NCBI RefSeq assembly: GCF_029168335.1
Contig: NZ_JARGYC010000017.1
Coordinates: 1 to 64,000 of the forward strand
Source of the DNA: Psychromarinibacter sediminicola
Lineage (GTDB): Bacteria > Pseudomonadota > Alphaproteobacteria > Rhodobacterales > Rhodobacteraceae
DNA: 64,000 nucleotides
Direction of reading: 5' to 3'
Shown here: positions 1 to 64,000 of the stretch, in pieces
Layout of the letters: every line of letters starts with the position of its first letter
How positions within the stretch are numbered: position 1 is the stretch's first letter
Position numbers and translations under genes: made by a program
Notes under the pieces: model-generated
Seen by the model: the letters and a program-made list of their open reading frames with translations, nothing else
Databases searched by the model: none
What the model was told of the DNA's origin: nothing

Positions 1-81
1 CACCGGCAAGATGCCGGCGCCCAGCATGAGCCCGGCCCTCAGACGCCGCACCGGCGCAATTGACGAAACTGTTCGTACCAT
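1..81 (-). CDS. N-terminus of an exported protein, cut by the window edge
   Basis: Reading leftwards from an ATG at 81, the 27 visible codons give MVRTVSSIAPVRRLRAGLML followed by GAGILPV: a positively charged start then a hydrophobic stretch, which looks like a signal peptide. A good ribosome binding site (AGGGAGGA) lies 6 bases upstream of the ATG at 86-93. The function cannot be read from this fragment. The neighbours, a GntR-family remnant and a sugar epimerase, would fit a periplasmic binding protein of a sugar or acid transporter, but that is inference only. Confidence 0.5.
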   Translation of the reverse strand, partial: MVRTVSSIAPVRRLRAGLMLGAGILPV

Positions 82-391
82 CTGGATCCTCCCTGTGACC
101 TGCGCCCCGCCAGCCAGGAGCGAACCCTCCGGGCAACTTGGACGCAGAACCAACAGGTATTAGAATAATTTACATTTTTCAACGCCGGATATACATTATT
201 GAGAACGCCATTGATTGTCGTCGATGTCGCAAAGAACGTGCGATCCGCGAAAATCCTCGCGATTGCGCTGAGACAACAAGAATCGAGCCCTGACCAACCC
301 GGGACGTGGCGGAGGAGTGCGCCTTGGAATCATACACGATCTTGCACAGGCTCTTCGGGCGCATTTGCGATTCTAGACATGTTGCTTTCCG
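82..391. other. Intergenic region with an AT-rich patch
   Basis: No gene is supported here. Bases about 155-200 are clearly AT-richer than the surroundings and hold the hexamers AATAAT and ATTATT facing each other, so this is the likely promoter and operator zone for the leftward gene. I could not identify a clean -35/-10 pair. The short reading frames crossing this stretch have no recognisable protein features. Confidence 0.3.
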
Positions 392-784
392 ATGAGTGAT
401 GACATCCGGCATGTCGGAACGGTTAACAGTGCGCCCAGGATGCGCTTGAGCGACACGGTCCGCGAGAACTTCGAGCACCTGACCTCCCGCGGCGACATCG
501 CTTCTGACCGGCGCCTGCCCTCCGATTTGGAACTCGCGGAACGGTTCGAAGTCTCACGCCCCGTAACCGCGGCGCGCTGGCGCGCCTCGGAAATGACGGT
601 GTTGTCGTGTCGCGGCAGGGGTCCGGCTCTTTCGTGCGAAGCCAACGGGACCGTGCGGAGCGTCCGCCGAAGAGCGACCCGCGCCGACGTCCAACGCTGC
701 CGCGAGGTCCGCGCCAGCTTCGTGTCGGCCAGAACTGCGTTGCTCGATCAAATCAATAACGCGCGACAGCGCATGTTCGAAGGG
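392..784 (+). pseudogene. Remnant of a FadR-type GntR transcriptional regulator
   Basis: The first 60 codons encode a typical GntR winged helix (LSDTVRENFEHLTSRGDIAS, then RLPSDLELAERFEVSRP). After about 562 the expected wing continues in another frame, where 574-650 reads ALARLGNDGVVVSRQGSGSF. By about 680 the original frame resumes with ADVQRCREVRASF, the start of the FCD ligand-binding domain. Almost the whole FCD core is then missing, and the sequence jumps to QINNARQRMFEG (about 749-784), which resembles the last residues of this family. So I see two compensating frameshifts and a large internal deletion. The intact ancestor probably controlled the flanking transport or sugar genes. A sequencing error could explain the frameshifts but not the deletion. 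Confidence 0.7.
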
Positions 785-1095
785 AACCGATACATGACCG
801 ATTCAAGCCGACCCACCAATGGCGCCTGGCCGGGCCGCGCTCGGAGTCCGATCGAGCGATCCGGTCCGCGCGTCGCATTGACCGGCGCGTCCGGCTGGGT
901 TGGCGTGCCGTCGAACGGGTCGACCAAGAACGCCGCGACGGCTCCTGGTCATATCCCTGCCGACAATGCCGGAACCCTGGCCGGGCCGGGTACCGAACGG
1001 AAGCGCCCGTCGCCCCTTCCAAGGATCGCCGAGCATCTACCGGGAGGCCGTTTCCGCGCGATCGGACATGACGGCACGGTTTGTCGGCGCCTGCA
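785..1095. other. Gap between regulator remnant and epimerase gene
   Basis: An open frame continues through much of this stretch, but its translation is arginine-, glycine- and serine-rich with no family resemblance, and I take it as non-coding. No clear Shine-Dalgarno sequence precedes the next gene. It may be debris from the same deletion that removed the regulator core. Confidence 0.35.
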
Positions 1096-2019
1096 ATGAG
1101 GGCATTCCGGGCGCACGCGCGACAGCCTGGCTCTGCGCGCCATGTCATTTCCAGCGACAGCATGGAGGCGGTCTTCTGGCCCGAGGCTGGCGGGCGCATG
1201 CTGCGCCTGCGTCATATCGATCACGGCGACCTTCTCGTGCCGCTGGAGGAGCGCTCCATCGACCTGGAAAACTGGCCCAAGGCAGGGGCCTTTCCGCTCT
1301 TTCCGTTTCATAACCGACTGCAGGGGGCCGCCTTCCCCCACGAAGGCCGTCTGATCCGCCTTCGCCCGAATTCGGGGAACGGCATGGATGTCATGCACGG
1401 TCCAGCCCATCGCCGGCCCTGGGTGACCTCCGACATGGGCGGTGATTTCCTCGAGATGAGACTGGAGTATCGCGCTGACGACTCGTGGCCCTTTGATTTC
1501 ACGGCCATTCAGCGGTTCGAGCTGCACGGGAATAACCTCTCGGTGGCCTTGAGGCTAACGAATACGGGGGGTGCGGCCATGCCTTGCGGCATGGGCTGGC
1601 ATCCGTACTTCCGATCGTGCAGCCGCAAGAGGATTCGCACCAACGCATGTCGCCAATGGAAACTCGCGGGCGGTTCGGACCTGCCGGAACAACTGGCTCG
1701 TCATGCCGGGACCGGAGAGGTCGCGATCGAGAGCGGACAAACGCTGCACTTTTCCGATTGGACCGAAGCAGCTGCCCTTGTCGGCGATGGTGCCAGCATG
1801 AGGATAACGGCCGATACCGGCATGTCACACCTCGTGATACACCTGAAAGGCGACTACCTGTGCATCGAGCCCGCCTCCCATGTGGCCGGTGCATTTGCGG
1901 ATCTGCCGAACGCATCGAGCGACTTCGGATTACGTATCCTCGCGCCGGGCGATAGCCTGTCCGGTACGTTCAGAGTGGACGTGGAGTCGCCTCCGCCGGG
2001 CTCCGATCTTTCGGGGTAA
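1096..2019 (+). CDS. Aldose 1-epimerase (galactose mutarotase) family protein
   Basis: This enzyme family interconverts alpha and beta anomers of free sugars in the cytoplasm. With the ATG at 1096 the product is 307 residues. Family signatures are visible: HNRL at about 72-75, the HG of MHGPAHRRPW near 101, GWHPYF with the catalytic acid histidine near 169, and the catalytic base glutamate in CIEPASH near 258. The start is uncertain: an in-frame TTG at 1081 and ATG at 1162 are alternatives and none has a good ribosome binding site. The sequence looks slightly less GC-rich than the genes to its right. It may belong with the truncated exported protein and dead GntR regulator as a sugar-use locus. 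The family call is firm; the substrate is unknown. Confidence 0.8.
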   Translation: MRAFRAHARQPGSARHVISSDSMEAVFWPEAGGRMLRLRHIDHGDLLVPLEERSIDLENWPKAGAFPLFPFHNRLQGAAFPHEGRLIRLRPNSGNGMDVMHGPAHRRPWVTSDMGGDFLEMRLEYRADDSWPFDFTAIQRFELHGNNLSVALRLTNTGGAAMPCGMGWHPYFRSCSRKRIRTNACRQWKLAGGSDLPEQLARHAGTGEVAIESGQTLHFSDWTEAAALVGDGASMRITADTGMSHLVIHLKGDYLCIEPASHVAGAFADLPNASSDFGLRILAPGDSLSGTFRVDVESPPPGSDLSG

Positions 2020-2091
2020 GACCGGAGCCATCGCTCTATCTGGGTGCTGCATGTCGACTGGGCTCAGGGCCCGTTCATTCTCATTGCGTCG

Positions 2092-4029
2092 TCAGGCCTC
2101 CTCCAGATGCCGCTCGGCCACTGCGGCGGTCAGGAACCCGTCGAAATAGGCGGCAAGCTCCGCATAGCCGTCGAGCGGCAGGACCGTCGCGACATACTGA
2201 TCGGGCCGCACCACGACGATGGCGCCCCGGGACCGGTCGATGCCGCGCGCGTCGAAGATGTCGGGGCCGTGCTTGAGGTCCGGGCAGAACATCTTTTCGT
2301 AGTCCTTCAGCCCGAACTTTCCCTTCCGCGGCTTCAGCATCTCCGGCATCGCCTCGACATCGAGGTCGCGGTAGGGCTGCTGGAAGATGGCGCGCAGGTC
2401 GAAGACGGCGTCGGGATCGGCAGCTTTCGGCGTGTATTTCACGACCGGCGAGTCGGGCGCGGTGGCGAGCGCGTCGCACAGCCGCGCGATGCCAGACCCC
2501 TCGGCCGCGGGATGGTCCCCGTCCGCGAAGGCGTAGAGGCGCCAGCGGCCGTCCGCCTCGTGCACATGGCCCAGATGCATGCGTTTCGCGTCGCCCAGCC
2601 GCACCACCGGGGCCGAGTGGAAGCGGGTGCCGACCTGGAAACCCTGCGCAAGCTGCTGGTGCCGTCCGTCGCCGGTCAGCACCGACGGCGCATAGACCGT
2701 CGCCGTGCCGGCGGTGTAGCGGCCGTGCTGCTGGAAATACGCCTGCACCTCCTGCGGGTCGACGCCCTCGCTTTCGGGGTCGTTCGGATCCTTCAGCGGC
2801 GCGCTCAGCATCTTCGCCCATTCCCGGTCGAAGTCAATCAGGGTCTTGGCGATGGCCTGCCGCTCGGCCGAGTAGGTGTGGAGGAACTCCGGCGCCGCCT
2901 GGTCGCGCAGCACCGCCGCCAGCTTCCAGCCCAGGTTGAAGGTGTCCTGCATCGACACGTTCATCCCCTGGCCGGCCTTCGGGCTGTGGGTGTGGCAGGC
3001 GTCGCCCGCGATGAAGACATGCGGCGCGCGGTCCTCGCCCGGCGGCACGTCGTCGAACTTGTCGGTCAGCCGCTGGCCGATCTCGTAGACCGACCACCAG
3101 GCCACGTCCTTCACCTCCAGCGAGTAGGGATGGAACACCTTCTGCGCGGCGCCGATCATCTGGTCCAGCGTGATGTTGCGTGCCTTCACCCGCTCGTGCG
3201 CCGCCAGCTCGTCGAGCTCCACGTAGATCCGCACCAGATACCCGCCCTCGCGCGGGATCAGCACGATCGAGCCGCCGTCCTTCGACTGGATCACGTTCTT
3301 CAGCCGGATGTCGGGGAAGTCCGTGACGGCCAGCACGTCCATCACGCCCCAGGCCTGGTTCGCCGCGTCGCCCTTCAGCACCCCGCCCAGCGAGGCGCGC
3401 ACCGCGCTGCGGGCGCCATCGCAGCCGACGACGTATTTCGCGCGCACCGCCTCGATCTCGCCCGCATGGTCGGGATCGGTCCGCTCCAGCCGCACGGTCA
3501 CGGGATGCGTGCCCTCGCCCACGGTCAGATCCAGCAGGCGGCGGGAGTAGTCGGGCGTCAGCCGGCTGGCCGAGTTGCGCATCTGTTCGAGGTAGAACTC
3601 GTGCACCCGCGCCTGGTTCAGGATCACATGCGGGAATTCCGACAGCCCGTCCTCGACGTCCTGGATGCGGCCGCTGCGGACGATGCGGTCGGGATTCTCG
3701 GCGTCGGGCTTCCAGAAGGCGACCTCGTTCACCCAGTAGGCTTCCTTCTCCAGCTTCTCGGCGAAGCCGAAGGCCTGGAACATCTCCATCGATCGGCAGG
3801 CGACGCCGTCGGCCTGGCCCAGCTCCAGCGGGCCGTCCTTCGCCTCGACGATGCGGGTCGAGATGTCGGGAAACCGCGCCATCTGCGCCGCCAGCGTCAG
3901 GCCCGCGGGACCGCAGCCGACGATCAGCACGTCTAGCGTCTCGGGCAGCGCATCGCTCTGCCGCGGCTCGTGGTCCAGCTTCGCGACATGCGGGTCGCCC
4001 ACGTGAAAGCCGTTGAGGTGAAATTGCAT
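2092..4029 (-). CDS. mobA: 3-hydroxybenzoate 4-monooxygenase (FAD-dependent aromatic hydroxylase)
   Basis: The enzyme uses NADPH and oxygen to convert 3-hydroxybenzoate to protocatechuate, feeding ring cleavage. The 645-residue product has an FAD-binding GCGPAG at 38-43, the GCDGARSAVR motif at 202-211, the flavin-ribityl motif GDACHTHSPKAGQG from 342, and a C-terminal thioredoxin-like domain from about 450 typical of the phenol hydroxylase group. The N-terminus MQFHLNGF and the stretch GVMDVLAVTDFPD closely match my memory of Comamonas testosteroni MobA. A strong site (AGGAGGAGG) precedes the ATG. The gene is divergent from a MarR-type regulator, the same arrangement as mobA-mobR in Comamonas. 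No protocatechuate ring-cleavage genes are in the window. A related phenol-type hydroxylase with another substrate remains possible. Confidence 0.85.
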   Translation of the reverse strand: MQFHLNGFHVGDPHVAKLDHEPRQSDALPETLDVLIVGCGPAGLTLAAQMARFPDISTRIVEAKDGPLELGQADGVACRSMEMFQAFGFAEKLEKEAYWVNEVAFWKPDAENPDRIVRSGRIQDVEDGLSEFPHVILNQARVHEFYLEQMRNSASRLTPDYSRRLLDLTVGEGTHPVTVRLERTDPDHAGEIEAVRAKYVVGCDGARSAVRASLGGVLKGDAANQAWGVMDVLAVTDFPDIRLKNVIQSKDGGSIVLIPREGGYLVRIYVELDELAAHERVKARNITLDQMIGAAQKVFHPYSLEVKDVAWWSVYEIGQRLTDKFDDVPPGEDRAPHVFIAGDACHTHSPKAGQGMNVSMQDTFNLGWKLAAVLRDQAAPEFLHTYSAERQAIAKTLIDFDREWAKMLSAPLKDPNDPESEGVDPQEVQAYFQQHGRYTAGTATVYAPSVLTGDGRHQQLAQGFQVGTRFHSAPVVRLGDAKRMHLGHVHEADGRWRLYAFADGDHPAAEGSGIARLCDALATAPDSPVVKYTPKAADPDAVFDLRAIFQQPYRDLDVEAMPEMLKPRKGKFGLKDYEKMFCPDLKHGPDIFDARGIDRSRGAIVVVRPDQYVATVLPLDGYAELAAYFDGFLTAAVAERHLEEA

Positions 4030-4060
4030 GGCCGGGCCCTCCTCCTGCCGAAACGGTATT

Positions 4061-4094
4061 TACTTAGCATGCTGATTATAAGTATGCTTGTCAA
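4061..4094. promoter_or_regulatory. Probable MarR/MobR operator and mobA promoter
   Basis: The 89-bp gap between the divergent genes holds an AT-rich nested inverted repeat: TACTTA at 4061-4066 with TAAGTA at 4079-4084, and AGCAT at 4066-4070 with ATGCT at 4084-4088. The octamer AGCATGCT at 4066-4073 is itself a palindrome. A perfect TTGACA -35 box reads leftwards at 4094-4089, and its expected -10 position falls inside the inverted repeat. MarR proteins bind such palindromes as dimers, so aromatic ligands likely relieve repression of mobA. Confidence 0.6.
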
Positions 4095-4118
4095 TATCCG
4101 AACGGAGCCGGGGCTGAC

Positions 4119-4613
4119 ATGAGGACAACCAACGACATGCCGGGGCACCTGGTGCGCCGGTTCCAGCAGGCGGCGGTGGCGATCTTCTACCGGGAGGTTG
4201 CCGCCACGGGGTACGACCTGTCGCCGGTGCAATTCGCGGCGCTGACGGCGGTGCGGGACAATCCGGGCATCGACCAGGCGACGCTGGCGGGGCTGATCGC
4301 CTATGACCGGACGACCATCGGCGGCGTCGTCGACCGGCTGGTGCAGAAGGGGTTTCTGGAGCGCAAGCACAGCGCGCGCGACCGCCGGGCGCGGGTCCTG
4401 AGGCTGACCGCGACGGGGCAGGGCGCGCTGCAACGGATCGAGCCGGCGGTCGAAGAGGCGCAGCGGGTGATGCTGCAGGGGCTGGACGCGGAGGAGGCGG
4501 CGCAGTTCATGGCGCTGTTGCGCAAGGCGCTGGGGGCCGTGAACGAGTTGAGCCGGGCACCGCTGAAGGAGGTGAAGCGCCCGCCCGCCGCGCCGGAGCA
4601 GCCGGGCGGCTAG
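4119..4613 (+). CDS. MarR-family transcriptional regulator (MobR-like)
   Basis: The product has 164 residues, normal for MarR repressors. It shows the winged-helix core: a recognition-helix region around DRTTIGGVVDRLVQKGFLER and the wing DRRARVLRLTATG. The last 20 residues are a proline-rich tail beyond the usual family end. It is transcribed away from mobA, starting 90 bp from it. By comparison with Comamonas MobR it probably represses mobA until 3-hydroxybenzoate binds. GGAGCCGGGG upstream of the ATG is an acceptable ribosome binding site. The target assignment is from gene context, not from the protein itself. Confidence 0.85.
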   Translation: MRTTNDMPGHLVRRFQQAAVAIFYREVAATGYDLSPVQFAALTAVRDNPGIDQATLAGLIAYDRTTIGGVVDRLVQKGFLERKHSARDRRARVLRLTATGQGALQRIEPAVEEAQRVMLQGLDAEEAAQFMALLRKALGAVNELSRAPLKEVKRPPAAPEQPGG

Positions 4614-4775
4614 GCCGCATAGGCGACCATCGCAGGGGCTATTGCACGGGCCATCGCACGGGTCCCGGAGGCATCGCGGCGCGGGCTGACTGCGCCGTGG
4701 CCGGGCGCCTGCCTCGGGAACCGACCCGTCGTCACGACTGGAGCGCTCGAAGAGCCCCCCGAAGCCTACCCGCCG

Positions 4776-5459
4776 TCAGCTTCCCGCGGCGAACTCGCGC
4801 GCCTGGCCGACCCAGTCGTCGCGGGTGGCGCGTCCGTTGACGCCGGGCAGCGAGCTGTCGACCCAACTCACCTCGGCCGGCGTCCAGGCGGCGATCTGGT
4901 CGAAGTGATAGATGCCGGCCTCGTTCAGATGTTGCTCCAGCTTCGGCCCGATCCCGGTGATCCGCTTGAGGTTGTCCGCCTGCCCGCCGCGCGGGGCATC
5001 CAGCGTCGCGGGCTTGTGCTCGTCCTCCGATACCGCCGCGTCGGCGGGCGACTTCGTTTCGGTGGCGGCCGGTGCAGGCTCCGGCGCGGGGGCGGGCGCG
5101 TCGGGCGCCTTCGGCCTCTCCGGCTCGGCCTGCGCCGGGGCCGACGTTTCCGGCCGCTCCGCCTCGGCCGGCGCGGCGCGGTCGGGCGCGGCGGCCGGGT
5201 CCGGCGGCGCGGGCGCGGGGTCGCGCGTGGTCGTCGTGTCGTCGGGCTTGAAGGGGGCCGGGTCGACCGGGCCGCGCAGGATATCGCCGCCGCCGGAACT
5301 CCGGATCTTCTCGCGCCGCCAGAACAGCACGGCGATGCCACCGACCAGCCCCAAAAGAACCGAGGCGCCAAAGCCGGCCCCGAGGATCAAGGCGAGAAAG
5401 AAGATCACGACCGCGGCCGCGCCGGCTTGTATGAGGGCTTGCTGTTGCAGATTGAACAT
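4776..5459 (-). CDS. Membrane-anchored helix-hairpin-helix protein
   Basis: The 227-residue product starts MFNLQQQALIQAGAAAV and has one or two hydrophobic segments within residues 10-48. A long alanine-, proline- and glutamate-rich linker follows (about 60-160). The last 65 residues are a helix-hairpin-helix-like domain (DNLKRITGIGPKLEQHL, then TPAEVSWVDSSLPG). The same C-terminal module is seen at the end of some alphaproteobacterial NuoE and ribosomal proteins; its role is unclear. The start was chosen because the membrane segment follows directly and AGGGAG lies upstream. The frame is open further up to an ATG at 5819 with a much better AGGAGG site, which would add 120 low-complexity residues. 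Confidence 0.65.
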   Translation of the reverse strand: MFNLQQQALIQAGAAAVVIFFLALILGAGFGASVLLGLVGGIAVLFWRREKIRSSGGGDILRGPVDPAPFKPDDTTTTRDPAPAPPDPAAAPDRAAPAEAERPETSAPAQAEPERPKAPDAPAPAPEPAPAATETKSPADAAVSEDEHKPATLDAPRGGQADNLKRITGIGPKLEQHLNEAGIYHFDQIAAWTPAEVSWVDSSLPGVNGRATRDDWVGQAREFAAGS

Positions 5460-5895
5460 GAACGGGGCTCCCTGAAGTCTACGTTTTTTCTGTTTGCGCG
5501 GGCGCGCGCCCCCTCCAGGACACGTGGTCTTCGCCCGCCGGTGCGCGGGGCGCCCGCCTGGCATGGCACGGGCGCCTCCGGCCGCCCCGTCCCCCTCCCG
5601 GGGACAGGAAGAAGGCCGCCCGCGCGGCCGCCCGCGCCGGCGTCTCCTCGTGCGCAAGATGCCCGAGGCCGGGCATTCGCACAACATGAGCGTGCAGAGG
5701 CCGGGTTGCGGCGCGGCCGGAGGTGTCGGGCGGACCGGCCGGATCGGGGGCCGCCGATCACCAGATGGGCAGGTGCCGAATTCTGCGGCAGCCGGGCCCG
5801 CGGGGCCTCGATGCGCCATAGCCGTATCCTCCTGCGCGGCCTTGGATGCGGTCGCCATCCTGCCTAGCTTGGGCTCAAGACAAGGAGTTCCCCGC
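5460..5895. other. 436-bp gap, very GC-rich, no convincing gene
   Basis: Both flanking genes read away from this region, so it should hold two promoters. The leftward frame open across it encodes a proline- and arginine-rich string with no domain. One notable feature is AGGAGG at 5828-5833 (minus strand), 8 bases before the ATG at 5819. AAGGAG at 5882-5887 is the ribosome binding site of the rightward gene. Confidence 0.4.
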
Positions 5896-6900
5896 ATGTA
5901 TCACTATTCGCTGCTCGACCTGTCGCCGGTGCCGGAAGGCGGCACCGCGGCGGATGCGCTGTCCAATACCGTCGCCCTCGCGAAGGCGGCCGAGCGGGCG
6001 GGCTATCACCGCTTCTGGCTGGCCGAGCATCACAACATGCCCGGCATCGCCAGCGCCGCGACGGCGGTGGTGATCGGGCGCGTCGCGTCCGAGACCTCCA
6101 CCATCCGCGTGGGGGCGGGCGGCGTGATGCTGCCCAACCACGCGCCGCTGGTGATCGCCGAGCAGTTCGGGACGCTGGAGACGATGTATCCCGGCCGCAT
6201 CGACCTCGGCCTCGGCCGCGCGCCGGGGACCGACATGGCGACGGCGCGGGCGCTGCGGCGGCACATGGTGCAGGAGGACAGCTTCCCGCAGGATGTCGTG
6301 GAATTGCTGCAGTATCTCAACGAGACCGACGAGGCCGCCCGCATCCGGGCCATTCCGGGGCTGGGAACGCATGTGCCGGTGTGGATTCTCGGCTCCAGCC
6401 TCTACGGCGCGCAGCTCGCGGCGCATCTGGGTCTGCCCTATGCCTTCGCCTCGCATTTCGCCCCGGCGATGCTGGAACAGGCGCTGACCGTTTACCGCGA
6501 GAGCTTCCGGCCCACCGGCGCACTGGCGCATCCCTACGCGATGATGGCCGCCGGCGTCTGCGCGGCGGAGACCGATGCCGAGGCAGCGTACCTGCGCTCG
6601 TCGCAGATCCTGTCCTTCGCGCGGCTGCGCTCCGGCCGGCCGGGCAAGCTGCCGCCGCCGGTGGAGAACGTGCGCGACCAGATCCCCGAGGCCGTGCTGG
6701 CGCAGGTGGACGAGGCGATGTCCTGTTCGGCCACCGGCTCGCCCGAGACGGTGCGGCGGCGGCTGGGCGAGCTGGTGGACCGCTACCGGCCCGACGAACT
6801 GATGGTGACGGGGATGATCCACGACCCGGCGGCGCGCGTGCGCTCGTTCGAGATCGCGGCGGAGGCGCTCGGCGACATCCAGGTGAAGGCGGCGGCGTGA
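5896..6900 (+). CDS. Luciferase-like flavin-dependent monooxygenase (LLM class, MsnO8-like)
   Basis: Proteins of this class use reduced flavin and oxygen to oxidise small organic substrates in the cytoplasm. The 334-residue product begins [15 protein letters not shown] and carries typical family segments: [39 protein letters not shown] and [12 protein letters not shown]-like [11 protein letters not shown] near 110-120, and [13 protein letters not shown]-like [12 protein letters not shown] near the end. The ATG was chosen over a far upstream in-frame start because AAGGAG lies 9 bases before it and the family begins here. It stands alone. The substrate cannot be told. Confidence 0.85.
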
Positions 6901-6939
6901 CGGCGCGATCAGGGGCGCTCGGACAGGCCGTGCCGCCGC

Positions 6940-7563
6940 CTACGCCGCGTCGGCCGCCCGGTACTTCGCGATGAACTCGTCGATGTACAGCCGCCGGATG
7001 TCCGGCAGCGCGGCGCGCAGCGCGTCGTGGCTCCAGTCCCACCAGGCGATGGCCTGCAGCGCCTCGGCCTGGTCCTCGCTGAACCGCCGCCGGATGGCCC
7101 AGGCCGGCACCCCGCCGACGATGGTATAGGGCGCCACGTCCTTCGACACCACGGCCCCCGCGCCCACCACCGCGCCGTCGCCGATGGTCACGCCGGGCAG
7201 CACCGTCACCCCGTGCCCGATCCAGACGTCGTGGCCGATGGTCACCCAATGGTCGCGGCGCCACTGGAAGAAGTCGGCGTCGTCCTCGCCCAGGTCGAAC
7301 ATCGCGGCGCGGTAGGTGAAGTGATGCTGCGCCGCGCGCCAGGTGGCGTGGTTGCCCGGGTTGATCCGGGCGCCCTGCGCGATGGAGCAGAACTTGCCGA
7401 TGGTCGCCCAGACGGCGGAGCTGTCGGAGACGATATAGGAGTAGTCCCCCAGCGCCACCTCGCGCAGGGACACGCGGGCATAGACCTCGGTCCATCGACC
7501 GATGGTGCAGTCGACGACGCTGGCCGTCTCGTGGACCGTCGGGGTTTCGCTCAGCCTTTTCAT
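6940..7563 (-). CDS. Phosphonate-metabolism left-handed beta-helix acetyltransferase
   Basis: The 207-residue product is a hexapeptide-repeat (left-handed beta-helix) acyltransferase: repeats such as VVDCTIGRWTEV, IGHDVWIGHGVTVLPGVTIG and GAVVGAGAVVSKDV run through residues 17-155. It matches the type found in phosphonate operons near phnM, which I recall as TIGR03308. It may acetylate an aminoalkylphosphonate, in analogy with PhnO, but that activity is not proven for the family. Its ATG overlaps the stop of the upstream phnE by 4 bp (ATGA), so it is the last gene of the phnCDEE operon. It is not homologous to the GNAT-type PhnO of E. coli. Confidence 0.8.
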   Translation of the reverse strand: MKRLSETPTVHETASVVDCTIGRWTEVYARVSLREVALGDYSYIVSDSSAVWATIGKFCSIAQGARINPGNHATWRAAQHHFTYRAAMFDLGEDDADFFQWRRDHWVTIGHDVWIGHGVTVLPGVTIGDGAVVGAGAVVSKDVAPYTIVGGVPAWAIRRRFSEDQAEALQAIAWWDWSHDALRAALPDIRRLYIDEFIAKYRAADAA

Positions 7564-8417
7564 CGCGTGCCCTCGTGCCGGCCGATGATGCGGCTGCGGA
7601 TCAGGCCGGACAGGTAGTCGATCACGTAGACCATGGCGATGATCAGGAAGATGATCGACCAGGCCTCGTCCCAGCGATAGGCCGAGATGCGGTCGGACAG
7701 CAGAAACCCGATGCCGCCGGCCCCGACGATGCCGAGGATGGTGCCCGAGCGCACGTTGGACTCGAAGTTGTAGAGCAGCACCGACAGGATCACCGGCATC
7801 ACCTGCGGCATCGTCCCGTAGCGGATCTGCTGCAGCCGCGAGCCGCCGGCGGCCCTCACCCCCTCCACCGGCTTGTCCGACGTGTTCTCGATGGCCTCCG
7901 AGAACAGCTTGGAAAAGGTGCCGATCTCGCTGACCGCGATGGCCAGGATGCCGGGCAGCGGGCCGAGCCCGAAGGCGCGGATGAAGATCAGCGCGAGGAT
8001 CAGCGTCTCGAACGCCCGGATGATGTCATAGCCGCGGCGCACGCCCAGCCGCAGAGGCGACAGCCGGTTGATGTTCTTGGCGCCCAGGAACGACAGCGGA
8101 AAGGCGACGATGGCGCCCAGCAGCGTGCCGAGAAAGGCCATGGACAGCGTCTCGCCCAGCCCTTCGAGGATCGGCGCGAAGGCGGCCCAGCTCTTCCAGA
8201 CATGCGGCGGGAACATGAAGCCCAGCACGTCGCCGAAGCGCAGGATGCCGGTCCAGATCCGGGCGGGCGCGAAGTTGAACGCCCAGAGGCAGTAGAGAAA
8301 CAGCCCGGCGAACAGCGTCCAGAGCGCCCAGCGGCGCAGGCGCACGGGCAGGGCGGCGCGGAAGGCCAGCGGGTGCGCCGCGCGGGCGGCGGCGATGCGG
8401 TCGGGGGTCATGGTCAT
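7560..8417 (-). CDS. phnE: Phosphonate ABC transporter permease PhnE (second copy)
   Basis: This is one of two inner-membrane permease subunits of a phosphonate importer. The 285-residue product has about six membrane segments and the cytoplasmic coupling loop with EGVRAAGGSRLQQIRYGTMP, which contacts the ATPase PhnC. Start and stop overlap both neighbours by 4 bp (ATGA), so translation is coupled through the operon. Two adjacent phnE genes are common in alphaproteobacteria, and the two products probably form a heterodimeric channel. Confidence 0.9.
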   Translation of the reverse strand: MTMTPDRIAAARAAHPLAFRAALPVRLRRWALWTLFAGLFLYCLWAFNFAPARIWTGILRFGDVLGFMFPPHVWKSWAAFAPILEGLGETLSMAFLGTLLGAIVAFPLSFLGAKNINRLSPLRLGVRRGYDIIRAFETLILALIFIRAFGLGPLPGILAIAVSEIGTFSKLFSEAIENTSDKPVEGVRAAGGSRLQQIRYGTMPQVMPVILSVLLYNFESNVRSGTILGIVGAGGIGFLLSDRISAYRWDEAWSIIFLIIAMVYVIDYLSGLIRSRIIGRHEGTR

Positions 8418-9358
8418 CCTTCGCGTCCCAGTCCGATGACCCGGTGGCGCAGTTTCTCCGAGCCGTAGTCGATGACCACCACGGTGACGAAGATGATGAC
8501 GAACAGCGCCGACAGGTCGGTGTATTCCTGGAATGACATGGCGGTGCGGATCTCCTGGCCCAGGCCGCCCGCGCCGACGTAGCCGATGATCGACGAGGCG
8601 CGCACGTTGATCTCGAAGCGCAGCAGCGTGTAGCTGATGATGTTCGGCAGCACCTGCGGCACGGCGCCATAGCGGATCTGGTCGAACCAGGTGCCGCCGG
8701 CGGCCTTGACGCCTTCCAGGGGAGCCATGTCGATATTCTCGTTAGCCTCCGAGTAGAGCTTGCCGAGCGCGCCCGTGGCATGCAGCCCCACGGCGAGTAC
8801 CCCGGCCATCGGGCCGACCGAGAAGCAGAAGACGAAGATCAGCGCCCAGACCAGTTCCGGCACGGTGCGCGCGATCTCCAGGTAGTGGCGGCAGATCCAC
8901 AGCACCCATTTGTTGGGCGCCAGGTTGCGCGAGGCGGGGAAGGACAGGACGAAGCCGCCGATCACGCCCAGGGTGGTGGCCATGAAGGCGATCAGGATGG
9001 TCTCGATCAACAGCCGCAGCCAGACCTGCCAGCGCCAGAACCACTCGGCCAGGTCGGCGCCCAGGCTCTCCCAGCGCAGGGTGGGGAAGGTCTGGACGAC
9101 GTATTCGCCCAGCCGCGGAAGGCCGGCCGGAATGATCCAGCGCCATTCGCGCGACCCGTCCTGCAGCGTGACCTGCGTGACCTTGAAGAAGTCGCCCAGC
9201 CAGGCGGTGGCGAGGAAGGCGGCGAGGAACAGCGCGCTGCCGACCGCCCAGTTCACGCGGGCGCGGCGGCGTTTCGTGGCGAAGTCCCGCTCGAACGCGG
9301 CGACGGCGCTGGGACCGGAGACCGGCGGATAGGCGGTGAGTTCTGCGGTGAGCGTCAT
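8414..9358 (-). CDS. phnE: Phosphonate ABC transporter permease PhnE (first copy)
   Basis: The 314-residue product is a permease of the phosphonate importer with an N-terminal cytoplasmic stretch of about 40 residues and around six membrane segments. Its coupling loop reads EGVKAAGGTWFDQIRYGAVP, parallel to that of the downstream PhnE, and the preceding LGKLYSEANENID is also a family hallmark. It overlaps the next phnE by 4 bp. Unlike the other junctions, it is separated from phnD by 81 bp holding a long hairpin. Confidence 0.9.
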   Translation of the reverse strand: MTLTAELTAYPPVSGPSAVAAFERDFATKRRRARVNWAVGSALFLAAFLATAWLGDFFKVTQVTLQDGSREWRWIIPAGLPRLGEYVVQTFPTLRWESLGADLAEWFWRWQVWLRLLIETILIAFMATTLGVIGGFVLSFPASRNLAPNKWVLWICRHYLEIARTVPELVWALIFVFCFSVGPMAGVLAVGLHATGALGKLYSEANENIDMAPLEGVKAAGGTWFDQIRYGAVPQVLPNIISYTLLRFEINVRASSIIGYVGAGGLGQEIRTAMSFQEYTDLSALFVIIFVTVVVIDYGSEKLRHRVIGLGREG

Positions 9359-9375
9359 GGCGTCCCGGACGAAGT

Positions 9376-9420
9376 GGGGGGCGGAGCCGATTTTTCGACG
9401 AAAAATCGCGCCCCGCCCCC
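9376..9420 (-). promoter_or_regulatory. Long intercistronic hairpin between phnD and phnE
   Basis: The inner stem is perfect: CGATTTTTCG at 9388-9397 pairs with CGAAAAATCG at 9399-9408 around one base. Outside it, GGGGGCGGAGC pairs almost fully with GCGCCCCGCCCCC, giving arms of about 20 bases. There is no following U-run, so it is not a classical terminator. Between a binding-protein gene and its permease genes, such a structure usually stabilises upstream mRNA or lowers downstream expression. Confidence 0.65.
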
Positions 9421-9439
9421 GGGGGTCAGGCAGGGCGGA

Positions 9440-10357
9440 TCAGGAGCCGCGGCGCTGGGTCTTCAGCCACTCGCGCATGTCGATGATCCACTGGTAGCGC
9501 TCGTGGTCGACACGGGCGAAGCCGGCATCCGGGTTCGGGTTGTCCGCGCTCCAGGAGGAATAGAGCTTGTAGCCGTCGGGGTCGGCCGTCGGGAAGTCCT
9601 CGATCGCGGCGGTGATCTCCTCGATCATCTCCTCCGGCAGGTTCTTGCGGAAGGTCCAGGGGCCCGAGGTGATTTCCGGGCTTTCCCAGATCTTGCAGAT
9701 CACGCCCTCTTCCAGCATCCCCTTGCGCTCCATGCGCTGGTAGACGCCGTCCTCGTCGTTGTCCTGGTAGGTCGAGGCGGTGTCGAAGGTGCCGTTGGCC
9801 ACGCCCTGCACGCCGGCCTCGTGGCTGCCCGAGAACGGGGTCGCCGCGAAATAGGTCGTCGGGTCGATGCCCTCGCGCTCGACGAAGTTGAAGTAGGGCA
9901 CGGCATAGCCCGAGGTGGAGTCGGGGTCGGCGAAGGCATGGACCTTGCCCTCGGCGTCGTCCAGGCTCTCGATGCCGCTGTCGCAGCGGGTCACCACGAT
10001 CGAGTGATAGCCGGTGTTCCCGTTCTGGGCGATGGTGGTCAGCGTCGGCACGACGCCGCCATCGGTGGCGGTGTAGACCGCGGCGTAGGAGGAGGAGCCG
10101 AAGCGGGCCACCTCGATCTGGTCGGCGGCGATGGCCTGCACGACGCCGTCGTAGTTGCCGGCGGTGAAGATCTCGACCTCGACGCCGAGTTCCTTTTCGA
10201 GATAGGCGCGCAGCGGTTCGTTCCGCATCAGGCGGTCTTTCTCGTTCTCGCCCGACAGGATGCCGAACTTGACGACTTGGTAGTCGTCGCGCCACCCGTC
10301 GGCGAGGGCCGGGGCAGCGATCAGCGCGGCGAGCGCAGCAGTGGTCATGAGCTTCAT
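9440..10357 (-). CDS. phnD: Phosphonate ABC transporter periplasmic binding protein PhnD
   Basis: This subunit captures phosphonates in the periplasm. The 305-residue product starts MKLMTTAALAALIAAPALAD, a clear signal peptide with cleavage near residue 20. Family segments include VVKFGILSGENEKDRL, ARFGSSSYAAVY and HAFADPDSTSGYAVPYF, the last a ligand-loop signature of PhnD-type proteins. An in-frame ATG 8 codons upstream exists, but the chosen start fits the signal peptide and follows GGAGA. It is second in the phnCDEE operon, 34 bp after phnC. Confidence 0.92.
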   Translation of the reverse strand: MKLMTTAALAALIAAPALADGWRDDYQVVKFGILSGENEKDRLMRNEPLRAYLEKELGVEVEIFTAGNYDGVVQAIAADQIEVARFGSSSYAAVYTATDGGVVPTLTTIAQNGNTGYHSIVVTRCDSGIESLDDAEGKVHAFADPDSTSGYAVPYFNFVEREGIDPTTYFAATPFSGSHEAGVQGVANGTFDTASTYQDNDEDGVYQRMERKGMLEEGVICKIWESPEITSGPWTFRKNLPEEMIEEITAAIEDFPTADPDGYKLYSSWSADNPNPDAGFARVDHERYQWIIDMREWLKTQRRGS

Positions 10358-10391
10358 TGGAGAGTCTCCCGTGGTTGCCAATGAAAGGAAA

Positions 10392-11207
10392 TCAGGCCGA
10401 GATCGTCTCGGCCTGGGGTTGGATCGACGTCGATGTGACGGACTCGCTGAACTCTTCGAGCCCGGCGGAGCCGTAGATGTCGCGCACCACCCGGTCGGTC
10501 AGGCCGGAGGCGGGGCCGTCGAACATCACGCGGCCGTCGCGCATGGCGATGACGCGGTCGCAGTAGCTGCGCGCGGTATCCAGCGTGTGCAGGTTGGTCA
10601 GGACGGTCAGCCCGTCCTCGCGGTTGATCCGGCGCAGCGCGTCCATCACCTTGGTCGCGTTGCCCGGGTCGAGCGAGGCGATCGGCTCGTCGGCCAGCAT
10701 GATGCGCGGGTTCTGCACCAGCGCCCGCGCGATGGCGACGCGCTGCTGCTGGCCGCCCGACAGCGTGCCCGCCCGCTGCAGCGCCTTGGGCGCCATGTCC
10801 AGCCGGTCGAGCGCCTCGATCGCCATGGTGCGTTCCTCGTCCGAGAACTGCATGGCCATCGACGTGGCGAAGCCGTGATGCGCCAGCCGCCCGACCAGCA
10901 CGTTGGTCAGCACGTCCAGCCGGTCGACCAGGTTGAACTGCTGGAAGATCATCGCGCAGTGCCGCCGCCAGTCGCGCAGCGCCTTGCCGCGCAGGTCGTT
11001 GACGGTGCGGTCGCCGAACACGATCTCGCCCGCGCTGGGGTCGATCAGCCGGTTGATCAGCCGCAGGAGCGTCGACTTGCCGGCGCCGGAGCGCCCGATC
11101 ACGCCGACGAACTGGCCGGGGTCGATGGTGAGGGTGACGGCGTCGACGGCGGTGTTCTCGCCGAAGCGCCGGGTGAGGCCGGTAAGGGAAAGGGCATGAC
11201 GTTCCAT
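10392..11207 (-). CDS. phnC: Phosphonate ABC transporter ATP-binding protein PhnC
   Basis: This cytoplasmic ATPase powers phosphonate import. The 271-residue product has Walker [10 protein letters not shown] at 38-46, the Q-loop in [13 protein letters not shown] near 88-100, signature LSGGQ at 149-153, Walker B IMLADEP at 169-175 and a switch histidine in [24 protein letters not shown] is typical of PhnC. The frame is open upstream, but the family begins at [16 protein letters not shown]. The ribosome binding site is poor, so the in-frame ATG at 11252 remains possible. First gene of the operon, with a Pho-box-like sequence about 70 bp upstream. Confidence 0.92.
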
Positions 11208-11257
11208 GGGGCGAGTGTGTCGCCCGATTCCGTGACCCGCGCTTTTCATTCGGATGA

Positions 11258-11293
11258 ATTTTTCTCTGCCGTCGGACGACCGAAATATGACAG
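11258..11293 (-). promoter_or_regulatory. Pho-box-like site and -10 element upstream of phnC
   Basis: On the minus strand 11293-11276 reads CTGTCAT-ATTT-CGGTCGT: two 7-bp direct repeats 4 bp apart, the spacing of an 18-bp PhoB box. The first repeat matches consensus fully, the second at 5 of 7 positions. An A/T-rich -10-like hexamer AAAAAT follows 12 bases later at 11263-11258. This would place phnCDEE under phosphate-starvation control, as in other bacteria. Confidence 0.6.
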
Positions 11294-11484
11294 GGGCGCG
11301 GCGCCGCCGCCGCCCGGGCGGCCCGATCCCGCGGCCGGACCAGCCAAAACGGCGCCCCGCCACGAAACCGTCAAGGAAGCTTCGGCGAATCTTCACTGGA
11401 CACCGCCCCCCGACTCGTCGCGTTAAGGGGCCTGAGCGCGGGTGTGACACAGACATCCGGCCGGCGGAGAGGGGAGCGGAACCG

Positions 11485-12729
11485 ATGCAGGCGATGGTGT
11501 TCGAAGGCGCGCAGGTCGTGCTGCCCGACGGGATCGAACGGGTCTCCGTCCGGGTCGAGGACGGCCGCATCGTGGCGCTCGACGGTCCGGCGGACGGGGC
11601 GCAGCGGATCGACGCCCGCGGCCGGATGCTGGCGCCGGCGCTCGTCGACATCCACGGCGACGCCTTCGAGCGTCAGCTGATGCCGCGGCCCGGCGTCTTC
11701 GTGCCGACCGACGTGGCGATCCTGGAGACCGACCGCCAGCTCGCCGGCAACGGCATCGCCACCGCCTATCACGCGCTGACCTTCTCGTGGGAGCCGGGGC
11801 TGCGCTCCACCGAGCGGGGCCGCGAGCTGCTGCGGCGGCTGACCGCGCTGGCCCCGCGGCTCGCGGCGGAGAACCGGGTCCAGCTGCGGTGGGAAACCTT
11901 CTGCTTCGAGGCGCAGCCGGTGCTGGCCGAGGCGCTGGCGGGGCCGCTGACCCCGTCGATGGCCTTCAACGACCACACCTCAATGGCGATGCTGGCGCCC
12001 GAGGTGCCGCTGCAGGAGCGGCCGTTCGACCTTGCCCCGGACTATCCGGTCACCGACCTCGCGGATCCCGAGTTCCGCCGGAAGATGGCCGCGCGCGCCG
12101 AGCGGTCGAACGTTTCGGCCGACGCATACATGTCGCTTCTAGAGCGCATCTGGGCCCGCCGGCCGCAGGTGGCGGCGGCGATCGAGGACGTGTCCCGGCA
12201 TGCACGGGCGGCCGGCGCGGCGATGCTCAGCCACGACGACAGCCAGCCCGAGACGCGGGCGTTCTACCGCGGTCACGGCGCGCGCATCTCCGAATTCCCG
12301 ATGAACGAGCGCGTCACCCGGGCCGCCCGCGAGGCCGGCGACTGGATCGTCTTCGGCGCGCCCAACGTGCTGCGCGGCGGCAGCCATATCGGCGCCGCCT
12401 CGCCCTCGGCCGCCGACATGGTCGAGCGCGGGCTCTGCGACATCCTCGCGTCGGACTATTTCTATCCGGCGATGCTGTCGGCCGTGGCGCGGCTGCATGC
12501 CGAGAGGCGGGCGCCGCTGCACGCGCTGTGGAAGCTGGTTTCGGCCAACCCCGCGGCGGCGTCGGGGCTGTCGGACCGGGGCGAGATCGCGGTGGGGCGG
12601 CGCGCCGATCTCGTGCTGCTCGACTGGCCGGACGGCGCGGCGCCGAAGCCGGAGCTGACATTGCGCGCGGGCCGGGTGGCGCATCGGACGGGGGGCCGCG
12701 CTGTAGCCGGGGGTGTCTCGGACCGCTGA
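11485..12729 (+). CDS. phnM: Alpha-D-ribose 1-methylphosphonate 5-triphosphate diphosphatase PhnM
   Basis: PhnM removes diphosphate from the ribose-phosphonate triphosphate intermediate of the C-P lyase pathway. The 414-residue amidohydrolase-fold product has the metal-binding DIHGD at 55-59, NDHTSMAML near 162, SHDD at 249-252, GAPN at 291-294 and SDYFYP at 323-328, all family hallmarks. The ATG at 11485 was chosen because PhnM begins here and GGAGAGGGGAG lies upstream, although the frame is open for 77 more codons. It is divergent from phnC. The C-P lyase core genes phnGHIJKL are absent, so PhnM must work with proteins encoded elsewhere. Confidence 0.92.
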
Positions 12730-12812
12730 CCCGGCCCGATCCGCTGGGGGGATTTCATCCCCGCCGCCCATCGGGCTCGAACCGGTGGCGCCGCGATGGG
12801 CGGCCCCCCCGA

Positions 12813-12834
12813 GCGTATTTGCAACGAGAAGAAG
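12813..12834. repeat. Dispersed intergenic repeat, GTATTT-ACGAGAAGAAG type
   Basis: GCGTATTTGCAACGAGAAGA followed by AG. It lies just outside the stop of the leftward ABC permease gene. Near-identical copies occur at 19939, 20102, 24165, 29658 (inverted) and 52345 (inverted), always between genes. Confidence 0.7.
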
Positions 12835-12842
12835 CGGCGGGG

Positions 12843-13604
12843 TCAGGCCTTGATCCGCCAGCCGGTGCGGAAAATCCACCAGATGATGCCCAGGCACAGC
12901 CCGGTGAACCCGGCGATCGCCAGGAGCGACCAGCCCAGCGCCACGTCGGCCATGCCGAAGAACGACCAGCGGAAGCCGGAGACGAGGTAGACGACCGGGT
13001 TGAACAGGGTGATCTTCTGCCAGGTCTCGGGCAGCATCGTGATCGAGTAGAACGAACCCCCGAGGAAGACGAGCGGTGTGACGATCAGGAGCGGCACGAG
13101 CTGCAGCTGTTCGAAGTTCTTCGCCCAGATGCCGATGATGAACCCCATCAGCGAGAACGACAGGCATGTGAGGACCAGGAAAGCGACCATCGCGACCGGG
13201 TGCTCGATGCGGATGTCGACGAACAGGTTCGCCGTGGCCAGGATGATCAGCCCGATGATCAGCGCCTTGGTGGCCGCGGCGCCGACATAGCCGATGACGA
13301 TCTCCAGGAAGTTGATCGGCGCGGCCAGCAGCTCGTAGATGGTGCCGATGAATTTCGGGAAGTAGATGCCGAAGCTCGCGTTCGAGATCGACTGCATGAT
13401 CACCGACAGCATGATCAGCCCCGGCACGATGAACGAACCGTAGGCCACGCCCTCGACCTGGTCGATGCGGCTGCCGATGGCGGTGCCGAAGACCACGAAA
13501 TAGAGCGAGGTGGAGATGACCGGAGAGACGACCGACTGCCAGATGGTGCGGACCGTGCGCGTCATCTCGTAGATGTAGATCGCCTGGATCGCCCGCCAGT
13601 TCAT
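12843..13604 (-). CDS. ABC-2 type transporter permease
   Basis: The 253-residue product has about six membrane segments and the ABC-2 layout: an N-terminal cytoplasmic helix ([20 protein letters not shown]), the segment [18 protein letters not shown] before the last part, and [13 protein letters not shown], a typical end motif of drug- or polysaccharide-type exporters. Its ATG overlaps the stop of the upstream ATPase gene by 4 bp. Together they form a two-gene exporter. The substrate is unknown. Confidence 0.88.
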
Positions 13605-14542
13605 GCCGCGTCCTCCGCGTTGTTGTCCCGGACCAGACCGACGAAGATCTCCTCGAGGCTCGACTGCCGCGTCTGGACGTCGCGCAGCACCAGCCCGGCC
13701 TCGGAGAGGTCGGTCAGCAGCTGGGTGATGCCGGTGCGCGCGGCCTGGGTGTCGTAGCTGTAGATCAGCACGTCGTCGCGCTCGCCGTGGCGCAGGTCGT
13801 ATTTCGACAGGCTCTCGGGGATCGTTGCGACCGGCTCGTGCAGCTCGATCAGCAGGTCCTTGCGGCCCATCCGGCGCATCAGGCTGCCGGTCTCCTCGAC
13901 CAGCAGGATGTCGCCGCGGCTGATCACGCCGATCCGGTCGGCGATCGCCTCGGCCTCTTCGATGTAATGGGTCGTCAGGATGATCGTCACGCCCTGCGCC
14001 TTCAGCTCGCGCACGATCTGCCACATGTCCTTGCGCAGCTCCACGTCCACCCCGGCCGTGGGTTCGTCGAGGAACAGCACCCGGGGCGCGTGGCTCAGCG
14101 CCTTGGCGATCAGCACCCGGCGTTTCATGCCGCCCGACAGCTCGCGGATCGGCGTGTCGCGCTTGTCCCAGAGCGAGAGCTTCTTGAGCACCTCGTCGAG
14201 ATAGCTGTCGTTGCGGGGCAAGCCGTGCAGCCCGCGCGACAGGGCGACCGTGTTGATCACCTTCTCGAAGGGCTCCAGGTTCATCTCCTGCGGGACCAGT
14301 CCGATCATCCGGCGGGCGGCGCGGAAGTCCTCGATCACGTCGTGGCCGCCCACGGTGATCTTGCCCGAGGTCAGGGTGGCGATGCCGCAGATGATCGAGA
14401 TCAGCGTGGTCTTGCCGGCCCCGTTCGGGCCCAAGAGCGCCAGGATCTCGCCCTCCTCGATCTCCAGCGACACGCCCTTCAGCGCCTCGCCGCCGCCGTC
14501 GTAGACTTTCCGGACGTCCCGTATCGACAACATGGTACTCAT
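13601..14542 (-). CDS. ABC transporter ATP-binding protein (ABC-2 exporter)
   Basis: The 313-residue ATPase has Walker [10 protein letters not shown] at 38-46, signature LSGGM at 135-139 and Walker B VLFLDEP at 155-161. The TAGVD after Walker B and the GGMKRR signature mark the drug/polysaccharide exporter (CcmA/DrrA) group. After about residue 225 a C-terminal domain, typical of this group, follows. The start [10 protein letters not shown] was chosen because GGGAGA precedes it. It is coupled to the permease by ATGA. Confidence 0.9.
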
Positions 14543-14660
14543 CGCGCGTCTCCCTTCGCAGGTCCGCCGGACCGTAGCGTCGATTTGCGACATCGCAATG
14601 AGAAACCGGCGGTCCCTTGCGGAACCGCCGGCCCTGGGTAACGACGGAGGGTCGTGGAAA

Positions 14661-15287
14661 TCACATGGCGATCAGCACCTCGGCCTCGTAGGGCTTCAGT
14701 GTGGCGCGGGCCTGCGGGCCGTAGGCGGCGAGGTCGTGCGCCAGTTCAGGGAACAGCTTGAACAGCTCGGCCCGCTTGGCGGCGTCGAGCTTGCCCAGCC
14801 GCGCCTGGCCGGGATGGAAGCTCTCGGTCTCGGCGCCGTTGGAATAGACGATCTCGTGGCGGTCGAACATGAAGTGATAGTAGGTGACCGCCCGGGCACC
14901 GTGGTCGACGGTGATGGAATGGTCGTTGAGGAGCGCCTGCGCGGTGGCCAGCACCTCGTCCTCGCCGAACAGAAGCTGGCAGCGCCAGTCGTCGAGCAGC
15001 ACGCAATGCTGCGGCGAGACGATCAGGTCGCGGGCGGGCTTGGCCTCTCCCAGCGCGCCGGCGCGGATGCGGATCGGGCGCAGGGTCGGGTCGGCCGCCA
15101 GCGCCGCGGCGTCGAGGGTGCGGGCCGCGATCCAGCGCACCGGCTGAAGCCCGTTGTCCTTGGTGCGGACGAGGTCGCCGACCTGCAGCTCCTCGACCGG
15201 CTTTCGGCCGCCGTCCACGTCGATCAGCGTGCCGGCCATCAGCGGCAGGGCGTGCGGCGTCTCTTCGGTGCGATGGGCCAGGGGCAT
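14661..15287 (-). CDS. Hint (hedgehog/intein) domain protein
   Basis: The 208-residue product is essentially one Hint domain: MAGTLIDVDGGRKPVEELQ near 17-35, VGDLVRTKDNGLQPVRWIAA near 36-56, and the block LIVSPQHCVLLDD near 108-120. Free-standing Hint proteins of this kind are very common in Rhodobacterales, and Hint domains also end many of their secreted proteins. Intein-like Hint domains self-cleave through a cysteine at their start. Here the domain entry reads ALPLMAGT without such a cysteine, so classical splicing looks unlikely. GGGAG upstream supports the start. Confidence 0.8.
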   Translation of the reverse strand: MPLAHRTEETPHALPLMAGTLIDVDGGRKPVEELQVGDLVRTKDNGLQPVRWIAARTLDAAALAADPTLRPIRIRAGALGEAKPARDLIVSPQHCVLLDDWRCQLLFGEDEVLATAQALLNDHSITVDHGARAVTYYHFMFDRHEIVYSNGAETESFHPGQARLGKLDAAKRAELFKLFPELAHDLAAYGPQARATLKPYEAEVLIAM

Positions 15288-15587
15288 GGCGGGACTCCCG
15301 CTGTGATTCTTCGGTCGGTTCCAGACTCGGCGGCGAAATCGGTGAAATCCGGCCGCCAATGTGGCCGAATCTGGGTTTTCCGCGCGGGCGGCGGGCCGCC
15401 CTTTCCCGGGCCGGCCCGGGCCGGCGACGACGGCTTCCGTGGCGGTGTCGCCGTGCCACGCCCGCGCCGTCATTGCGTCATACCTGCACCGCGGGCTTGT
15501 GCCATCCTGCGCGGTGAGAGCAGAACCAAAGGCATGAACGCCGGGGGCCGCGCGAGCGCCCCGGCACATAGCAATACGGGCCGCCGG
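15288..15587. other. 300-bp divergent intergenic region
   Basis: The gap separates the leftward Hint gene from the rightward sulfotransferase gene and should contain both promoters. A GC palindrome, GGGCCGGCCCGGGCCGGCG, lies near 15408-15426. An alternative sulfotransferase ATG is at 15534. Nothing else is recognisable. Confidence 0.4.
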
Positions 15588-16430
15588 ATGAACGAGACAA
15601 GCGACGCCGAGGCGCTGCGGCGCCGGACGAAATACCATTTCATCGTGGGGCTGCCGCGGTCGGGCTCGACCATGCTGGCCGCGCTCCTGAACCAGAATCC
15701 GGATGTCCACGCCTCGGGCACCAGCGCCGCGCAGATCATCTTTCAGATGCTCTATAACCAGTTCTCGGGCGCTTCCGAGCTGTCGGCGCTTCTGGACGAC
15801 GATCAGCGGCGCGAGGTGATGCATGCGGTGATCGACGCGGTGCATCACAAGCGGGGCGCCCGGCGCGTGGTGTTCGACACGAACCGCCGGTGGCTCCTGC
15901 GGGCCGAGCAGCTGGTGGCGCTCTATCCGCTGTGCCGCTTCGTGGTCACGGTGCGCGATCCGGCGCGGGTGGTCAGTTCGCTGGAGAAGGCGCGGCGGTC
16001 GCTGACCTTCCGCCAGTCGCGGCTGTTCGACCCGGACACGACGCTGACCCAGCGGGTCGACCGGCTGATGTCGCCCGAGGGGATCGTGGGCAATTCGCTG
16101 AACCTGGTGCAGGACGCGCTGGCCGGGCCGCTGTCGGAGCGGATGATCGTGATCGACTACGACCGGCTGCTGGCGGCGCCGGCGGAGACGATGGCGCTTC
16201 TCTACAAGTTCCTGCGCGAGCCCGCCTTCGAGCACGATTTCGAGGACTTCTCCTTCGAGCTGCCGCGGCTCGACACCTATCTGAACACGCCGGGGCTGCA
16301 CACGATCCGCGGGCCGCTGCGCCCGCCGACGCGCGAGATGCTGCTGCCGCAGGAGATGGCGGAGAAGCTGTCGAAGCAGGCCACCGCCTGGACCGAGGTG
16401 CCGGGGACGCAGGCGACGTTTCTGCTGTAG
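15588..16430 (+). CDS. Sulfotransferase family protein
   Basis: This family transfers sulfuryl groups from PAPS. The 280-residue product has the 5'-phosphosulfate loop IVGLPRSGSTMLAALLNQNP from residue 19, the second PAPS-binding segment CRFVVTVRDPARVVSSLEK near 102-120, and LDTYLNTPGLHTIRGPLRPP near the end. The acceptor is unknown. An ATG at 15534 would add 18 residues and cannot be excluded; neither start has a good ribosome binding site. The gene ends in a 14-bp tandem repeat that duplicates the stop codon. Confidence 0.8.
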   Translation: MNETSDAEALRRRTKYHFIVGLPRSGSTMLAALLNQNPDVHASGTSAAQIIFQMLYNQFSGASELSALLDDDQRREVMHAVIDAVHHKRGARRVVFDTNRRWLLRAEQLVALYPLCRFVVTVRDPARVVSSLEKARRSLTFRQSRLFDPDTTLTQRVDRLMSPEGIVGNSLNLVQDALAGPLSERMIVIDYDRLLAAPAETMALLYKFLREPAFEHDFEDFSFELPRLDTYLNTPGLHTIRGPLRPPTREMLLPQEMAEKLSKQATAWTEVPGTQATFLL

Positions 16431-16444
16431 CGTTTCTGCTGTAG
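16417..16444 (+). repeat. 14-bp perfect tandem duplication over a stop codon
   Basis: CGTTTCTGCTGTAG occurs twice back to back (16417-16430 and 16431-16444). The first copy ends with the TAG stop of the sulfotransferase gene. A recent slippage event is the simplest explanation, and it has no effect on the protein. Confidence 0.9.
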
Positions 16445-16457
16445 GGCGGGGCCGCGG

Positions 16458-17084
16458 CTAGAGCCCCAGCCAGCGGTTCGGCTTGTTCAACTCGGGCCGT
16501 TTGGCCGCCGCCATCGCCCAGGCGAGCTTGAACTTGCGCCGCGACAGGGCGGTGCCGATCTTCGCCCGCGCCGTCTCGCGCGTGAGCAGCGCGCCGCCCT
16601 CGGCCATCGACAGGATCGTCTTCGCCCCGTCGATCAGCGCCGTGTCGGTCGTCAGGTCGCCGCCCACCTCCTCGGCCATGTAGCCCACCGACGACTGATA
16701 GGTGTTGATCGGGATCACCACCGGCAGGTTCAGGAACGGGCCGTAGCGCCCTGCCAGCGTCTCGGCATCGGGCAGTTCGCCGTGCGCGTCCAGGAGGTCC
16801 GAGGAGCCCACGTTGCCGATCTGCAGGTTCAGGTGCTCGTTGAAGAGCTGCGTCGGATCGGCCCAGGCGACGAGATCCCGGGAGGCCGCGATGACCGTGC
16901 CGTCGGAACCGGTCACGCCCAGCTTGGCCGTGGCCTCGCAGATGTCCCAGACGGTGACGGAGAGGACGGCCCGGAGGCTGCCATGGCCCTTGCCGATCCG
17001 GCCCTCGGACTGCAGCACCTGCAGCCGCCGGAACACGTCCCCGGTGACTTCCGACAGTGGCACCCAGCCCTCTTCGAAAAACAT
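16458..17084 (-). CDS. Conserved-looking hypothetical protein
   Basis: I do not recognise this 208-residue protein. It starts MFFEEGWVPLSEVTGDVFRR, has no signal peptide or membrane segment, and ends with a basic helical stretch (SRRKFKLAWAMAAAKRPELN). The middle contains INTYQSSVGYMAEEVGGD. Codon use matches the neighbours, and GGAAGG lies upstream of the ATG, so it is very likely a real gene. It converges on the sulfotransferase gene and is 144 bp downstream of the aldehyde dehydrogenase gene on the same strand, so read-through is possible. An upstream in-frame start at 17126 is less likely. Confidence 0.7.
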   Translation of the reverse strand: MFFEEGWVPLSEVTGDVFRRLQVLQSEGRIGKGHGSLRAVLSVTVWDICEATAKLGVTGSDGTVIAASRDLVAWADPTQLFNEHLNLQIGNVGSSDLLDAHGELPDAETLAGRYGPFLNLPVVIPINTYQSSVGYMAEEVGGDLTTDTALIDGAKTILSMAEGGALLTRETARAKIGTALSRRKFKLAWAMAAAKRPELNKPNRWLGL

Positions 17085-17228
17085 CGCGCCTGCCTTCCCG
17101 TGTCGCCTGCGCCCTGATTGCCGCAAATCGGCGCGCCTGACCAGAGGCCGCTCGTCCGCCCGTGCCCGGGCATCCTCGCTGCGTGGCCGGCGGCCGCCGG
17201 AGCGCGTCGGGCGGCCGCCGGCGGCCGG

Positions 17229-18707
17229 CTAGACGCCCATGCAGATGTATTTCATTTCGAGATAATCCTCGATCCCGTGGCTGGAGCCCTCGCGGCCGAG
17301 GCCGGACTGCTTGACGCCGCCGAAGGGCGCGACCTCGGTCGAGATCAGGCCGGTGTTCACGCCGACGATGCCGTATTCCAGCGCCTCGGCCACCTTGTAG
17401 ACCCGGCTGAGATCGCGGGCGTAGAAGTAGGAGGCGAGGCCGAAGATCGTGTCGTTGGCGAGCCGGATCACCTCGTCCTCGTCGCGGAAGCGGAACAGCG
17501 GCGCGACGGGGCCGAAGGTCTCCTCGGTGGCGAACTTCATGTCGTGCTCGGCGCCGGTGATGACGGTGGGCTCGTAGAACAGCGGGCCGGCGTCGTGCGG
17601 CGCGCCGCCATAGATCACGCGCGCGCCCTTTTCGGAGGCGTCGGCGACGTGGTCGCGGACCTTCTCGACGGCGTTGGTGTCGATCAGCGGGCCGAAGTCG
17701 GTGCCGTCCTCCAGCCCGTCGCCGGTCTTGCGCTTTTTCAGGGCCTCCACGAGTTTCTCGGCGAAGGCGTCGTAGACGCCGTCCTGCACGTAGAGCCGGT
17801 TGGCGCAGACGCAGGTCTGGCCGTTGTTGCGAAACTTGCACATGATCGCGCCCTCGACGGCGGCGTCGATGTCGGCGTCGTCGAAGACGATGAAGGGCGC
17901 GTTGCCGCCGAGCTCCATCGAGCATTTCATCACCTGGTCGGCGGCCTGTTTCATCAGGATGCGGCCGACCTCGGTGGAGCCGGTGAAGGACAGCTTGCGC
18001 ACGATCGGGTTCTCGCAGAATTCCTTGCCGATGTCGCTGGCGCGGTCGGAGGGGATGACCGAGAAGATGCCCTTGGGCAGGCCGGCGCGTTCGGCCAGCA
18101 CCGCCAGCGCGAGGGCGGAGAGGGGCGTCTGCGAGGGCGGGCGGCAGACCATGGCGCAGCCGGCGGCCAGCGCCGGGCCCACCTTGCGGGTGATCATCGC
18201 GTTGGGGAAGTTCCAGGGCGTGATGCAGGCGGCGACGCCGATCGGCTGCTTGATGACGGTCAAGCGCTTGTCGGGCTGGTGGCCGGGGATCGTCTCGCCA
18301 TAGATGCGGCGGGCCTCCTCGGCGAACCATTCGATGAAGGAGGCGCCGTACATGATCTCTCCCTTGGCCTCGGCGAGCGGCTTGCCCTGCTCGGCCGTCA
18401 GGATCGTGGCGAGGTCGTCGGCATTGGCGACCATCAGGTCGAACCAGGCGCGCAGCAGGTTGGAGCGGTCCTTGGCGGTGCGCTTGGCCCAGTCCTTCTG
18501 GGCGGTCTCGGCGGCGGCGATGGCGCGGGCGGTTTCGGCGCGGGAGAGGTCGGCGACCTCGATCAGGGTGTCGCCGCGGGCGGGGTTGGTGACCTTGAAG
18601 GTGCGGCCGTCATCGGCGTCGGCCCAGTCGCCGGCGAGGTAGGCCTTGCCGGTCAGGAGCGAGGGGTCCTTCAACAGGCCGGCGAGGTCGGTGGTGGCGT
18701 CGAGCAT
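17229..18707 (-). CDS. gabD: NAD(P)-dependent succinate-semialdehyde dehydrogenase
   Basis: The enzyme oxidises succinate semialdehyde to succinate, the last step of GABA degradation. The 492-residue product carries PWNFPNAM at 164-171, FTGSTEVG at 241-248, the general base Glu265 in MELGG and the nucleophile Cys299 in GQTCVCANR. The GQTCVCANRLYVQDGVYDAF region is typical of GabD. One residue is unusual: the conserved Lys of the VCKP cofactor motif is Arg189 here (VCRPPSQTP). No GABA transaminase is nearby, so a related semialdehyde such as glutarate semialdehyde is possible. Confidence 0.85.
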   Translation of the reverse strand: MLDATTDLAGLLKDPSLLTGKAYLAGDWADADDGRTFKVTNPARGDTLIEVADLSRAETARAIAAAETAQKDWAKRTAKDRSNLLRAWFDLMVANADDLATILTAEQGKPLAEAKGEIMYGASFIEWFAEEARRIYGETIPGHQPDKRLTVIKQPIGVAACITPWNFPNAMITRKVGPALAAGCAMVCRPPSQTPLSALALAVLAERAGLPKGIFSVIPSDRASDIGKEFCENPIVRKLSFTGSTEVGRILMKQAADQVMKCSMELGGNAPFIVFDDADIDAAVEGAIMCKFRNNGQTCVCANRLYVQDGVYDAFAEKLVEALKKRKTGDGLEDGTDFGPLIDTNAVEKVRDHVADASEKGARVIYGGAPHDAGPLFYEPTVITGAEHDMKFATEETFGPVAPLFRFRDEDEVIRLANDTIFGLASYFYARDLSRVYKVAEALEYGIVGVNTGLISTEVAPFGGVKQSGLGREGSSHGIEDYLEMKYICMGV

Positions 18708-18782
18708 GGGGGTCTCCCTGGATGAGTGCTTGCCCCGCTCATAAGCCCCGGCCGGGGCGGCGGCAAGGGGCGCGGGAGGGGA

Positions 18783-18850
18783 GTGTCCGAGGGTGTCCGA
18801 GGTTGGACGCTATGTTAAGATTTTGATTTTATTGATGATAGCGGTAACTG
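18783..18850. repeat. AT-rich element with a short tandem repeat
   Basis: GTGTCCGAGG occurs twice in tandem, followed by TTGGACGCTATGTTAAGATT and an AT-rich stretch ending near 18842. This patch stands out sharply from its GC-rich surroundings and lies between two genes on the minus strand. It may be a promoter or a copy of an extragenic repeat; one window cannot decide. Confidence 0.35.
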
Positions 18851-18923
18851 CGGTTCGCGTCCATGCGGCGCCGGGGAGCGGGAGAGGGCCCGGATCGGGG
18901 TCCGGTTCGGGGTTTGGGGCGGG

Positions 18924-19904
18924 TCAGGAGGCGGGGCCGAAGCGGGTGGTCCAGGTCGGGAACGGGTCGGCCTCGGCTGCGGTCGCGTGGAAGACGCCGC
19001 GGGCGATGGCGCGGGACAGGCAGAGCGCGGCGGCGTGGCCCAGCAGCATCGGGTCGTCGATGGGGCGGGCGCCGGTGGCCGCGGCGAAGACGAGGTCGCC
19101 GTCGGCGGGCGTGTGGCTCGGCACCAGCGCGCGCGCCATGCCGTCATGCGCCGCCGTGGCCATGCGGGTGGCCTGGGCCTGGGTCAGCGCGGCGTCGGTG
19201 GCGACGATGGCGATGGTGGTGTTGCGCAGGCTGTGCTTGGTGGCCATCGGCAGCGGGTGCGGCGCGGGCGCGGGACCGAGGCCGCCGAATTCGGCGTTCA
19301 GCTCGAACGGCGCGGCCCAGAAATGCGGTGTGTCGTCCACGGTGGCACTGCCGATGGCGTTGACCACGGCGAGCGCGCCGACCGTGTGGCCCGAGGGCAG
19401 GACGAGCGAGGCGGAGCCGAGCCCGCCCTTGAGCCCGGCCGTGGTGGCGCCGGTGCCGGCGCCGGCCGTGCCGAGGGCGAAGGGCTCGGCCGCGCTGTGC
19501 AGCGCGGCTCGCCCCATGGCTGGGTAGGGGTTTTCGCCCCAGTCCTTGGCGCCGCCGTTCAGCAGGTCGAAGACGATGGCCGCGGGGACGATGGGAACGA
19601 CCTGGCCGCCCACGTCGAGGCCCCGGCCCGCGGCGCGCAGGGCATCGGCCACGCCGGAGGCCGCCGAGAGCCCCAGCGCGGAGCCCCCGGACAGCACCAG
19701 CGCATGCGCCTCCTGCACCGTCTTGTCCGGGGCGAGCAGGTCGGTCTCGCGCGTGCCGGGCGCCCCGCCCATCACATGGACGCCGGCGGTGAACGGGGTG
19801 TCGGCGGTGAGGACCGTGACACCGGTCTTGATCCGGTGGTCCTCGGCGTGGCCGACTTTCAGGCCGGGGATGTCGGTGATCAGGTTTCTCGGGCCGGGCT
19901 GCAT
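18924..19904 (-). CDS. P1 family peptidase (DmpA-type aminopeptidase / D-esterase)
   Basis: DmpA-type enzymes are N-terminal nucleophile hydrolases that cleave themselves into two chains and then release N-terminal residues from small peptides. The 326-residue product shows the family start LITDIPGLKVGHAED, LVLSGGSALGLSAASGV near 69-85, GTGATTAGLKGGLGSAS near 150-166, NAIGS near 182, and the autocleavage region RNTTIAIVATDAAL with NTT at 228-230. It has no signal peptide, so it is probably cytoplasmic. A short duplicate of its start region lies 160 bp upstream. Confidence 0.85.
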   Translation of the reverse strand: MQPGPRNLITDIPGLKVGHAEDHRIKTGVTVLTADTPFTAGVHVMGGAPGTRETDLLAPDKTVQEAHALVLSGGSALGLSAASGVADALRAAGRGLDVGGQVVPIVPAAIVFDLLNGGAKDWGENPYPAMGRAALHSAAEPFALGTAGAGTGATTAGLKGGLGSASLVLPSGHTVGALAVVNAIGSATVDDTPHFWAAPFELNAEFGGLGPAPAPHPLPMATKHSLRNTTIAIVATDAALTQAQATRMATAAHDGMARALVPSHTPADGDLVFAAATGARPIDDPMLLGHAAALCLSRAIARGVFHATAAEADPFPTWTTRFGPAS

Positions 19905-19960
19905 GGTGGGGGGCTGTGCGTGTGTCGCTGTCGGAATTGCGTATTTGGGACGAGAAGAAG
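19866..19960. repeat. First copy of a ~95-bp direct duplication
   Basis: This segment covers codons 1-13 of the P1 peptidase gene and its upstream DNA up to a dispersed repeat at 19939-19960. It is about 80 percent identical by eye to 20027-20123. The best-conserved part is GTCGCTGTCGGAATTGCGTA, identical in both copies. Confidence 0.8.
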
Positions 19961-20026
19961 AATGGGGGGCGGGGTGCTAGCGCCGGGGCGCGTGGGGGGG
20001 CGTGAGGCGGGTGTCGGATGTGGATC

Positions 20027-20065
20027 GGGGATTTCGGTGAGCGGGCTTCTCGGGCCGGGTGGCAT
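20027..20065 (-). pseudogene. Orphan duplicate of the P1 peptidase start region
   Basis: Read leftwards from the ATG at 20065 this gives MPPGPRSPLTEIP, a clear counterpart of MQPGPRNLITDIP at the start of the intact gene. After 13 codons the likeness ends and the frame continues into low-complexity proline-rich sequence. It is therefore a fragment carried along in the duplication 20027-20123, not a working gene. Confidence 0.7.
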
Positions 20066-20123
20066 GATCGGGGGCCTGTGCCTGGTGTCGCTGTCGGAAT
20101 TGCGTATTTGGAACGAGAAGAAG
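20027..20123. repeat. Second copy of the ~95-bp direct duplication
   Basis: Counterpart of 19866-19960, same orientation, and it also ends in a GTATTT-ACGAGAAGAAG repeat (20102-20123). The 66 bp between the copies are GC-rich and unremarkable. Recombination between dispersed repeats could have produced the arrangement. Confidence 0.8.
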
Positions 20124-20181
20124 CTGGGGCGTGGGCGCGGGGTGCAAGCGCCGGGGCGAGCGGCTCGCCGTGGGGCGGTGC

Positions 20182-20922
20182 TCAGATGCAGCGGCCGCCG
20201 TCGACCTCCATCGCGACGCCGGTGACCAGGCCGGCCTCGTCGGAGCAGAAGAAGCAGGCGGCGTTGCCCATGTCCTCGGGCGTGGAGAAGCGGCCGAGCG
20301 GGATGGTGGAGAGGAATTTGGCGCGGGTCTCCGGCGTGTCCTCGCCCATGAAGCTTTTCAGCAGCGGGGTTTCGCCCGCGACCGGGCAGAGCGCGTTGAC
20401 GCGGACGCCGTGGGGGGCGAGCTCTACCGCCATGGTCTTGGTGGCGGTGATCATCCAGCCTTTCGAGGCATTGTACCAGTTGAGGTTGGGGCGCGGGCTG
20501 AGGCCGGCGGTCGAGGCGATGTTGAGGATCGCGCCGGCGCCGCGGGATTTCATGTGCGGCACCAGCGCGCGGGCGGTCAGGTAGACGGATTTCGCGTTGA
20601 CGGCGAGGACGCGGTCGAACTCGTCCTCGGGCACGTCTTCCATCGGCATCGGCAGGTGGGTGATGCCGGCGTTGTTGACCAGGATGTCGGGCGTGCCGAA
20701 CTCGTCCAGCGCGGCATTGGCCATGGCCGTGACGCTGGCGCCGTCGGAGACGTCGACCGTCCAGGCGAGGGCGCCGAGGTCGGTGGCGGTGCGCTCGGCC
20801 GCCTGCGCGTCGATGTCGGCGACCATGACGCGGGCGCCCTCGGCGGCGAATTTGGCGGCGATGCCGGCGCCGAAGCCCGAGCCCGCGCCGGTGACGATGG
20901 CGGTCTTTCCCTCTAGGCGCAT
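20182..20922 (-). CDS. Short-chain dehydrogenase/reductase (SDR family)
   Basis: The 246-residue product is a classical SDR: the cofactor motif TGAGSGFG at 11-18, Asp60 region DVSDG, NNAG at 83-86 and the catalytic triad Ser137, Tyr150 and Lys154 (NIASTAG then NWYNASKG). Asp36 after the second strand (ADIDA) suggests NAD rather than NADP. The end ATGVAMEVDGGRCI-like TGVAMEVDGGRCI is usual for the family. The substrate cannot be told. The loop CPVAGETPLLKSFMGEDTPE resembles gluconate- or 3-oxoacyl-type reductases but does not settle it. Confidence 0.85.
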   Translation of the reverse strand: MRLEGKTAIVTGAGSGFGAGIAAKFAAEGARVMVADIDAQAAERTATDLGALAWTVDVSDGASVTAMANAALDEFGTPDILVNNAGITHLPMPMEDVPEDEFDRVLAVNAKSVYLTARALVPHMKSRGAGAILNIASTAGLSPRPNLNWYNASKGWMITATKTMAVELAPHGVRVNALCPVAGETPLLKSFMGEDTPETRAKFLSTIPLGRFSTPEDMGNAACFFCSDEAGLVTGVAMEVDGGRCI

Positions 20923-21101
20923 GCTGCTCTCCCCGGTTCGCGTGCCGCGTCAGACTATCCGGTTGGCGGCGGATTCCAAGCCGTCGCGCTGGCGGGACGG
21001 GCGGCCCCGGGCCGGACCGGGGTGAAACCGGATGACGCAACCTTGCAAACGCGGTAGACAATCCGCAAGTGCACTGGATTGATTGACTTGCGAGGAAAGC
21101 G

Positions 21102-22178
21102 ATGAGCGATTTCGATGCCCAGGTGCGGGAGAGCCAGGCCCAGGTGGCCGAGGCGCAGTCCAAGATCAGCGAGCTTACCAGCCGGGTGGAGCAGATCGGG
21201 GCGAAGGCGAAGTCCGGCGAGGACATCTCCATCGACATCGAGAACGCCACGCTGGACGACGTGCACAAGCACACCGAGTTGATGAATGCCAACATCGCCG
21301 AGCTGATCATGGGGCTGGACGATGTGACCAGCGGGTTCAGCCAGGACTTCGACGAGATGCGCAACAAGACCGGCTGGGAGAGCTTCGTCGGCATCTTCGC
21401 GCCGGGCAAGGCCGAGTCGATGCGCGAGGAGCGGATCCGCACGGCGAATATCGACGACAAGCTGCAGGATCTGATCGGCAAGTCGGACACCATCGTGAAG
21501 CTTCTGGAGAACCAGCTGACCGTGCTGAACGAGCACAAGGCGCAGGTGGAGGCGAACCTGTCGGGCACGCTGGACGAGCGCGAGGCGACGGTGGGCGAGC
21601 TGGAGAGCTTGCGCGCCGAGATCCAGGCGATGGATCCGAAGATCATCGAGCTGGAGAACAAGATCAGCGTGGAGCAGGACGCGGCGGCGCGCACCAAGCT
21701 GGAGAGCGAACTGGCCGAGATGAACGCCAGGTACAACGAGATGGTGCAGCAGGAGCAGGTGAAGCTCGCCAAGTCGCAAACGCTTGAGCGCTATATCGAG
21801 AAGGGCAAGACCTGGGTCGACAGCCTGCAGAACCAGGCGGCGACGCAGATGGTTCTGATCAACAAGCTGCAGACGGACACCAAGCAGCGAGTGGTGCTGT
21901 ACGATGCGCTGACCAAGAGCTTGAAGACGGCGCAGCAGCAGGACGTGGCGCACCGGATCAACGAGATCGGAGTGGAGACCGACAAGGAGGCGCAGGCCGC
22001 CATGGCCGGGATCGGCGCCGCGACGAACCAGCGGATGGCCGACATGATGGAGGCGCACGAGGACCACATGGTCTTCGCCCGCAAGGTGCTGGAGCAGAAG
22101 GCGAAGGCGGACGAGCGCTTCGCGCGCCGGTTCCAGGCGATCGTGGAGAAGCACGACAAGAACTTGTACGGGGCGTGA
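21102..22178 (+). CDS. Coiled-coil protein, first gene of the AAA/DUF6638/DUF1523 cluster
   Basis: The 358-residue product is almost entirely charged helix, with heptad-like stretches at about 1-45, 120-215 and 300-350. It has no signal peptide or membrane segment. The middle (DLIGKSDTIVKLLENQLTVL, then YIEKGKTWVDSLQNQAATQM) resembles in layout the TelA toxic-anion-resistance proteins, including an ordered block followed by a long helix, but I cannot confirm homology. GAGGAAA before the ATG is a good ribosome binding site. It leads a same-strand series up to 29655 and is separated from the next cluster gene by a toxin-antitoxin pair. A structural or partner role for the AAA+ ATPase is a reasonable guess. 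Confidence 0.75.
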   Translation: MSDFDAQVRESQAQVAEAQSKISELTSRVEQIGAKAKSGEDISIDIENATLDDVHKHTELMNANIAELIMGLDDVTSGFSQDFDEMRNKTGWESFVGIFAPGKAESMREERIRTANIDDKLQDLIGKSDTIVKLLENQLTVLNEHKAQVEANLSGTLDEREATVGELESLRAEIQAMDPKIIELENKISVEQDAAARTKLESELAEMNARYNEMVQQEQVKLAKSQTLERYIEKGKTWVDSLQNQAATQMVLINKLQTDTKQRVVLYDALTKSLKTAQQQDVAHRINEIGVETDKEAQAAMAGIGAATNQRMADMMEAHEDHMVFARKVLEQKAKADERFARRFQAIVEKHDKNLYGA

Positions 22179-22180
22179 GG

Positions 22181-22217
22181 TTTCCCTAATATAGCTAAAT
22201 TAGCTAATTACGGGAAA
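22181..22217 (+). promoter_or_regulatory. Palindromic AT-rich operator of the toxin-antitoxin operon
   Basis: TTTCCCTAAT at 22181-22190 is mirrored by ATTA-C-GGGAAA at 22207-22217. Inside it AGCTAAATTAGCT (22193-22205) is a near-perfect palindrome next to TTAGCTAA. The site directly precedes the antitoxin gene (ATG at 22231, site GGGGAG before it). Phd/YefM antitoxins usually bind such palindromes to repress their own operon. Confidence 0.65.
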
Positions 22218-22230
22218 GCGGGGAGATTCC

Positions 22231-22473
22231 ATGCGCGAATACACCTCCACGGATCTGGCGAACAACACGGGCGACGTGCTGTCGGCCGCGGCGCGGGAGG
22301 CCGTGGAGATCACCCGGCACGGCAAGCCGCGCTTCGTGCTGATGAGCTATGAGAGCTACGAGCGGATGCGCGCCGGTGCCGATCCGCGGCGCGCGGTCCG
22401 TGTGGCCGAGATGGACGAGGCCGAGCGGGCCGGTCTGATCGCGGCGCTCGACGCGGAGCTGGACGATGGCTGA
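22231..22473 (+). CDS. Phd/YefM-family antitoxin
   Basis: The 80-residue product begins MREYTSTDLANNTGDVLSAA and continues EAVEITRHGKPRFVLMSYES, the standard N-terminal DNA-binding fold of Phd/YefM antitoxins. The acidic C-terminus (MDEAERAGLIAALDAELDDG) would neutralise the toxin. The gene overlaps the downstream toxin gene by 8 bp, and an AT-rich palindrome lies just upstream, which fits autorepression. The AT-rich promoter differs from the neighbouring GC-rich DNA and suggests the pair was acquired. Confidence 0.85.
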   Translation: MREYTSTDLANNTGDVLSAAAREAVEITRHGKPRFVLMSYESYERMRAGADPRRAVRVAEMDEAERAGLIAALDAELDDG

Positions 22474-22885
22474 TCGGCCGCGGGCCGGCGATGTGTTGGA
22501 CTACCCTTATCTCTGGGCCTGGCAGGCGGGGCGCGGCGAAACCGAGGGGCGAAAGACGCGGCCCTGTGCCGTTGCCGTGGCGCTGCGCCGGACGGACGGG
22601 CAGCATGCGATCTTTCTGCTTGCCGTGACCAGCCGGGCGCCCGGGGCGGAGCGTCAGGCGATCGAGGTGCCGGAGACCGAACGGCGCCGCGCCGGGCTGA
22701 CCGAGGACCGGGCGCTGTGGATCGTGCTCGACGAATACAACGCGGATGTGGTCGAGACGTCCTTCTACCTGGAAGCGGACGCGCGGATCGGTCGGTTCGG
22801 GGCGTCTTTCCTGCGGCAGGTTCAGGAGCGTTTCCGGGCGGTTCTGGCGCAGCCCGCCGCGCTGGGGGTACGGCGCGATGACTGA
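22466..22885 (+). CDS. PemK/MazF-like toxin
   Basis: The 139-residue product follows the antitoxin with an 8-bp overlap. Family-like segments are RPRAGDVLDYPYLWAWQAG, EGRKTRPCAVAVALRRTDG, the middle AIEVPETERRRAGL, and ALWIVLDEYNAD followed by RIGRFGASFLRQVQERF, a common C-terminal block of PemK-like proteins. Known relatives are ribosome-linked or free mRNA endonucleases. The first loop is longer than in short MazF proteins. The last 8 bases overlap the start of the next cluster gene, so toxin and cluster translation are probably linked. Confidence 0.7.
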   Translation: MADRPRAGDVLDYPYLWAWQAGRGETEGRKTRPCAVAVALRRTDGQHAIFLLAVTSRAPGAERQAIEVPETERRRAGLTEDRALWIVLDEYNADVVETSFYLEADARIGRFGASFLRQVQERFRAVLAQPAALGVRRDD

Positions 22886-24020
22886 CCGCGTCACCGGCGC
22901 CGATCTGTCCCGCGATCATGCGGGGCTGACCGACACCTTCGCGGCGCGGCGGTATTTCCGGAAGTTCGAGGCGATCACCGGGCATCTGGCGCGGGTGGCT
23001 GCCGTCATGGAGCGGGAGGAGCGGCTGTCGAAGCTCGACGTCAAGGTGCTGGGCGACTACGTGCAGCGGCTGGCGGGGACGTTCCGGGCGCTGTCGCTGA
23101 AATACCTGATGACCGGGCGGGACACCGGGACGTTCTTCGGCTCGCTGGCCATCGACCGGACGGAAAGCGGGTTTCCGGTGTTCCGCGAGCTTCTGACCAT
23201 GGCCAACGACGCGCAGCAGGCGCCGACGCACCTGGCCGGGTCGATGGACACGACGCAGCTGAAGGACGCGATGATCCGGCAGATCGTGGGAGAGCTGGAG
23301 ATCCCCACCAAGCTGCAATTCGCGATGTCGCAGCGGCTCTATTACGAGGCGCTGGAGGCGGGCGGGCTGTTCTGGGCGCAGAACGATCCGGATGCGCAGT
23401 GGCTGGGCGATATGGGCCCGGACCGGCGCAAGTACCTGCTGCACTGGGCGGTCTATGACAGCCAGGTGAACCTGCCGACGGTCTACCTGATGGAGCTGGA
23501 GGATAGCGGGCGGCGCGGGCTGCCGGTGGACGAGTGGCGCTGGCCCGAGGTGCAGGCGCATCTGATGGCGCAATCGCTGAACGGGCTGAAGCTTCTGACC
23601 ATCGCGCAGGGGTTCGACCGGGATTTCGACGACCTGCACCCGAAACGGCTGCGCCGGTTCCATGTGGGGCCGATGTACTCGGGCGCCTACACGCTGCAGA
23701 CCGGGCCGATCCACGACGTGCTGGAGGAGGCGCGGGCGCCCGAGGGCCAGGACTGGGCGCTGGCCTGGACCGAGGAGCGGCTGGAGAGCGAGCGGGTGGA
23801 GCGCGAACGGTCGGGCTGGTTCGGAACGGTGGAGCGGGAGATCTTCGCGCTGGACCCGTTCGCGGGGCGCGGGGTGGATACCGGAGCGACGGCGACGGAG
23901 CGGTCGATCATCATGCCGACGCGGCCCTTCCAGGTGCTGGCGGAGAAGAACCCGCCGGGGTTCCGCGAGGTGCGCAAGTTCGTCGTGTCGCCGAGCGGGC
24001 AGGTGGTGAGCTACCGGTGA
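22878..24020 (+). CDS. Uncharacterised cluster protein, 380 residues
   Basis: I do not recognise a domain. The product starts MTDRVTGADLSRDHAGLTDT, has no membrane segment or signal peptide, and looks like an ordered cytoplasmic protein with conserved-looking blocks (RRKYLLHWAVYDSQVNLPTV; RRFHVGPMYSGAYTLQTGPI; RSIIMPTRPFQVLAEKNPPG). Its ATG lies inside the end of the toxin gene (8-bp overlap). An earlier in-frame start at 22746 would run through the toxin gene and is rejected. It sits between the coiled-coil gene and the AAA+ ATPase gene on the same strand, so a shared function with them is likely but undefined. Confidence 0.8.
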   Translation: MTDRVTGADLSRDHAGLTDTFAARRYFRKFEAITGHLARVAAVMEREERLSKLDVKVLGDYVQRLAGTFRALSLKYLMTGRDTGTFFGSLAIDRTESGFPVFRELLTMANDAQQAPTHLAGSMDTTQLKDAMIRQIVGELEIPTKLQFAMSQRLYYEALEAGGLFWAQNDPDAQWLGDMGPDRRKYLLHWAVYDSQVNLPTVYLMELEDSGRRGLPVDEWRWPEVQAHLMAQSLNGLKLLTIAQGFDRDFDDLHPKRLRRFHVGPMYSGAYTLQTGPIHDVLEEARAPEGQDWALAWTEERLESERVERERSGWFGTVEREIFALDPFAGRGVDTGATATERSIIMPTRPFQVLAEKNPPGFREVRKFVVSPSGQVVSYR

Positions 24021-24040
24021 GCGGGGGGCTGTCAGATTGT

Positions 24041-24127
24041 GCGCCTGCGGCGCGTTGTTTCTGGCACTTCGTGCGCGTTGGGGGGCCAGCCCCCCAAACC
24101 CCCCGGATTATTTCTGCCAAGATGAAG
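24041..24127. repeat. Composite intergenic repeat with hairpin
   Basis: Three parts in order: GCGCCTGCGGCGCGTTGTTT at 24041-24060, the hairpin GGGGGGCCAGCCCCCC at 24080-24095, and a tail ending in ATTTCTGCCAAGATGAAG. The same parts occur in the opposite orientation at 52345-52424, with the other tail type (GTATTTnnnACGAGAAGAAG). The tail here is also at 35739-35762. The hairpin could end transcription of the upstream gene. Confidence 0.7.
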
Positions 24128-24164
24128 CAGGGGGCCGGCAGGCCGTGGAGGGCTGTGTGCGTCT

Positions 24165-24186
24165 GCGTATTTTGAACGAGAAGAAT
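24165..24186. repeat. Dispersed intergenic repeat, GTATTT-ACGAGAAGAAG type
   Basis: GCGTATTTTGAACGAGAAGA followed by AT; it ends 11 bases before the ATG of the AAA+ ATPase gene, so its purine-rich end may serve as or near the ribosome binding site. Same family as 12813, 19939, 20102, 29658 and 52345. Confidence 0.65.
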
Positions 24187-24197
24187 CGGGATTCGAG

Positions 24198-26132
24198 ATG
24201 AGCGTTTCGGGCGACCAGATGGAGCTGCGCGAGGAGGAGATCGTCGCGCATTACGACGCGGCGGTGGCGATGCTGGAGGGGTTCGACCACACGCCGCGGA
24301 TCGCCAAGGGCGCCGAGCGGCCGCAGGCCGAGCGGTCGAGCGGGATCGGCACGCGGCGGCGGTTCCGATCGACGACGCCGGGGCTGGTGACGCGGTCGAC
24401 CGCGCGGCCCGAGGGGGTGCATCTGCTGGAACGGATCGAGGCGTCGGACGGGGGCGACGCGCTGGTCTCGCCGGTGCAGGCGACGGTGATGCGCTCGCTG
24501 CGGCGGGCGATCTCCATCGCGCTGGCGGTGGGCGAGGCCTATTCCGAGGCGACCGGGCTGACCGCGCTGAAGAAGGAGAACCTGGAGGGGCGCATCGCCT
24601 CGGCGCAGTCGGCGGAGTTCTCCGAGCTGTTGCAGGCCGAGGCGCTGGCGGTGCTCTACACCTTCGGCAACGCGACGGCCTTCCTGCTGGCGTCTTCCGC
24701 GAGCGAGGTGACGGTGGAGCTAGGCGGCATCGACGAGGTGCTGACCGACAACGCGCAGCTGGCGCTGCACGGCGTGCTGTGGGAACTGGACCAGGACCTG
24801 GAGAAATTCGCCGATACCGAGGCGCGGCTGGTCGCGGTGGTGCTCGCGTTCTGCGAGATGCTGATGGAGAAGGTCGGCCTGCGGGCGCAGACGGCGCCGC
24901 GGCTGGGGGCGTTCACCGGCGCGAGCTGGCGGGTAGAGGCGGACGATTTCACCATCCAGGGGTTCACGCCGGCGCGGAAGGCGCGCGGGTCGGCCCTGAC
25001 CATGCAGTTCAAAAAGCCCAACGAGGTGGTCGGCAACCACATCGCCAAGTACCAGGCGATGAAGCTCTCGAAAATGCTGATGGCCTACGACTTCGAGCGC
25101 AAGCTGAACCCGTTCGCCGAGATGGGCGGGTTCATCTTCACCTTCATGGGCGACGGCGCGCCGGGGACGGGCAAGACCACGCTGATCCAGATGATGGCGG
25201 GGCTGATTTCCGAGTACTGCACGAACGCGGGCTACCCGTTCCGCTACCAGAACTTCGGGATCGACAATATCGACTCGTATCAGGGGAAGTCCGGGCAGAA
25301 CGCGAAGGCCTTCATCGACAACGTGCTGGACCCCAACGTGATCGGCTTCGGCACCGTCGACGACATCGACCAGATCGCCGGCAAGCGCGGCGACCGGCAG
25401 TCGAGCGCGGGGCAGCAGGAGGTGACGGCCGTCCTGATGGAGGCGTTCGCCGGGGCGAACACGGTGGTGCGGGGGAACTGTACCTTCGGGATGTTTTCCA
25501 ACTACCCAGAGAACGTGGACGACGCGCTGCGCCAGCGGGCCGGGGCGCGGTTCCTGGTGGACGGGCCGCAGACGCGGGAGGATTACATCGACATCCTCGC
25601 CCTGCTCCTGGGGCGCAAGCACGAGGTGCCGCTGGGCGATCACGATCTCTACGCCGCGCAGGAGATCCGGCGGGCCGTCGCGCGGTCGTTCGAGGCGCAT
25701 TCGCGGCCGCAGGAGGAGGGCTTGCGGGAGGTCTGGGAGCGGGTCGAGGGGCGGATCGGGCGGCTGGACACGATCGCCAAGCTGGGGACCTACCTGAAGG
25801 CGATCCAGGAGGCGGACGCGCGGTTCACCGGCCGGGCGATCAAGAACATCACCGATGCCGTGAAGGTGCGCGCGATGGATTTCGAGCTTCCGGACGAGTG
25901 GATGGAGGAGCCGGAGCGGTTCCTGTTCAAATCCTACGACGAGAAGCTGGGGATGCTGGAGGAGATGCGGCAGCCGATCACGGATGAGATGGTGATCCAG
26001 GAGATCAACCGTTATGCCGATTCCGAGTTCCGCTATGCCGACAAGTCGGACGAGGCGGCCATCGAGGCGATGGTGCGCGACTTCGGCCGGCAGGAAGAGG
26101 CGCGGCGGAGATACGCCGAACGCAAGGGCTGA
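24198..26132 (+). CDS. AAA+ ATPase with long N-terminal helical extension
   Basis: The 644-residue product has about 300 N-terminal residues of mostly helical, unrecognised sequence, then an AAA+ module: Walker A GDGAPGTGKTT at 318-328, a Walker-B-like IGFGTVDDID at 382-391, sensor-1 Asn435 in MFSNYPENVD, and arginines at 445, 447 and 451 that could be arginine fingers. The C-terminal 180 residues are helical. There are no membrane segments. It shares direction and spacing with the unknown genes around it and probably remodels a complex that includes them. AAA+ proteins next to coiled-coil and membrane partners often drive assembly or disassembly; the actual substrate is unknown. Confidence 0.85.
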   Translation: MSVSGDQMELREEEIVAHYDAAVAMLEGFDHTPRIAKGAERPQAERSSGIGTRRRFRSTTPGLVTRSTARPEGVHLLERIEASDGGDALVSPVQATVMRSLRRAISIALAVGEAYSEATGLTALKKENLEGRIASAQSAEFSELLQAEALAVLYTFGNATAFLLASSASEVTVELGGIDEVLTDNAQLALHGVLWELDQDLEKFADTEARLVAVVLAFCEMLMEKVGLRAQTAPRLGAFTGASWRVEADDFTIQGFTPARKARGSALTMQFKKPNEVVGNHIAKYQAMKLSKMLMAYDFERKLNPFAEMGGFIFTFMGDGAPGTGKTTLIQMMAGLISEYCTNAGYPFRYQNFGIDNIDSYQGKSGQNAKAFIDNVLDPNVIGFGTVDDIDQIAGKRGDRQSSAGQQEVTAVLMEAFAGANTVVRGNCTFGMFSNYPENVDDALRQRAGARFLVDGPQTREDYIDILALLLGRKHEVPLGDHDLYAAQEIRRAVARSFEAHSRPQEEGLREVWERVEGRIGRLDTIAKLGTYLKAIQEADARFTGRAIKNITDAVKVRAMDFELPDEWMEEPERFLFKSYDEKLGMLEEMRQPITDEMVIQEINRYADSEFRYADKSDEAAIEAMVRDFGRQEEARRRYAERKG

Positions 26133-26183
26133 GCCGGGAGGTCCGTCATCCGACCCGAACCGATATCCTTTCTGAACACCGGG

Positions 26184-26525
26184 GTGCCGCTGATCGTGCT
26201 GGCCGCGCTGGCGGTGATCCTGCCGCTCTTGCTGGTGCCGCGGGGGACGCGCAAGCACTGGGAGGTCGCGGTGGCGATCTGGGGCGCGGCGGGGCTGTTG
26301 TTGCTGTGCGGCGGGGTCGTGTTCGCGGTGGTCTACGCAGCCGAGGGGGTCGGCGTGGGTCCGGCCTTCGGCCAGGCGCCGCTGGCGACGGGGTGGTTCT
26401 TCGTGCAACTGTCGGGAACGGCGGCGGTGGCGTGGCTGCCGGTGCTGTTTTTGGTGTGGCTGGGCCTGGCGCAGCGGGTGGAGAAGCGGAAGGGGCCGGA
26501 TAAGGCGCGGGAGGGGAGGAAGTAG
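26184..26525 (+). CDS. Small membrane protein of the cluster, start uncertain
   Basis: With the GTG at 26184 the product has 113 residues and three hydrophobic segments (about 3-20, 30-52, 68-95) with a basic tail. However, the only strong ribosome binding site is GGGAGGT at 26136-26142, far upstream. At the right distance from it stands ATC (26148), in frame with the gene, giving IRPEPISFLNTG before MPLIVL. So either a rare ATC start is used, the start codon has mutated, or the GTG is used with a poor site. I recognise no domain. It follows the AAA+ gene by 51 bp. Confidence 0.65.
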   Translation: MPLIVLAALAVILPLLLVPRGTRKHWEVAVAIWGAAGLLLLCGGVVFAVVYAAEGVGVGPAFGQAPLATGWFFVQLSGTAAVAWLPVLFLVWLGLAQRVEKRKGPDKAREGRK

Positions 26526-26534
26526 TTAAGGCAC

Positions 26535-27308
26535 ATGGATGAGAAGGCGCTAGTGCACTTGCTCAGTTACGGATTGACTTGGGAAAAGCTACGAAGAATT
26601 CCCGAGGAACACCTGGCTGCGCTTTCGGTAATTAGCTACGCAGCAAGCGAGTTAAACGCGCTTCGCCGAATTTACCTTACGCAACCACATGAACCCTGTG
26701 ATGTGAAGCCTGTAGATAGTGCGGCAAGTATCCAGAAGCTTGTAATTCTGCGTTCATGGAGCTCAAAGTTATTTGAAGTTGCTGAATTTGTTGAGTTTGG
26801 TGGGAGGAAGCCGACCACGTCTGACTCAAAGCTGCTTGCGCTTTCATCAAGGGCAGTGGAATCGTTTTCTGAGCTCAAGTCAGGTGAGGGCTATCAAGTG
26901 GCGCGGATAGTACGTCACGAAGCATCAAATCACTATTCGTTTTCTGCTGCAAAAAAGAATCTTCCTAATGTCCCCAAAAACATGGACTGTGATTTCTACG
27001 TTGGAGAGATGGGTGGAAACAGCTTCTTTCCATTGGGCGAAGCTGTCATGTTTCATGCTAGGCTGAGTCGAAAATGGGCTGCCATTGAACCTTCGGAGCA
27101 GCGGCAAAAGCTTTTTGAAGAGTGGCTCGATTGGTGTTTGAAGGCGAGTCGCTGGGTTGATGAGGTGCACGCTGATTTTGCGGATCAGCTTTTGTTCGAG
27201 GCATTCAAAGATAGGAAGTTTAAAAAGAAAGTGTATTGGGTGCCGCTTGAGTACGTTGGGCATCATTCTGAACACACTACGCCCGTTTTCCTGAAGAAAG
27301 AGCCCTAA
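26535..27308 (+). CDS. AT-rich, apparently acquired gene; possible HEPN-like protein
   Basis: The 257-residue product has no family I can name. Base composition is strikingly different: sampled rows are about 38-52 percent GC against about 65-70 percent on both sides, and codon use is relaxed. The N-terminus is helical (EEHLAALSVISYAASELNAL). At 127-133 it carries R-H-E-A-S-N-H followed by Tyr, an R-x5-H pattern with a polar residue after Arg, as in the active site of HEPN ribonucleases; this likeness is suggestive only. The stop overlaps the ATG of the DUF6638 gene by one base (TAATG), so it is translationally linked to the cluster. Likely a horizontally gained insertion. Confidence 0.75.
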   Translation: MDEKALVHLLSYGLTWEKLRRIPEEHLAALSVISYAASELNALRRIYLTQPHEPCDVKPVDSAASIQKLVILRSWSSKLFEVAEFVEFGGRKPTTSDSKLLALSSRAVESFSELKSGEGYQVARIVRHEASNHYSFSAAKKNLPNVPKNMDCDFYVGEMGGNSFFPLGEAVMFHARLSRKWAAIEPSEQRQKLFEEWLDWCLKASRWVDEVHADFADQLLFEAFKDRKFKKKVYWVPLEYVGHHSEHTTPVFLKKEP

Positions 27309-28675
27309 TGAAACGCCTCATCTCCAAGGGTCTGATGTTCGGGAACCTCGTCGAGGTGTCCTCGCCCGCGCTGGTGGACCGGTACAACCGGGCGCTTAAG
27401 CACCTGACGGGCAACACGACCGGGCTCAACGACTTCCACGTGGACATCTCCGGCTACAGCCCCGAGATCGGCGAGGAGCTGGGCGATCCGCTGTACCTGA
27501 ACCCCAACGGCTGCAACCGGCAGTTCATCCTGCTGACGACGGAGCAGAAGACCGCGCCGCTCTTGAACGCCAAATTCTCGTTCTCGCGCCGGGCGCTTCG
27601 GGACTTCATCGAACAGAACGAGACCAAGCTCTTCGCGCTGGTCACGCGGGACGCGGTGGCGGGCGAGCTGATGAACTCGGTGCTGGACCTGTCGAGCCCC
27701 GAGCGGCTGTTCGACATTCACCGGATCGTGGTCGAGGCGGACACCACCGGCGGCGACGTGAAGAACGCGCGCGCGCTGCAGGAGAAGATCGAGCATTTCC
27801 GCGACGACGACGACGCCTGGTGGGACGACGTGCTGATCGCCGAGATGATCGGGCTGGCCAAGCAGACCGGCGACGTTACGCGCAACCCGGTGGACCTGGG
27901 CAGCTTCGAGATGAAGGTGCCGGATTACTGGACGGCGCATTTCGGCGGGCTCTACATCTTTCGCGGGGTGGAGCATCCGGCGGCGATCGCGGCGGGGGAC
28001 AAGGCCGCGCTGGGCGAGCTGCCGGTCAAGTTCCTGCTGGGGATGGATCAGCCGAACCGGATCGCCAAGTTCCTGGAGCTGAACGACCTTGCCGAGCCGA
28101 TCGTGAAGGCGCGCGGCATCGACGCGGCGGCGATCCTGCGCCAGAAGATGGATTTCATCCTGGTGGACGCGGCGGCCGAGCAGGGCCACGACCTGACCGG
28201 CGCCACGCGGCGCGACCTGAGGATGCTGGCCCGCCGGATCGGCAGCGACCTGCCCGAGGCGTATCACGGGCTGGCCGCGCTGCTGCGCTGGGCGGAAGGC
28301 GGCGGCCCCTGGCCGCGGATCGCCAGCGACCACCCGGCCTATTTCTACACATTGCGGGCGGCGGCCGGGCCGCGGCGCGATCTGGTGAACCAGCTTCTGG
28401 CCGAGCTGACGCCGCTGGACGTGCGGCAGCTGTTCATCTGCCACAAGGAGCTGTTCTACACGCTCTACCGCGGCTGGGGCGAGCAGAAGCGCGAGTTCGT
28501 GGCCGAGTTCCTTGCGGCCGAATATCAGGTGGACAAGGCCGGCACCCGCGCGGCACTGTTCGGGCACGAGCCGGGCATGGAAGAGCCCGCGCCCCCGCCC
28601 GAGCCCGCGCGCCCGTCGCGCCGGCGCGACGATCTGGTGGCGCGGGTCGGCCCCTGGGGTGCGGTGCGGAGATAG
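27308..28675 (+). CDS. DUF6638 family protein
   Basis: The 455-residue product starts MKRLISKGLMFGNLVEVSSP and matches my memory of DUF6638, a family of unknown function from alphaproteobacteria. There is no membrane segment. Conserved-looking parts include LTGNTTGLNDFHVDISGYSP, FSRRALRDFIEQNETKLFAL and a stretch of aspartates DDDDAWWDDV near 160. The final 40 residues are proline- and arginine-rich and probably flexible. Its start is fused by TAATG to the AT-rich gene upstream. With the AAA+ ATPase and DUF1523 genes it forms the core of the unexplained cluster. Confidence 0.8.
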   Translation: MKRLISKGLMFGNLVEVSSPALVDRYNRALKHLTGNTTGLNDFHVDISGYSPEIGEELGDPLYLNPNGCNRQFILLTTEQKTAPLLNAKFSFSRRALRDFIEQNETKLFALVTRDAVAGELMNSVLDLSSPERLFDIHRIVVEADTTGGDVKNARALQEKIEHFRDDDDAWWDDVLIAEMIGLAKQTGDVTRNPVDLGSFEMKVPDYWTAHFGGLYIFRGVEHPAAIAAGDKAALGELPVKFLLGMDQPNRIAKFLELNDLAEPIVKARGIDAAAILRQKMDFILVDAAAEQGHDLTGATRRDLRMLARRIGSDLPEAYHGLAALLRWAEGGGPWPRIASDHPAYFYTLRAAAGPRRDLVNQLLAELTPLDVRQLFICHKELFYTLYRGWGEQKREFVAEFLAAEYQVDKAGTRAALFGHEPGMEEPAPPPEPARPSRRRDDLVARVGPWGAVRR

Positions 28676-28678
28676 GCG

Positions 28679-28957
28679 ATGTTGGGTCTGGTCAAGCTGA
28701 TCATCTTCGGCTTCGTCATTCTGACGGTGATCTACGTGCTGGTCTGGCTGTATTCCCGCTCGGTCCGGCGCGAGCGGCTGGAGGACCAGTGGGACGCCGA
28801 CAATCCGGAAGGGGGTGACCCGCAGGCGAAGGAGACATATGTGGAGGACGGCATGAAGGACTATCACGCCTCGATCCGTCCGAAGCTGATCCTTCTCGTC
28901 TATGTCATTCCCGTGGTGCTGATCGTCGCGGTGATGATCGTCATCAACTGGAGCTGA
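28679..28957 (+). CDS. Small two-span membrane protein of the cluster
   Basis: The 92-residue product has membrane helices at about 4-25 (LVKLIIFGFVILTVIYVLVW) and 69-90 (LILLVYVIPVVLIVAVMIVI), separated by a highly charged, acidic loop. The gene starts 3 bp after the DUF6638 stop and is followed after 11 bp by the DUF1523 gene, so the three are co-transcribed. No known family could be assigned. It may anchor the soluble cluster proteins at the inner membrane. Confidence 0.8.
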   Translation: MLGLVKLIIFGFVILTVIYVLVWLYSRSVRRERLEDQWDADNPEGGDPQAKETYVEDGMKDYHASIRPKLILLVYVIPVVLIVAVMIVINWS

Positions 28958-28968
28958 GGTCGCCGCCG

Positions 28969-29655
28969 ATGGTTTATGTCAAGTGGTTCTTCCGCATCGT
29001 CGTCTTCGTGCTGCTGTTCGGCGTGCTGCACTACACGCTGCCGCAGCATGACGTGGTGCGGGTGGTGAACACCTATCAGGAGCGGCAGGACCTGAACGAC
29101 TGGACCCGGATCTTCTGGGCCCAGCCCGACGACCAGTCGGCCGAGCTGGTGAACCGCGACGTGCAGTTCATCCAGACGGTGCGCCGCAAGACCTGGCTGT
29201 TCGGCTTCGTCCCGCGCGAGTCCACCGGCGTGATGGTCTATCGCAACGAGGATACCGGCTGGTCCTGGCCGTTCTACTTCAAGTTCGACACCGCGAGCCT
29301 GCAGACCGAGGCGGACGACCTGCGCTCGACCGCCGAGAACCCGAAATGGGCCGTGATGACGCATTACGGCTGGCGGATGGAGCTGCTGTCCGTCTTCCCC
29401 AACGCGGTCGCGATCCGGCAGGTCGACTCGCCCGACTACTACCCGATCCCGTGGTTCAACATCTTCTTCTTCGTCTTTCTCGGTGTCGCCTGGCTGTTCC
29501 TGCGGGCGATGTGGCGACAGTTCCGCGAACGCTCCATCGACCCGGTGGTCGACAGCGCCGGCGAGGCGTGGGAGAGCGCGGACCAGCGGTTCGACGACAC
29601 CCGCGGGCGGCTGCGCAGGTGGATTGACAGCTGGCGCCGCTCGCCGCGGCGATGA
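28969..29655 (+). CDS. DUF1523 family membrane protein
   Basis: The 228-residue product begins MVYVKWFFRIVVFVLLFGVL, a membrane helix, followed by the typical DUF1523 block TLPQHDVVRVVNTYQERQDL. A periplasmic-looking domain runs to about 160 and a second helix lies at about 163-181 (PWFNIFFFVFLGVAWLFLRA). The C-terminus is basic and cytoplasmic. DUF1523 is a family of unknown function found mainly in Rhodobacterales and relatives. It is the last gene of the cluster; an inverted dispersed repeat follows directly. Confidence 0.85.
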   Translation: MVYVKWFFRIVVFVLLFGVLHYTLPQHDVVRVVNTYQERQDLNDWTRIFWAQPDDQSAELVNRDVQFIQTVRRKTWLFGFVPRESTGVMVYRNEDTGWSWPFYFKFDTASLQTEADDLRSTAENPKWAVMTHYGWRMELLSVFPNAVAIRQVDSPDYYPIPWFNIFFFVFLGVAWLFLRAMWRQFRERSIDPVVDSAGEAWESADQRFDDTRGRLRRWIDSWRRSPRR

Positions 29656-29657
29656 TG

Positions 29658-29679
29658 CTTCTTCTCGTTTCAAATACGC
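29658..29679. repeat. Dispersed intergenic repeat, inverted copy
   Basis: CTTCTTCTCGTTTCAAATAC followed by GC, the reverse complement of the GTATTT-ACGAGAAGAAG element. It begins 3 bases after the stop codon of the DUF1523 gene. Confidence 0.7.
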
Positions 29680-29760
29680 AATAAGGGCTGACCGTCCCGC
29701 GTCGCCGGTCGGCGCAGGGTGGCGGTCGAGACCGGCCCCCGGCGGGGGCGGACCCGCCGG

Positions 29761-30000
29761 TTATTTCTTCACGGGCCGCAGCCGGTAGACGCCTTCGGGC
29801 AGGTTCAGCGCCGCCGACAGGTCGCGCAGCTGGGCGAAGGACAGCGTGATCCGCTGCAGCCGGTCGGTATGCGGGTCCAGCTGCTCGACCGTCACGCAGT
29901 CGTCGAAGCCGTTGATGATCACATCTTCCTTCAGATGCGGGCTGCCCTCGTCGACGAGGGTGATGACGGTGGCGTCGAAGTCGTGCTCGATGGTGAACAT
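29761..30000 (-). CDS. Small hypothetical protein
   Basis: The 79-residue product (MFTIEHDFDATVITLVDEGS ... LPEGVYRLRPVKK) has alternating beta-strand character and no membrane segment. It resembles small proteins seen across Rhodobacterales, but I know no function. The frame is open upstream, but the methionine chosen starts the ordered sequence. It is divergent from the DUF6455 gene, and a perfect FNR box lies between them, 73 bp from this start. Confidence 0.65.
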   Translation of the reverse strand: MFTIEHDFDATVITLVDEGSPHLKEDVIINGFDDCVTVEQLDPHTDRLQRITLSFAQLRDLSAALNLPEGVYRLRPVKK

Positions 30001-30072
30001 GCGGCGGAGCCTAGACCGCAACCGGACCGGGCGAAACCGATTCCCGCGCGGGCGGCGGTGCGGGGGCGCGGA

Positions 30073-30086
30073 TTGATCCGGATCAA
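30073..30086. promoter_or_regulatory. FNR/FnrL binding site
   Basis: TTGATCCGGATCAA is a perfect match to the FNR consensus TTGAT-N4-ATCAA. It lies 64 bp before the ATG of the DUF6455 gene (30150) and 73 bp from the start of the divergent small gene (30000). FnrL, the oxygen-sensing iron-sulfur regulator of Rhodobacterales, would be expected to bind here when oxygen is low. Confidence 0.75.
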
Positions 30087-30149
30087 AGTCAGCGGGTCGC
30101 GAATCTGTTTGGGTCCGGCGCATCGGACAGGTCGAGGGGAGCCAAAGCC

Positions 30150-30398
30150 ATGGGCAATCGGATGGAAGAGGCGAGGACGGCCTGTCTGATGCAGGGGATG
30201 TCCCGGACATTGGGCACGTCGCCGGCCGGCATAGAGGGACAGCTGGGCCGCGCGCGACTGGAGGCGATGGTGGAGACCTGCCGCGCCTGTACGAAGTCCG
30301 ACGACTGCATCCTCTGGCTGCTGGAGCACGGGGCAGGGGCCCGGAGGGCGCCGGGATACTGCCTGAACGGCGAGCAGCTGGAAGTGCTGGCCGGCTAG
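30150..30398 (+). CDS. DUF6455 family protein
   Basis: The 82-residue product shows the DUF6455 pattern: three cysteines in ETCRACTKSDDCILWL at about 43-58 and the end block RAPGYCLNGEQL with a fourth. The spacing C-x2-C-x5-C plus a distal Cys could bind a metal or iron-sulfur cluster, but this is not established. The family is typical of Rhodobacterales. The perfect FNR box upstream suggests induction at low oxygen. A GC hairpin after the gene probably ends transcription. Confidence 0.8.
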   Translation: MGNRMEEARTACLMQGMSRTLGTSPAGIEGQLGRARLEAMVETCRACTKSDDCILWLLEHGAGARRAPGYCLNGEQLEVLAG

Positions 30399-30437
30399 GC
30401 GCGCAGGGCGGACCGCCCGGCCGGCGCCGGCACGCAC

Positions 30438-30470
30438 GCCGCCCCCGAGGCCGACCGGCCCGGGGGCGGC
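30438..30470 (+). terminator. Terminator-like hairpin
   Basis: GCCGCCCCCG (30438-30447) pairs perfectly with CGGGGGCGGC (30461-30470) across a 13-base loop, followed by GCTATTTCC rather than a pure U-run. It lies between the DUF6455 gene and mscL. Confidence 0.5.
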
Positions 30471-30573
30471 GCTATTTCCGAAATTACCAATCGCCAGGCT
30501 GTTTCGAGTGTCGTTAAGATAGAGCCGCCGGCGCGTCGTCGTCATTGCGCCGGGCGTCACGAGAGGACAGTCA

Positions 30574-31005
30574 ATGCTGAGCGAATTCAAGGCGTTCATC
30601 GCCAAGGGCAATGTCATGGACATGGCCGTGGGGATCATCATCGGCGCGGCCTTCACCGCGATCGTGAAGTCGATGGTGGACGATCTGATCAACCCCATCG
30701 TCGGGCTCTTCCTGGGCGGGGTGGATTTCACCGACAATTTCGTCGTGCTGCGGGGCGCGGGCGACTACCCCTCGCTGGCGGCCGCGCGCGAGGCGGGGGC
30801 GGCGGTGTTCGCCTACGGGTCGTTCATCATGGCGGTGATCAACTTCCTGATCATCGCCTTCGTGGTCTTCCTGCTGGTGCGCTACGTGAACCGGGTCAAG
30901 GACATGGCGGTGCGCAAGCCTGACGAGCCGGCCGAGGCGGCGCCGGCGGGGCCGACGCAGCTGGACGTGCTGCTGGAGATCCGCGATGCGCTGAAGAAAG
31001 GGTGA
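30574..31005 (+). CDS. mscL: Large-conductance mechanosensitive channel MscL
   Basis: MscL opens at high membrane tension and releases solutes during osmotic downshock. The 143-residue product has the cytoplasmic start [20 protein letters not shown], the pore helix [20 protein letters not shown], a periplasmic loop, the second membrane helix near 82-105 ([20 protein letters not shown]) and the C-terminal helical bundle ([15 protein letters not shown]). GAGAGGAC precedes the ATG. It is monocistronic. Confidence 0.97.
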
Positions 31006-31092
31006 TCGACGGCGGGTGCCGCATCTTTCGGATTTCGCGCCCACCTGTGCTAAGCTCTTGCCATTGCGTGAATTGATTCCGGAGGTGTCCCG

Positions 31093-31554
31093 ATGCTTGC
31101 CCGACTGACGACGGCGGTGGCCGTTGTGTTCTTTGCCCTGGCCGCACAGGCCGAGACGATGATGGTGAATTCGCCGAACGACGGGTTCCTGAACCTGCGC
31201 ACCGGGCCGGGGAACGGCTATCAGATCATCATGCAGATGCCGCACAGCTCGCTTCTGGAAACGCTGGAACGGTCGGGCAACTGGCTGCGGGTGCGCCACG
31301 AATCGGGCTACGAGGGCTGGGCCTATCGCAAGTACATGGTGCGCTACGATCCGACCCCGAACCTGTACCGGGTGTATTCGCCGAACGACGGCTTCCTGAA
31401 CCTGCGCACGGGGCCGGGCACGCGCTTTGCCATCATCACGCCGATGTACAACGGAACCGAGGTGCGGATCCTGGAATGGTCCGGCAAATGGGTCCGCGTG
31501 CAGACCGAATACGGGCAGCAGGGCTGGGCCTATTCGAGCTATCTGGTGAAGTAG
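31093..31554 (+). CDS. Exported protein with two SH3 domains
   Basis: A signal peptide (MLARLTTAVAVVFFALAAQA) is followed by two bacterial SH3 repeats of about 60 residues. Each has the core SPNDGFLNLRTGPG and ends SGYEGWAYRKYM or YGQQGWAYSSYL. Bacterial SH3 domains often bind cell-wall peptides. The two repeats are very alike, pointing to internal duplication. CGGAGG lies 6 bases upstream of the ATG. A related single-purpose SH3 gene follows. Confidence 0.85.
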   Translation: MLARLTTAVAVVFFALAAQAETMMVNSPNDGFLNLRTGPGNGYQIIMQMPHSSLLETLERSGNWLRVRHESGYEGWAYRKYMVRYDPTPNLYRVYSPNDGFLNLRTGPGTRFAIITPMYNGTEVRILEWSGKWVRVQTEYGQQGWAYSSYLVK

Positions 31555-31659
31555 CCGCTGATCACGACATGGAAACGATGTGTTGCCGCGCCGCGTCTTT
31601 GGCGGACGCGGCGGCGTGGTATCCTTATGCGGATTGTTGGTGAATTCGCGGGGGCTTTC

Positions 31660-32160
31660 ATGTTTCGGACACTGGGATTGGCGGTCGCGTTCGGCGTGGC
31701 CGCGACGGCGGGCGTTTCGGGCGAGGCGGTGCTGACGGGGCCGGCGGCGCTCTGGGCCGGGCCGGACGCGCATTACGAAACGGTCGGATCGGCCGGCGGC
31801 GGAACGCGGGTCGAGACGCTGTCGGGCGCCATCGGATGGACCCTCGTGCGCCTGCCGGGCGGCGCGCAGGGCTGGGTGCGGACGGCGAAGCTGGGCGCGC
31901 CGGGGGCCTATGCGGCGCCGGCCGTGTCGGCGGCGCCTGCGGCCCCCGTCGCGACCGAGGTCGCACCCTATACCTCCGTCGTCTGGCCGGAGGTCGGGCC
32001 GCTGACCCTGCGCGCCGGGCCGGGCATCGGCTATCCCGCCCTGCGCGGCATGGTGCGGGGCGACTGGGTCGCCGTCGTGGCCGAATCCGGCCCGTGGGTG
32101 AAGGTCGAGCATGAATCGGGCGCGACCGGCTGGGCCTGGCACGCCTATCTGACGCGCTGA
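31660..32160 (+). CDS. Exported protein with SH3 domains
   Basis: The 166-residue product has a signal peptide (MFRTLGLAVAFGVAATAGVS) and two SH3-like repeats: one diverged (GPAALWAGPDAHYETVGSAG, ending GAQGWVRTAKL) and one closer to the upstream protein (GPLTLRAGPGIGYPALRGMV, ending GATGWAWHAYL). An in-frame ATG at 31627 would put 11 residues before the signal peptide and is less likely. The gene follows the other SH3 gene by about 100 bp, with a GC hairpin between (31585-31615), so the pair arose by gene duplication but may be separately expressed. Confidence 0.8.
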   Translation: MFRTLGLAVAFGVAATAGVSGEAVLTGPAALWAGPDAHYETVGSAGGGTRVETLSGAIGWTLVRLPGGAQGWVRTAKLGAPGAYAAPAVSAAPAAPVATEVAPYTSVVWPEVGPLTLRAGPGIGYPALRGMVRGDWVAVVAESGPWVKVEHESGATGWAWHAYLTR

Positions 32161-32227
32161 GGCCCGGGCCGTCGCGCCCGGCTCGCTTCGCCGCGCCCGG
32201 CGGCGGGCGCGGCGTGGTGCGGACGGA

Positions 32228-33019
32228 TCAGCTGTTGTTCATCCGCTCGTAGTCGAACTCCGGCAGTTCGGCGACATCGCCTTCCAGGTAGGGAAGGTCG
32301 TAGGTCGGATTGCCGGGCGCCCAGCCGCCGGCCGGCGTGCCGTCGATCGCACCGTAGGTGCGCGGGCTGTAATACGGGTAGGCATAGGTGCCCGGCCCGT
32401 AGCTGCCGGCGGTGCCGACGATGGTGGCGGAAATGCTGCCGTCGGAGATGATCAGGTCGCTGACATAGCCGTAATTGAGCCAGGATCCGCCGCTGTCATC
32501 CTGAATGCGCACGTAGTCGCCGATCAGGTCCGAGGCGCGCCAGGCGTCGGTCGTGAGCGGCACGTCGTCCAGCCCGGTGGTCACGCCCTGGCCGAGCTCG
32601 GTGCCGGGCAGGCCGGAATACTCGAACAGGTCGTAGTCGTTGACGGTCTGCTCGGTCACCGGAATCGTGATCCGGGCGCCGGACATGTCGACCTGCTGCA
32701 GCGGTACGCCGACATGGGTGTCGGCAATGTCCCAGAAGCCGCCGACTTCGGCGATCATCGCGACGATCTCGCCGTCGGCGTTCAGCACGAAGTCCTCGAC
32801 ATCGCCGATCTCGTCGCCGGTTTCGCCGTAGACCGGCTCTCCGAACATCTCCTCGATGCTCCAGCCGTCGCCGGAATAGATGTCGCTATAGGTCCAGGTG
32901 TTGAGGTTGATCTTGCCCGCGTCGATGGCGTCCTGCGCCGTGGCATCGGTGTCCTGCGCCAGGGCCGGCGCGGCGCCGGCGGCGGCAAGGGCGATCGCGG
33001 AAATCGTCAGGCGGGTCAT
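32228..33019 (-). CDS. Exported PRC-barrel domain protein
   Basis: The 263-residue product starts with a signal peptide (MTRLTISAIALAAAGAAPAL, cleavage after AQ). It contains two PRC-barrel-like beta domains: one near 58-115 (GEPVYGETGDEIGDVEDFVL then GEIVAMIAEVGGFW) and a second near 165-205 (DLIGDYVRIQDDSGGSWLNY then VSDLIISDGSI). PRC-barrel proteins of this kind are common in the alphaproteobacterial periplasm and have no fixed function. It converges on the SH3 gene. Confidence 0.8.
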   Translation of the reverse strand: MTRLTISAIALAAAGAAPALAQDTDATAQDAIDAGKINLNTWTYSDIYSGDGWSIEEMFGEPVYGETGDEIGDVEDFVLNADGEIVAMIAEVGGFWDIADTHVGVPLQQVDMSGARITIPVTEQTVNDYDLFEYSGLPGTELGQGVTTGLDDVPLTTDAWRASDLIGDYVRIQDDSGGSWLNYGYVSDLIISDGSISATIVGTAGSYGPGTYAYPYYSPRTYGAIDGTPAGGWAPGNPTYDLPYLEGDVAELPEFDYERMNNS

Positions 33020-33175
33020 TTGTGCCTCCGTTCTCTGCTCTGCGTTTGCAGGCGGGGCCGGAGGAGTGCGCCTCCCCCGGCTGCCTCTCGCCATGTCAAC
33101 GCGGAACGGGCGCAGGTGTTCCCGGGCGACGCGCAGCCCGGGTGCCGCGCGTCGCGCCCGTGCGGGCGCTCCTTG

Positions 33176-34294
33176 CTATTGCTTCAGTGCGAGGTTCGGC
33201 GACAGCACGTCGATCTCCAGCGCGCGGCCGACCGGATAGCTCGTCAGGTGCCCCGCATGGACGTTCAGCCCGTCCAGCAGGTGCGGGTCGTCCTCCATCG
33301 CCTGCCGCCAGCCCTTGTCGGCCAGCGCCATCAGGAACGGCATCGTCGCGTTGCCGAGCGCGATGGTCGAGGTACGGGCCACCGCGCCGGGCATGTTGGC
33401 GACGCAGTAATGCATGATGCCGTCGACCTCGTAGATCGGATCCTCGTGCGTCGTGGCACGCGAGGTCTCGAAACAGCCGCCCTGGTCGATGGCGACGTCG
33501 ACCACGGCCGCACCGGGCTTCATGTCGGACAGCTGCGCGCGGGTGACGAGTTTCGGCGCCGCCGCGCCGGGGATCAGCACGGCGCCGACCACCATGTCGG
33601 CCGCCGCCACCAGCTCGGCATTCGCGCCGGCGGAGGCGTAGCGGGTGCCGAACAGCCCGCGGAACGTGTCGTCGAGATAGCGCAGGCGGGGCAGCGAACG
33701 GTCGAGCACCGTCACATCCGCGCCCATCCCGGCGGCGACCCGCGCCGCGTGCGTGCCGACCACGCCGCCGCCGATCACGACGACCTGCGCCGGGCGCACG
33801 CCGGGCACCCCGCCCAGCAATACGCCGCGCCCGCCATTGGCCTTCTGCAGGGTCCAGGCGCCCATCTGCGGCGCCAGCTTGCCCGCCACCTCGGACATCG
33901 GCGCCAGGAGCGGCAGCCCGCCCTGCCGGTCGGTGACCGTCTCGTAGGCGATGCAGGTCGCGCCCGAGGCCATCAGGTCGCGCGTCTGCTCGGGGTCGGG
34001 GGCGAGGTGGAGATAGGTGAAGAGGATCTGCCCGGCGCGCAGCATGGCGCGTTCGGGGGCCTGCGGCTCCTTCACCTTCACGATCAGGTCGGCCTGGGCG
34101 AAGACCTCCTCGGCCGTGTCCAGAAGCGTGGCGCCGGCCTCGGCATAGTCGGAATCGGGAAAGCCCGAACCGGTGCCGGCGCCGGACTGTACCACGACCT
34201 GATGGCCGTGTTCGACCGCCTCGCGGGCGGCGTTGGGCGTCAGGCCGACGCGGTATTCCTGTGCCTTGATCTCTGTCGGGCAACCGATCTTCAT
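33176..34294 (-). CDS. ald: Alanine dehydrogenase
   Basis: The enzyme converts L-alanine to pyruvate and ammonium with NAD. The 372-residue product has the substrate-binding part with Arg15, Lys75 in VKVKEP and His96 in YLHLAPD, the nucleotide motif VVIGGGVVGTHAARVAAGMG from 171, and the catalytic Asp270 in DVAIDQGGCFETSR. HEDPIYEVDGIMHYCVANMP is a family signature. GGGAGGTG precedes the ATG, so the in-frame start at 34366 is rejected. It is divergent from an Lrp-type gene, the usual layout for alanine-responsive control. Confidence 0.95.
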   Translation of the reverse strand: MKIGCPTEIKAQEYRVGLTPNAAREAVEHGHQVVVQSGAGTGSGFPDSDYAEAGATLLDTAEEVFAQADLIVKVKEPQAPERAMLRAGQILFTYLHLAPDPEQTRDLMASGATCIAYETVTDRQGGLPLLAPMSEVAGKLAPQMGAWTLQKANGGRGVLLGGVPGVRPAQVVVIGGGVVGTHAARVAAGMGADVTVLDRSLPRLRYLDDTFRGLFGTRYASAGANAELVAAADMVVGAVLIPGAAAPKLVTRAQLSDMKPGAAVVDVAIDQGGCFETSRATTHEDPIYEVDGIMHYCVANMPGAVARTSTIALGNATMPFLMALADKGWRQAMEDDPHLLDGLNVHAGHLTSYPVGRALEIDVLSPNLALKQ

Positions 34295-34337
34295 GGACAC
34301 CTCCCTTCCCTGATGTTGGCAGACTGGCCCAGGATCT

Positions 34338-34371
34338 GTGCAAATGCTTTGAAAAGACCGGTGCATATTGC
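34338..34371. promoter_or_regulatory. Candidate Lrp-type operator between ald and its regulator
   Basis: Two similar sequences, GTGCAAATGC at 34338-34347 and GTGCATATTGC at 34361-34371, lie 23 bp apart, about two helical turns, inside the 135-bp divergent gap. Lrp/AsnC octamers bind such phased sites. The sequence between them (TTTGAAAAGACC) is AT-rich for this genome. Confidence 0.45.
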
Positions 34372-34429
34372 GGGAGATCGCGCTAGGATGTTCGACGAAA
34401 ACCGGGTTTGGCGGGAGAAATCTTCACGA

Positions 34430-34891
34430 ATGGTCGAGATCGACGACACCGACGCGCGCATCCTGACCGCCCTGCAGAAGCGCGGGCGGATGTCGAACGC
34501 GGATCTCAGCGAACGGGTGAACCTGTCGCCCTCGGCCTGCCACCGCCGGGTGCAGCGGCTGGAGGCCGAAGGGGTGATCGCGCATTACGTGGCGCTGCTG
34601 GACGCGCGCAAGCTGGACCGGCCGGCGACGGTGTTCGTCGAGATCACGCTGGCCGGCCAGACCGAGGAGGCGCTGGACGCCTTCGAACGCGAGGTGGCGT
34701 TGATCCCCGACCTGCTGGAATGTCACCTGATGGCGGGGACGGCGGATTACCTGCTGAAAATCTCGGCCCGCGACACCGACGATTTCGCGCGCATCCACCG
34801 GCGCTACCTTGCCCGGCTGCCGGGCGTGGCGCAGATGCATTCGTCGTTCTCGCTGCGAACCGTGTTCCATACCACGGCGCTGCCGGTCTGA
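34430..34891 (+). CDS. Lrp/AsnC family regulator (AldR-like)
   Basis: The 153-residue product begins MVEIDDTDARILTALQKRGR and has the AsnC-type helix-turn-helix NADLSERVNLSPSACHRRVQ near 22-41, then the ligand-binding RAM domain (ELLECHLMAGTADYLLKI-like DLLECHLMAGTADYLLKI near 100). Because it is divergent from ald it probably activates that gene in response to alanine. An in-frame ATG at 34388 would add 14 residues not seen in the family. Confidence 0.9.
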   Translation: MVEIDDTDARILTALQKRGRMSNADLSERVNLSPSACHRRVQRLEAEGVIAHYVALLDARKLDRPATVFVEITLAGQTEEALDAFEREVALIPDLLECHLMAGTADYLLKISARDTDDFARIHRRYLARLPGVAQMHSSFSLRTVFHTTALPV

Positions 34892-34961
34892 ACCTTGCCG
34901 CAGATCAATGCGCGCGGCCCGGGGCGGGAATAGACGGGGCGCGACACAGGAGGGACATGCG

Positions 34962-35690
34962 ATGATCGAACTGAGACCGACCGGCCGCGACGACACGATC
35001 TCGCTGCGGATCGCGCCGCCGGTGACCGAGGCGGATTACCGCGACGTGCTGATGCCGGCCATCGACGCGGCGGTCGAGACGGGCGACGGCGTCAAGCTGC
35101 TGGCGACCATCGAGGCGGGGCCGTCCGAGTTCACGCTGGGCGCGCTGTGGGACGACGCGCGGATGGGGCTGAAGCACTGGCGCGGGTTCGACCGGATCGC
35201 GGTGGTCACCGGCTCGACGGGCATGGGCTATGCGGTGCGGGCGCTGTCGGTGGTGATGCCCTGCCCGGTAAAGCTGTTCGATGCGGGCGAGGAGGATGCG
35301 GCGGCGCGCTGGCTGAGCGAATCGTTGGGCGCGATCCACCAGACGAAGCTGGCGGACGGCGTGCTGCAGGTGCAGCTTCTGGGCCGGTTGGACAGTGCCG
35401 CCTATGCCGCCGAGATCGCCGATCTGAACGCCTTCATCCGCGAAAGCGACCGGTTCCGCCTGCTGCTGGATATCCGCGATTTCGACGGCTGGCAGGGGCT
35501 GGGCGGGCTGGCCGAGCATTTCCGGCTGGTGCGCGACCATGCCCCGGCGCTGGAGCGCGCGGCCATCGTCGGCGATGCCGGCTGGCAGAAGATGGCCGCG
35601 GCGGTCGGGCGGCGGATTCTGGGCCGCGAGGCGCGCTATTTCGCGGCGGAGGACTATGCGGCGGCGAAGGACTGGATCCTGGAGGGATAG
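34962..35690 (+). CDS. Tandem SpoIIAA-like (STAS-related) protein
   Basis: The 242-residue product consists of two similar halves of about 120 residues. Each contains a beta strand pattern ending in a helix, with matching motifs: LGALWDDARMGLKHWRGFDR with IAVVTGSTGM in the first and LGGLAEHFRLVRDHAPALER with AAIVGDAGW in the second. This is the layout of the SpoIIAA-like family (PF11964 as I recall), usually single-domain in bacteria. The function is unknown; members may bind lipids or nucleotides. CAGGAGGGA precedes the ATG. Confidence 0.75.
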   Translation: MIELRPTGRDDTISLRIAPPVTEADYRDVLMPAIDAAVETGDGVKLLATIEAGPSEFTLGALWDDARMGLKHWRGFDRIAVVTGSTGMGYAVRALSVVMPCPVKLFDAGEEDAAARWLSESLGAIHQTKLADGVLQVQLLGRLDSAAYAAEIADLNAFIRESDRFRLLLDIRDFDGWQGLGGLAEHFRLVRDHAPALERAAIVGDAGWQKMAAAVGRRILGREARYFAAEDYAAAKDWILEG

Positions 35691-35738
35691 GGGGCCGGAG
35701 GCTCTGCCCCGCTGCCGGTGTCGCCCGGGTCAATGGCT

Positions 35739-35762
35739 CGGAGTATTTTTGCCAAGATGAAG
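35739..35762. repeat. Dispersed intergenic repeat, GTATTTTTGCCAAGATGAAG type
   Basis: CGGAGTATTTTTGCCAAGAT followed by GAAG. The same tail, with two changes, closes the composite repeat at 24041-24127. It lies about 50 bp after the SpoIIAA-like gene. Confidence 0.65.
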
Positions 35763-35837
35763 CAGCTGCGCGGCGTCCGTGCGGTGCGGCCGGGCAGCGG
35801 GCAGGGCGATCACTGGGCGGTGCGATGCGGGGGGCCC

Positions 35838-35871
35838 GGAAAAGACAAACCCCCGGGCCAGGCCGCGGGGG
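35838..35871 (-). terminator. Rho-independent terminator of rpsU
   Basis: On the minus strand CCCCCGCGGCCTGGCCCGGG followed by GG forms a GC-rich hairpin (35871-35850), followed by TTTGTCTTTTC. It lies 46 bp after the rpsU stop codon. Confidence 0.8.
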
Positions 35872-35916
35872 TCGTCGGAGTGGCGGGTCGCCCCGCCGGC
35901 CGTGTGGCCAAGGTTC

Positions 35917-36123
35917 TCAGAGGAGACCTTCGCGCTGGGCCTTCTTGCGTGCGAGCTTGCGGGCGCGGCGAATGGCCTCGGCCTTCTCGCGGGCGCGCTT
36001 CTCGGACGGTTTCTCGAAATGTTGCCGAAGCTTCATTTCGCGGAACACGCCCTCACGCTGCAGCTTCTTTTTCAGGGCACGAAGCGCCTGATCGACATTG
36101 TTGTCGCGAACGCTGACCTGCAT
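35917..36123 (-). CDS. rpsU: 30S ribosomal protein S21
   Basis: The 68-residue basic protein ([20 protein letters not shown] ... [20 protein letters not shown]) is bS21, a small-subunit protein that helps mRNA pairing during initiation. Length and sequence are typical for alphaproteobacteria. AAGGTGGTGA upstream is the ribosome binding site. It has its own promoter (36177-36205) and terminator, so it is monocistronic, and it is divergent from coq9. Confidence 0.97.
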
Positions 36124-36176
36124 GTGGTTGTCACCACCTTTCTAAGTTGGAGTTGCATAAGACTGCAGGAAGTGGC

Positions 36177-36205
36177 CGTATAGCAAAGCGCGGCTAGATT
36201 GTCCA
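36177..36205 (-). promoter_or_regulatory. Sigma-70-type promoter of rpsU
   Basis: On the minus strand TGGACA (36205-36200; 5 of 6 consensus) is followed after exactly 17 bp by TATACG (36182-36177; 4 of 6). Transcription would start near 36170, giving a leader of about 46 bases. Confidence 0.6.
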
Positions 36206-36237
36206 CTCCAAGTCCGCGAAAACACCGGAGGTTTCCG

Positions 36238-36969
36238 ATGCAGACGACCGAGCGGGCCGCCGGCCCGGACGCCGAACAGGCCGGCGCCGAGACAGACCCG
36301 GATCCCCGCAGCCGGCTGTTGCGGGCCGCGATGCCCCATGTCGCCTTCGACGGCTGGTCCGAGACCACGTTCCGCGCCGCCTCAGAGGATGCGGGGCTTC
36401 ACCCGGAGGAGGCGCGCGCGGCCTGTCCGCGCGGCGCGCTGGACCTTGCCGTTGCCTTCCACAAGGCGGGCGACGCCGAAATGCTGCGGCGGATCGCGGC
36501 GGCGGAGCTGGGCGATTTGCGGTTCCGCGACCGCATCGCCTTTGCCGTGCGCGCCCGGATCGAGGCGATCGAGGACCGCGAGGCGGTGCGCCGCGGCAGC
36601 GCCTTCTTCTCGCTGCCGCAGAACGCCCCCGAGGGCGCGCGGCTGATCTGGGAGACGGCCGACGCGATCTGGACCGCGCTGGGCGACCCGTCGGACGACA
36701 TCAATTGGTACACCAAGCGGGCCACGCTGAGCGGGGTCTACGGGGCCACCGTCCTGTTCTGGCTGGGCGACGATTCGGACGGCTTCGCGGACACCTGGGC
36801 CTTTCTCGACCGCCGGATCGAGGACGTGATGCGGATCGAGACGGTGAAGGCGCGGGTTCGGGACAACCCGGTGCTGAGCCGGGTCATGGCCGGGCCGAAC
36901 CGGCTGTTGTCGCGGATCCGGGCGCCGGCGCGCGACCGGGTCGACATGCCGGGGCGCTGGGGCCCATAA
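36238..36969 (+). CDS. coq9: COQ9 family protein (ubiquinone biosynthesis)
   Basis: COQ9 is a lipid-binding helper of the ubiquinone hydroxylation steps, related in fold to TetR proteins. The 243-residue product has the family features RLLRAAMPHVAFDGWSETTF near 28-47, the middle RDRIAFAVRARIEAI, and the conserved DDINWYTKRATLSGVYGATV near 153-172 followed by FWLGDDSDGFADTWAFLDRR. The ATG at 36238 follows a strong CCGGAGG; a start at 36199 lacks such support. It is separated by 37 bp from the quinone oxidoreductase gene. Confidence 0.88.
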   Translation: MQTTERAAGPDAEQAGAETDPDPRSRLLRAAMPHVAFDGWSETTFRAASEDAGLHPEEARAACPRGALDLAVAFHKAGDAEMLRRIAAAELGDLRFRDRIAFAVRARIEAIEDREAVRRGSAFFSLPQNAPEGARLIWETADAIWTALGDPSDDINWYTKRATLSGVYGATVLFWLGDDSDGFADTWAFLDRRIEDVMRIETVKARVRDNPVLSRVMAGPNRLLSRIRAPARDRVDMPGRWGP

Positions 36970-37006
36970 ACCGCAACGCCACACCGAAACGGGACGGGGA
37001 GGGGAC

Positions 37007-37993
37007 ATGACCAAGACGATGACCGCCGTGGAGATCAGCGAACCGGGCGGGCCGGAGGTGCTGCGCGCCGCGACGCGGCCGGTGCCGGAGCCGGGCGCGG
37101 GGCAGATCCTGATCCGCGTGGCCTATGCCGGGGTGAACCGGCCGGATGCGCTGCAGCGGGCGGGCAACTACGCGCCGCCGCCGGACGCCTCGGACCTGCC
37201 GGGGCTGGAAGCGTCGGGCGTCGTGGCCGATGTCGGCCCCGGCGTGACGGAGTGGGCCGTCGGCGATGAGGTCTGCGCCCTGCTTCCGGGCGGCGGCTAT
37301 GCCGAATACGCGGTGACCTCGGCCCGCCATGCGCTGCCGGTGCCGCGGCCGCTGGGCCTGAAGGAGGCCGCCTGCCTGCCCGAGACCTACTTCACCGTCT
37401 GGACGAACGTGTTCATGCGCGGCGGGCTGCGGGGCGGCGAGCGGTTTTTGGTGCATGGCGGCTCCTCCGGTATCGGGACGACGGCGATCCAGCTGGCCAA
37501 GCAGGCCGGCGCGCGGGTCTTCGCGACGGCCGGCAGCGCGGAGAAGTGCCGCGTCTGCACCGAGCTTGGCGCCGAGCGGGCGATCAACTACCGCGACGAG
37601 GACTTCGTCGAGGTGGTGCGGGCCGAGGGCGGGGCCGACCTGATCCTGGACATGGTCGGCGGCGACTATATCCCGCGCAACGTCAAGGCGCTGGCCGATG
37701 ACGGGCGGCTGGTGATGATCGCCTTCCTGTCGGGCGCGAAGGCGGAGCTGAACTTCGCACAGGTGATGGTCCGGCGCCTGACGCTGACCGGCTCGACCCT
37801 GCGCCCGCAGAGCGAGCAGGCCAAGGCAGAGATCGCCGAGGGCCTGCGCGAGTGGGTCTGGCCGATGCTGGAGGCGGGGCAGGTGGCGCCGGTGATGGAT
37901 TCGATCTTCCCGCTGGACAAGGCGGCGGAGGCGCATGCGCGGCTGGAAAGCTCGGAGCATATCGGGAAGATCGTGCTGGAAGTGGCGCCGTAG
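37007..37993 (+). CDS. NAD(P)H quinone oxidoreductase, MDR superfamily
   Basis: The 328-residue product is a zinc-free medium-chain reductase of the PIG3-type quinone oxidoreductase group. It shows VAYAGVNRPDALQRAGNYAP near 42-61, LPGLEASGVVADVGPGV near 66-82, and the NADPH-binding VHGGSSGIGTTAIQLAKQAG near 149-168. DLILDMVGGDYIPRNVKALA is also typical. No zinc ligands are present. GGGGAGGGG precedes the ATG. Likely reduces quinones or reactive enones; co-transcription with coq9 is possible. Confidence 0.88.
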   Translation: MTKTMTAVEISEPGGPEVLRAATRPVPEPGAGQILIRVAYAGVNRPDALQRAGNYAPPPDASDLPGLEASGVVADVGPGVTEWAVGDEVCALLPGGGYAEYAVTSARHALPVPRPLGLKEAACLPETYFTVWTNVFMRGGLRGGERFLVHGGSSGIGTTAIQLAKQAGARVFATAGSAEKCRVCTELGAERAINYRDEDFVEVVRAEGGADLILDMVGGDYIPRNVKALADDGRLVMIAFLSGAKAELNFAQVMVRRLTLTGSTLRPQSEQAKAEIAEGLREWVWPMLEAGQVAPVMDSIFPLDKAAEAHARLESSEHIGKIVLEVAP

Positions 37994-38024
37994 CGGCGTT
38001 TGGGCCGGTTGGGGAGGCCCCAAT

Positions 38025-38063
38025 GCCCCCTCCCCAACCCACCCCCTGTCAGGGGGAGGGGGC
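38025..38063. terminator. GC-rich hairpin between convergent genes
   Basis: GCCCCCTCCCC at 38025-38035 pairs with GGGGAGGGGGC at 38053-38063; inside it CCCC and GGGG close around CTGTCA. It sits 32 bp after the oxidoreductase stop and 35 bp before the stop of the opposite gene, a good position for a two-way terminator, although there is no U-run. Confidence 0.5.
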
Positions 38064-38097
38064 TGCCGCGTCCTGGGTCGGGGGCCGTGCGCGTCTG

Positions 38098-38952
38098 TCA
38101 GGCGACGGCCTTGCGGTACAGGTGCCAGGTGCTGTGACCGAGGATCGGCAGCGCCAGGATCAGCCCGATGAAGGCCGGGATCGAGCCCAGGATCAGCGCC
38201 GCGGCGACGATGGCGCCCCAGGTCAGGACCACGCGCGGGTTCCGGCGGAACACCTCGACCGAAGTCGCGATGGCCACCGGCACGCCGACCTTGCGGTCCA
38301 GCAGCAGCGGGAAGCTGACCACGCTGATCGCCAGGGCGGCGAGCGCGAAGAGGAAGCCGACGAGAACCCCGACAACGATCATCGTCCAGCCCGCGGGCGT
38401 CGTGAACACGTCGCTGACGAAGGCCGCGACCGAGGCCGGCGACTCCGGCCCGAGCGTCAGCCGGTAGATGCCGCCCGCGGCCAGCATCCAGCAAAAGAAC
38501 AGCACCAGCAGGTAGAGACCCAGAACCACGATCGCGCCGAAGTTCGGGCTTCGCACCACGCTCAGCGCCGCGCCCCAGCTGGGCGCTTCGCCCCGTTCGC
38601 GGCGCCGGCTGATCTCGTAGAGCCCGACGGCGGCCAGCGGCCCCAGCAGGGCGAAGCCGGCGGCCAGCGGGAAGATCAGCGGCAGCATGTCGGCGTTCAG
38701 CCCGAAGGCCGCCAGCACCACCCCGATCACCGGATAGAGCAGCACGACGAACATCACGTCGGCGCGCGCGGCGCTGAAATCCGCCACGCCCTTGCGCAGC
38801 GCGTCGCGCAGATCCTCGGTGTCGAGGTCCTGAACCTCGATCGTGCGCGGATCGTCGCTGCCGATCGTTTCGACGGAATGGGTGACGTGTTCGGCGGCGC
38901 CGCCGACGGTCTGCACCACCCAGGACAGGGGGTTTCCGATTGTCTTGACCAT
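38098..38952 (-). CDS. DUF2189 multi-span membrane protein
   Basis: The 284-residue product has a 65-residue cytoplasmic start (MVKTIGNPLSWVVQTVGGAA ... RTIEVQDLDTEDLRDALRKG) and about six membrane helices from residue 66 to 275. The pattern LRKGVADFSAARADVMFVVL followed by paired helices and LLDRKVGVPVAIATSVEVFR is typical of DUF2189, sometimes described as cytochrome-c-oxidase-subunit-like, without proven function. The start follows GGGAGCAAGG. A longer open frame runs through the next gene in another frame and is not real. Confidence 0.82.
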   Translation of the reverse strand: MVKTIGNPLSWVVQTVGGAAEHVTHSVETIGSDDPRTIEVQDLDTEDLRDALRKGVADFSAARADVMFVVLLYPVIGVVLAAFGLNADMLPLIFPLAAGFALLGPLAAVGLYEISRRRERGEAPSWGAALSVVRSPNFGAIVVLGLYLLVLFFCWMLAAGGIYRLTLGPESPASVAAFVSDVFTTPAGWTMIVVGVLVGFLFALAALAISVVSFPLLLDRKVGVPVAIATSVEVFRRNPRVVLTWGAIVAAALILGSIPAFIGLILALPILGHSTWHLYRKAVA

Positions 38953-39092
38953 GGCCTTGCTCCCAGTTGCGTGTCCCACCGCTGGGCCGAGGTTCCGGTC
39001 TACGGGTCGGCCGGAACATCGGCCAACGCTGTCAATAGAGTAGCACGAATGCGCCGTCTGGCGAGGCACAATGCCGCGAGGGGCGCGTGCGG

Positions 39093-39722
39093 TCAGTCGA
39101 TGGGGTCGAGCAGGGCGTCGCGCATCGTGCAGTCGCGCACCACGTCCGCGCCGCAGTCGCGCGGCACGAGGTCGCGGGTGAGGCACAGCCGCACCTCCTG
39201 GATGCGGCCGGATTTGCAGGTGACGGTGAGCATGTCGGGTGTGAGCTCGGGGTTGGCCTTCAGGAACGCCGCCTCGATAACCGCGGCAGGGGTGCGCACC
39301 GGCCGATCCAGCTTGCGGAACAGGTCGGGCCGCGCCACGCGCCCGTAGGCCTCGCGCGACAGGGCGAAATAGGCGTCGGCCGACAGGCCGGAGCAGCGGC
39401 CGTGCTTCTGCCACTGGTGCCACGCGAGGCCGGAGGTGCCCATGATGTCGGCCATCGCGGCGGTGTCGGCGCGCGACGGGTTGCGCTCTGGGGTCGGGCA
39501 GTAGCTCGGCCAGCCGGTGTCGTATTGCGGCCAGAGCCCGTGCAGGATCCACCCCAGGTCGCGCGCGTCGTCGCATTGCGGGCTGCCGCGCGCCTCGCCC
39601 TCCAGCGCGCACCAGGTGGGCGACCAGGACAGCGACAGCACGTAATAGTCGAAATCGCCCGGTGCCTCGCTCTCGGCGCGGGCCAGCGAGGCGGTCAGTA
39701 ACAGCGCGGCGAGCCAGCGCAT
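39093..39722 (-). CDS. Exported ribonuclease T2 family protein with altered active site
   Basis: RNase T2 enzymes cut single-stranded RNA, usually outside the cytoplasm. The 209-residue product has a signal peptide (MRWLAALLLTASLARA) and the family fold: YYVLSLSWSPTWC near 26-38, CAS I WILHGLWPQ at 58-66 with catalytic His61, CAS II WHQWQKHGRC at 101-110 with His107, and several cysteines. In the second motif the usual catalytic glutamate (HEW) is Gln103 (HQW). Activity may be lowered or use another acid. It is divergent from trcR. Confidence 0.85.
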   Translation of the reverse strand: MRWLAALLLTASLARAESEAPGDFDYYVLSLSWSPTWCALEGEARGSPQCDDARDLGWILHGLWPQYDTGWPSYCPTPERNPSRADTAAMADIMGTSGLAWHQWQKHGRCSGLSADAYFALSREAYGRVARPDLFRKLDRPVRTPAAVIEAAFLKANPELTPDMLTVTCKSGRIQEVRLCLTRDLVPRDCGADVVRDCTMRDALLDPID

Positions 39723-39846
39723 CGGGGCTTTCCCTTCGGTTCGGAAATCGCTATATGCTGCCCGAACTTCCCCGAAAACGAGGATCGGGTCCAGCCGGAC
39801 CAGCCGTTTTCCCGGCGAAGAGAGATATTGTCGAAGGAGACGTGTG

Positions 39847-40638
39847 ATGCAGGCAAAACCGATCATGGCGAAGGCCACCGCGGTCTGGCTGGTGGACAAC
39901 ACCACGCTCAGCTTCAAGCAGATCGCCGATTTCTGCGGTCTGCACGAGCTGGAAGTGCAGGGGATCGCCGACGGGGACGTGGCCGCCGGCGTGAAGGGGT
40001 TCGATCCGATCGCCAACAATCAGTTGACGCAGGACGAGATCGACAAGGCCGAGAAGGACCCGCTCTATACGCTGAAGCTGAAGCACAACCCCGCCGCCGT
40101 CGGCGAGGAGAAGCGGCGCGGCCCGCGCTATACCCCGCTGTCCAAGCGTCAGGACCGGCCGAACGCGATCCTGTGGCTGGTGAAGTTCCACCCCGAGCTG
40201 ACCGACGGCCAGATCTCGAAGCTGGTGGGCACCACCAAGCCGACGATCCAGTCGATCCGCGAGCGCACGCACTGGAACATCTCGAACATGCAGCCGATCG
40301 ACCCGGTCGCGCTGGGCCTGTGCAAGCAGACCGAGCTGGACGCCGCCGTGCAGAAGGCCGCCAAGAAGCGCGACGCCGAGGGCGAGGTGATGTCCGACGA
40401 CGAGCGCCGGCGCCTGGTCTCGACCGAGCAGAGCCTGGAGATGGAGCCGGAGCCGAAGATGCCGACGGCGATTTCGGGGCTGGAGAGCTTCTCGCTGACC
40501 GAGGATCCGCGGGGCGAGGCGGACGCGGACGAGCGCGAAGAGGATCTGCCGGACGCCGACAGCTTCTTCAACCTGCCGTCCGACGACGACCAGCCGGACG
40601 TCGACGACGACGACGACGAGGACGACGAGAAGCGGTAA
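39847..40638 (+). CDS. trcR: TrcR / DUF1013 RNA polymerase-associated regulator
   Basis: The 263-residue product matches DUF1013, a conserved alphaproteobacterial family described in Caulobacter as TrcR, which binds RNA polymerase. It has two helix-turn-helix-like segments: TTLSFKQIADFCGLHELEVQ near 19-38 and LTDGQISKLVGTTKPTIQSI near 118-137. FDPIANNQLTQDEI and RRGPRYTPLSKRQDRPNAIL are family blocks. The last 40 residues are strongly acidic. GAAGGAG lies just before the start; a GTG one codon earlier is possible. A strong terminator follows. Confidence 0.88.
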   Translation: MQAKPIMAKATAVWLVDNTTLSFKQIADFCGLHELEVQGIADGDVAAGVKGFDPIANNQLTQDEIDKAEKDPLYTLKLKHNPAAVGEEKRRGPRYTPLSKRQDRPNAILWLVKFHPELTDGQISKLVGTTKPTIQSIRERTHWNISNMQPIDPVALGLCKQTELDAAVQKAAKKRDAEGEVMSDDERRRLVSTEQSLEMEPEPKMPTAISGLESFSLTEDPRGEADADEREEDLPDADSFFNLPSDDDQPDVDDDDDEDDEKR

Positions 40639-40653
40639 CGCCGCCCCCGCGCG

Positions 40654-40689
40654 AAAAAAGACCCCGGCCCGGCGGCCGGGGTTTTTTCT
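40654..40689. terminator. Bidirectional rho-independent terminator
   Basis: CCCCGGCC (40662-40669) pairs with GGCCGGGG (40674-40681) around CGGC, flanked by AAAAAA on the left and TTTTTT on the right. It serves both trcR and the convergent DUF2252 gene, whose stop codon it touches. Confidence 0.9.
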
Positions 40690-42164
40690 TAGCGGTAGAA
40701 CATGTCGATGCTGGTAAAGGCGTCCAGCTCGTGGTCCTCGCGGAACAGCGCGTGGTCCGAGATAAGCCGGTCGGCGGCTTCCTCGGCAAAGCGCTGCATG
40801 TCCGCGACGAACAGCGCGCGCGGGCTGGCCGCGGCGGCGATCGACGGCTCGATGTCATAGTCGAGCTGGCCAAGATCGTCCGACAGCGCGTGGCTCTGCG
40901 CCAGCGCCGCGCCGCAGACCCGCGCATAGCTCTTCCAGGTCGAGTTGCTGAGATCGCCCAGGTCGATGTCCTCGCGGAACGGGGCGCGTTCGCGCGACAT
41001 GTAGCTGTCGCCCCAGATCTCGACCGCCCCGTAGAAGATGTCGCCATGGGCGAGCTGCACCTGCTGCGCATGCGCGATCCGGTCGGCCTTGTCGCCCGCG
41101 TCGAAGGTGCTGGGCGGCGTCAGCCCGGCCAGCGCCGAGCGGCGGGCGCGCTTGAACTCGATGATCAGGTCGTCCGAGCCGTCCTGCGTCGGCCCCTCGA
41201 TCAGCACGTAATAGCGCGGCAGGCCGAGCGAGGCGGTGCCCTGCCCATGACGGATGCAGACGTCCTTGACCTTCAGCGCGCCGGCCCGTGGCGGATGCTC
41301 GAACCCCTCCGAGGCGGCCAGCTGGTCGATCGCCGCCTGGAAGGTCTCGATCTCGGTCGAGACCGGCTGCAGCTCGTCGGTGGGGCGAAAGCCGGTGCGG
41401 TTTTCGTTCAGGTAATCCTCGTGAAGCCAGCCGGAGCGTTCGGTCCAAGCCTCGTCGAACAGGCGGCGGACGACCTTGGGGGCATTGTGATAGCGGATGC
41501 TCTCGTTGCGCTCGGTCGGACGCTCGGCATAGCGTTCGATGGCGTCGAGGTAGCCCTCCACGAACCTCCGCACGATCTTGTGCCGCTTCTTGCGCGACAG
41601 ATCTCCTTCGCTCTTCGCGGCAATCCAGAAGCCGGTGACGCCGCGCTTGATGTCCCAGGTGAAGGGCGCATAGATCGCCTCGTCGAAATCGTTGACGCCG
41701 AAGATGGGCGCGCCGTTGCGGTCCGGCATGACGCCGAAATTCGTCGGGTGCACGTCGCCCAGCGCCATCACCGTGGGCATCCCCGCGTCGTGCCCGGCCA
41801 GGTCGCGATAGAACAGAAGCGCGGTGCCGCGGAAGAACTTGAACAGGTCGCCCGCCAGGATGTCGAACTTCTTTCGCGCGTCGGGTTCGCGATCCTCGAT
41901 GCGCGCGGCGTGGTCCTCGCGCAGGGTGGCGCGCACGTGGTGCCGGCGACTTTCGCCGGTCAGCAGCATCGGCGGGGTGGCCAGCGCGCCGCGCGCGACA
42001 TCCTCGGACAGCTCGCGGAAGGCGTCGACCTTGCCCTCCGCCTTGCGGACAGGTTCGATGCGGGTCGTCTGCGTTTCTCCGTCCGCCGTCCGCGTCTCGG
42101 TCTTTCGGGATTCGGTACTCGTCTTCCGGTCCGCCTTTTTCCCGGTGCCGCCGGTCTTGGCCAT
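40689..42164 (-). CDS. DUF2252 family protein (kinase-like fold)
   Basis: The 491-residue product has a basic, low-complexity N-terminus (1-45) and then the DUF2252 core: LAGDLFKFFRGTALLFYRDL near 103-122, GDVHPTNFGV at 136-145 and VNDFDEA at 157-163. GDxHxxNFG followed by DFD resembles the catalytic loop and metal-binding motif of aminoglycoside-kinase-like proteins, so phosphotransferase activity is possible but unproven. Its neighbours are unrelated housekeeping genes. It lies downstream of recR on the same strand, with three palindromes between. Confidence 0.82.
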   Translation of the reverse strand: MAKTGGTGKKADRKTSTESRKTETRTADGETQTTRIEPVRKAEGKVDAFRELSEDVARGALATPPMLLTGESRRHHVRATLREDHAARIEDREPDARKKFDILAGDLFKFFRGTALLFYRDLAGHDAGMPTVMALGDVHPTNFGVMPDRNGAPIFGVNDFDEAIYAPFTWDIKRGVTGFWIAAKSEGDLSRKKRHKIVRRFVEGYLDAIERYAERPTERNESIRYHNAPKVVRRLFDEAWTERSGWLHEDYLNENRTGFRPTDELQPVSTEIETFQAAIDQLAASEGFEHPPRAGALKVKDVCIRHGQGTASLGLPRYYVLIEGPTQDGSDDLIIEFKRARRSALAGLTPPSTFDAGDKADRIAHAQQVQLAHGDIFYGAVEIWGDSYMSRERAPFREDIDLGDLSNSTWKSYARVCGAALAQSHALSDDLGQLDYDIEPSIAAAASPRALFVADMQRFAEEAADRLISDHALFREDHELDAFTSIDMFYR

Positions 42165-42251
42165 CGCCTCCGCTCCGTGTGTGGTTCGACAGGCCCAACG
42201 CGCGGCTTGTCGCCGCGTTCCGGGGCGGCCCTAGCGCGCCAGGCGCCCGTC

Positions 42252-42331
42252 GTCAAAATCTTCTAGAAGATTTTGACTTTGCAGGATTTTCCAGAAAATC
42301 CTGATGCGCACGATCTTCTAGAAGATCGTGC
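42252..42331. repeat. Array of three palindromes
   Basis: Three inverted repeats in 80 bp: a perfect 26-bp palindrome 42252-42277 (half-site GTCAAAATCTTCT), a 22-bp hairpin 42282-42303 (CAGGATTTTC around CA), and a perfect 24-bp palindrome 42308-42331 (half-site GCACGATCTTCT). All share a TTC-NN-GAA centre. They lie between recR and the DUF2252 gene and resemble the array at 48742-48834. Confidence 0.9.
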
Positions 42332-42342
42332 TGCCCGCGGGC

Positions 42343-42939
42343 TTACAGGCTCTTGCGGGCCTTCAGCGCGGCGGTGATCGTGCCGTCGTCGAGATAGTCC
42401 AGCTCGCCCCCGATCGGCACGCCCTGCGCCAGCGAGGTGACGTTCACGCGCCCCTCCAGCTGGTCGGCGATGTAATGCGCCGTGGTCTGCCCGTCGATCG
42501 TGGCGTTCAGCGCCAGGATCACTTCGGTGATCCCCTCCGCCGCCACCCGATCCACCAGCTTGGGGATGCGCAGCTCGTCCGGGCCGACGGCATCCAGCGC
42601 CGACAGCGTGCCGCCCAGCACGTGGTAGCGGCCCTTGAACACGCCCGCCCGCTCCATCGCCCAGAGATCGGCCACGTCCTCCACCACGCAGAGCTCGCCG
42701 GTCGCCCGCTTCTCGGCGGCGCAGATCGGGCAGATCTCGGCGGTCGAGATGTTGCCGCAGTTCAGGCATTCCCGCGCAGTCTGCGCCACCGCCTGCATCG
42801 CCTCGGCCAGGGGCTGCATCAAGAAGCCGCGCTTCGAGATCAGGTGCAGCACGGCGCGGCGGGCCGAGCGGGGGCCGAGGCCGGGCAGCTTGGCCATCAT
42901 CTCGATCAGGGTTTCGATTTCGGCGGGTGCGTCGGACAT
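42343..42939 (-). CDS. recR: Recombination mediator protein RecR
   Basis: RecR works with RecF and RecO to load RecA at DNA gaps. The 198-residue product has the helix-hairpin-helix [11 protein letters not shown] at 18-28, the zinc finger cysteines 58, 61, 70 and 73 ([17 protein letters not shown]), and the Toprim domain with [14 protein letters not shown] and [17 protein letters not shown]. Length is standard. It is on the same strand as ybaB and dnaX, the usual partners, but separated from ybaB by one opposite-strand gene. Confidence 0.97.
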
Positions 42940-42987
42940 GGCCGCACGGTAGACCGGGATGACAGCGAGCGACAGGAGCGATCTGCG

Positions 42988-44358
42988 ATGCGTCAGGGCG
43001 ATGTGTCATTCTGGTATGCCGACATCGGCGGTGTGCCCGCGCGGCGGGCGCCGATGCAGGGCGACACGCGGGCCGATATCTGCATCGTGGGCGCGGGCTA
43101 TACCGGGCTGTGGACGGCCTATTACCTGAAGCAGGCCGATCAGTCGCTGGACGTGCTGGTGGTGGAGAAGGACTTCGCCGGCTTCGGCGCCTCCGGCCGC
43201 AACGGCGGCTGGCTGACCGGCGGTTTCGCCTGGACCCACGACCGTTACCGTGCCGCTGCCGGGGAGGCGGGCGTGCGCGCCATGGTGCGGGCGATGAATG
43301 GCACCGTGGACGAGGTGATCCGCGTGGCCGAAGCCGAGGGCATCGACGCCGACATCCTGCGCACCGACGAGCTGGTCTATGCCGTGAACGACGCCCAGCA
43401 GCGGCGGCTGGAGGACGAGGCCGAGACGCGCATCCGCTGGGGCGAGGAGGGGCGCGTGCGCACCATCGGCGCGGAAGAGGCGCGGGCGCGCGTCGACGTG
43501 CCCGGCACGCGCGGCGCGATGGTGGTGGGCGGCGTCGCGCGGGTACAGCCGGCCAAGCTGGTGCGCGGGCTGGCCGCGGCGGCGGAGCGGCTGGGCGTGC
43601 GGATCGTGGAAGGCACGGCCGTGACCTCCATCGCGCCCGGACGGGTGGACACCGACCGCGGCCGCGTCACCGCGCCGGTGATCCTGCGCGCCACGGAAGG
43701 GTTTACCGCCACGCTGCCGGGGTCGGAGCGCGACTGGCTGCCGCTCAACTCCGCCCAGATCGTGACCGAGCCGCTGCCGGACGCCGTCTGGGACCGCATC
43801 GGCTGGCACGGCCACGAGATCGTCGGCGATTTCAGCCACGTCTACTGCTACTGCCAGCGCACCCGCGAGGGACGGATCGCCGTGGGCGGGCGCGGGATGC
43901 CCTATCGCTACGGCTCCGGGCTCGACGACAACGGCCGGCCCGGCGGTGATACGGTGGCACGGCTGATGCGCATCCTGCGCCGGCACTTCCCGGCCGCGGC
44001 GGAGGCGCGGATCGACCATGCCTGGTGCGGCGTCCTGGGGGTGCCGCGCGACTGGTGCGCGACGGTGGGCTTCGACCGCGACACCGGGATCGGCTGGGCC
44101 GGCGGCTATGTCGGCGTGGGCGTCAGCACGTCGAACCTCGCCGGCCGCACGCTGGCCGACCTGGCGCGCGGGCAGGAGACCGAGCTGACCGGCCTGCCCT
44201 GGGTGAACCGCCGGGTGCGGCGGTGGGAGCCGGAGCCGCTGCGCTGGCTGGGGATCACCGGGATGTACCGGCTGCTGGACGCGGCCGACCGGCACGAGGC
44301 GCGGGGCGGCGGGCCGTCGCGGCTGGCGGCGCTGGGCTATAGGCTGACGGGGCGTTAG
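42988..44358 (+). CDS. FAD-dependent amine/amino-acid oxidoreductase (DAO family)
   Basis: The 456-residue product has the FAD motif [20 protein letters not shown] from 31, then [16 protein letters not shown] near 68-83, and a C-terminal FAD-contact region [20 protein letters not shown]. This matches the DAO family, in particular PuuB- or OrdL-like proteins that oxidise gamma-glutamylputrescine or related amines. No other polyamine genes are nearby, so the substrate is open. GACAGGAGCG precedes the ATG. An upstream open frame runs antisense through recR and is rejected. Confidence 0.85.
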
Positions 44359-44568
44359 GGGCGGCCGATACCCGTCCGTTGATCCCCTGTTCAGCCCTAT
44401 GCCGTAGCTGGTCGTCCTGCGAGCTTCGGGTGATCTGTGCCTTTTGCGATCCCGCGCTGTCGCCGTGCTGCTGACGCCTGGCGCGGCACCGATTTCGCGG
44501 CGTCCTGTTTCCGGGAGCGACCGCCCTTCAGGCGGCAAGACGCCTTGCCCGCACGGTGACGCCGCCGG

Positions 44569-44913
44569 TCAGAACGGCAGCTTCATATCCGCCGGCAGCC
44601 CCATTTCCTCGGTGATCTTGCGCATCTCTTCCTGGCTGCGCTCGGACGCCTTGGCCTGGGCGTCCTTGATGGCGGCAAGGATCAGGTCCTCGACCACCTC
44701 TTTCTCGTCGGGCTTGAAGATCGACGGGTCGATGTCCAGCCCGGTCAGATCGCCCTTGGCGGTCGCCGTGGCCTTCACCAGCCCGGCGCCGGATTCGCCG
44801 GTGACGGCGATCGCGTCCAGGCTCTCCTGCATCTCGGCCATCTTCGACTGCATTTCCTTGGCCTTCTTCATCATGCCGGCCATGTCGCCGAAGTTGCCCA
44901 GTCCCTTGAACAT
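44569..44913 (-). CDS. ybaB: YbaB/EbfC nucleoid-associated protein
   Basis: The 114-residue product (MFKGLGNFGDMAGMMKKAKE ... GLPADMKLPF) is a YbaB/EbfC family DNA-binding protein that forms tweezer-like dimers. The helix KKAKEMQSKMAEMQESL, the central strand GLVKATATAKGDLTGLDIDP and the C-terminal helix are as expected. AGGAGCGATG-like spacing (GAGGAGC before the ATG) gives a good start. It belongs to the dnaX-ybaB-recR neighbourhood but is separated from dnaX by two genes here. Confidence 0.95.
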   Translation of the reverse strand: MFKGLGNFGDMAGMMKKAKEMQSKMAEMQESLDAIAVTGESGAGLVKATATAKGDLTGLDIDPSIFKPDEKEVVEDLILAAIKDAQAKASERSQEEMRKITEEMGLPADMKLPF

Positions 44914-45117
44914 CGCATCGCTCCTCAATCCGGGTGTCCCCGGACAGATACGGGCGGCGCCGGGCGGAAACAAGGGACGAAACCCGACACGCGCGGCGGC
45001 GACGGGCGACCGGCCGGGCGGCAACCCGGGCCGGGGCGAACACAGCGCGCCGCGGCCCGCGATTCGTGCTAGGATGCCGTGGCTGGCGGTGGGCCGGCTC
45101 TGCATGGGAGAAGAGCG

Positions 45118-46389
45118 ATGCGGGAAGTGTTCGTAGGGATCGTGCTGGTCATCGGGATGGCAGCCGGGCCGGCCCCGGCGCAGAAGTCGGGGCAGGCCGG
45201 GGTCGACGTCGTGGCGCCCGAGACGACGGACACGCCGCCCCCGGTCCCCGCCGAGCCGACCGCGCCGGACGGCGACGCCAGCCTGACGGCGGCGCTGGAG
45301 ACCCTTGGCGCCACCTTTCCCGAGGGCGAGGTCGCCGCGTTCCGAACCTACCTGGACGGCCTGCCCCCCGGCGTGACCGCCGCCACGATCGGCCACCTGA
45401 TGTACATGCGCCGGCACTGGGACAAGGCGGCGTGGTTCTTCGGCACCGACGCGGTGGCGGACCCGACCGACGTCGCCTCGCTGAACAACGTGGCCGCGAT
45501 GCTGGCCGAAGTTCATGCCGACGCGGACGGCGCGCTGCCCGACAGCCTGCTGCTGGCGGCCCACGATGCGGCGCGGGCGGCCACCGCGCTCGACCCGCAG
45601 GGCGCGGCGGGCTGGAACAACCTGGGCCGGATCGCGCTGGTGCTCGGCCGGGCCGCGGAGGCCGCGGAGGCGGCGCGCCGGGCCACCGAGCTGGCGCCGG
45701 ACGAGCCGCTTTACTGGTCCAACCTGGCCCGCGCGCTGGAGGCCGCCGGCGACAGCGCCGGCGCCGCCGAGGCGCTCGCCCGCGCCCGCGCGCTGGAGCC
45801 CAACGGCATTCCCTATCTCAGCGCCCGCGCCGCGCTGCCCTCGGGCGGCGCCTATTCCGACGCGCTGGCCCGCGTCTGCAACGTCAACTTCCGCTGCCAG
45901 GAGATCTGCCCCAAAAGCATCATCGGCGGCATCCAGTCGGTCACCTGCGAGATCGAGAACACCAACGCCCAGGCGGCCTGCCTGGAGGGCAAGCCCTATC
46001 CCACCGCCTACGACTGTTCCGAGGACCTGCCGGATTACGGCATCCTGATCCCGGGCCTGAATTCCGGCTTCTCGGCCTGCGTGCCGGGCTTCTGCGTGCA
46101 TGTCCTCGTCGACGGCGAGGGCAATGTCGACGCCCGCGTCGAGGCCGGGGCCAGCGTCGGGCCGGTCACCGGCTACGTGACGGCCGACGGGCATTACTCG
46201 CCCGAGAACGGGTTCAGCTATGACAATGTAGGCGGCGGCGTGCGCTGGTCGCTGGTCAACGGCTCGACCGCCGGCAACGTCGCCAGCGGGCTGGGCCACC
46301 CGCCGGTCCATGTCGAGGCCGAAAGCACGGGCGGCGGGCCGGTCAGCGTCGATATCGAGACCTACAACATGGGCGTGATCTCGATCTGA
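45118..46389 (+). CDS. Exported TPR-repeat protein with a cysteine-rich domain
   Basis: The 423-residue product has a signal peptide (MREVFVGIVLVIGMAAGPAP, cleavage near AQ), a proline-rich linker, and TPR-like helix pairs between about 85 and 245 (WNNLGRIALVLGRAAEAAEA; YWSNLARALEAAGDSAGAAE). A different domain follows with at least eight cysteines between 258 and 325 (CNVNFRCQEICPKSIIGG; SACVPGFCVHVLVDG), likely disulfide-bonded in the periplasm, and a beta-rich end. The function is unknown. It separates ybaB from dnaX, reading in the opposite direction. GGGAGAAG precedes the ATG. Confidence 0.8.
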   Translation: MREVFVGIVLVIGMAAGPAPAQKSGQAGVDVVAPETTDTPPPVPAEPTAPDGDASLTAALETLGATFPEGEVAAFRTYLDGLPPGVTAATIGHLMYMRRHWDKAAWFFGTDAVADPTDVASLNNVAAMLAEVHADADGALPDSLLLAAHDAARAATALDPQGAAGWNNLGRIALVLGRAAEAAEAARRATELAPDEPLYWSNLARALEAAGDSAGAAEALARARALEPNGIPYLSARAALPSGGAYSDALARVCNVNFRCQEICPKSIIGGIQSVTCEIENTNAQAACLEGKPYPTAYDCSEDLPDYGILIPGLNSGFSACVPGFCVHVLVDGEGNVDARVEAGASVGPVTGYVTADGHYSPENGFSYDNVGGGVRWSLVNGSTAGNVASGLGHPPVHVEAESTGGGPVSVDIETYNMGVISI

Positions 46390-46391
46390 AG

Positions 46392-46480
46392 CATGTCGCA
46401 TATAGTGGGATCCGGTTTTGTGCTCCCCGGACATGCGAAAACAACAAGTTAGGGCGTGTCGCTTGAACGCGACACGCCCT
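46392..46480. repeat. Palindromic element and hairpin between convergent genes
   Basis: GCATGTCGCATAT near 46392-46404 is mirrored by CCGGACATGCGAAA near 46427-46440. Next, AGGGCGTGTCGC (46451-46462) pairs perfectly with GCGACACGCCCT (46469-46480) around TTGAAC. The second hairpin probably ends transcription from one or both sides. The first part looks like a dispersed alphaproteobacterial extragenic repeat, from memory. Confidence 0.55.
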
Positions 46481-46534
46481 GGTCGGACCGGGGTGCCGCC
46501 CGCACGAGTCCGCACGGACCCGCGCGGGTCGGGA

Positions 46535-46792
46535 TCAGTTGCCGGGCGCCGTCTTGGTGAGCGCCGGGGCGTTGCCGTTGCCGACCCCGCCGGGCTCGCG
46601 GACGATGCCGGTTCCGGTGCCCTTGCCCGGGACCAGACCGCTCTTCGGCGGCGGCGCGCAGTAGTGCTTGTCGCCGGCGGCTTCGTAGCGGCAGATCTCG
46701 CCGTCGTCGCAGGGCGGATCGCAGCCCGCATTGGCGATGCCGGCGGACAGGGCGAGCAGGCCGAACGCGACGATGGGAATGACTGATCTCAT
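46535..46792 (-). CDS. Small exported cysteine-containing protein
   Basis: The 85-residue product has a clear signal peptide (MRSVIPIVAFGLLALSAGIA, cleavage after NA). The mature part begins GCDPPCDDGEICRYEAAGDK with four cysteines that could form two disulfides, followed by a glycine-, proline-rich tail. GGAGGAAG just before the ATG is a strong ribosome binding site, so it is very likely expressed. I know no function. The next gene upstream on this strand is dnaX. Confidence 0.75.
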   Translation of the reverse strand: MRSVIPIVAFGLLALSAGIANAGCDPPCDDGEICRYEAAGDKHYCAPPPKSGLVPGKGTGTGIVREPGGVGNGNAPALTKTAPGN

Positions 46793-46907
46793 GACTTCCT
46801 CCAAGGATTCGTTGAAATGGGTCTTCGGTGCCGGAAATGGCACGGGGAAGCCTATTGCGGGGGCGTGGACGCCGTAAAGGAGTTTCTCCGCCCCGCGGCC
46901 GCGCCGC

Positions 46908-48680
46908 TCAGTCCTCCTCGAACGGATCCCACTCGTCCTCGACCTCGGGCAGCGCCTCTGCCTCGGCCTCGGCGGCGACCTCCTCGGGGGTGCGGATCTC
47001 GGTGATCTTCGCGCTGGGAAAGGCATCGAACACCGCCCGGACCAATGGGTGCTGGCGCGCCTGGTCCTCCAGCTTCAGCCGGTCGGCGTCGCGCTCTTCG
47101 GCGATCGTCGCGCCGCCGCCCTCGTTGACGACGGTCACGGCCCAGCGCACGCCGGTCCAGCCCTGCAGACGGCCGGCCAGGCGCGCGGCAAGGTCGGCGG
47201 GCGCGTCCTCCGTCGGCACGAACTCGATCCGGCCGGGCTGATAGCGGGCCAGGCGCAGGGTCGTCTCCACCTCGACCAGCAGCTTCACGTCGCGGTTGGC
47301 GCGGATCAGCTCGACCACCTGGTCGAACCGCGCGAACCGGGCCAGCGCCTGCGACGCATCCAGCGCCTGCGCCGTCGCCGCGCCCGAGGCGGTGCCGCCC
47401 GAGCGCATCCGCGCGGCATGGCAGGACACCGCCGAGGCGCCGGGGCTCGCCCCGCCGCCCGGGCCGGCCGGCGGCGCCGGCGCGGCGGGCGGCGGCGTGT
47501 CCTGCAGCTTGCGGATCAGGTCCTCGGGCGGCGGCAGGTCGGCGACATGGGTCAGCCGGATCACCGCCATCTCGGCGGCCATCATCGCGTTCGGCGCCTG
47601 CGCCACCTCGTCCAGCGCCTTCAGCAGCATCTGCCACATCCGCGTCAGCGCCCGCATCGGCAGCTGCTCGGACATCGCCAGGCCGCGGGCGCGCTCGTCC
47701 GGGCCGATGGTCGGGTCGTCGGCGGCCTCGGGGGTGATCTTGATGACGCTCAGCCAGTGGGTGATCTCGGCCAGGTCGCGCAGCACCGCCAGCGGGTCCG
47801 CCCCGTCGGCATATTGCCCTGCCAGCTCGGTCAGCGCGCCGGCCGCGTCGCCCGACATGATCATGTCGAACAGGTCCATCACCCGGCCCCGGTCGGCGAG
47901 CCCCAGCATGGCGCGCACCTGTTCGGCCGTGGTCTCGCCCGCGCCATGGCTCAGCGCCTGGTCCAGCAGCGATTCCGCGTCGCGCGCCGAGCCCTCGGCG
48001 GCGCGGGTGATCAGCGCCAGCGCCTCGTCGGTGATCTCGCCGCCCTCGGCATCCGCGATCCGGCGCAGCAGCGCGATCATCACCTCCGGCTCGATCCGCC
48101 GCAGGTCGAACCGCTGGCAGCGCGACAGGACGGTGACGGGCACCTTGCGGATCTCGGTCGTGGCGAAGATGAACTTCACATGGGCCGGCGGTTCCTCCAG
48201 CGTCTTCAGCAGCGCGTTGAACGCGCTGGTCGACAGCATGTGGACCTCGTCTATGATGTAGATCTTGTAGCGCGCGCTGGCCGCCCGGTAATGCACGCTG
48301 TCGATGATCTCGCGCACGTCGTTGACGCCGGTATTCGACGCCGCGTCCATCTCGTAGACGTCCACGTGCCGGCCCTGCGAAATCGCCAGGCAATGCTCGC
48401 ACCGCCCGCAGGGCTCCGTCGTCGGCCCGCCCGCGCCGTCGGCGCCGATGCAGTTCAGGCCCTTGGCGATGATCCGCGCCGTGGTCGTCTTGCCGGTGCC
48501 GCGGATGCCGGTGAGGATGAAGGCCTGCGCGATGCGGTCGGCCTTGAAGGCGTTCTTCAGGGTGCGCACCATCGCGTCCTGGCCGACGAGATCGGCGAAG
48601 GTCTCGGGCCGGTACTTGCGGGCCAGCACCTGGTAGGCGGCTTTGTCTTCGGTCATCGCGGGATCGGCGGAATCGGGCAT
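46908..48680 (-). CDS. dnaX: DNA polymerase III subunits gamma/tau
   Basis: This is the clamp-loader ATPase of the replisome. The 590-residue product has VLARKYRPETFADLVGQD at 18-35, Walker A GIRGTGKTT at 58-66, zinc-binding Cys77, 91, 94 and 97, DEVHML at 144-149 and the SRC sensor motif VLSRCQRFDL. Beyond 370 come the tau-specific domains, joined by a glycine-, alanine-rich linker. I see no A-rich slippery site in the linker, so a frameshifted gamma form as in E. coli is not evident. The start is uncertain: Met9 is an alternative, and neither has a good site. Confidence 0.95.
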   Translation of the reverse strand: MPDSADPAMTEDKAAYQVLARKYRPETFADLVGQDAMVRTLKNAFKADRIAQAFILTGIRGTGKTTTARIIAKGLNCIGADGAGGPTTEPCGRCEHCLAISQGRHVDVYEMDAASNTGVNDVREIIDSVHYRAASARYKIYIIDEVHMLSTSAFNALLKTLEEPPAHVKFIFATTEIRKVPVTVLSRCQRFDLRRIEPEVMIALLRRIADAEGGEITDEALALITRAAEGSARDAESLLDQALSHGAGETTAEQVRAMLGLADRGRVMDLFDMIMSGDAAGALTELAGQYADGADPLAVLRDLAEITHWLSVIKITPEAADDPTIGPDERARGLAMSEQLPMRALTRMWQMLLKALDEVAQAPNAMMAAEMAVIRLTHVADLPPPEDLIRKLQDTPPPAAPAPPAGPGGGASPGASAVSCHAARMRSGGTASGAATAQALDASQALARFARFDQVVELIRANRDVKLLVEVETTLRLARYQPGRIEFVPTEDAPADLAARLAGRLQGWTGVRWAVTVVNEGGGATIAEERDADRLKLEDQARQHPLVRAVFDAFPSAKITEIRTPEEVAAEAEAEALPEVEDEWDPFEED

Positions 48681-49016
48681 GGGCGGAGAGTAGAGCATCC
48701 GCCGGTCGGCCCCAAGCCGGATGTCGGGGCAGGGCGGCGCGCAAGGCCGTTCGAACGGCCTTGGCCACGCGGTTGCGCAACCGCGTGCAAGCGCCTTGAA
48801 AGGCGCTTGCGCCAAGGCGCTTCGAAGCGCCTTGCGCCCCGGGTCCGGTGTGAAGCTATGGACGCGGGCGCCCCCGAGGGCTACTCTGCCCCTGCCGATC
48901 AGAGGCGGCATCCGGGTCCGCGGAAAGCTGTAGCAGCACCTCGCACGACAGACCGACCACATTTCGGTTGAACTCATGCCCGACCAGCGGACCGACGGGC
49001 GACGAGAGGGATACCG
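48681..49016. other. 336-bp divergent gap between dnaX and the ankyrin gene
   Basis: The gap should hold the dnaX promoter and that of the ankyrin gene. Its centre is occupied by the palindrome array 48742-48834. After it, TGAAGC and AT-containing sequence near 48850-48970 are candidates for promoter elements, but no clean pair stands out. GAGAGGG at 49004-49010 is the ribosome binding site of the rightward gene. Confidence 0.5.
48742..48834. repeat. Tandem array of four ~22-bp palindromes
   Basis: Four inverted repeats in 93 bp: 48742-48763 (half-site CAAGGCCGTTC, perfect), 48766-48787 (CACGCGGTTGC, perfect), 48787-48810 (GCAAGCGCCTT around GA) and 48813-48834 (CAAGGCGCTTC, perfect). Half-sites differ, so this is not a simple repeat or CRISPR. 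Two of the four have a TTCGAA centre. Each could form a cruciform in DNA or a hairpin in RNA. Confidence 0.92.
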
Positions 49017-50546
49017 ATGACCCAATCCACCGAGAGACTCCGTCGCGCGGCCAAGGCGCTGCGCAAGGCATTTGCCGCCGGCAACCCGGACGCCGTCGCC
49101 CGCGTGCGCGCCGTCCTGCCCGACGCGGACGAGCTGAAGCACACGGGCGCGCTGCACGTGATCGCCCGCGAGGACGGCCATGCCAGCTGGCCGCGGCTCA
49201 AGTTCGCCCACGAGATGGCCGCGATGGCCCGCGACGAGAAGGTGCGACGGCTGGAGATCGCGCTGCATTTCGGCCAGCACTGGGTCGTCGAGGCGCTGCT
49301 GACCGAGACCCCGGATCTCGGCCGCGACGATCTCGGCCTCGCCTGCGCGCTCTACGACATCGACCACGTGCGCAGCATACTGGCCCGTGACCCCGAGGCG
49401 GCGACCCGCGCCATCCGTAACCGCCGCCCCCTCCTGCACCTCGCCTTCTCGCAGCACCTGCACGCCGGCGGCGACCGCAGCGCGATGATGCAGATCGCCG
49501 AGGCGCTGCTGGCCGCCGGGGCCGACGTCAACGACAGCTACCCGTATCAGGGCGATCCGAACGTACCGCTCTCGGCGCTCTACGGCGCGCTCGGCCACGC
49601 CCACAACCTGCAGCTCGCCGAATGGCTGCTGGACCACGGCGCCGACCCGAACGACGGCGAATCCCTCTACCACGCGACAGAGCTCGGCCAGACCGAGGGC
49701 CTGCGCCTGCTTCTGTCCCACGGTGCGCGCCCCGAGGGCACCAACGCCCTGCCGCGCGCGCTCGACAGCAACGACCACGCCATGGTCCGCCTGCTGCTCA
49801 CCGCCGGCGCCGACCCGAACGAGGGCATCGCGCTGCCGCCGTCCGGCGAGGCGCCCTTCGTCATCCCGGCCCTGCCGCAGGCCGCGCGGCGCCTGTGCGA
49901 CGGCGCGATGATCGACCTGCTGCTGGAGGCCGGCGCCGACCCGTCGGAACGCTGGCAAGGCATCTCCCCCTATGCCATGGCCCGCGTCTACGGCAACGCC
50001 GCCGCCGCGCGCCGCATCGCCGAGGTCGGCGGCGACACCGCGCTGACCCCGGCCGAGGCGCTGCTCGCGGCCGCGGCGGACGACACCGTGCCCGAGGGGC
50101 AGTTCGTGGACCCGCGCAGGCTGCCCGAGGAGTTCCGCACCCTGCCGCGCAGCCTGATGCAGCTTCCCGACCGCCTGCCACATATCCGCCGCCTGATCGC
50201 GCTGGGGCTGGAGCCCGACCGCCCCGACGCGATGGACCTGACGCCGGTGCAGGTCGCCGGGTGGGAGGGGCTGCCCGACGCGATGGCCTTCTTCCTGTCG
50301 CTCGGCCCCGACCTCGACCACGTCAACGGCTATGGCGGCGATCTGCTGTCCACCGTCGTCCACGGCTCGGAGAACTGCCCCGCCCGGGCCGAGCGCGACC
50401 ACGTCGCCTGCGCGCGCCTGGCGCTGGAGGCCGGCCGCCCCCTGCCGCGCCGCGTCATCGACTTCGCGGGCGATCCGGACATGGCCGGTTTCCTCGCCGA
50501 CTGGGCCGAGGCGCATCCCGACAGGGTGGACGAGGCCGACCGCTAA
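49017..50546 (+). CDS. Ankyrin-repeat protein
   Basis: The 509-residue product contains a series of ankyrin-like repeats between about 75 and 350, with hallmark ends such as AEALLAAGADVNDSYPYQG, AEWLLDHGADPNDGESLYHA, RLLLTAGADPNEGIALPPSG and DLLLEAGADPSERWQGISPY. Further weaker repeats follow to about 480. There is no signal peptide or membrane segment. Ankyrin arrays bind proteins; no enzymatic domain is seen. The first 60 residues (LRRAAKALRKAFAAGNPDAV) look like an ankyrin cap. GAGAGGG precedes the ATG. Confidence 0.85.
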   Translation: MTQSTERLRRAAKALRKAFAAGNPDAVARVRAVLPDADELKHTGALHVIAREDGHASWPRLKFAHEMAAMARDEKVRRLEIALHFGQHWVVEALLTETPDLGRDDLGLACALYDIDHVRSILARDPEAATRAIRNRRPLLHLAFSQHLHAGGDRSAMMQIAEALLAAGADVNDSYPYQGDPNVPLSALYGALGHAHNLQLAEWLLDHGADPNDGESLYHATELGQTEGLRLLLSHGARPEGTNALPRALDSNDHAMVRLLLTAGADPNEGIALPPSGEAPFVIPALPQAARRLCDGAMIDLLLEAGADPSERWQGISPYAMARVYGNAAAARRIAEVGGDTALTPAEALLAAAADDTVPEGQFVDPRRLPEEFRTLPRSLMQLPDRLPHIRRLIALGLEPDRPDAMDLTPVQVAGWEGLPDAMAFFLSLGPDLDHVNGYGGDLLSTVVHGSENCPARAERDHVACARLALEAGRPLPRRVIDFAGDPDMAGFLADWAEAHPDRVDEADR

Positions 50547-50617
50547 CCGCGCCATTGCCTCCCCGCCCGGTTCCGGCCATTCTTAGCGCAACGACAAGCG
50601 CGCGAGGGAGGACCGCC

Positions 50618-51016
50618 ATGCAACAGGACCGGTCACGGCTGATTGTCCTGGTCCTGCTGCTGGCCTGGGTCGTGGCCTTCTTCGGCGCGTTCATCGCCTT
50701 CTACCTGACGCCGGCGAAGGATTTCGGCCTGGCCCGCGGCTGGAACAAGGTCGGCGTGTTCATGGCCTGGCAGGCCGCCGCGACGTTGCTGGCGCTGTTG
50801 ACCGCGATCTTCGCCTGGGGGCTGCCGCGGCGCACCGGCCTGCGCCGGGCCGGCTTCGTGCCGGTGGCCGTGCTGGGGCTGTCGGCCCTGGCGCTGGCCG
50901 GTCTGCTCGTCTGGGTGAACCTGTCGGATCCCAGGCCCGAACCCGCCGCGCCGCCGTCGTCGGCCCCCGCCCCGGCGCCGGACGCGGCCCCGGTGACGGA
51001 GCCGCCGCCGGAGTGA
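50618..51016 (+). CDS. Small three-span membrane protein
   Basis: The 132-residue product has hydrophobic segments at about 7-29, 46-68 and 79-101, and a C-terminal tail of about 28 residues made almost only of proline, alanine and acidic residues. No family is recognised. GAGGGAGGA precedes the ATG and the gene lies 71 bp after the ankyrin gene on the same strand, so they may share a transcript. The proline-rich tail is probably on the cytoplasmic or periplasmic face and disordered. Confidence 0.75.
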   Translation: MQQDRSRLIVLVLLLAWVVAFFGAFIAFYLTPAKDFGLARGWNKVGVFMAWQAAATLLALLTAIFAWGLPRRTGLRRAGFVPVAVLGLSALALAGLLVWVNLSDPRPEPAAPPSSAPAPAPDAAPVTEPPPE

Positions 51017-51046
51017 GGCCGCGCCGGCGGCGCCCCAGGGGCCCGA

Positions 51047-52078
51047 TCAGACGTCGCCCTTGCGCCTGCGGTGGTCCTTCGTCACCGCCGCCACATGCCG
51101 TGCGAACGCCTTGCCGCGCGCCCGCGCCTCGGCGATCGTCTCGGTGCTGCGCGCATCCTCGCGCAGGAGCTTGCGCCAGCGCTTCAGCCGCTCGGGGTCC
51201 AGCTCCCCCGCCGCGATCGCGGCGGTGACGGCACAGCCCGGCTCGGTCTCGTGCGCGCAGTCGGAAAACCGGCACGCCGCCGCCAGCGCCGCGATGTCCG
51301 AGAACACCTCGCCGATGCCCTCGGCCGCCTCGGTCAGCCCCAGCTCGCGCATCCCCGGCGTGTCGATCAGCCAGCCGCCGGAGACCATGGGCAACAGCGC
51401 CCGCGCCGTGGTGGTGTGCCGCCCCCTGGCGTCATCCTCGCGGATTCCGCGCGTCGCGTCGTGCCGCCCGGTCAGCGTGTTGGTCAGCGTGGTCTTGCCC
51501 ACGCCCGACGAGCCCACCAGCGCCAGCGTCTGCCCCGCCCGGCACCACGGCTGCAACAGCTCGGCCGCCCCGGGGTCGCGCGCGTCCAGCGCGATGGCCG
51601 AGACCAGCGGCGACAGCCGCTCGGCCCGCCGGGCATAGTCCCGCGGGTCCGAGGCCAGGTCGGCCTTGGTCAGGATCACCAGCGGCAGGCACCCCGATGC
51701 TGCGGCCAGCGCGAGGTAGCGCTCCAGCCGCGCGACGTTGAAATCGGCGTTGCACGAGGTGACGATGCCCAGCGTGTCGACGTTCGCCGCGATCAGCTGC
51801 CGCGCCGCCCGTTCCCCGGCGGCCCGCCGCTGGATCAGCGTCTGCCTCTCCAGCACCCGCAGCACCCGCGCGCCATCGGTCAGCACCCAGTCGCCCACGG
51901 CGATCTCGCCGGTGGACATCCCCCCGGGAACCAGCCCCAGCGGCCCCTCCGGGGTCAGCGCCGTCACCCGATCCCGGGCCACGGCGGAAATGCGCGCGGG
52001 GCTGCCGGTATCGTCTTCGGTCAGCTGCGCACGAAACGTGTTGGACCAGCCGAGGCCGGTCAGCGAAATATCGGTCAA
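51047..52078 (-). CDS. rsgA: Ribosome small-subunit-dependent GTPase RsgA
   Basis: RsgA is a circularly permuted GTPase that acts in the last steps of 30S maturation. The 343-residue product has an OB domain at the start, G4 TKAD at 137-140 before G1 GSSGVGKTT at 189-197 and G3 DTPG at 239-242, the permuted order that defines the family, and a zinc finger with Cys269, Cys274, His276 and Cys282. The start codon is TTG (52078-52076), with GAAGGA upstream, and no better ATG is nearby. The SRP RNA gene lies about 120 bp upstream on the same strand. Confidence 0.93.
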   Translation of the reverse strand: MTDISLTGLGWSNTFRAQLTEDDTGSPARISAVARDRVTALTPEGPLGLVPGGMSTGEIAVGDWVLTDGARVLRVLERQTLIQRRAAGERAARQLIAANVDTLGIVTSCNADFNVARLERYLALAAASGCLPLVILTKADLASDPRDYARRAERLSPLVSAIALDARDPGAAELLQPWCRAGQTLALVGSSGVGKTTLTNTLTGRHDATRGIREDDARGRHTTTARALLPMVSGGWLIDTPGMRELGLTEAAEGIGEVFSDIAALAAACRFSDCAHETEPGCAVTAAIAAGELDPERLKRWRKLLREDARSTETIAEARARGKAFARHVAAVTKDHRRRKGDV

Positions 52079-52198
52079 TGTCTTGAGTCCTTCGAACGGA
52101 AAAGGGGCGCGAAACCGCCGGGGTCTCGCGTCGAAGCGCGCAGGACGCGCTAAGCCTTATTGGACGACAAGCTCCATGAAGCCTTCCGTTCGATAGGG

Positions 52199-52293
52199 TG
52201 AGAGGTTGGACAACGACCCAAGCGGGGCTCGTTACGGCTGCTTCCTTCCGGACCTGACCGGGTTGGCGAGGCGCTTGCCCGCGCCAACCTCTC
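52199..52293 (-). ncRNA. ffs: Signal recognition particle RNA, small bacterial type (4.5S)
   Basis: On the minus strand the universal SRP core is present: GGTCAGGTCCGGAAGGAAGC followed by AGCC, with the GGAA tetraloop. The ends GAGAGGTTGG (from 52293) and CCAACCTCTC (ending 52200) pair to close a single long hairpin of about 95 bases. This RNA binds Ffh and targets inner-membrane proteins. It sits between rsgA and cpdB, near dnaX as often in bacteria. Confidence 0.95.
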
Positions 52294-52300
52294 GACCGGT

Positions 52301-52329
52301 TACATAAGAAGATCCCACCGGATTCGCAA
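52301..52329 (-). promoter_or_regulatory. Promoter of the SRP RNA gene
   Basis: On the minus strand TTGCGA (52329-52324) and TATGTA (52306-52301) are 17 bp apart. The predicted start, 7-8 bases downstream, is the first G of the RNA at 52293, which supports the call even though both boxes deviate from consensus. Confidence 0.6.
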
Positions 52330-52344
52330 GAGAACGCGCCCGGG

Positions 52345-52424
52345 CTTCTTCTCGTCCGAAATACGCCGGGGGGTATGGGGGGCAGCGCCCCCCATCGCAG
52401 GAAAAACAACGCGCCGCAGGCGCT
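52345..52424. repeat. Composite intergenic repeat, inverted copy
   Basis: From left to right: CTTCTTCTCGTCCGAAATAC (52345-52364), the hairpin TGGGGGGCAGCGCCCCCCA (about 52376-52394), and AAACAACGCGCCGCAGGCGC (52405-52424). Read on the minus strand this is the same order of parts as at 24041-24127. It lies 14-20 bp after the cpdB stop and may act as its terminator. Confidence 0.75.
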
Positions 52425-52443
52425 CCGTTTGGAAACGCCCGGC

Positions 52444-54426
52444 TCAGAGCGTGATGCGGAACCGCGCGAAGCCGTCCGGGCCGTCGCCGGCATATTCCAT
52501 GTCCACGCCGGTGACGGTCTCGACGTATTCCTCCGCCGCCGGGCCGGTGTCGAACAGCACGCTCGTGCCCTCTTCCATCGGCGCGAAGGTCCAGTTGGCG
52601 TCGGCCGACGGGTTGATGGTGCCCTGGTCCACGATATAGCGCACGATCACGTCGCGGTTGGTGTCCGGCCCCTCGAAGATGATCGTCGAGCCGTCCGCGC
52701 CGGGGAAGCTGCCGCCGCCGCCCGCCCGGTAGTTGTTTGTGGCCACCACGAATTCCTGCGCCGGATCGACCGGCGCGCCCTGGTACTCCAGGTTCACGAT
52801 GCGGTTGGCGTCCGGGTTCACCAGGTTGCCGTCGCTGTCGAACTTCGACGGCTCGGACAGGTCGATCTGGTAGGTCACCCCGTCGATCACGTCGAAGTTA
52901 TAGCTGGGAAAGTCGGGGTTCAGCAGCACCTGGTCCGCCTCGCCCGGCGTGATCTGGTTGAACATCCCGGCCGACCGCTCCAGCCAATCCTTCAGCTCTG
53001 CGCCCGTGACCTTCACCGCCCGGATCGTGTTGGGATAGAGGTACAGGTCCGCCACGTTCTTGATCGCGATGTCGCCGGCCGGCACGTCGGTGTAATACTC
53101 CGGCCCGCCGCGGCCCCCGGCCTTGAACGGCGCCGCCGCCGAGACCAGCGGCAGGTCGGCATACTCGGTCTCCGCGAGCATCTGCTCGATATACCACAGC
53201 TGCGCGTTCGACACGATCTGCACCGACGGGTCGTCCGCCACCAGTGCGAAGTAGGAATGCAGCGGCGCCGAGGTCTTGCCCACCGCGCGCCGCACATAGG
53301 CCAGCGTCGCGTCGTGCTCGTCCTGCACCGAGGCCAGGACCTCCTCGTCGCTCTCCACCAGCGCCTCGACCGAGCGGTCCTCGTTCCGCTTCGAGATCGG
53401 CCGCGCAGAGGTCTCGAAGCCCATCACCGTCCATTCGTTGCCGTCCCTCTCCAGCATCACGTCGATCAGGCCCAGATGCGAGCCCCAGAAGCCGCCCATC
53501 GTCGCGGGCTTGCCGTGGATCGTGCCGGTGGCCGGATCGACGGCGCCGGAGGCTTCGTAGGCGGTGCCCGGGAAGACCAGGTGGTGGTGGCCCGTCATCA
53601 CCGCGTCGATCCCCTCGACGGCGGCCAGCGGAACGCTGGCGTTCTCCATCCCCTCGGCATGCCGGTCGGCGCCGATCCCCGAATGCGACAGCGCGATCAC
53701 GATGTCCGCCCCGGCCTCGCGCATCTCGGGCACCCAGGCTTCGGCGGTGGCGACGATGTCGCGCACCTTCACGTTGCCCTCCAGGTGCTTCGAATCCCAG
53801 GTCATGATCTGCGGCGGGGTGAAGCCGATGACGCCCACCTTGATCCGGTGTTCGTTGCCGGCGCCGTCCGTGACCGTCCGGTCGAGGATCACGTAGGGCT
53901 TGAACAGCGTGGTATCGCCCCGCGGCCCGCCGCCCTGTTCGGTCGCCACGTTCGACAGCACCACCGGGAACGCGGCGCCGGCCATCGACTTCATCAGGAA
54001 ATCCAGCCCGTAGTTGAACTCGTGGTTGCCGATGGTCGCCGCGTCGAAGCCCACGGTGTTCATCGCGGTGATGATCGGGTGCATGTCGCCCTCCTTCATC
54101 CCGCGCTCGTAGGCGATGTAGTCGCCCATCGGGTTGCCCTGGATCAGGTCGCCGTTGTCCAGCAGCATCGAGTTGGTGGCCTCGGCGCGGATCTCGTCCA
54201 CGATGGACGCGGTGCGCGCCAGGCCCACCGTGTCGACGGGCCGGTCGCTGTAATAGTCGTAGGGGAAGACGTGAACGTGCAGGTCCGTCGTCTCCATCAG
54301 TCGCAGGTGGACCTGGTTCGCGGCGGCCCGGGCGGAATAGGGATGGAGGGCGATCAAGGACGCTCCGGCGGCGGTGCCGGCGAGGAACGCGCGGCGGTTG
54401 AAATGCGGCGTGGACTTTCTAGCCAT
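52444..54426 (-). CDS. cpdB: 2',3'-cyclic-nucleotide 2'-phosphodiesterase / 3'-nucleotidase
   Basis: The periplasmic enzyme releases phosphate and nucleosides from extracellular nucleotides. The 660-residue product starts with a twin-arginine-like signal (NRRAFLAGTAAGASLIALHP). The metallophosphatase domain shows TTDLHVHVFPYDYY near 46-59, DNGDLIQGNP, GNHEFNYGLDF and GHHHLVFPG. The second half (from about 370) is the 5'-nucleotidase C-terminal domain with NVADLYLYPNTIRAVKVTGA and the substrate stacking region. It is a single gene, divergent from nudC. Tat export would be unusual compared with the Sec-exported E. coli enzyme. Confidence 0.92.
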   Translation of the reverse strand: MARKSTPHFNRRAFLAGTAAGASLIALHPYSARAAANQVHLRLMETTDLHVHVFPYDYYSDRPVDTVGLARTASIVDEIRAEATNSMLLDNGDLIQGNPMGDYIAYERGMKEGDMHPIITAMNTVGFDAATIGNHEFNYGLDFLMKSMAGAAFPVVLSNVATEQGGGPRGDTTLFKPYVILDRTVTDGAGNEHRIKVGVIGFTPPQIMTWDSKHLEGNVKVRDIVATAEAWVPEMREAGADIVIALSHSGIGADRHAEGMENASVPLAAVEGIDAVMTGHHHLVFPGTAYEASGAVDPATGTIHGKPATMGGFWGSHLGLIDVMLERDGNEWTVMGFETSARPISKRNEDRSVEALVESDEEVLASVQDEHDATLAYVRRAVGKTSAPLHSYFALVADDPSVQIVSNAQLWYIEQMLAETEYADLPLVSAAAPFKAGGRGGPEYYTDVPAGDIAIKNVADLYLYPNTIRAVKVTGAELKDWLERSAGMFNQITPGEADQVLLNPDFPSYNFDVIDGVTYQIDLSEPSKFDSDGNLVNPDANRIVNLEYQGAPVDPAQEFVVATNNYRAGGGGSFPGADGSTIIFEGPDTNRDVIVRYIVDQGTINPSADANWTFAPMEEGTSVLFDTGPAAEEYVETVTGVDMEYAGDGPDGFARFRITL

Positions 54427-54615
54427 TTCGATTCTCCCTGACTATCTGCGCTGAGCCTATAGCGGCGGCGTGTGACACCAAAGCGATGGTTGTCGCCACG
54501 GCATCCCTGCGCCGGCCGCCGCCGACGGATCCGGCGGGCCGCCTCGATTTGCGCCCGCCCGTCCCGCGTGCGAAGCATGGGGCGGGACAGACGGGGGCAC
54601 AGACGGGGGGCCGGC

Positions 54616-55578
54616 GTGCGGATCGCGGAACAGGTGACATTCGGAGGCTCGGCGCTGAACCGTGCGGCGGAACTGCGCGGCAATCCCGGGGCCATCGCGG
54701 CGCAGCTGGCCGATGCCCATGCGCGCGCCCTGCCCATCTGGCGCGGCAAGCCGCTGTTGACCGGCGAGGCGCTGGATCTGCCCGGCTGGCTGCCGCTTGA
54801 CCACGCCGTCTTCGCGCAGGCGGGGCGGCCCGTGTTCCTGGGGCTGGACGACACCGGTCCGCGCTTTGCCTTCGACATCTCCGCCTGGGAGCCCGAGGAG
54901 GCGCCCGACACCCTCGGCGCCTTCTTCGACCCCTCGCAGCAGCGGCACCCGGCGCTGCCCGGCGACCACGTCTTCGCCGAGCTGCGCGGCGCGATGACCC
55001 GGATGACCCCGCGCGCGGCGGAGCTGGTGGCGACGGCCAAGGCGGTGCTGAGCTGGCACCACACCCACGGCGCCTGCGCCAAATGCGGCGCCCCGACCGA
55101 GATGACGATGGCCGGCTGGCAGCGCGACTGCCCGACCTGCGGCGCGCATCACTTCCCGCGCACCGACCCGGTCGTCATCATGCTGATCCTGCGCGGCAAT
55201 TCCGTGCTGATGGGGCGCAGCCCGCACTGGCCCGAGGGGATGTATTCCCTGCTCGCCGGCTTCGTGGAACCGGGCGAGACCATCGAGGCCGCGGTGCGCC
55301 GCGAGGTGTTCGAGGAATCGGGCATCCGTGTCGGGACCGTGGACTATCTCTCCTCGCAGCCCTGGCCGTTTCCCGCCTCGCTGATGTTCGGCTGCCGCGG
55401 CGACGCGCTGTCGGCCGAGATCGAGGTCGACACGAACGAGATCGAGGACGCCATCTGGGTCAGCCGGGAAGAGATGATGGACGTGTTCGCCGGCAACAGC
55501 ACGCGGCTGAAACCGGCGCGGCGGGGCGCCATCGCGCATTTCCTGATTTGGAACTGGCTGGCCGACCGGCTAGACTGA
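54616..55578 (+). CDS. nudC: NAD+ diphosphatase NudC
   Basis: NudC hydrolyses NAD(H) and removes NAD caps from RNA. The 320-residue product has a zinc ribbon with Cys154, 157, 172 and 175, the Nudix box GFVEPGETIEAAVRREVFEE (from 215) and the NudC-specific SQPWPFP at 247-253. The start is uncertain: GTG at 54616 fits the family beginning, while an ATG at 54577 would add 13 residues encoded by a short GGGGG-containing tandem repeat. It is followed closely by an SRPBCC gene. Confidence 0.92.
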   Translation: MRIAEQVTFGGSALNRAAELRGNPGAIAAQLADAHARALPIWRGKPLLTGEALDLPGWLPLDHAVFAQAGRPVFLGLDDTGPRFAFDISAWEPEEAPDTLGAFFDPSQQRHPALPGDHVFAELRGAMTRMTPRAAELVATAKAVLSWHHTHGACAKCGAPTEMTMAGWQRDCPTCGAHHFPRTDPVVIMLILRGNSVLMGRSPHWPEGMYSLLAGFVEPGETIEAAVRREVFEESGIRVGTVDYLSSQPWPFPASLMFGCRGDALSAEIEVDTNEIEDAIWVSREEMMDVFAGNSTRLKPARRGAIAHFLIWNWLADRLD

Positions 55579-55619
55579 CCGCCGGGGGCATCGGTCAGAC
55601 GACGGAGACGGCAGGGGTG

Positions 55620-56087
55620 ATGAAGCTTTCCACGCGCGAGGACATCGAGGCGCCGATCGAGCATGTCTGGTCGCGGGTTACGAATTTCGACGGGTTCGAG
55701 CGGCAGGCGCTGCGGCGCGGGGCCGAGGTGGTGCGCAACGACACCATGGGCGCGCCGGGGCTCGGCAGCGAATGGGACATCACCTATACCTTCCGCGGCC
55801 GGCCGCGCGAGATCGACGCCCGGGTCGCCACGTTCGACGCGCCCACCACGCTGCGGCTGGAGGCGCAGTCCGGCGGGCTGGACGGGACGGTCCAGGTCGA
55901 GCTCGTCTCGCTGTCGCCGCGCCGCACGCGGATGCAGCTGTCGCTTGAGATGGCGCCGCGCAACCTGTCCGGCCGGCTGCTGGTGCAATCGCTGAAATTC
56001 GCGCGCGGCAACATGGAAAAGCGGTTCAAGGGCCGCGTCTACGACTACGCGCAGACCGTCGAGGCGAGCTACCGGAAGGCGGGGTGA
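55620..56087 (+). CDS. SRPBCC family protein
   Basis: The 155-residue product has the START/SRPBCC fold pattern: MKLSTREDIEAPIEHVWSRV at the start, a central beta-sheet region (RIDARVATFDAPTTLRLE-like EIDARVATFDAPTTLRLE) and a long C-terminal helix (LLVQSLKFARGNMEKRFKGR). Such proteins bind hydrophobic ligands; the ligand is unknown. It begins 41 bp after nudC on the same strand, so co-transcription is likely. A GTG one codon upstream is possible. Confidence 0.82.
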   Translation: MKLSTREDIEAPIEHVWSRVTNFDGFERQALRRGAEVVRNDTMGAPGLGSEWDITYTFRGRPREIDARVATFDAPTTLRLEAQSGGLDGTVQVELVSLSPRRTRMQLSLEMAPRNLSGRLLVQSLKFARGNMEKRFKGRVYDYAQTVEASYRKAG

Positions 56088-56122
56088 TCCGCGCCGCGAC
56101 AGTCGTCTCGCGTCAACGCCGC

Positions 56123-56953
56123 TCAGCTGCGCGGCAGGTCGGCGGGGTAGGTGCCGAGGATCTTCAGGTAGCTGGTGAAATAGGCCAGCTCCTCCATCGC
56201 CAGCTTGACGTTCGGGTCGTCGGGATGGCCCTCGATATCGGCGTAGAACTGGGTCGCGGTGAACGAGCCGTCGATCATGTAGCTTTCCAGCTTGGTCATG
56301 TTGACGCCGTTGGTCGCGAAGCCGCCCATCGCCTTGTAGAGCGCCGCCGGAATGTTTCGCACGCGAAACACGAAGGTGGTGATCATGTCCTCGTCGCGCC
56401 GCGCCGGGTCGCCCTCGCGCGCCATGATCAGGAAGCGGGTGGTGTTGTGGGCGTGGTCCTCGATATGTCGGGCCAGGATGTTCAGCCCGTAGATCTCGGC
56501 GGCGAGGTCGGAGGCCAGCGCGCCGATCGTCCGGGTGCCCGTCGCGGCGATCTCGGCCGCCGCGCCCGCACTGTCGGCGGCGGCCTCGCCGCGGATGCCG
56601 TACTCGCCAAGGTACGAGGCGCATTGCGGCAGCAGCACCAGATGCGCGCGCACCGTCTCGATCTCGTCGATCTTCACGCCGGGCAGCGCCATCAGGCTGA
56701 TATGCACCCGCACGAAGGCCTCGTCGACGATATGCAGTCCGCTTTCGGGCAGCAGCCGGTGGATGTCGGCGACGCGGCCGTAGGTGGAGTTCTCCACCGG
56801 CAGCATCGCCAGATCGGCACGCCGCGAGCGCACCGCCTCGATCACGTCCTCGAACGTGCCGCAGGGCAGCGCCTCCATGTCCGGGCGCGCCTCGCGGCAG
56901 GCCTGGTGCGAATAGGCGCCGGGTTCCCCCTGGAATGCGATACGTCCTGTCAT
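56123..56953 (-). CDS. pheA: Prephenate dehydratase
   Basis: The enzyme turns prephenate into phenylpyruvate in phenylalanine synthesis. The 276-residue monofunctional product (no chorismate mutase domain) has GRIAFQGEPGAYSHQACREA at the start, LPVENSTYGRVADIHRLL near 51-68, the catalytic THxTRF-type motif as NTTRFLIMAR near 170, and an ACT domain with NGVNMTKLESYMIDGSFTAT, where phenylalanine should bind and inhibit. It is divergent from cycM. Confidence 0.95.
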   Translation of the reverse strand: MTGRIAFQGEPGAYSHQACREARPDMEALPCGTFEDVIEAVRSRRADLAMLPVENSTYGRVADIHRLLPESGLHIVDEAFVRVHISLMALPGVKIDEIETVRAHLVLLPQCASYLGEYGIRGEAAADSAGAAAEIAATGTRTIGALASDLAAEIYGLNILARHIEDHAHNTTRFLIMAREGDPARRDEDMITTFVFRVRNIPAALYKAMGGFATNGVNMTKLESYMIDGSFTATQFYADIEGHPDDPNVKLAMEELAYFTSYLKILGTYPADLPRS

Positions 56954-57070
56954 GGTGCTAAACCTGCGAAAAAAGCCCGGAAAGGTCGTTTGGTCGCGCC
57001 TCATATCCCTTGAACCGGGGATTGGGAAGCGGGTAGATAGCGCCGGAATCTGGACAGGACGGAACGCGAC

Positions 57071-57598
57071 ATGTTCGACACTATGACACTGACCAAGATC
57101 GTGGGCGGCTTCTGCGGCATGTTCCTGATCTTCCTGCTGGGCAACTGGGCGGGCGAGGTGATCTATCACGTCGGCGAGGGCGGCCACGGCGACGAGCATC
57201 ATCAGGCCTTCACCATCGAGACCGGCGAGGGGGACGGTACCGAGGAGGAAGAAGTCGTCGAGGAGGTCGATTTCGCCACCGTCTACGCCGAGGCCGATGC
57301 CTCCGCCGGCGAAAGCCTGTTCCGGGCCTGCCGCTCCTGCCACCGGGTCGAAGAAGGCGAGAACGCCACCGGCCCGCACCTCTACGGCATCGTCGGCCGC
57401 GAGGTCGACGCGGTCGAGGGCTTCAACTACTCCGGCGCGCTGGAAGAGGCCGCCGATGTCTGGACGCCGGAAAACCTCAGCGCCTTTCTCGAGGATCCGT
57501 CCGGCTACGCCCCCGGCACGCGCATGTCCTATAACGGCATGGACGATATCGAGGACCGCGCCGACCTGATTGCCTGGCTCGACACGCTCGACGATTGA
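57071..57598 (+). CDS. cycM: Membrane-anchored cytochrome c (c552 / CycM type)
   Basis: This electron carrier links the bc1 complex to terminal oxidases. The 175-residue product has an uncleaved N-terminal membrane anchor (LTKIVGGFCGMFLIFLLGNW), an acidic linker (residues 35-68), the heme-binding CRSCH at 87-91 and the axial ligand Met152 in GTRMSYNGM. This is the layout of Paracoccus c552 and Bradyrhizobium CycM. It is monocistronic with a strong terminator. Confidence 0.93.
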   Translation: MFDTMTLTKIVGGFCGMFLIFLLGNWAGEVIYHVGEGGHGDEHHQAFTIETGEGDGTEEEEVVEEVDFATVYAEADASAGESLFRACRSCHRVEEGENATGPHLYGIVGREVDAVEGFNYSGALEEAADVWTPENLSAFLEDPSGYAPGTRMSYNGMDDIEDRADLIAWLDTLDD

Positions 57599-57622
57599 TC
57601 GCGCGCGCGCATGTGTTACGCA

Positions 57623-57652
57623 GGGGCCGTCCCGTTTCGGGGCGGCCTTTTT
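57623..57652 (+). terminator. Rho-independent terminator of cycM
   Basis: GGCCGTCCCG (57625-57634) pairs with CGGGGCGGCC (57638-57647) around TTT, followed by TTTTT. It lies 27 bp after the cycM stop. Confidence 0.85.
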
Positions 57653-57782
57653 CGTGGACGCACGGATCACGCGCGTTTGACGCAATGCAACTTGTCATCA
57701 GCTTTTTTTTCCTGAAAGTCGCGCAACACGCGCTAGGCTGGACGAAAGCGTTGCAGACAGGTTCAGACCGGAGGAGCCCGAC

Positions 57783-59669
57783 ATGCCGATGACCGCCCCT
57801 TTCCACCGCGCCCTTCCGCTGGCCCTGGCGTCGCTGGTGGCGCTCGCCCCCGCCGCCGCGGCCCAGGAGGACAAGGTGGAGGACAAGGTGACCGAGGCGC
57901 ATGGCGTGTCCAATTTCGGCGCGCTGAAATACGGCCCCGACTTCGAGCATCTCGACTACGTCAACCCCGACGCTCCCAAGGGCGGCGAGATCAGCCAGTC
58001 GGCCTCGGGCGGGTTCGACAGCTTCAACAACTTCACCCGCAAGGGCGTGTCGGCGGCGCTGACCGAGCTGATGTACGAGGACGTTCTGGTCGGCGTGGCC
58101 GACGACCCCTACGGCCTCTACTGCTACCTCTGCGAGACGCTGGAATATCCCGAAAGCCGCGACTGGGTGATCTTCAACCTGCGCGACGACGTGCATTTCT
58201 GGGACGGCACCCCGATGACGGCGGAGGACATCAAGTTCACCTTCGAGCTGTTCATGGAGCAGGGGATCACCGAGTTCGTCAACGTGGTCGAGGGCTTCAT
58301 CGAGGATGTCGAGGTGCTGGGCCCGCACCGCATCAAGTACACCTTCACCGAGGACGCGCCGCGGCGCGACGTGATCGGCATCGCCGGCATCATCGGGCCG
58401 TTCTCCAAGGACTGGTTCGAGGAAACCGGCGCGCGGATCGACGAATCCACGCTGGAGCCGTTCATGGCCACCGGCCCCTACCGCGTCGGCAGCTTCGACG
58501 TGGGCCGGCAGATCATTTACGAGCGCGACCCCGACTTCTGGGGCGCCGACCACCCGCTGAACGTGGGCCAGAACAATTTCGACCGCATCCGCGTGGAATA
58601 CTACGCCGACTCCGCCGCCGCGTTCGAGGCGTTCAAGGCCGGCGACTACACGTTCCGGGTCGAGAATTCGTCGAAGCAATGGGCGACCGGCTACGACTTC
58701 CCCGCGCTGGAAAACGACTGGGTCGTCAAGGCGGAACTGCCCGACGGCACCATCGGCTCGGGCCAGGCCTGGGTCTTCAACCTGCGCCGCGAGCCCTGGC
58801 AGGATCCGCGGGTGCGCGAGGCCGTGCGGCTGATGTTCAACTTCGAATGGGCCAACGAGACCCTGTTCTACGGGCTTTATGAGCGCGTGAACTCGTTCTG
58901 GGAGAACTCGGAGCTGGAGGCGACCGGCACGCCCTCGGAGGCGGAGCAGGAGCTTCTGCGCCCGCTGGTCGAGGAGGGGCTGCTGGACGAGGCAATCCTG
59001 TCCGAACCGGCGGTGATGGCGCCGTCGAACGAGGCGGAAGAGAACCTGCCGTCGCGCCGGGTCCGGCGCGACGCGGTGCGCCTGCTCGAAGAGGCCGGCT
59101 GGAGCACCGGGGCCGAAGGCGTCCGGATGAAGGACGGCGAGCCGCTGTCGCTGGTCATCCTGAGCTACAGCCCGGCCTTCGACCGGATCATCAACCCCTA
59201 TGTGGAAAGCCTGCGCTCGATCGGCATCGACGCGCGGCTGGAACGGGTGGACATCGCGCAATACACCGAACGGCGCCGGCTGGGCGACTACGACCTCGTC
59301 AACCACACCTTCAGCATGGGCTTCGAGCCCGGCGTCGGGCTGCGGCAATGGTACGATTCCAGCACCGCCGAGGACAGCTCGCGCAACCTGATGGGGCTGG
59401 AGAACGCCGCCGTCGACCGGCTGATCACCCGGGTGATCGAGGCCAGCGACCTCGACGGGCTGCACACCGCCGTCCACGCGCTCGACCGGGTGCTGCGCGC
59501 CATCGGGTTCTGGGTGCCGCAGTGGTTCAAGGACGTCCATACGGTCGCCTATTACGACATGTACCGCTACAGCGAACCGCTGCCGCCGCTGGCGCTGGGG
59601 CACCTGAGCTTCTGGTGGTACGACGAAGAGGCCGCCGAAGAGCTCCGCGCCGCCGGCGCCATCAACTGA
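57783..59669 (+). CDS. yejA: YejA-type periplasmic oligopeptide-binding protein
   Basis: The 628-residue product has a signal peptide ([20 protein letters not shown], cleavage near AAAQ) and the class-5 solute-binding fold. YejA features include [20 protein letters not shown] near 40-59, [11 protein letters not shown], and [20 protein letters not shown] near 325-344. In E. coli the YejABEF importer takes up microcin C and other peptides. It starts the yejABEF operon. TGGAGGAG-like CGGAGGAGC precedes the ATG. Confidence 0.93.
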
Positions 59670-59688
59670 CGACGGGAGTCCCGCACCC

Positions 59689-60786
59689 TTGGGAGCCTAT
59701 ATCCTTCGCAGACTGCTGCTGGTGATCCCGACCCTGCTGGGGATCATGATCGTCAACTTCACGCTGACCCAGTTCGTCCCCGGCGGTCCGATCGAGCAGA
59801 TCATCGCCAACATGGAAGGCCAGGGCGACGTGTTCGAGTCGATCTCGGGCGGCGGCTCCGAGGCGGCGCAAAGCTCGGGCGGCGGGGGCGGCGGCGCGAG
59901 CGACCGCTACCTCGGCGCGCGCGGCCTGCCGCCGGAATTCATCGAGGAGCTGGAGCGCGAATTCGGCTTCGACAAGCCGCCGCTGCAGCGGTTCCTCGAC
60001 ATGATGTGGAGCTACCTGCAGTTCGACTTCGGCGAGAGCTACTTCCGCTCGATCTCGGTCGTGGACCTGATCCTCGAAAAGATGCCGGTGTCGATCTCGC
60101 TCGGCCTCTGGTCCACGCTGATCGCCTACCTGATCTCGATCCCGCTGGGCATCCGTAAGGCGGTCAAGGACGGCACGTCGTTCGATACCTGGACCTCGTC
60201 GGCCATCATCGTCGGCTACGCGATCCCGGGCTTTCTGTTCGCCATCCTGCTGCTGGTGCTGTTCGCCGGCGGGTCGTACTGGAAGATCTTCCCGCTGCGC
60301 GGCCTGACCTCGGACAACTGGGAACAGCTGTCGCTGATCGGCAAGATCGCCGACTACTTCTGGCACATCACCCTGCCGGTCGTCGCCTCGCTGATCTCGT
60401 CCTTCGCGACGCTGACGCTTTTGACCAAGAACAGCTTCCTCGACGAGATCAAGAAGCAATACGTCATCACCGCCCGCGCCAAGGGCCTGGACGAGCGCCG
60501 CGTGCTCTACGGCCACGTGTTCCGCAACGCGATGCTGATCGTCATCGCGGGCTTTCCGGGCGTGTTCATCGCCGTGTTCTTCTCGGGCTCGATCATCATC
60601 GAGACGATCTTCTCGCTCGACGGTCTCGGCCGGCTGGGCTTCGAGGCGGCCGTCGCCCGCGACTATCCGGTGATCTTCGGCACGCTCTTCGTGTTCGGGC
60701 TGATGTCGCTGGTGGTCGGGATCGTGTCCGACCTGATGTACGTCTTCGTCGATCCGCGCATCGACTTCGAGAAGAGGGAGGGCTGA
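59689..60786 (+). CDS. yejB: YejB-type ABC permease
   Basis: The 365-residue inner-membrane permease starts at TTG (59689), with GGGAG upstream; the N-terminal [20 protein letters not shown] is exactly the family start. It has about six membrane helices and a serine- and glycine-rich insertion at about 48-70 seen in YejB. The coupling region reads [20 protein letters not shown]. It follows yejA by 19 bp and precedes yejE by 3 bp. Confidence 0.93.
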
Positions 60787-60789
60787 GCC

Positions 60790-62012
60790 ATGGCACTGCC
60801 GGACGACCAGTACCGCCCCAAGCCGGAACCGCACGAGCCGAAACCGGAACCGCGCCCCGAGCCCACCCCCGGCGACCCGGCCGCGCCGGTGCCGCCGGTG
60901 CGGCGGGCGATGTGGCTGTCGCCGCTGAACCAGCGCCGCTGGCGCAACTTCAAAAAGAACCGCCGCGCCTACTGGTCGATGGTGATCTTCTGCATCCTGT
61001 TCGGCCTGTCGCTGTTCGCCGAGTTCATCGCCAACGACAAGCCGATCCTCGTCAACTACCGCGGCGACTGGCACATGCCGATCTTCCGCTTCTACCCGGA
61101 AACCGCCTTCGGCGGCGATTTCGCGACCGAAGCGGTCTATGCCGACATCGAGGTGCAGTGCCTGATCGTCTCGGGCGGGATGGACAGCTGCTTCGACGAC
61201 CCCGAAGGCATCATCGCGGACGCGGAGGACGGCATCGTCGGCGGCGAGGAGATCGCCAAGGGCTGGCTGATGTGGCCGCCGATCCCCTATTCCTACAACA
61301 CGATCAACGACATCGACGGCACCGCCCCCTCGGCGCCCAACGCCGCGCACTGGCTGGGCACCGACGATACCGCGCGCGACGTGGTGGCGCGGGTGATCTA
61401 CGGCTTCCGCCTGTCGATCCTGTTCACCATCATCGTCACCTCCATCGCCAGCCTGATCGGCATCGTCGCCGGGGCCGTCCAGGGCTTCTTCGGCGGCTGG
61501 CTCGACCTGATCTTCCAGCGGCTGATCGAGATATGGGTCTCGACGCCGTCGCTCTACATCATCATCATCATGTTCGCGATCCTGGGCCGATCGTTCTGGC
61601 TCCTGGTGTTCCTGACCGCGCTCTTCGGCTGGCCGGCGCTGGTGGGCGTGGTGCGCGCCGAGTTCCTGCGCGCGCGCAACTTCGAATACGTCCGCGCCGC
61701 CCGGGCGCTGGGCGTGTCGAACTGGACGATCATGTTCCGCCACATGCTGCCCAACGCCATGGTCGCCACGCTGACCATGCTGCCCTTCATCATCACCGGC
61801 ACCATCGGCACGCTGGCCTCGCTCGACTTCCTGGGCTTCGGCCTGCCGTCCTCGGCGCCGTCGCTGGGCGAACTCACGCTTCAGGCGAAGCAGAACCTGC
61901 AGGCGCCGTGGCTCGCCTTCACCGCCTTTTTCACCTTCGCGATCATGCTGTCGCTGCTGGTCTTCATCTTCGAAGGCATCCGCGACGCATTCGACCCCAG
62001 GAAGACCTTCAC

Positions 62013-62016
<4 letters not shown>
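60790..62016 (+). CDS. yejE: YejC/YejE-type ABC permease
   Basis: The 408-residue second permease has a proline-rich cytoplasmic start (residues 1-40), then LSPLNQRRWRNFKKNRRAYW, the family block ahead of the first helix. A large periplasmic loop includes WPPIPYSYNTINDIDGTAPS and HWLGTDDTARDVVARVIYGF. The coupling loop reads ARNFEYVRAARALGVSNWTI. It overlaps yejF by 4 bp (ATGA). Confidence 0.93.
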
Positions 62017-63677
<1,661 letters not shown>

Positions 63678-63684
63678 GGACGGG

Positions 63685-63738
63685 GCCGCGCCTTCGAGAG
63701 CGCACCCACCCACCCACCCGCGCTCTCGAAGGCGCGGC
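63685..63738 (+). terminator. Large hairpin after the yej operon
   Basis: A perfect 19-bp stem: GCCGCGCCTTCGAGAGCGC (63685-63703) pairs with its exact complement at 63720-63738. The 16-base loop is four copies of ACCC. It lies 8 bp after the yejF stop. There is no U-run, so it may end transcription, protect the 3' end of the mRNA, or both. Confidence 0.7.
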
Positions 63739-63787
63739 GCGCATGTGGCAGGGGAAGGAATTCAGCTTCTGGCTCACCAAGGCAAAG

Positions 63788-63946
63788 CCTCGAAGCCACC
63801 ATCGCCTGAGCCTTGCCTGACAGACGCCGTCCCGCCGCTCAAGAGGAATAGCGGTTTCCACGCCTGCGGCGCGGACCCTCCGCGATTCCTCTTGCCCGTC
63901 GTGCCGTCGCCTGTCCGTCGGGTCTCAGGCGACGGCGGCTCCGAGG
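63788..63946. repeat. 159-bp imperfect palindrome
   Basis: Two 62-base arms, 63788-63849 and 63885-63946, are complementary at about 48 of 62 positions without any gap, around a 35-base centre. The inner ten (CAAGAGGAAT / ATTCCTCTTG) and the block TCGCCTGAG / CTCAGGCGA are perfect. AGGCAAAGCC also occurs at 63780 and 63944 in the same orientation. No gene is supported in this stretch. Confidence 0.7.
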
Positions 63947-63962
63947 CAAAGCCCGGATCGGA

Positions 63963-64000
63963 TCAGGACGCGGGGTCCAGCGTGGTGCATTCGATGTTGC
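63963..64000 (-). CDS. C-terminal end of a gene entering from the right (tentative)
   Basis: Reading leftwards from the window edge, one frame gives NIECTTLDPAS and then TGA at 63965-63963. The composition is protein-like, and a minus-strand gene here would be convergent with yejF. Eleven codons are too few to name a product. Confidence 0.3.
   Translation of the reverse strand, partial: NIECTTLDPAS

Follow-up and report, generated by a model that had tools for sequence, protein, structure and literature searches.

The locus beside dnaX in Psychromarinibacter sediminicola raises the question of what four different palindromes in tandem are, and whether they serve the neighbouring genes. In the stretch of DNA analyzed here (the window, 64,000 nucleotides), dnaX, encoding the gamma/tau subunit of DNA polymerase III, lies on the minus strand (46908..48680), and a divergent ankyrin-repeat protein gene lies on the plus strand (49017..50546); their start codons are 61 and 182 bp from the array, respectively. 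The array spans about 93 bp (48742..48834, minus strand) and comprises palindromes P1 (48742..48763, CAAGGCCGTTCGAACGGCCTTG), P2 (48766..48787, CACGCGGTTGCGCAACCGCGTG), P3 (48788..48809, CAAGCGCCTTGAAAGGCGCTTG), and P4 (48813..48834, CAAGGCGCTTCGAAGCGCCTTG). P1, P2, and P4 are perfect over 22 bp, and P3 pairs at 10 of 11 positions, its mismatch being confined to the central pair and its length reaching 24 bp with the flanking G/C. The four tandem palindromes reported in the first-pass annotation were thereby confirmed, with spacers of 2, 0, and 3 bp instead of the 0-2 bp given there.

The claim that such a run exceeds chance held as well. At the GC content of the window, chance would yield about 0.06 perfect 22-bp palindromes in 64 kb. 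A 457-kb sample of the host genome, which includes the window itself and is not wholly independent of the finding, contained seven runs of at least three palindromes, and three third-order Markov controls contained none. A chance origin of the array was ruled out by these controls and by the genome-wide counts given below.

All four palindromes share one frame, CA(A/C)G-N4-TT(CG/GC)AA-N4-C(T/G)TG. Based on pattern searches and sampled stretches, the frame CAMGNNNNTTNNAANNNNCKTG occurs in the host genome as 46 palindromes in about 25 arrays, compared with none for the reversed control pattern. The 22-mer of P4 is found unchanged at three further places in this genome, and 20 places match it with up to three mismatches. 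Full copies contain four palindromes in a recurring order, A-B-C-D, which the dnaX copy follows in reverse: P1 occupies position D (core GCCG), P2 position C (CACGC-type inner palindrome), P3 position B (CAAGCG-type inner palindrome, core CGCC), and P4 position A (core GCGC). Order and spacers (2-3, 0-2, and 3 bp) recur in the host, Tropicibacter, Roseovarius, Marivita, and others, and pairs of palindromes 71-72 bp apart, corresponding to the distance between P1 and P4, were located at C88, C239, C248, and C274. Copies are 80-85% similar to one another, and the match is essentially confined to the array. The array beside dnaX represents a single copy of a composite, non-coding element, about 93 bp long, that is dispersed in the genome. 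Comparable arrays exist elsewhere in the genome, the lack of which would have counted against the original reading. Its statement that the palindromes are not copies of one unit stood in part: the half-sites do differ, but they follow a common frame and form the four parts of a repeated element.

The array RNA folds far better than shuffled sequences on both strands (z of -5.5 and -6.3), with an alternative predicted fold in which P1 pairs with P4 around two inner hairpins. This strong predicted folding would suit a small RNA gene or a structured leader specific to dnaX. However, the same element is present at approximately 25 unrelated loci and is absent at dnaX in three congeners (G001, G003, and G004), in which the corresponding stretch measures 39-82 bp, compared with 165-177 in the window; a fourth congener (G002) matches the dnaX side only and is hence uninformative on the array. 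In addition, no Rfam 15 covariance model matched the array above its gathering score. A dnaX-specific RNA is thus highly improbable, and was rejected in view of the dispersal of the element and its absence beside dnaX in congeners. The sole Rfam match in the window was a bacterial small SRP RNA (52197-52293, minus strand, 58.9 bits).

Across 386 palindromes in 157 arrays, core positions 5-8 were 98-99% complementary, compared with 32-43% when the arms were dealt at random, yet 56 different cores were present; therefore, the symmetry is conserved and the sequence is not. Because the search patterns partly dictated the constant frame positions, these are no evidence on their own, while the N4 core and the centre are unbiased in this respect. 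Among 29 distinct host palindromes, 99.3% of cells were paired versus 77.9% in shuffles, changes on both sides affected 60 cells versus 21, and sliding the partner arm abolished the pairing signal. These values bear on the possibility that the array provides operators to a protein that binds DNA as a dimer, such as a nucleoid protein, gyrase, or a regulator; the invariant ends (CAAG) and centre (TTCGAA) and the regular spacing of 22-25 bp could be protein contacts. A sequence-specific dimer needs no complementarity between arms, yet the variable cores retain it, and arrays avoid divergent promoter gaps. The binding array considered in the first-pass annotation is thus improbable. Intermediates with G-U pairs were scarce and half-changed palindromes few. 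The scarcity of G-U pairs agrees with a constraint at the DNA level no less well than with selection acting on RNA, and the symmetry may be maintained there through selection for cruciform shape or copying between arms.

Comparison of Rhodosalinus halophilus with Rhodosalinus sediminis showed an array at the same locus in six of seven loci, one of the six being partial, and no array in R. halophilus at locus L145, in loci that differ by 10-20% nearby. Stem-pair changes, counted by eye from the alignments, included five compensated on both sides (one each at L150/L215, L221/L231, and L222/L233, and two at L219/L232) and one uncompensated, one-sided change (L219/L232). The two-base centre of the palindromes, part of the predicted loop, frequently differs between these orthologues. 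The symmetry, whose conservation in relatives the earlier reading had proposed to compare with that of the sequence, is largely kept in the two species examined locus by locus. Such compensated changes at orthologous loci offer a clean natural test between selection on RNA, selection on DNA shape, and arm-to-arm copying. Presence and absence at orthologous loci, a pattern used to recognize MITE-type elements, was found at dnaX and L145; a target-site duplication was not resolved at these empty sites, where the flanks are too diverged to show one.

Gene neighbourhoods were defined using a simple gene caller trained on the known genes of the host genome. Arrays are intergenic, with only 1 of 157 located inside a predicted gene, and they lie at a median of 19.5 bp from a stop codon. 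The 135 arrays placed in gaps comprised 50 in convergent, 76 in tandem, and 9 in divergent gaps, and the 615 background gaps, drawn from the same loci and host stretches and not species-matched to the arrays, comprised 80, 339, and 196, respectively. The convergent-to-divergent ratio of 50:9 thus contrasts with 80:196 in the background (Fisher, 1.6e-15). A barrier between two divergent genes, as previously suggested for this locus, is not the typical role of the element, since divergent sites are depleted (9/135 vs 196/615) and arrays usually follow stop codons. The dnaX copy is atypical in its placement between divergent genes, and therefore does not itself fit a role at 3' ends.

Each palindrome alone is predicted to form a hairpin (9-bp stem, 4-nt loop) of about -14 kcal/mol, and the predicted DNA fold of the array consists of four separate hairpins. 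The dispersal of the element, folding better than that of shuffles, and symmetry kept while the sequence varies support the earlier suggestion of a repeat that could fold into a chain of hairpins. Like intrinsic terminators, these putative hairpins stand just behind stop codons, and their enrichment between convergent genes would agree with bidirectional transcription terminators that operate as hairpins without a T-run. Unlike intrinsic terminators, the dnaX array has no T-run, several hairpins follow in tandem, and arrays coexist with T-tail terminators; no terminator-like site (GC hairpin plus T-run) was found at 48500-49200. Moreover, many arrays occupy tandem gaps, and both genes that flank the dnaX copy start downstream of it. 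T-tail terminators were detected in 26% of array-bearing and 11% of other convergent gaps, that is, at least as often beside arrays as elsewhere. Therefore, arrays do not simply replace ordinary terminators, a replacement that is unsupported by these counts, and protection or attenuation at 3' ends is more likely. Overall, we regard bidirectional terminators as an unlikely explanation.

A scan of GTDB identified double palindromes in at least 111 stretches, and among the matches listed, the named carriers were almost all Rhodobacteraceae. Of 149 genera sampled evenly across the family, 11 carried double palindromes. Single frame palindromes numbered 46 in the host, 0, 0, 0, and 1 in four congeners, 67 in Pseudoponticoccus, 135 in Tropicibacter alexandrii, and 65 and 34 in two Rhodosalinus genomes. 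This patchy distribution is as expected of a spreading element; differential loss may also have produced it. No DNA similar to the array was found in the phage and plasmid collections, and carriage by phages or plasmids was ruled out on this basis. Of two viral-contig matches, one corresponded to the R. halophilus locus L221 and the other to an AT-rich, chance-like repeat. The L221-like array and flanks are carried by a 15-kb IMG/VR 'viral' contig (L188), which is probably chromosomal or the edge of a provirus. An array is also present in a record titled Enemella evansiae, an actinobacterium (L095, JAFKDC010000025.1), which appears to be mistitled or a mixed assembly.

The distribution also bears on a purely selfish, non-autonomous element, which would be spread by a putative hairpin-recognizing recombinase, survive at 3' ends because other insertions are harmful, and keep its symmetry through template-switch correction between the arms instead of selection for a function. 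The patchy occurrence among genera and congeners, the empty orthologous loci, and the small number of half-changed palindromes are consistent with this explanation, whereas the same-locus arrays retained in two Rhodosalinus species despite the divergence nearby suggest retention, and no mobilizing gene was identified, RAYT being absent. A purely selfish nature is possible but doubtful.

Bru-RS of Brucella and RIME of rhizobia are mosaic palindromic elements, intergenic and non-coding, with sizes near 100 bp. The element described here is likewise intergenic, palindromic, and non-coding, a likeness in description that offers a lead. It also resembles REP/BIME elements (RAYT/TnpA-REP; PMC2817692, PMC8266576) in its short intergenic palindromes, which form composite clusters near gene ends, in a symmetry that survives changes of letters, and in its patchiness between species; dispersed and clustered intergenic palindromes, by which REP/BIME elements are recognized, were found here. 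Unlike REP/BIME, it lacks a GTAG (or related) foot tag and has symmetric CAAG...CTTG ends, and its palindromes are perfect to the centre, with four different ones in fixed order. The GTAG- and CGTC-tagged superfamilies (PMC3733652) share with it the dispersal of palindromes of 20-40 bp, but neither tag occurs in the 22-bp frame of the element, and that paper makes no mention of Rhodobacter, Roseobacter, Ruegeria, Silicibacter, or Paracoccus. The Y1 transposase (RAYT, PF01797), to which the search for a parent transposon was limited, is absent from the four carrier genomes tested (the host G000, G006, G009, and G029). A RAYT-driven REP was ruled out by this absence, and we do not claim membership in the RAYT-REP group. 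The exact letters of six palindromes had no match, and word searches returned no description of the element, in a literature search outside which many subscription papers lie. The element represents an additional class of REP-like repeats, present in Rhodobacteraceae without the transposase usually blamed for the spread of REP. A broader proposal is a mobile-element class defined by shape, in which ordered, perfect palindromes of fixed length with free cores would be copied as a unit by a non-RAYT, hairpin-recognizing enzyme and corrected from arm to arm; we consider this speculative and rather unlikely.

Taken together, the element is best interpreted as RAYT-independent and REP/BIME-like, with a probable role as hairpins at the 3' ends of mRNAs. 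It consists of up to four ordered 22-bp palindromes, in which the length, the ends (CAAG...CTTG), and the centre (TTCGAA or TTGCAA) are kept and the inner four base pairs vary freely provided that both arms match. It would spread through the genome as a unit and persist chiefly a short way past stop codons; there, transcripts of either strand could fold into a row of hairpins with the stem and loop sizes predicted above. The most likely role of these hairpins would be to define or protect the 3' ends of mRNAs and to impede read-through where genes converge. At dnaX, where the copy is an atypical insertion, a weak effect or none would be expected; a weak one could come from a leader hairpin, should transcription of dnaX begin upstream of the array.

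Additional palindrome families were noticed. An array of a second family, with three palindromes centred on TTCTAGAA / TTCCAGAA, lies 11 bp past the stop codon of recR in the window (42252..42331). Its pattern was found at 96 places in the host genome with up to two mismatches (control, 0) and, with up to one mismatch, at 26 and 11 places in two of the four congeners. All eight arrays of this family (8/8) lie within 0-32 bp of a stop codon. A third dispersed motif consists of the palindromes GGGCATTTCG-CGAAATGCCC and GGCGATTGC-GCAATCGCC, which are 8 bp apart, occur in both orientations, and are flanked by CTCTC/GAGAG, with sites at L025 (3858-3910), L049 (29-80), and L052 (5818-5869).
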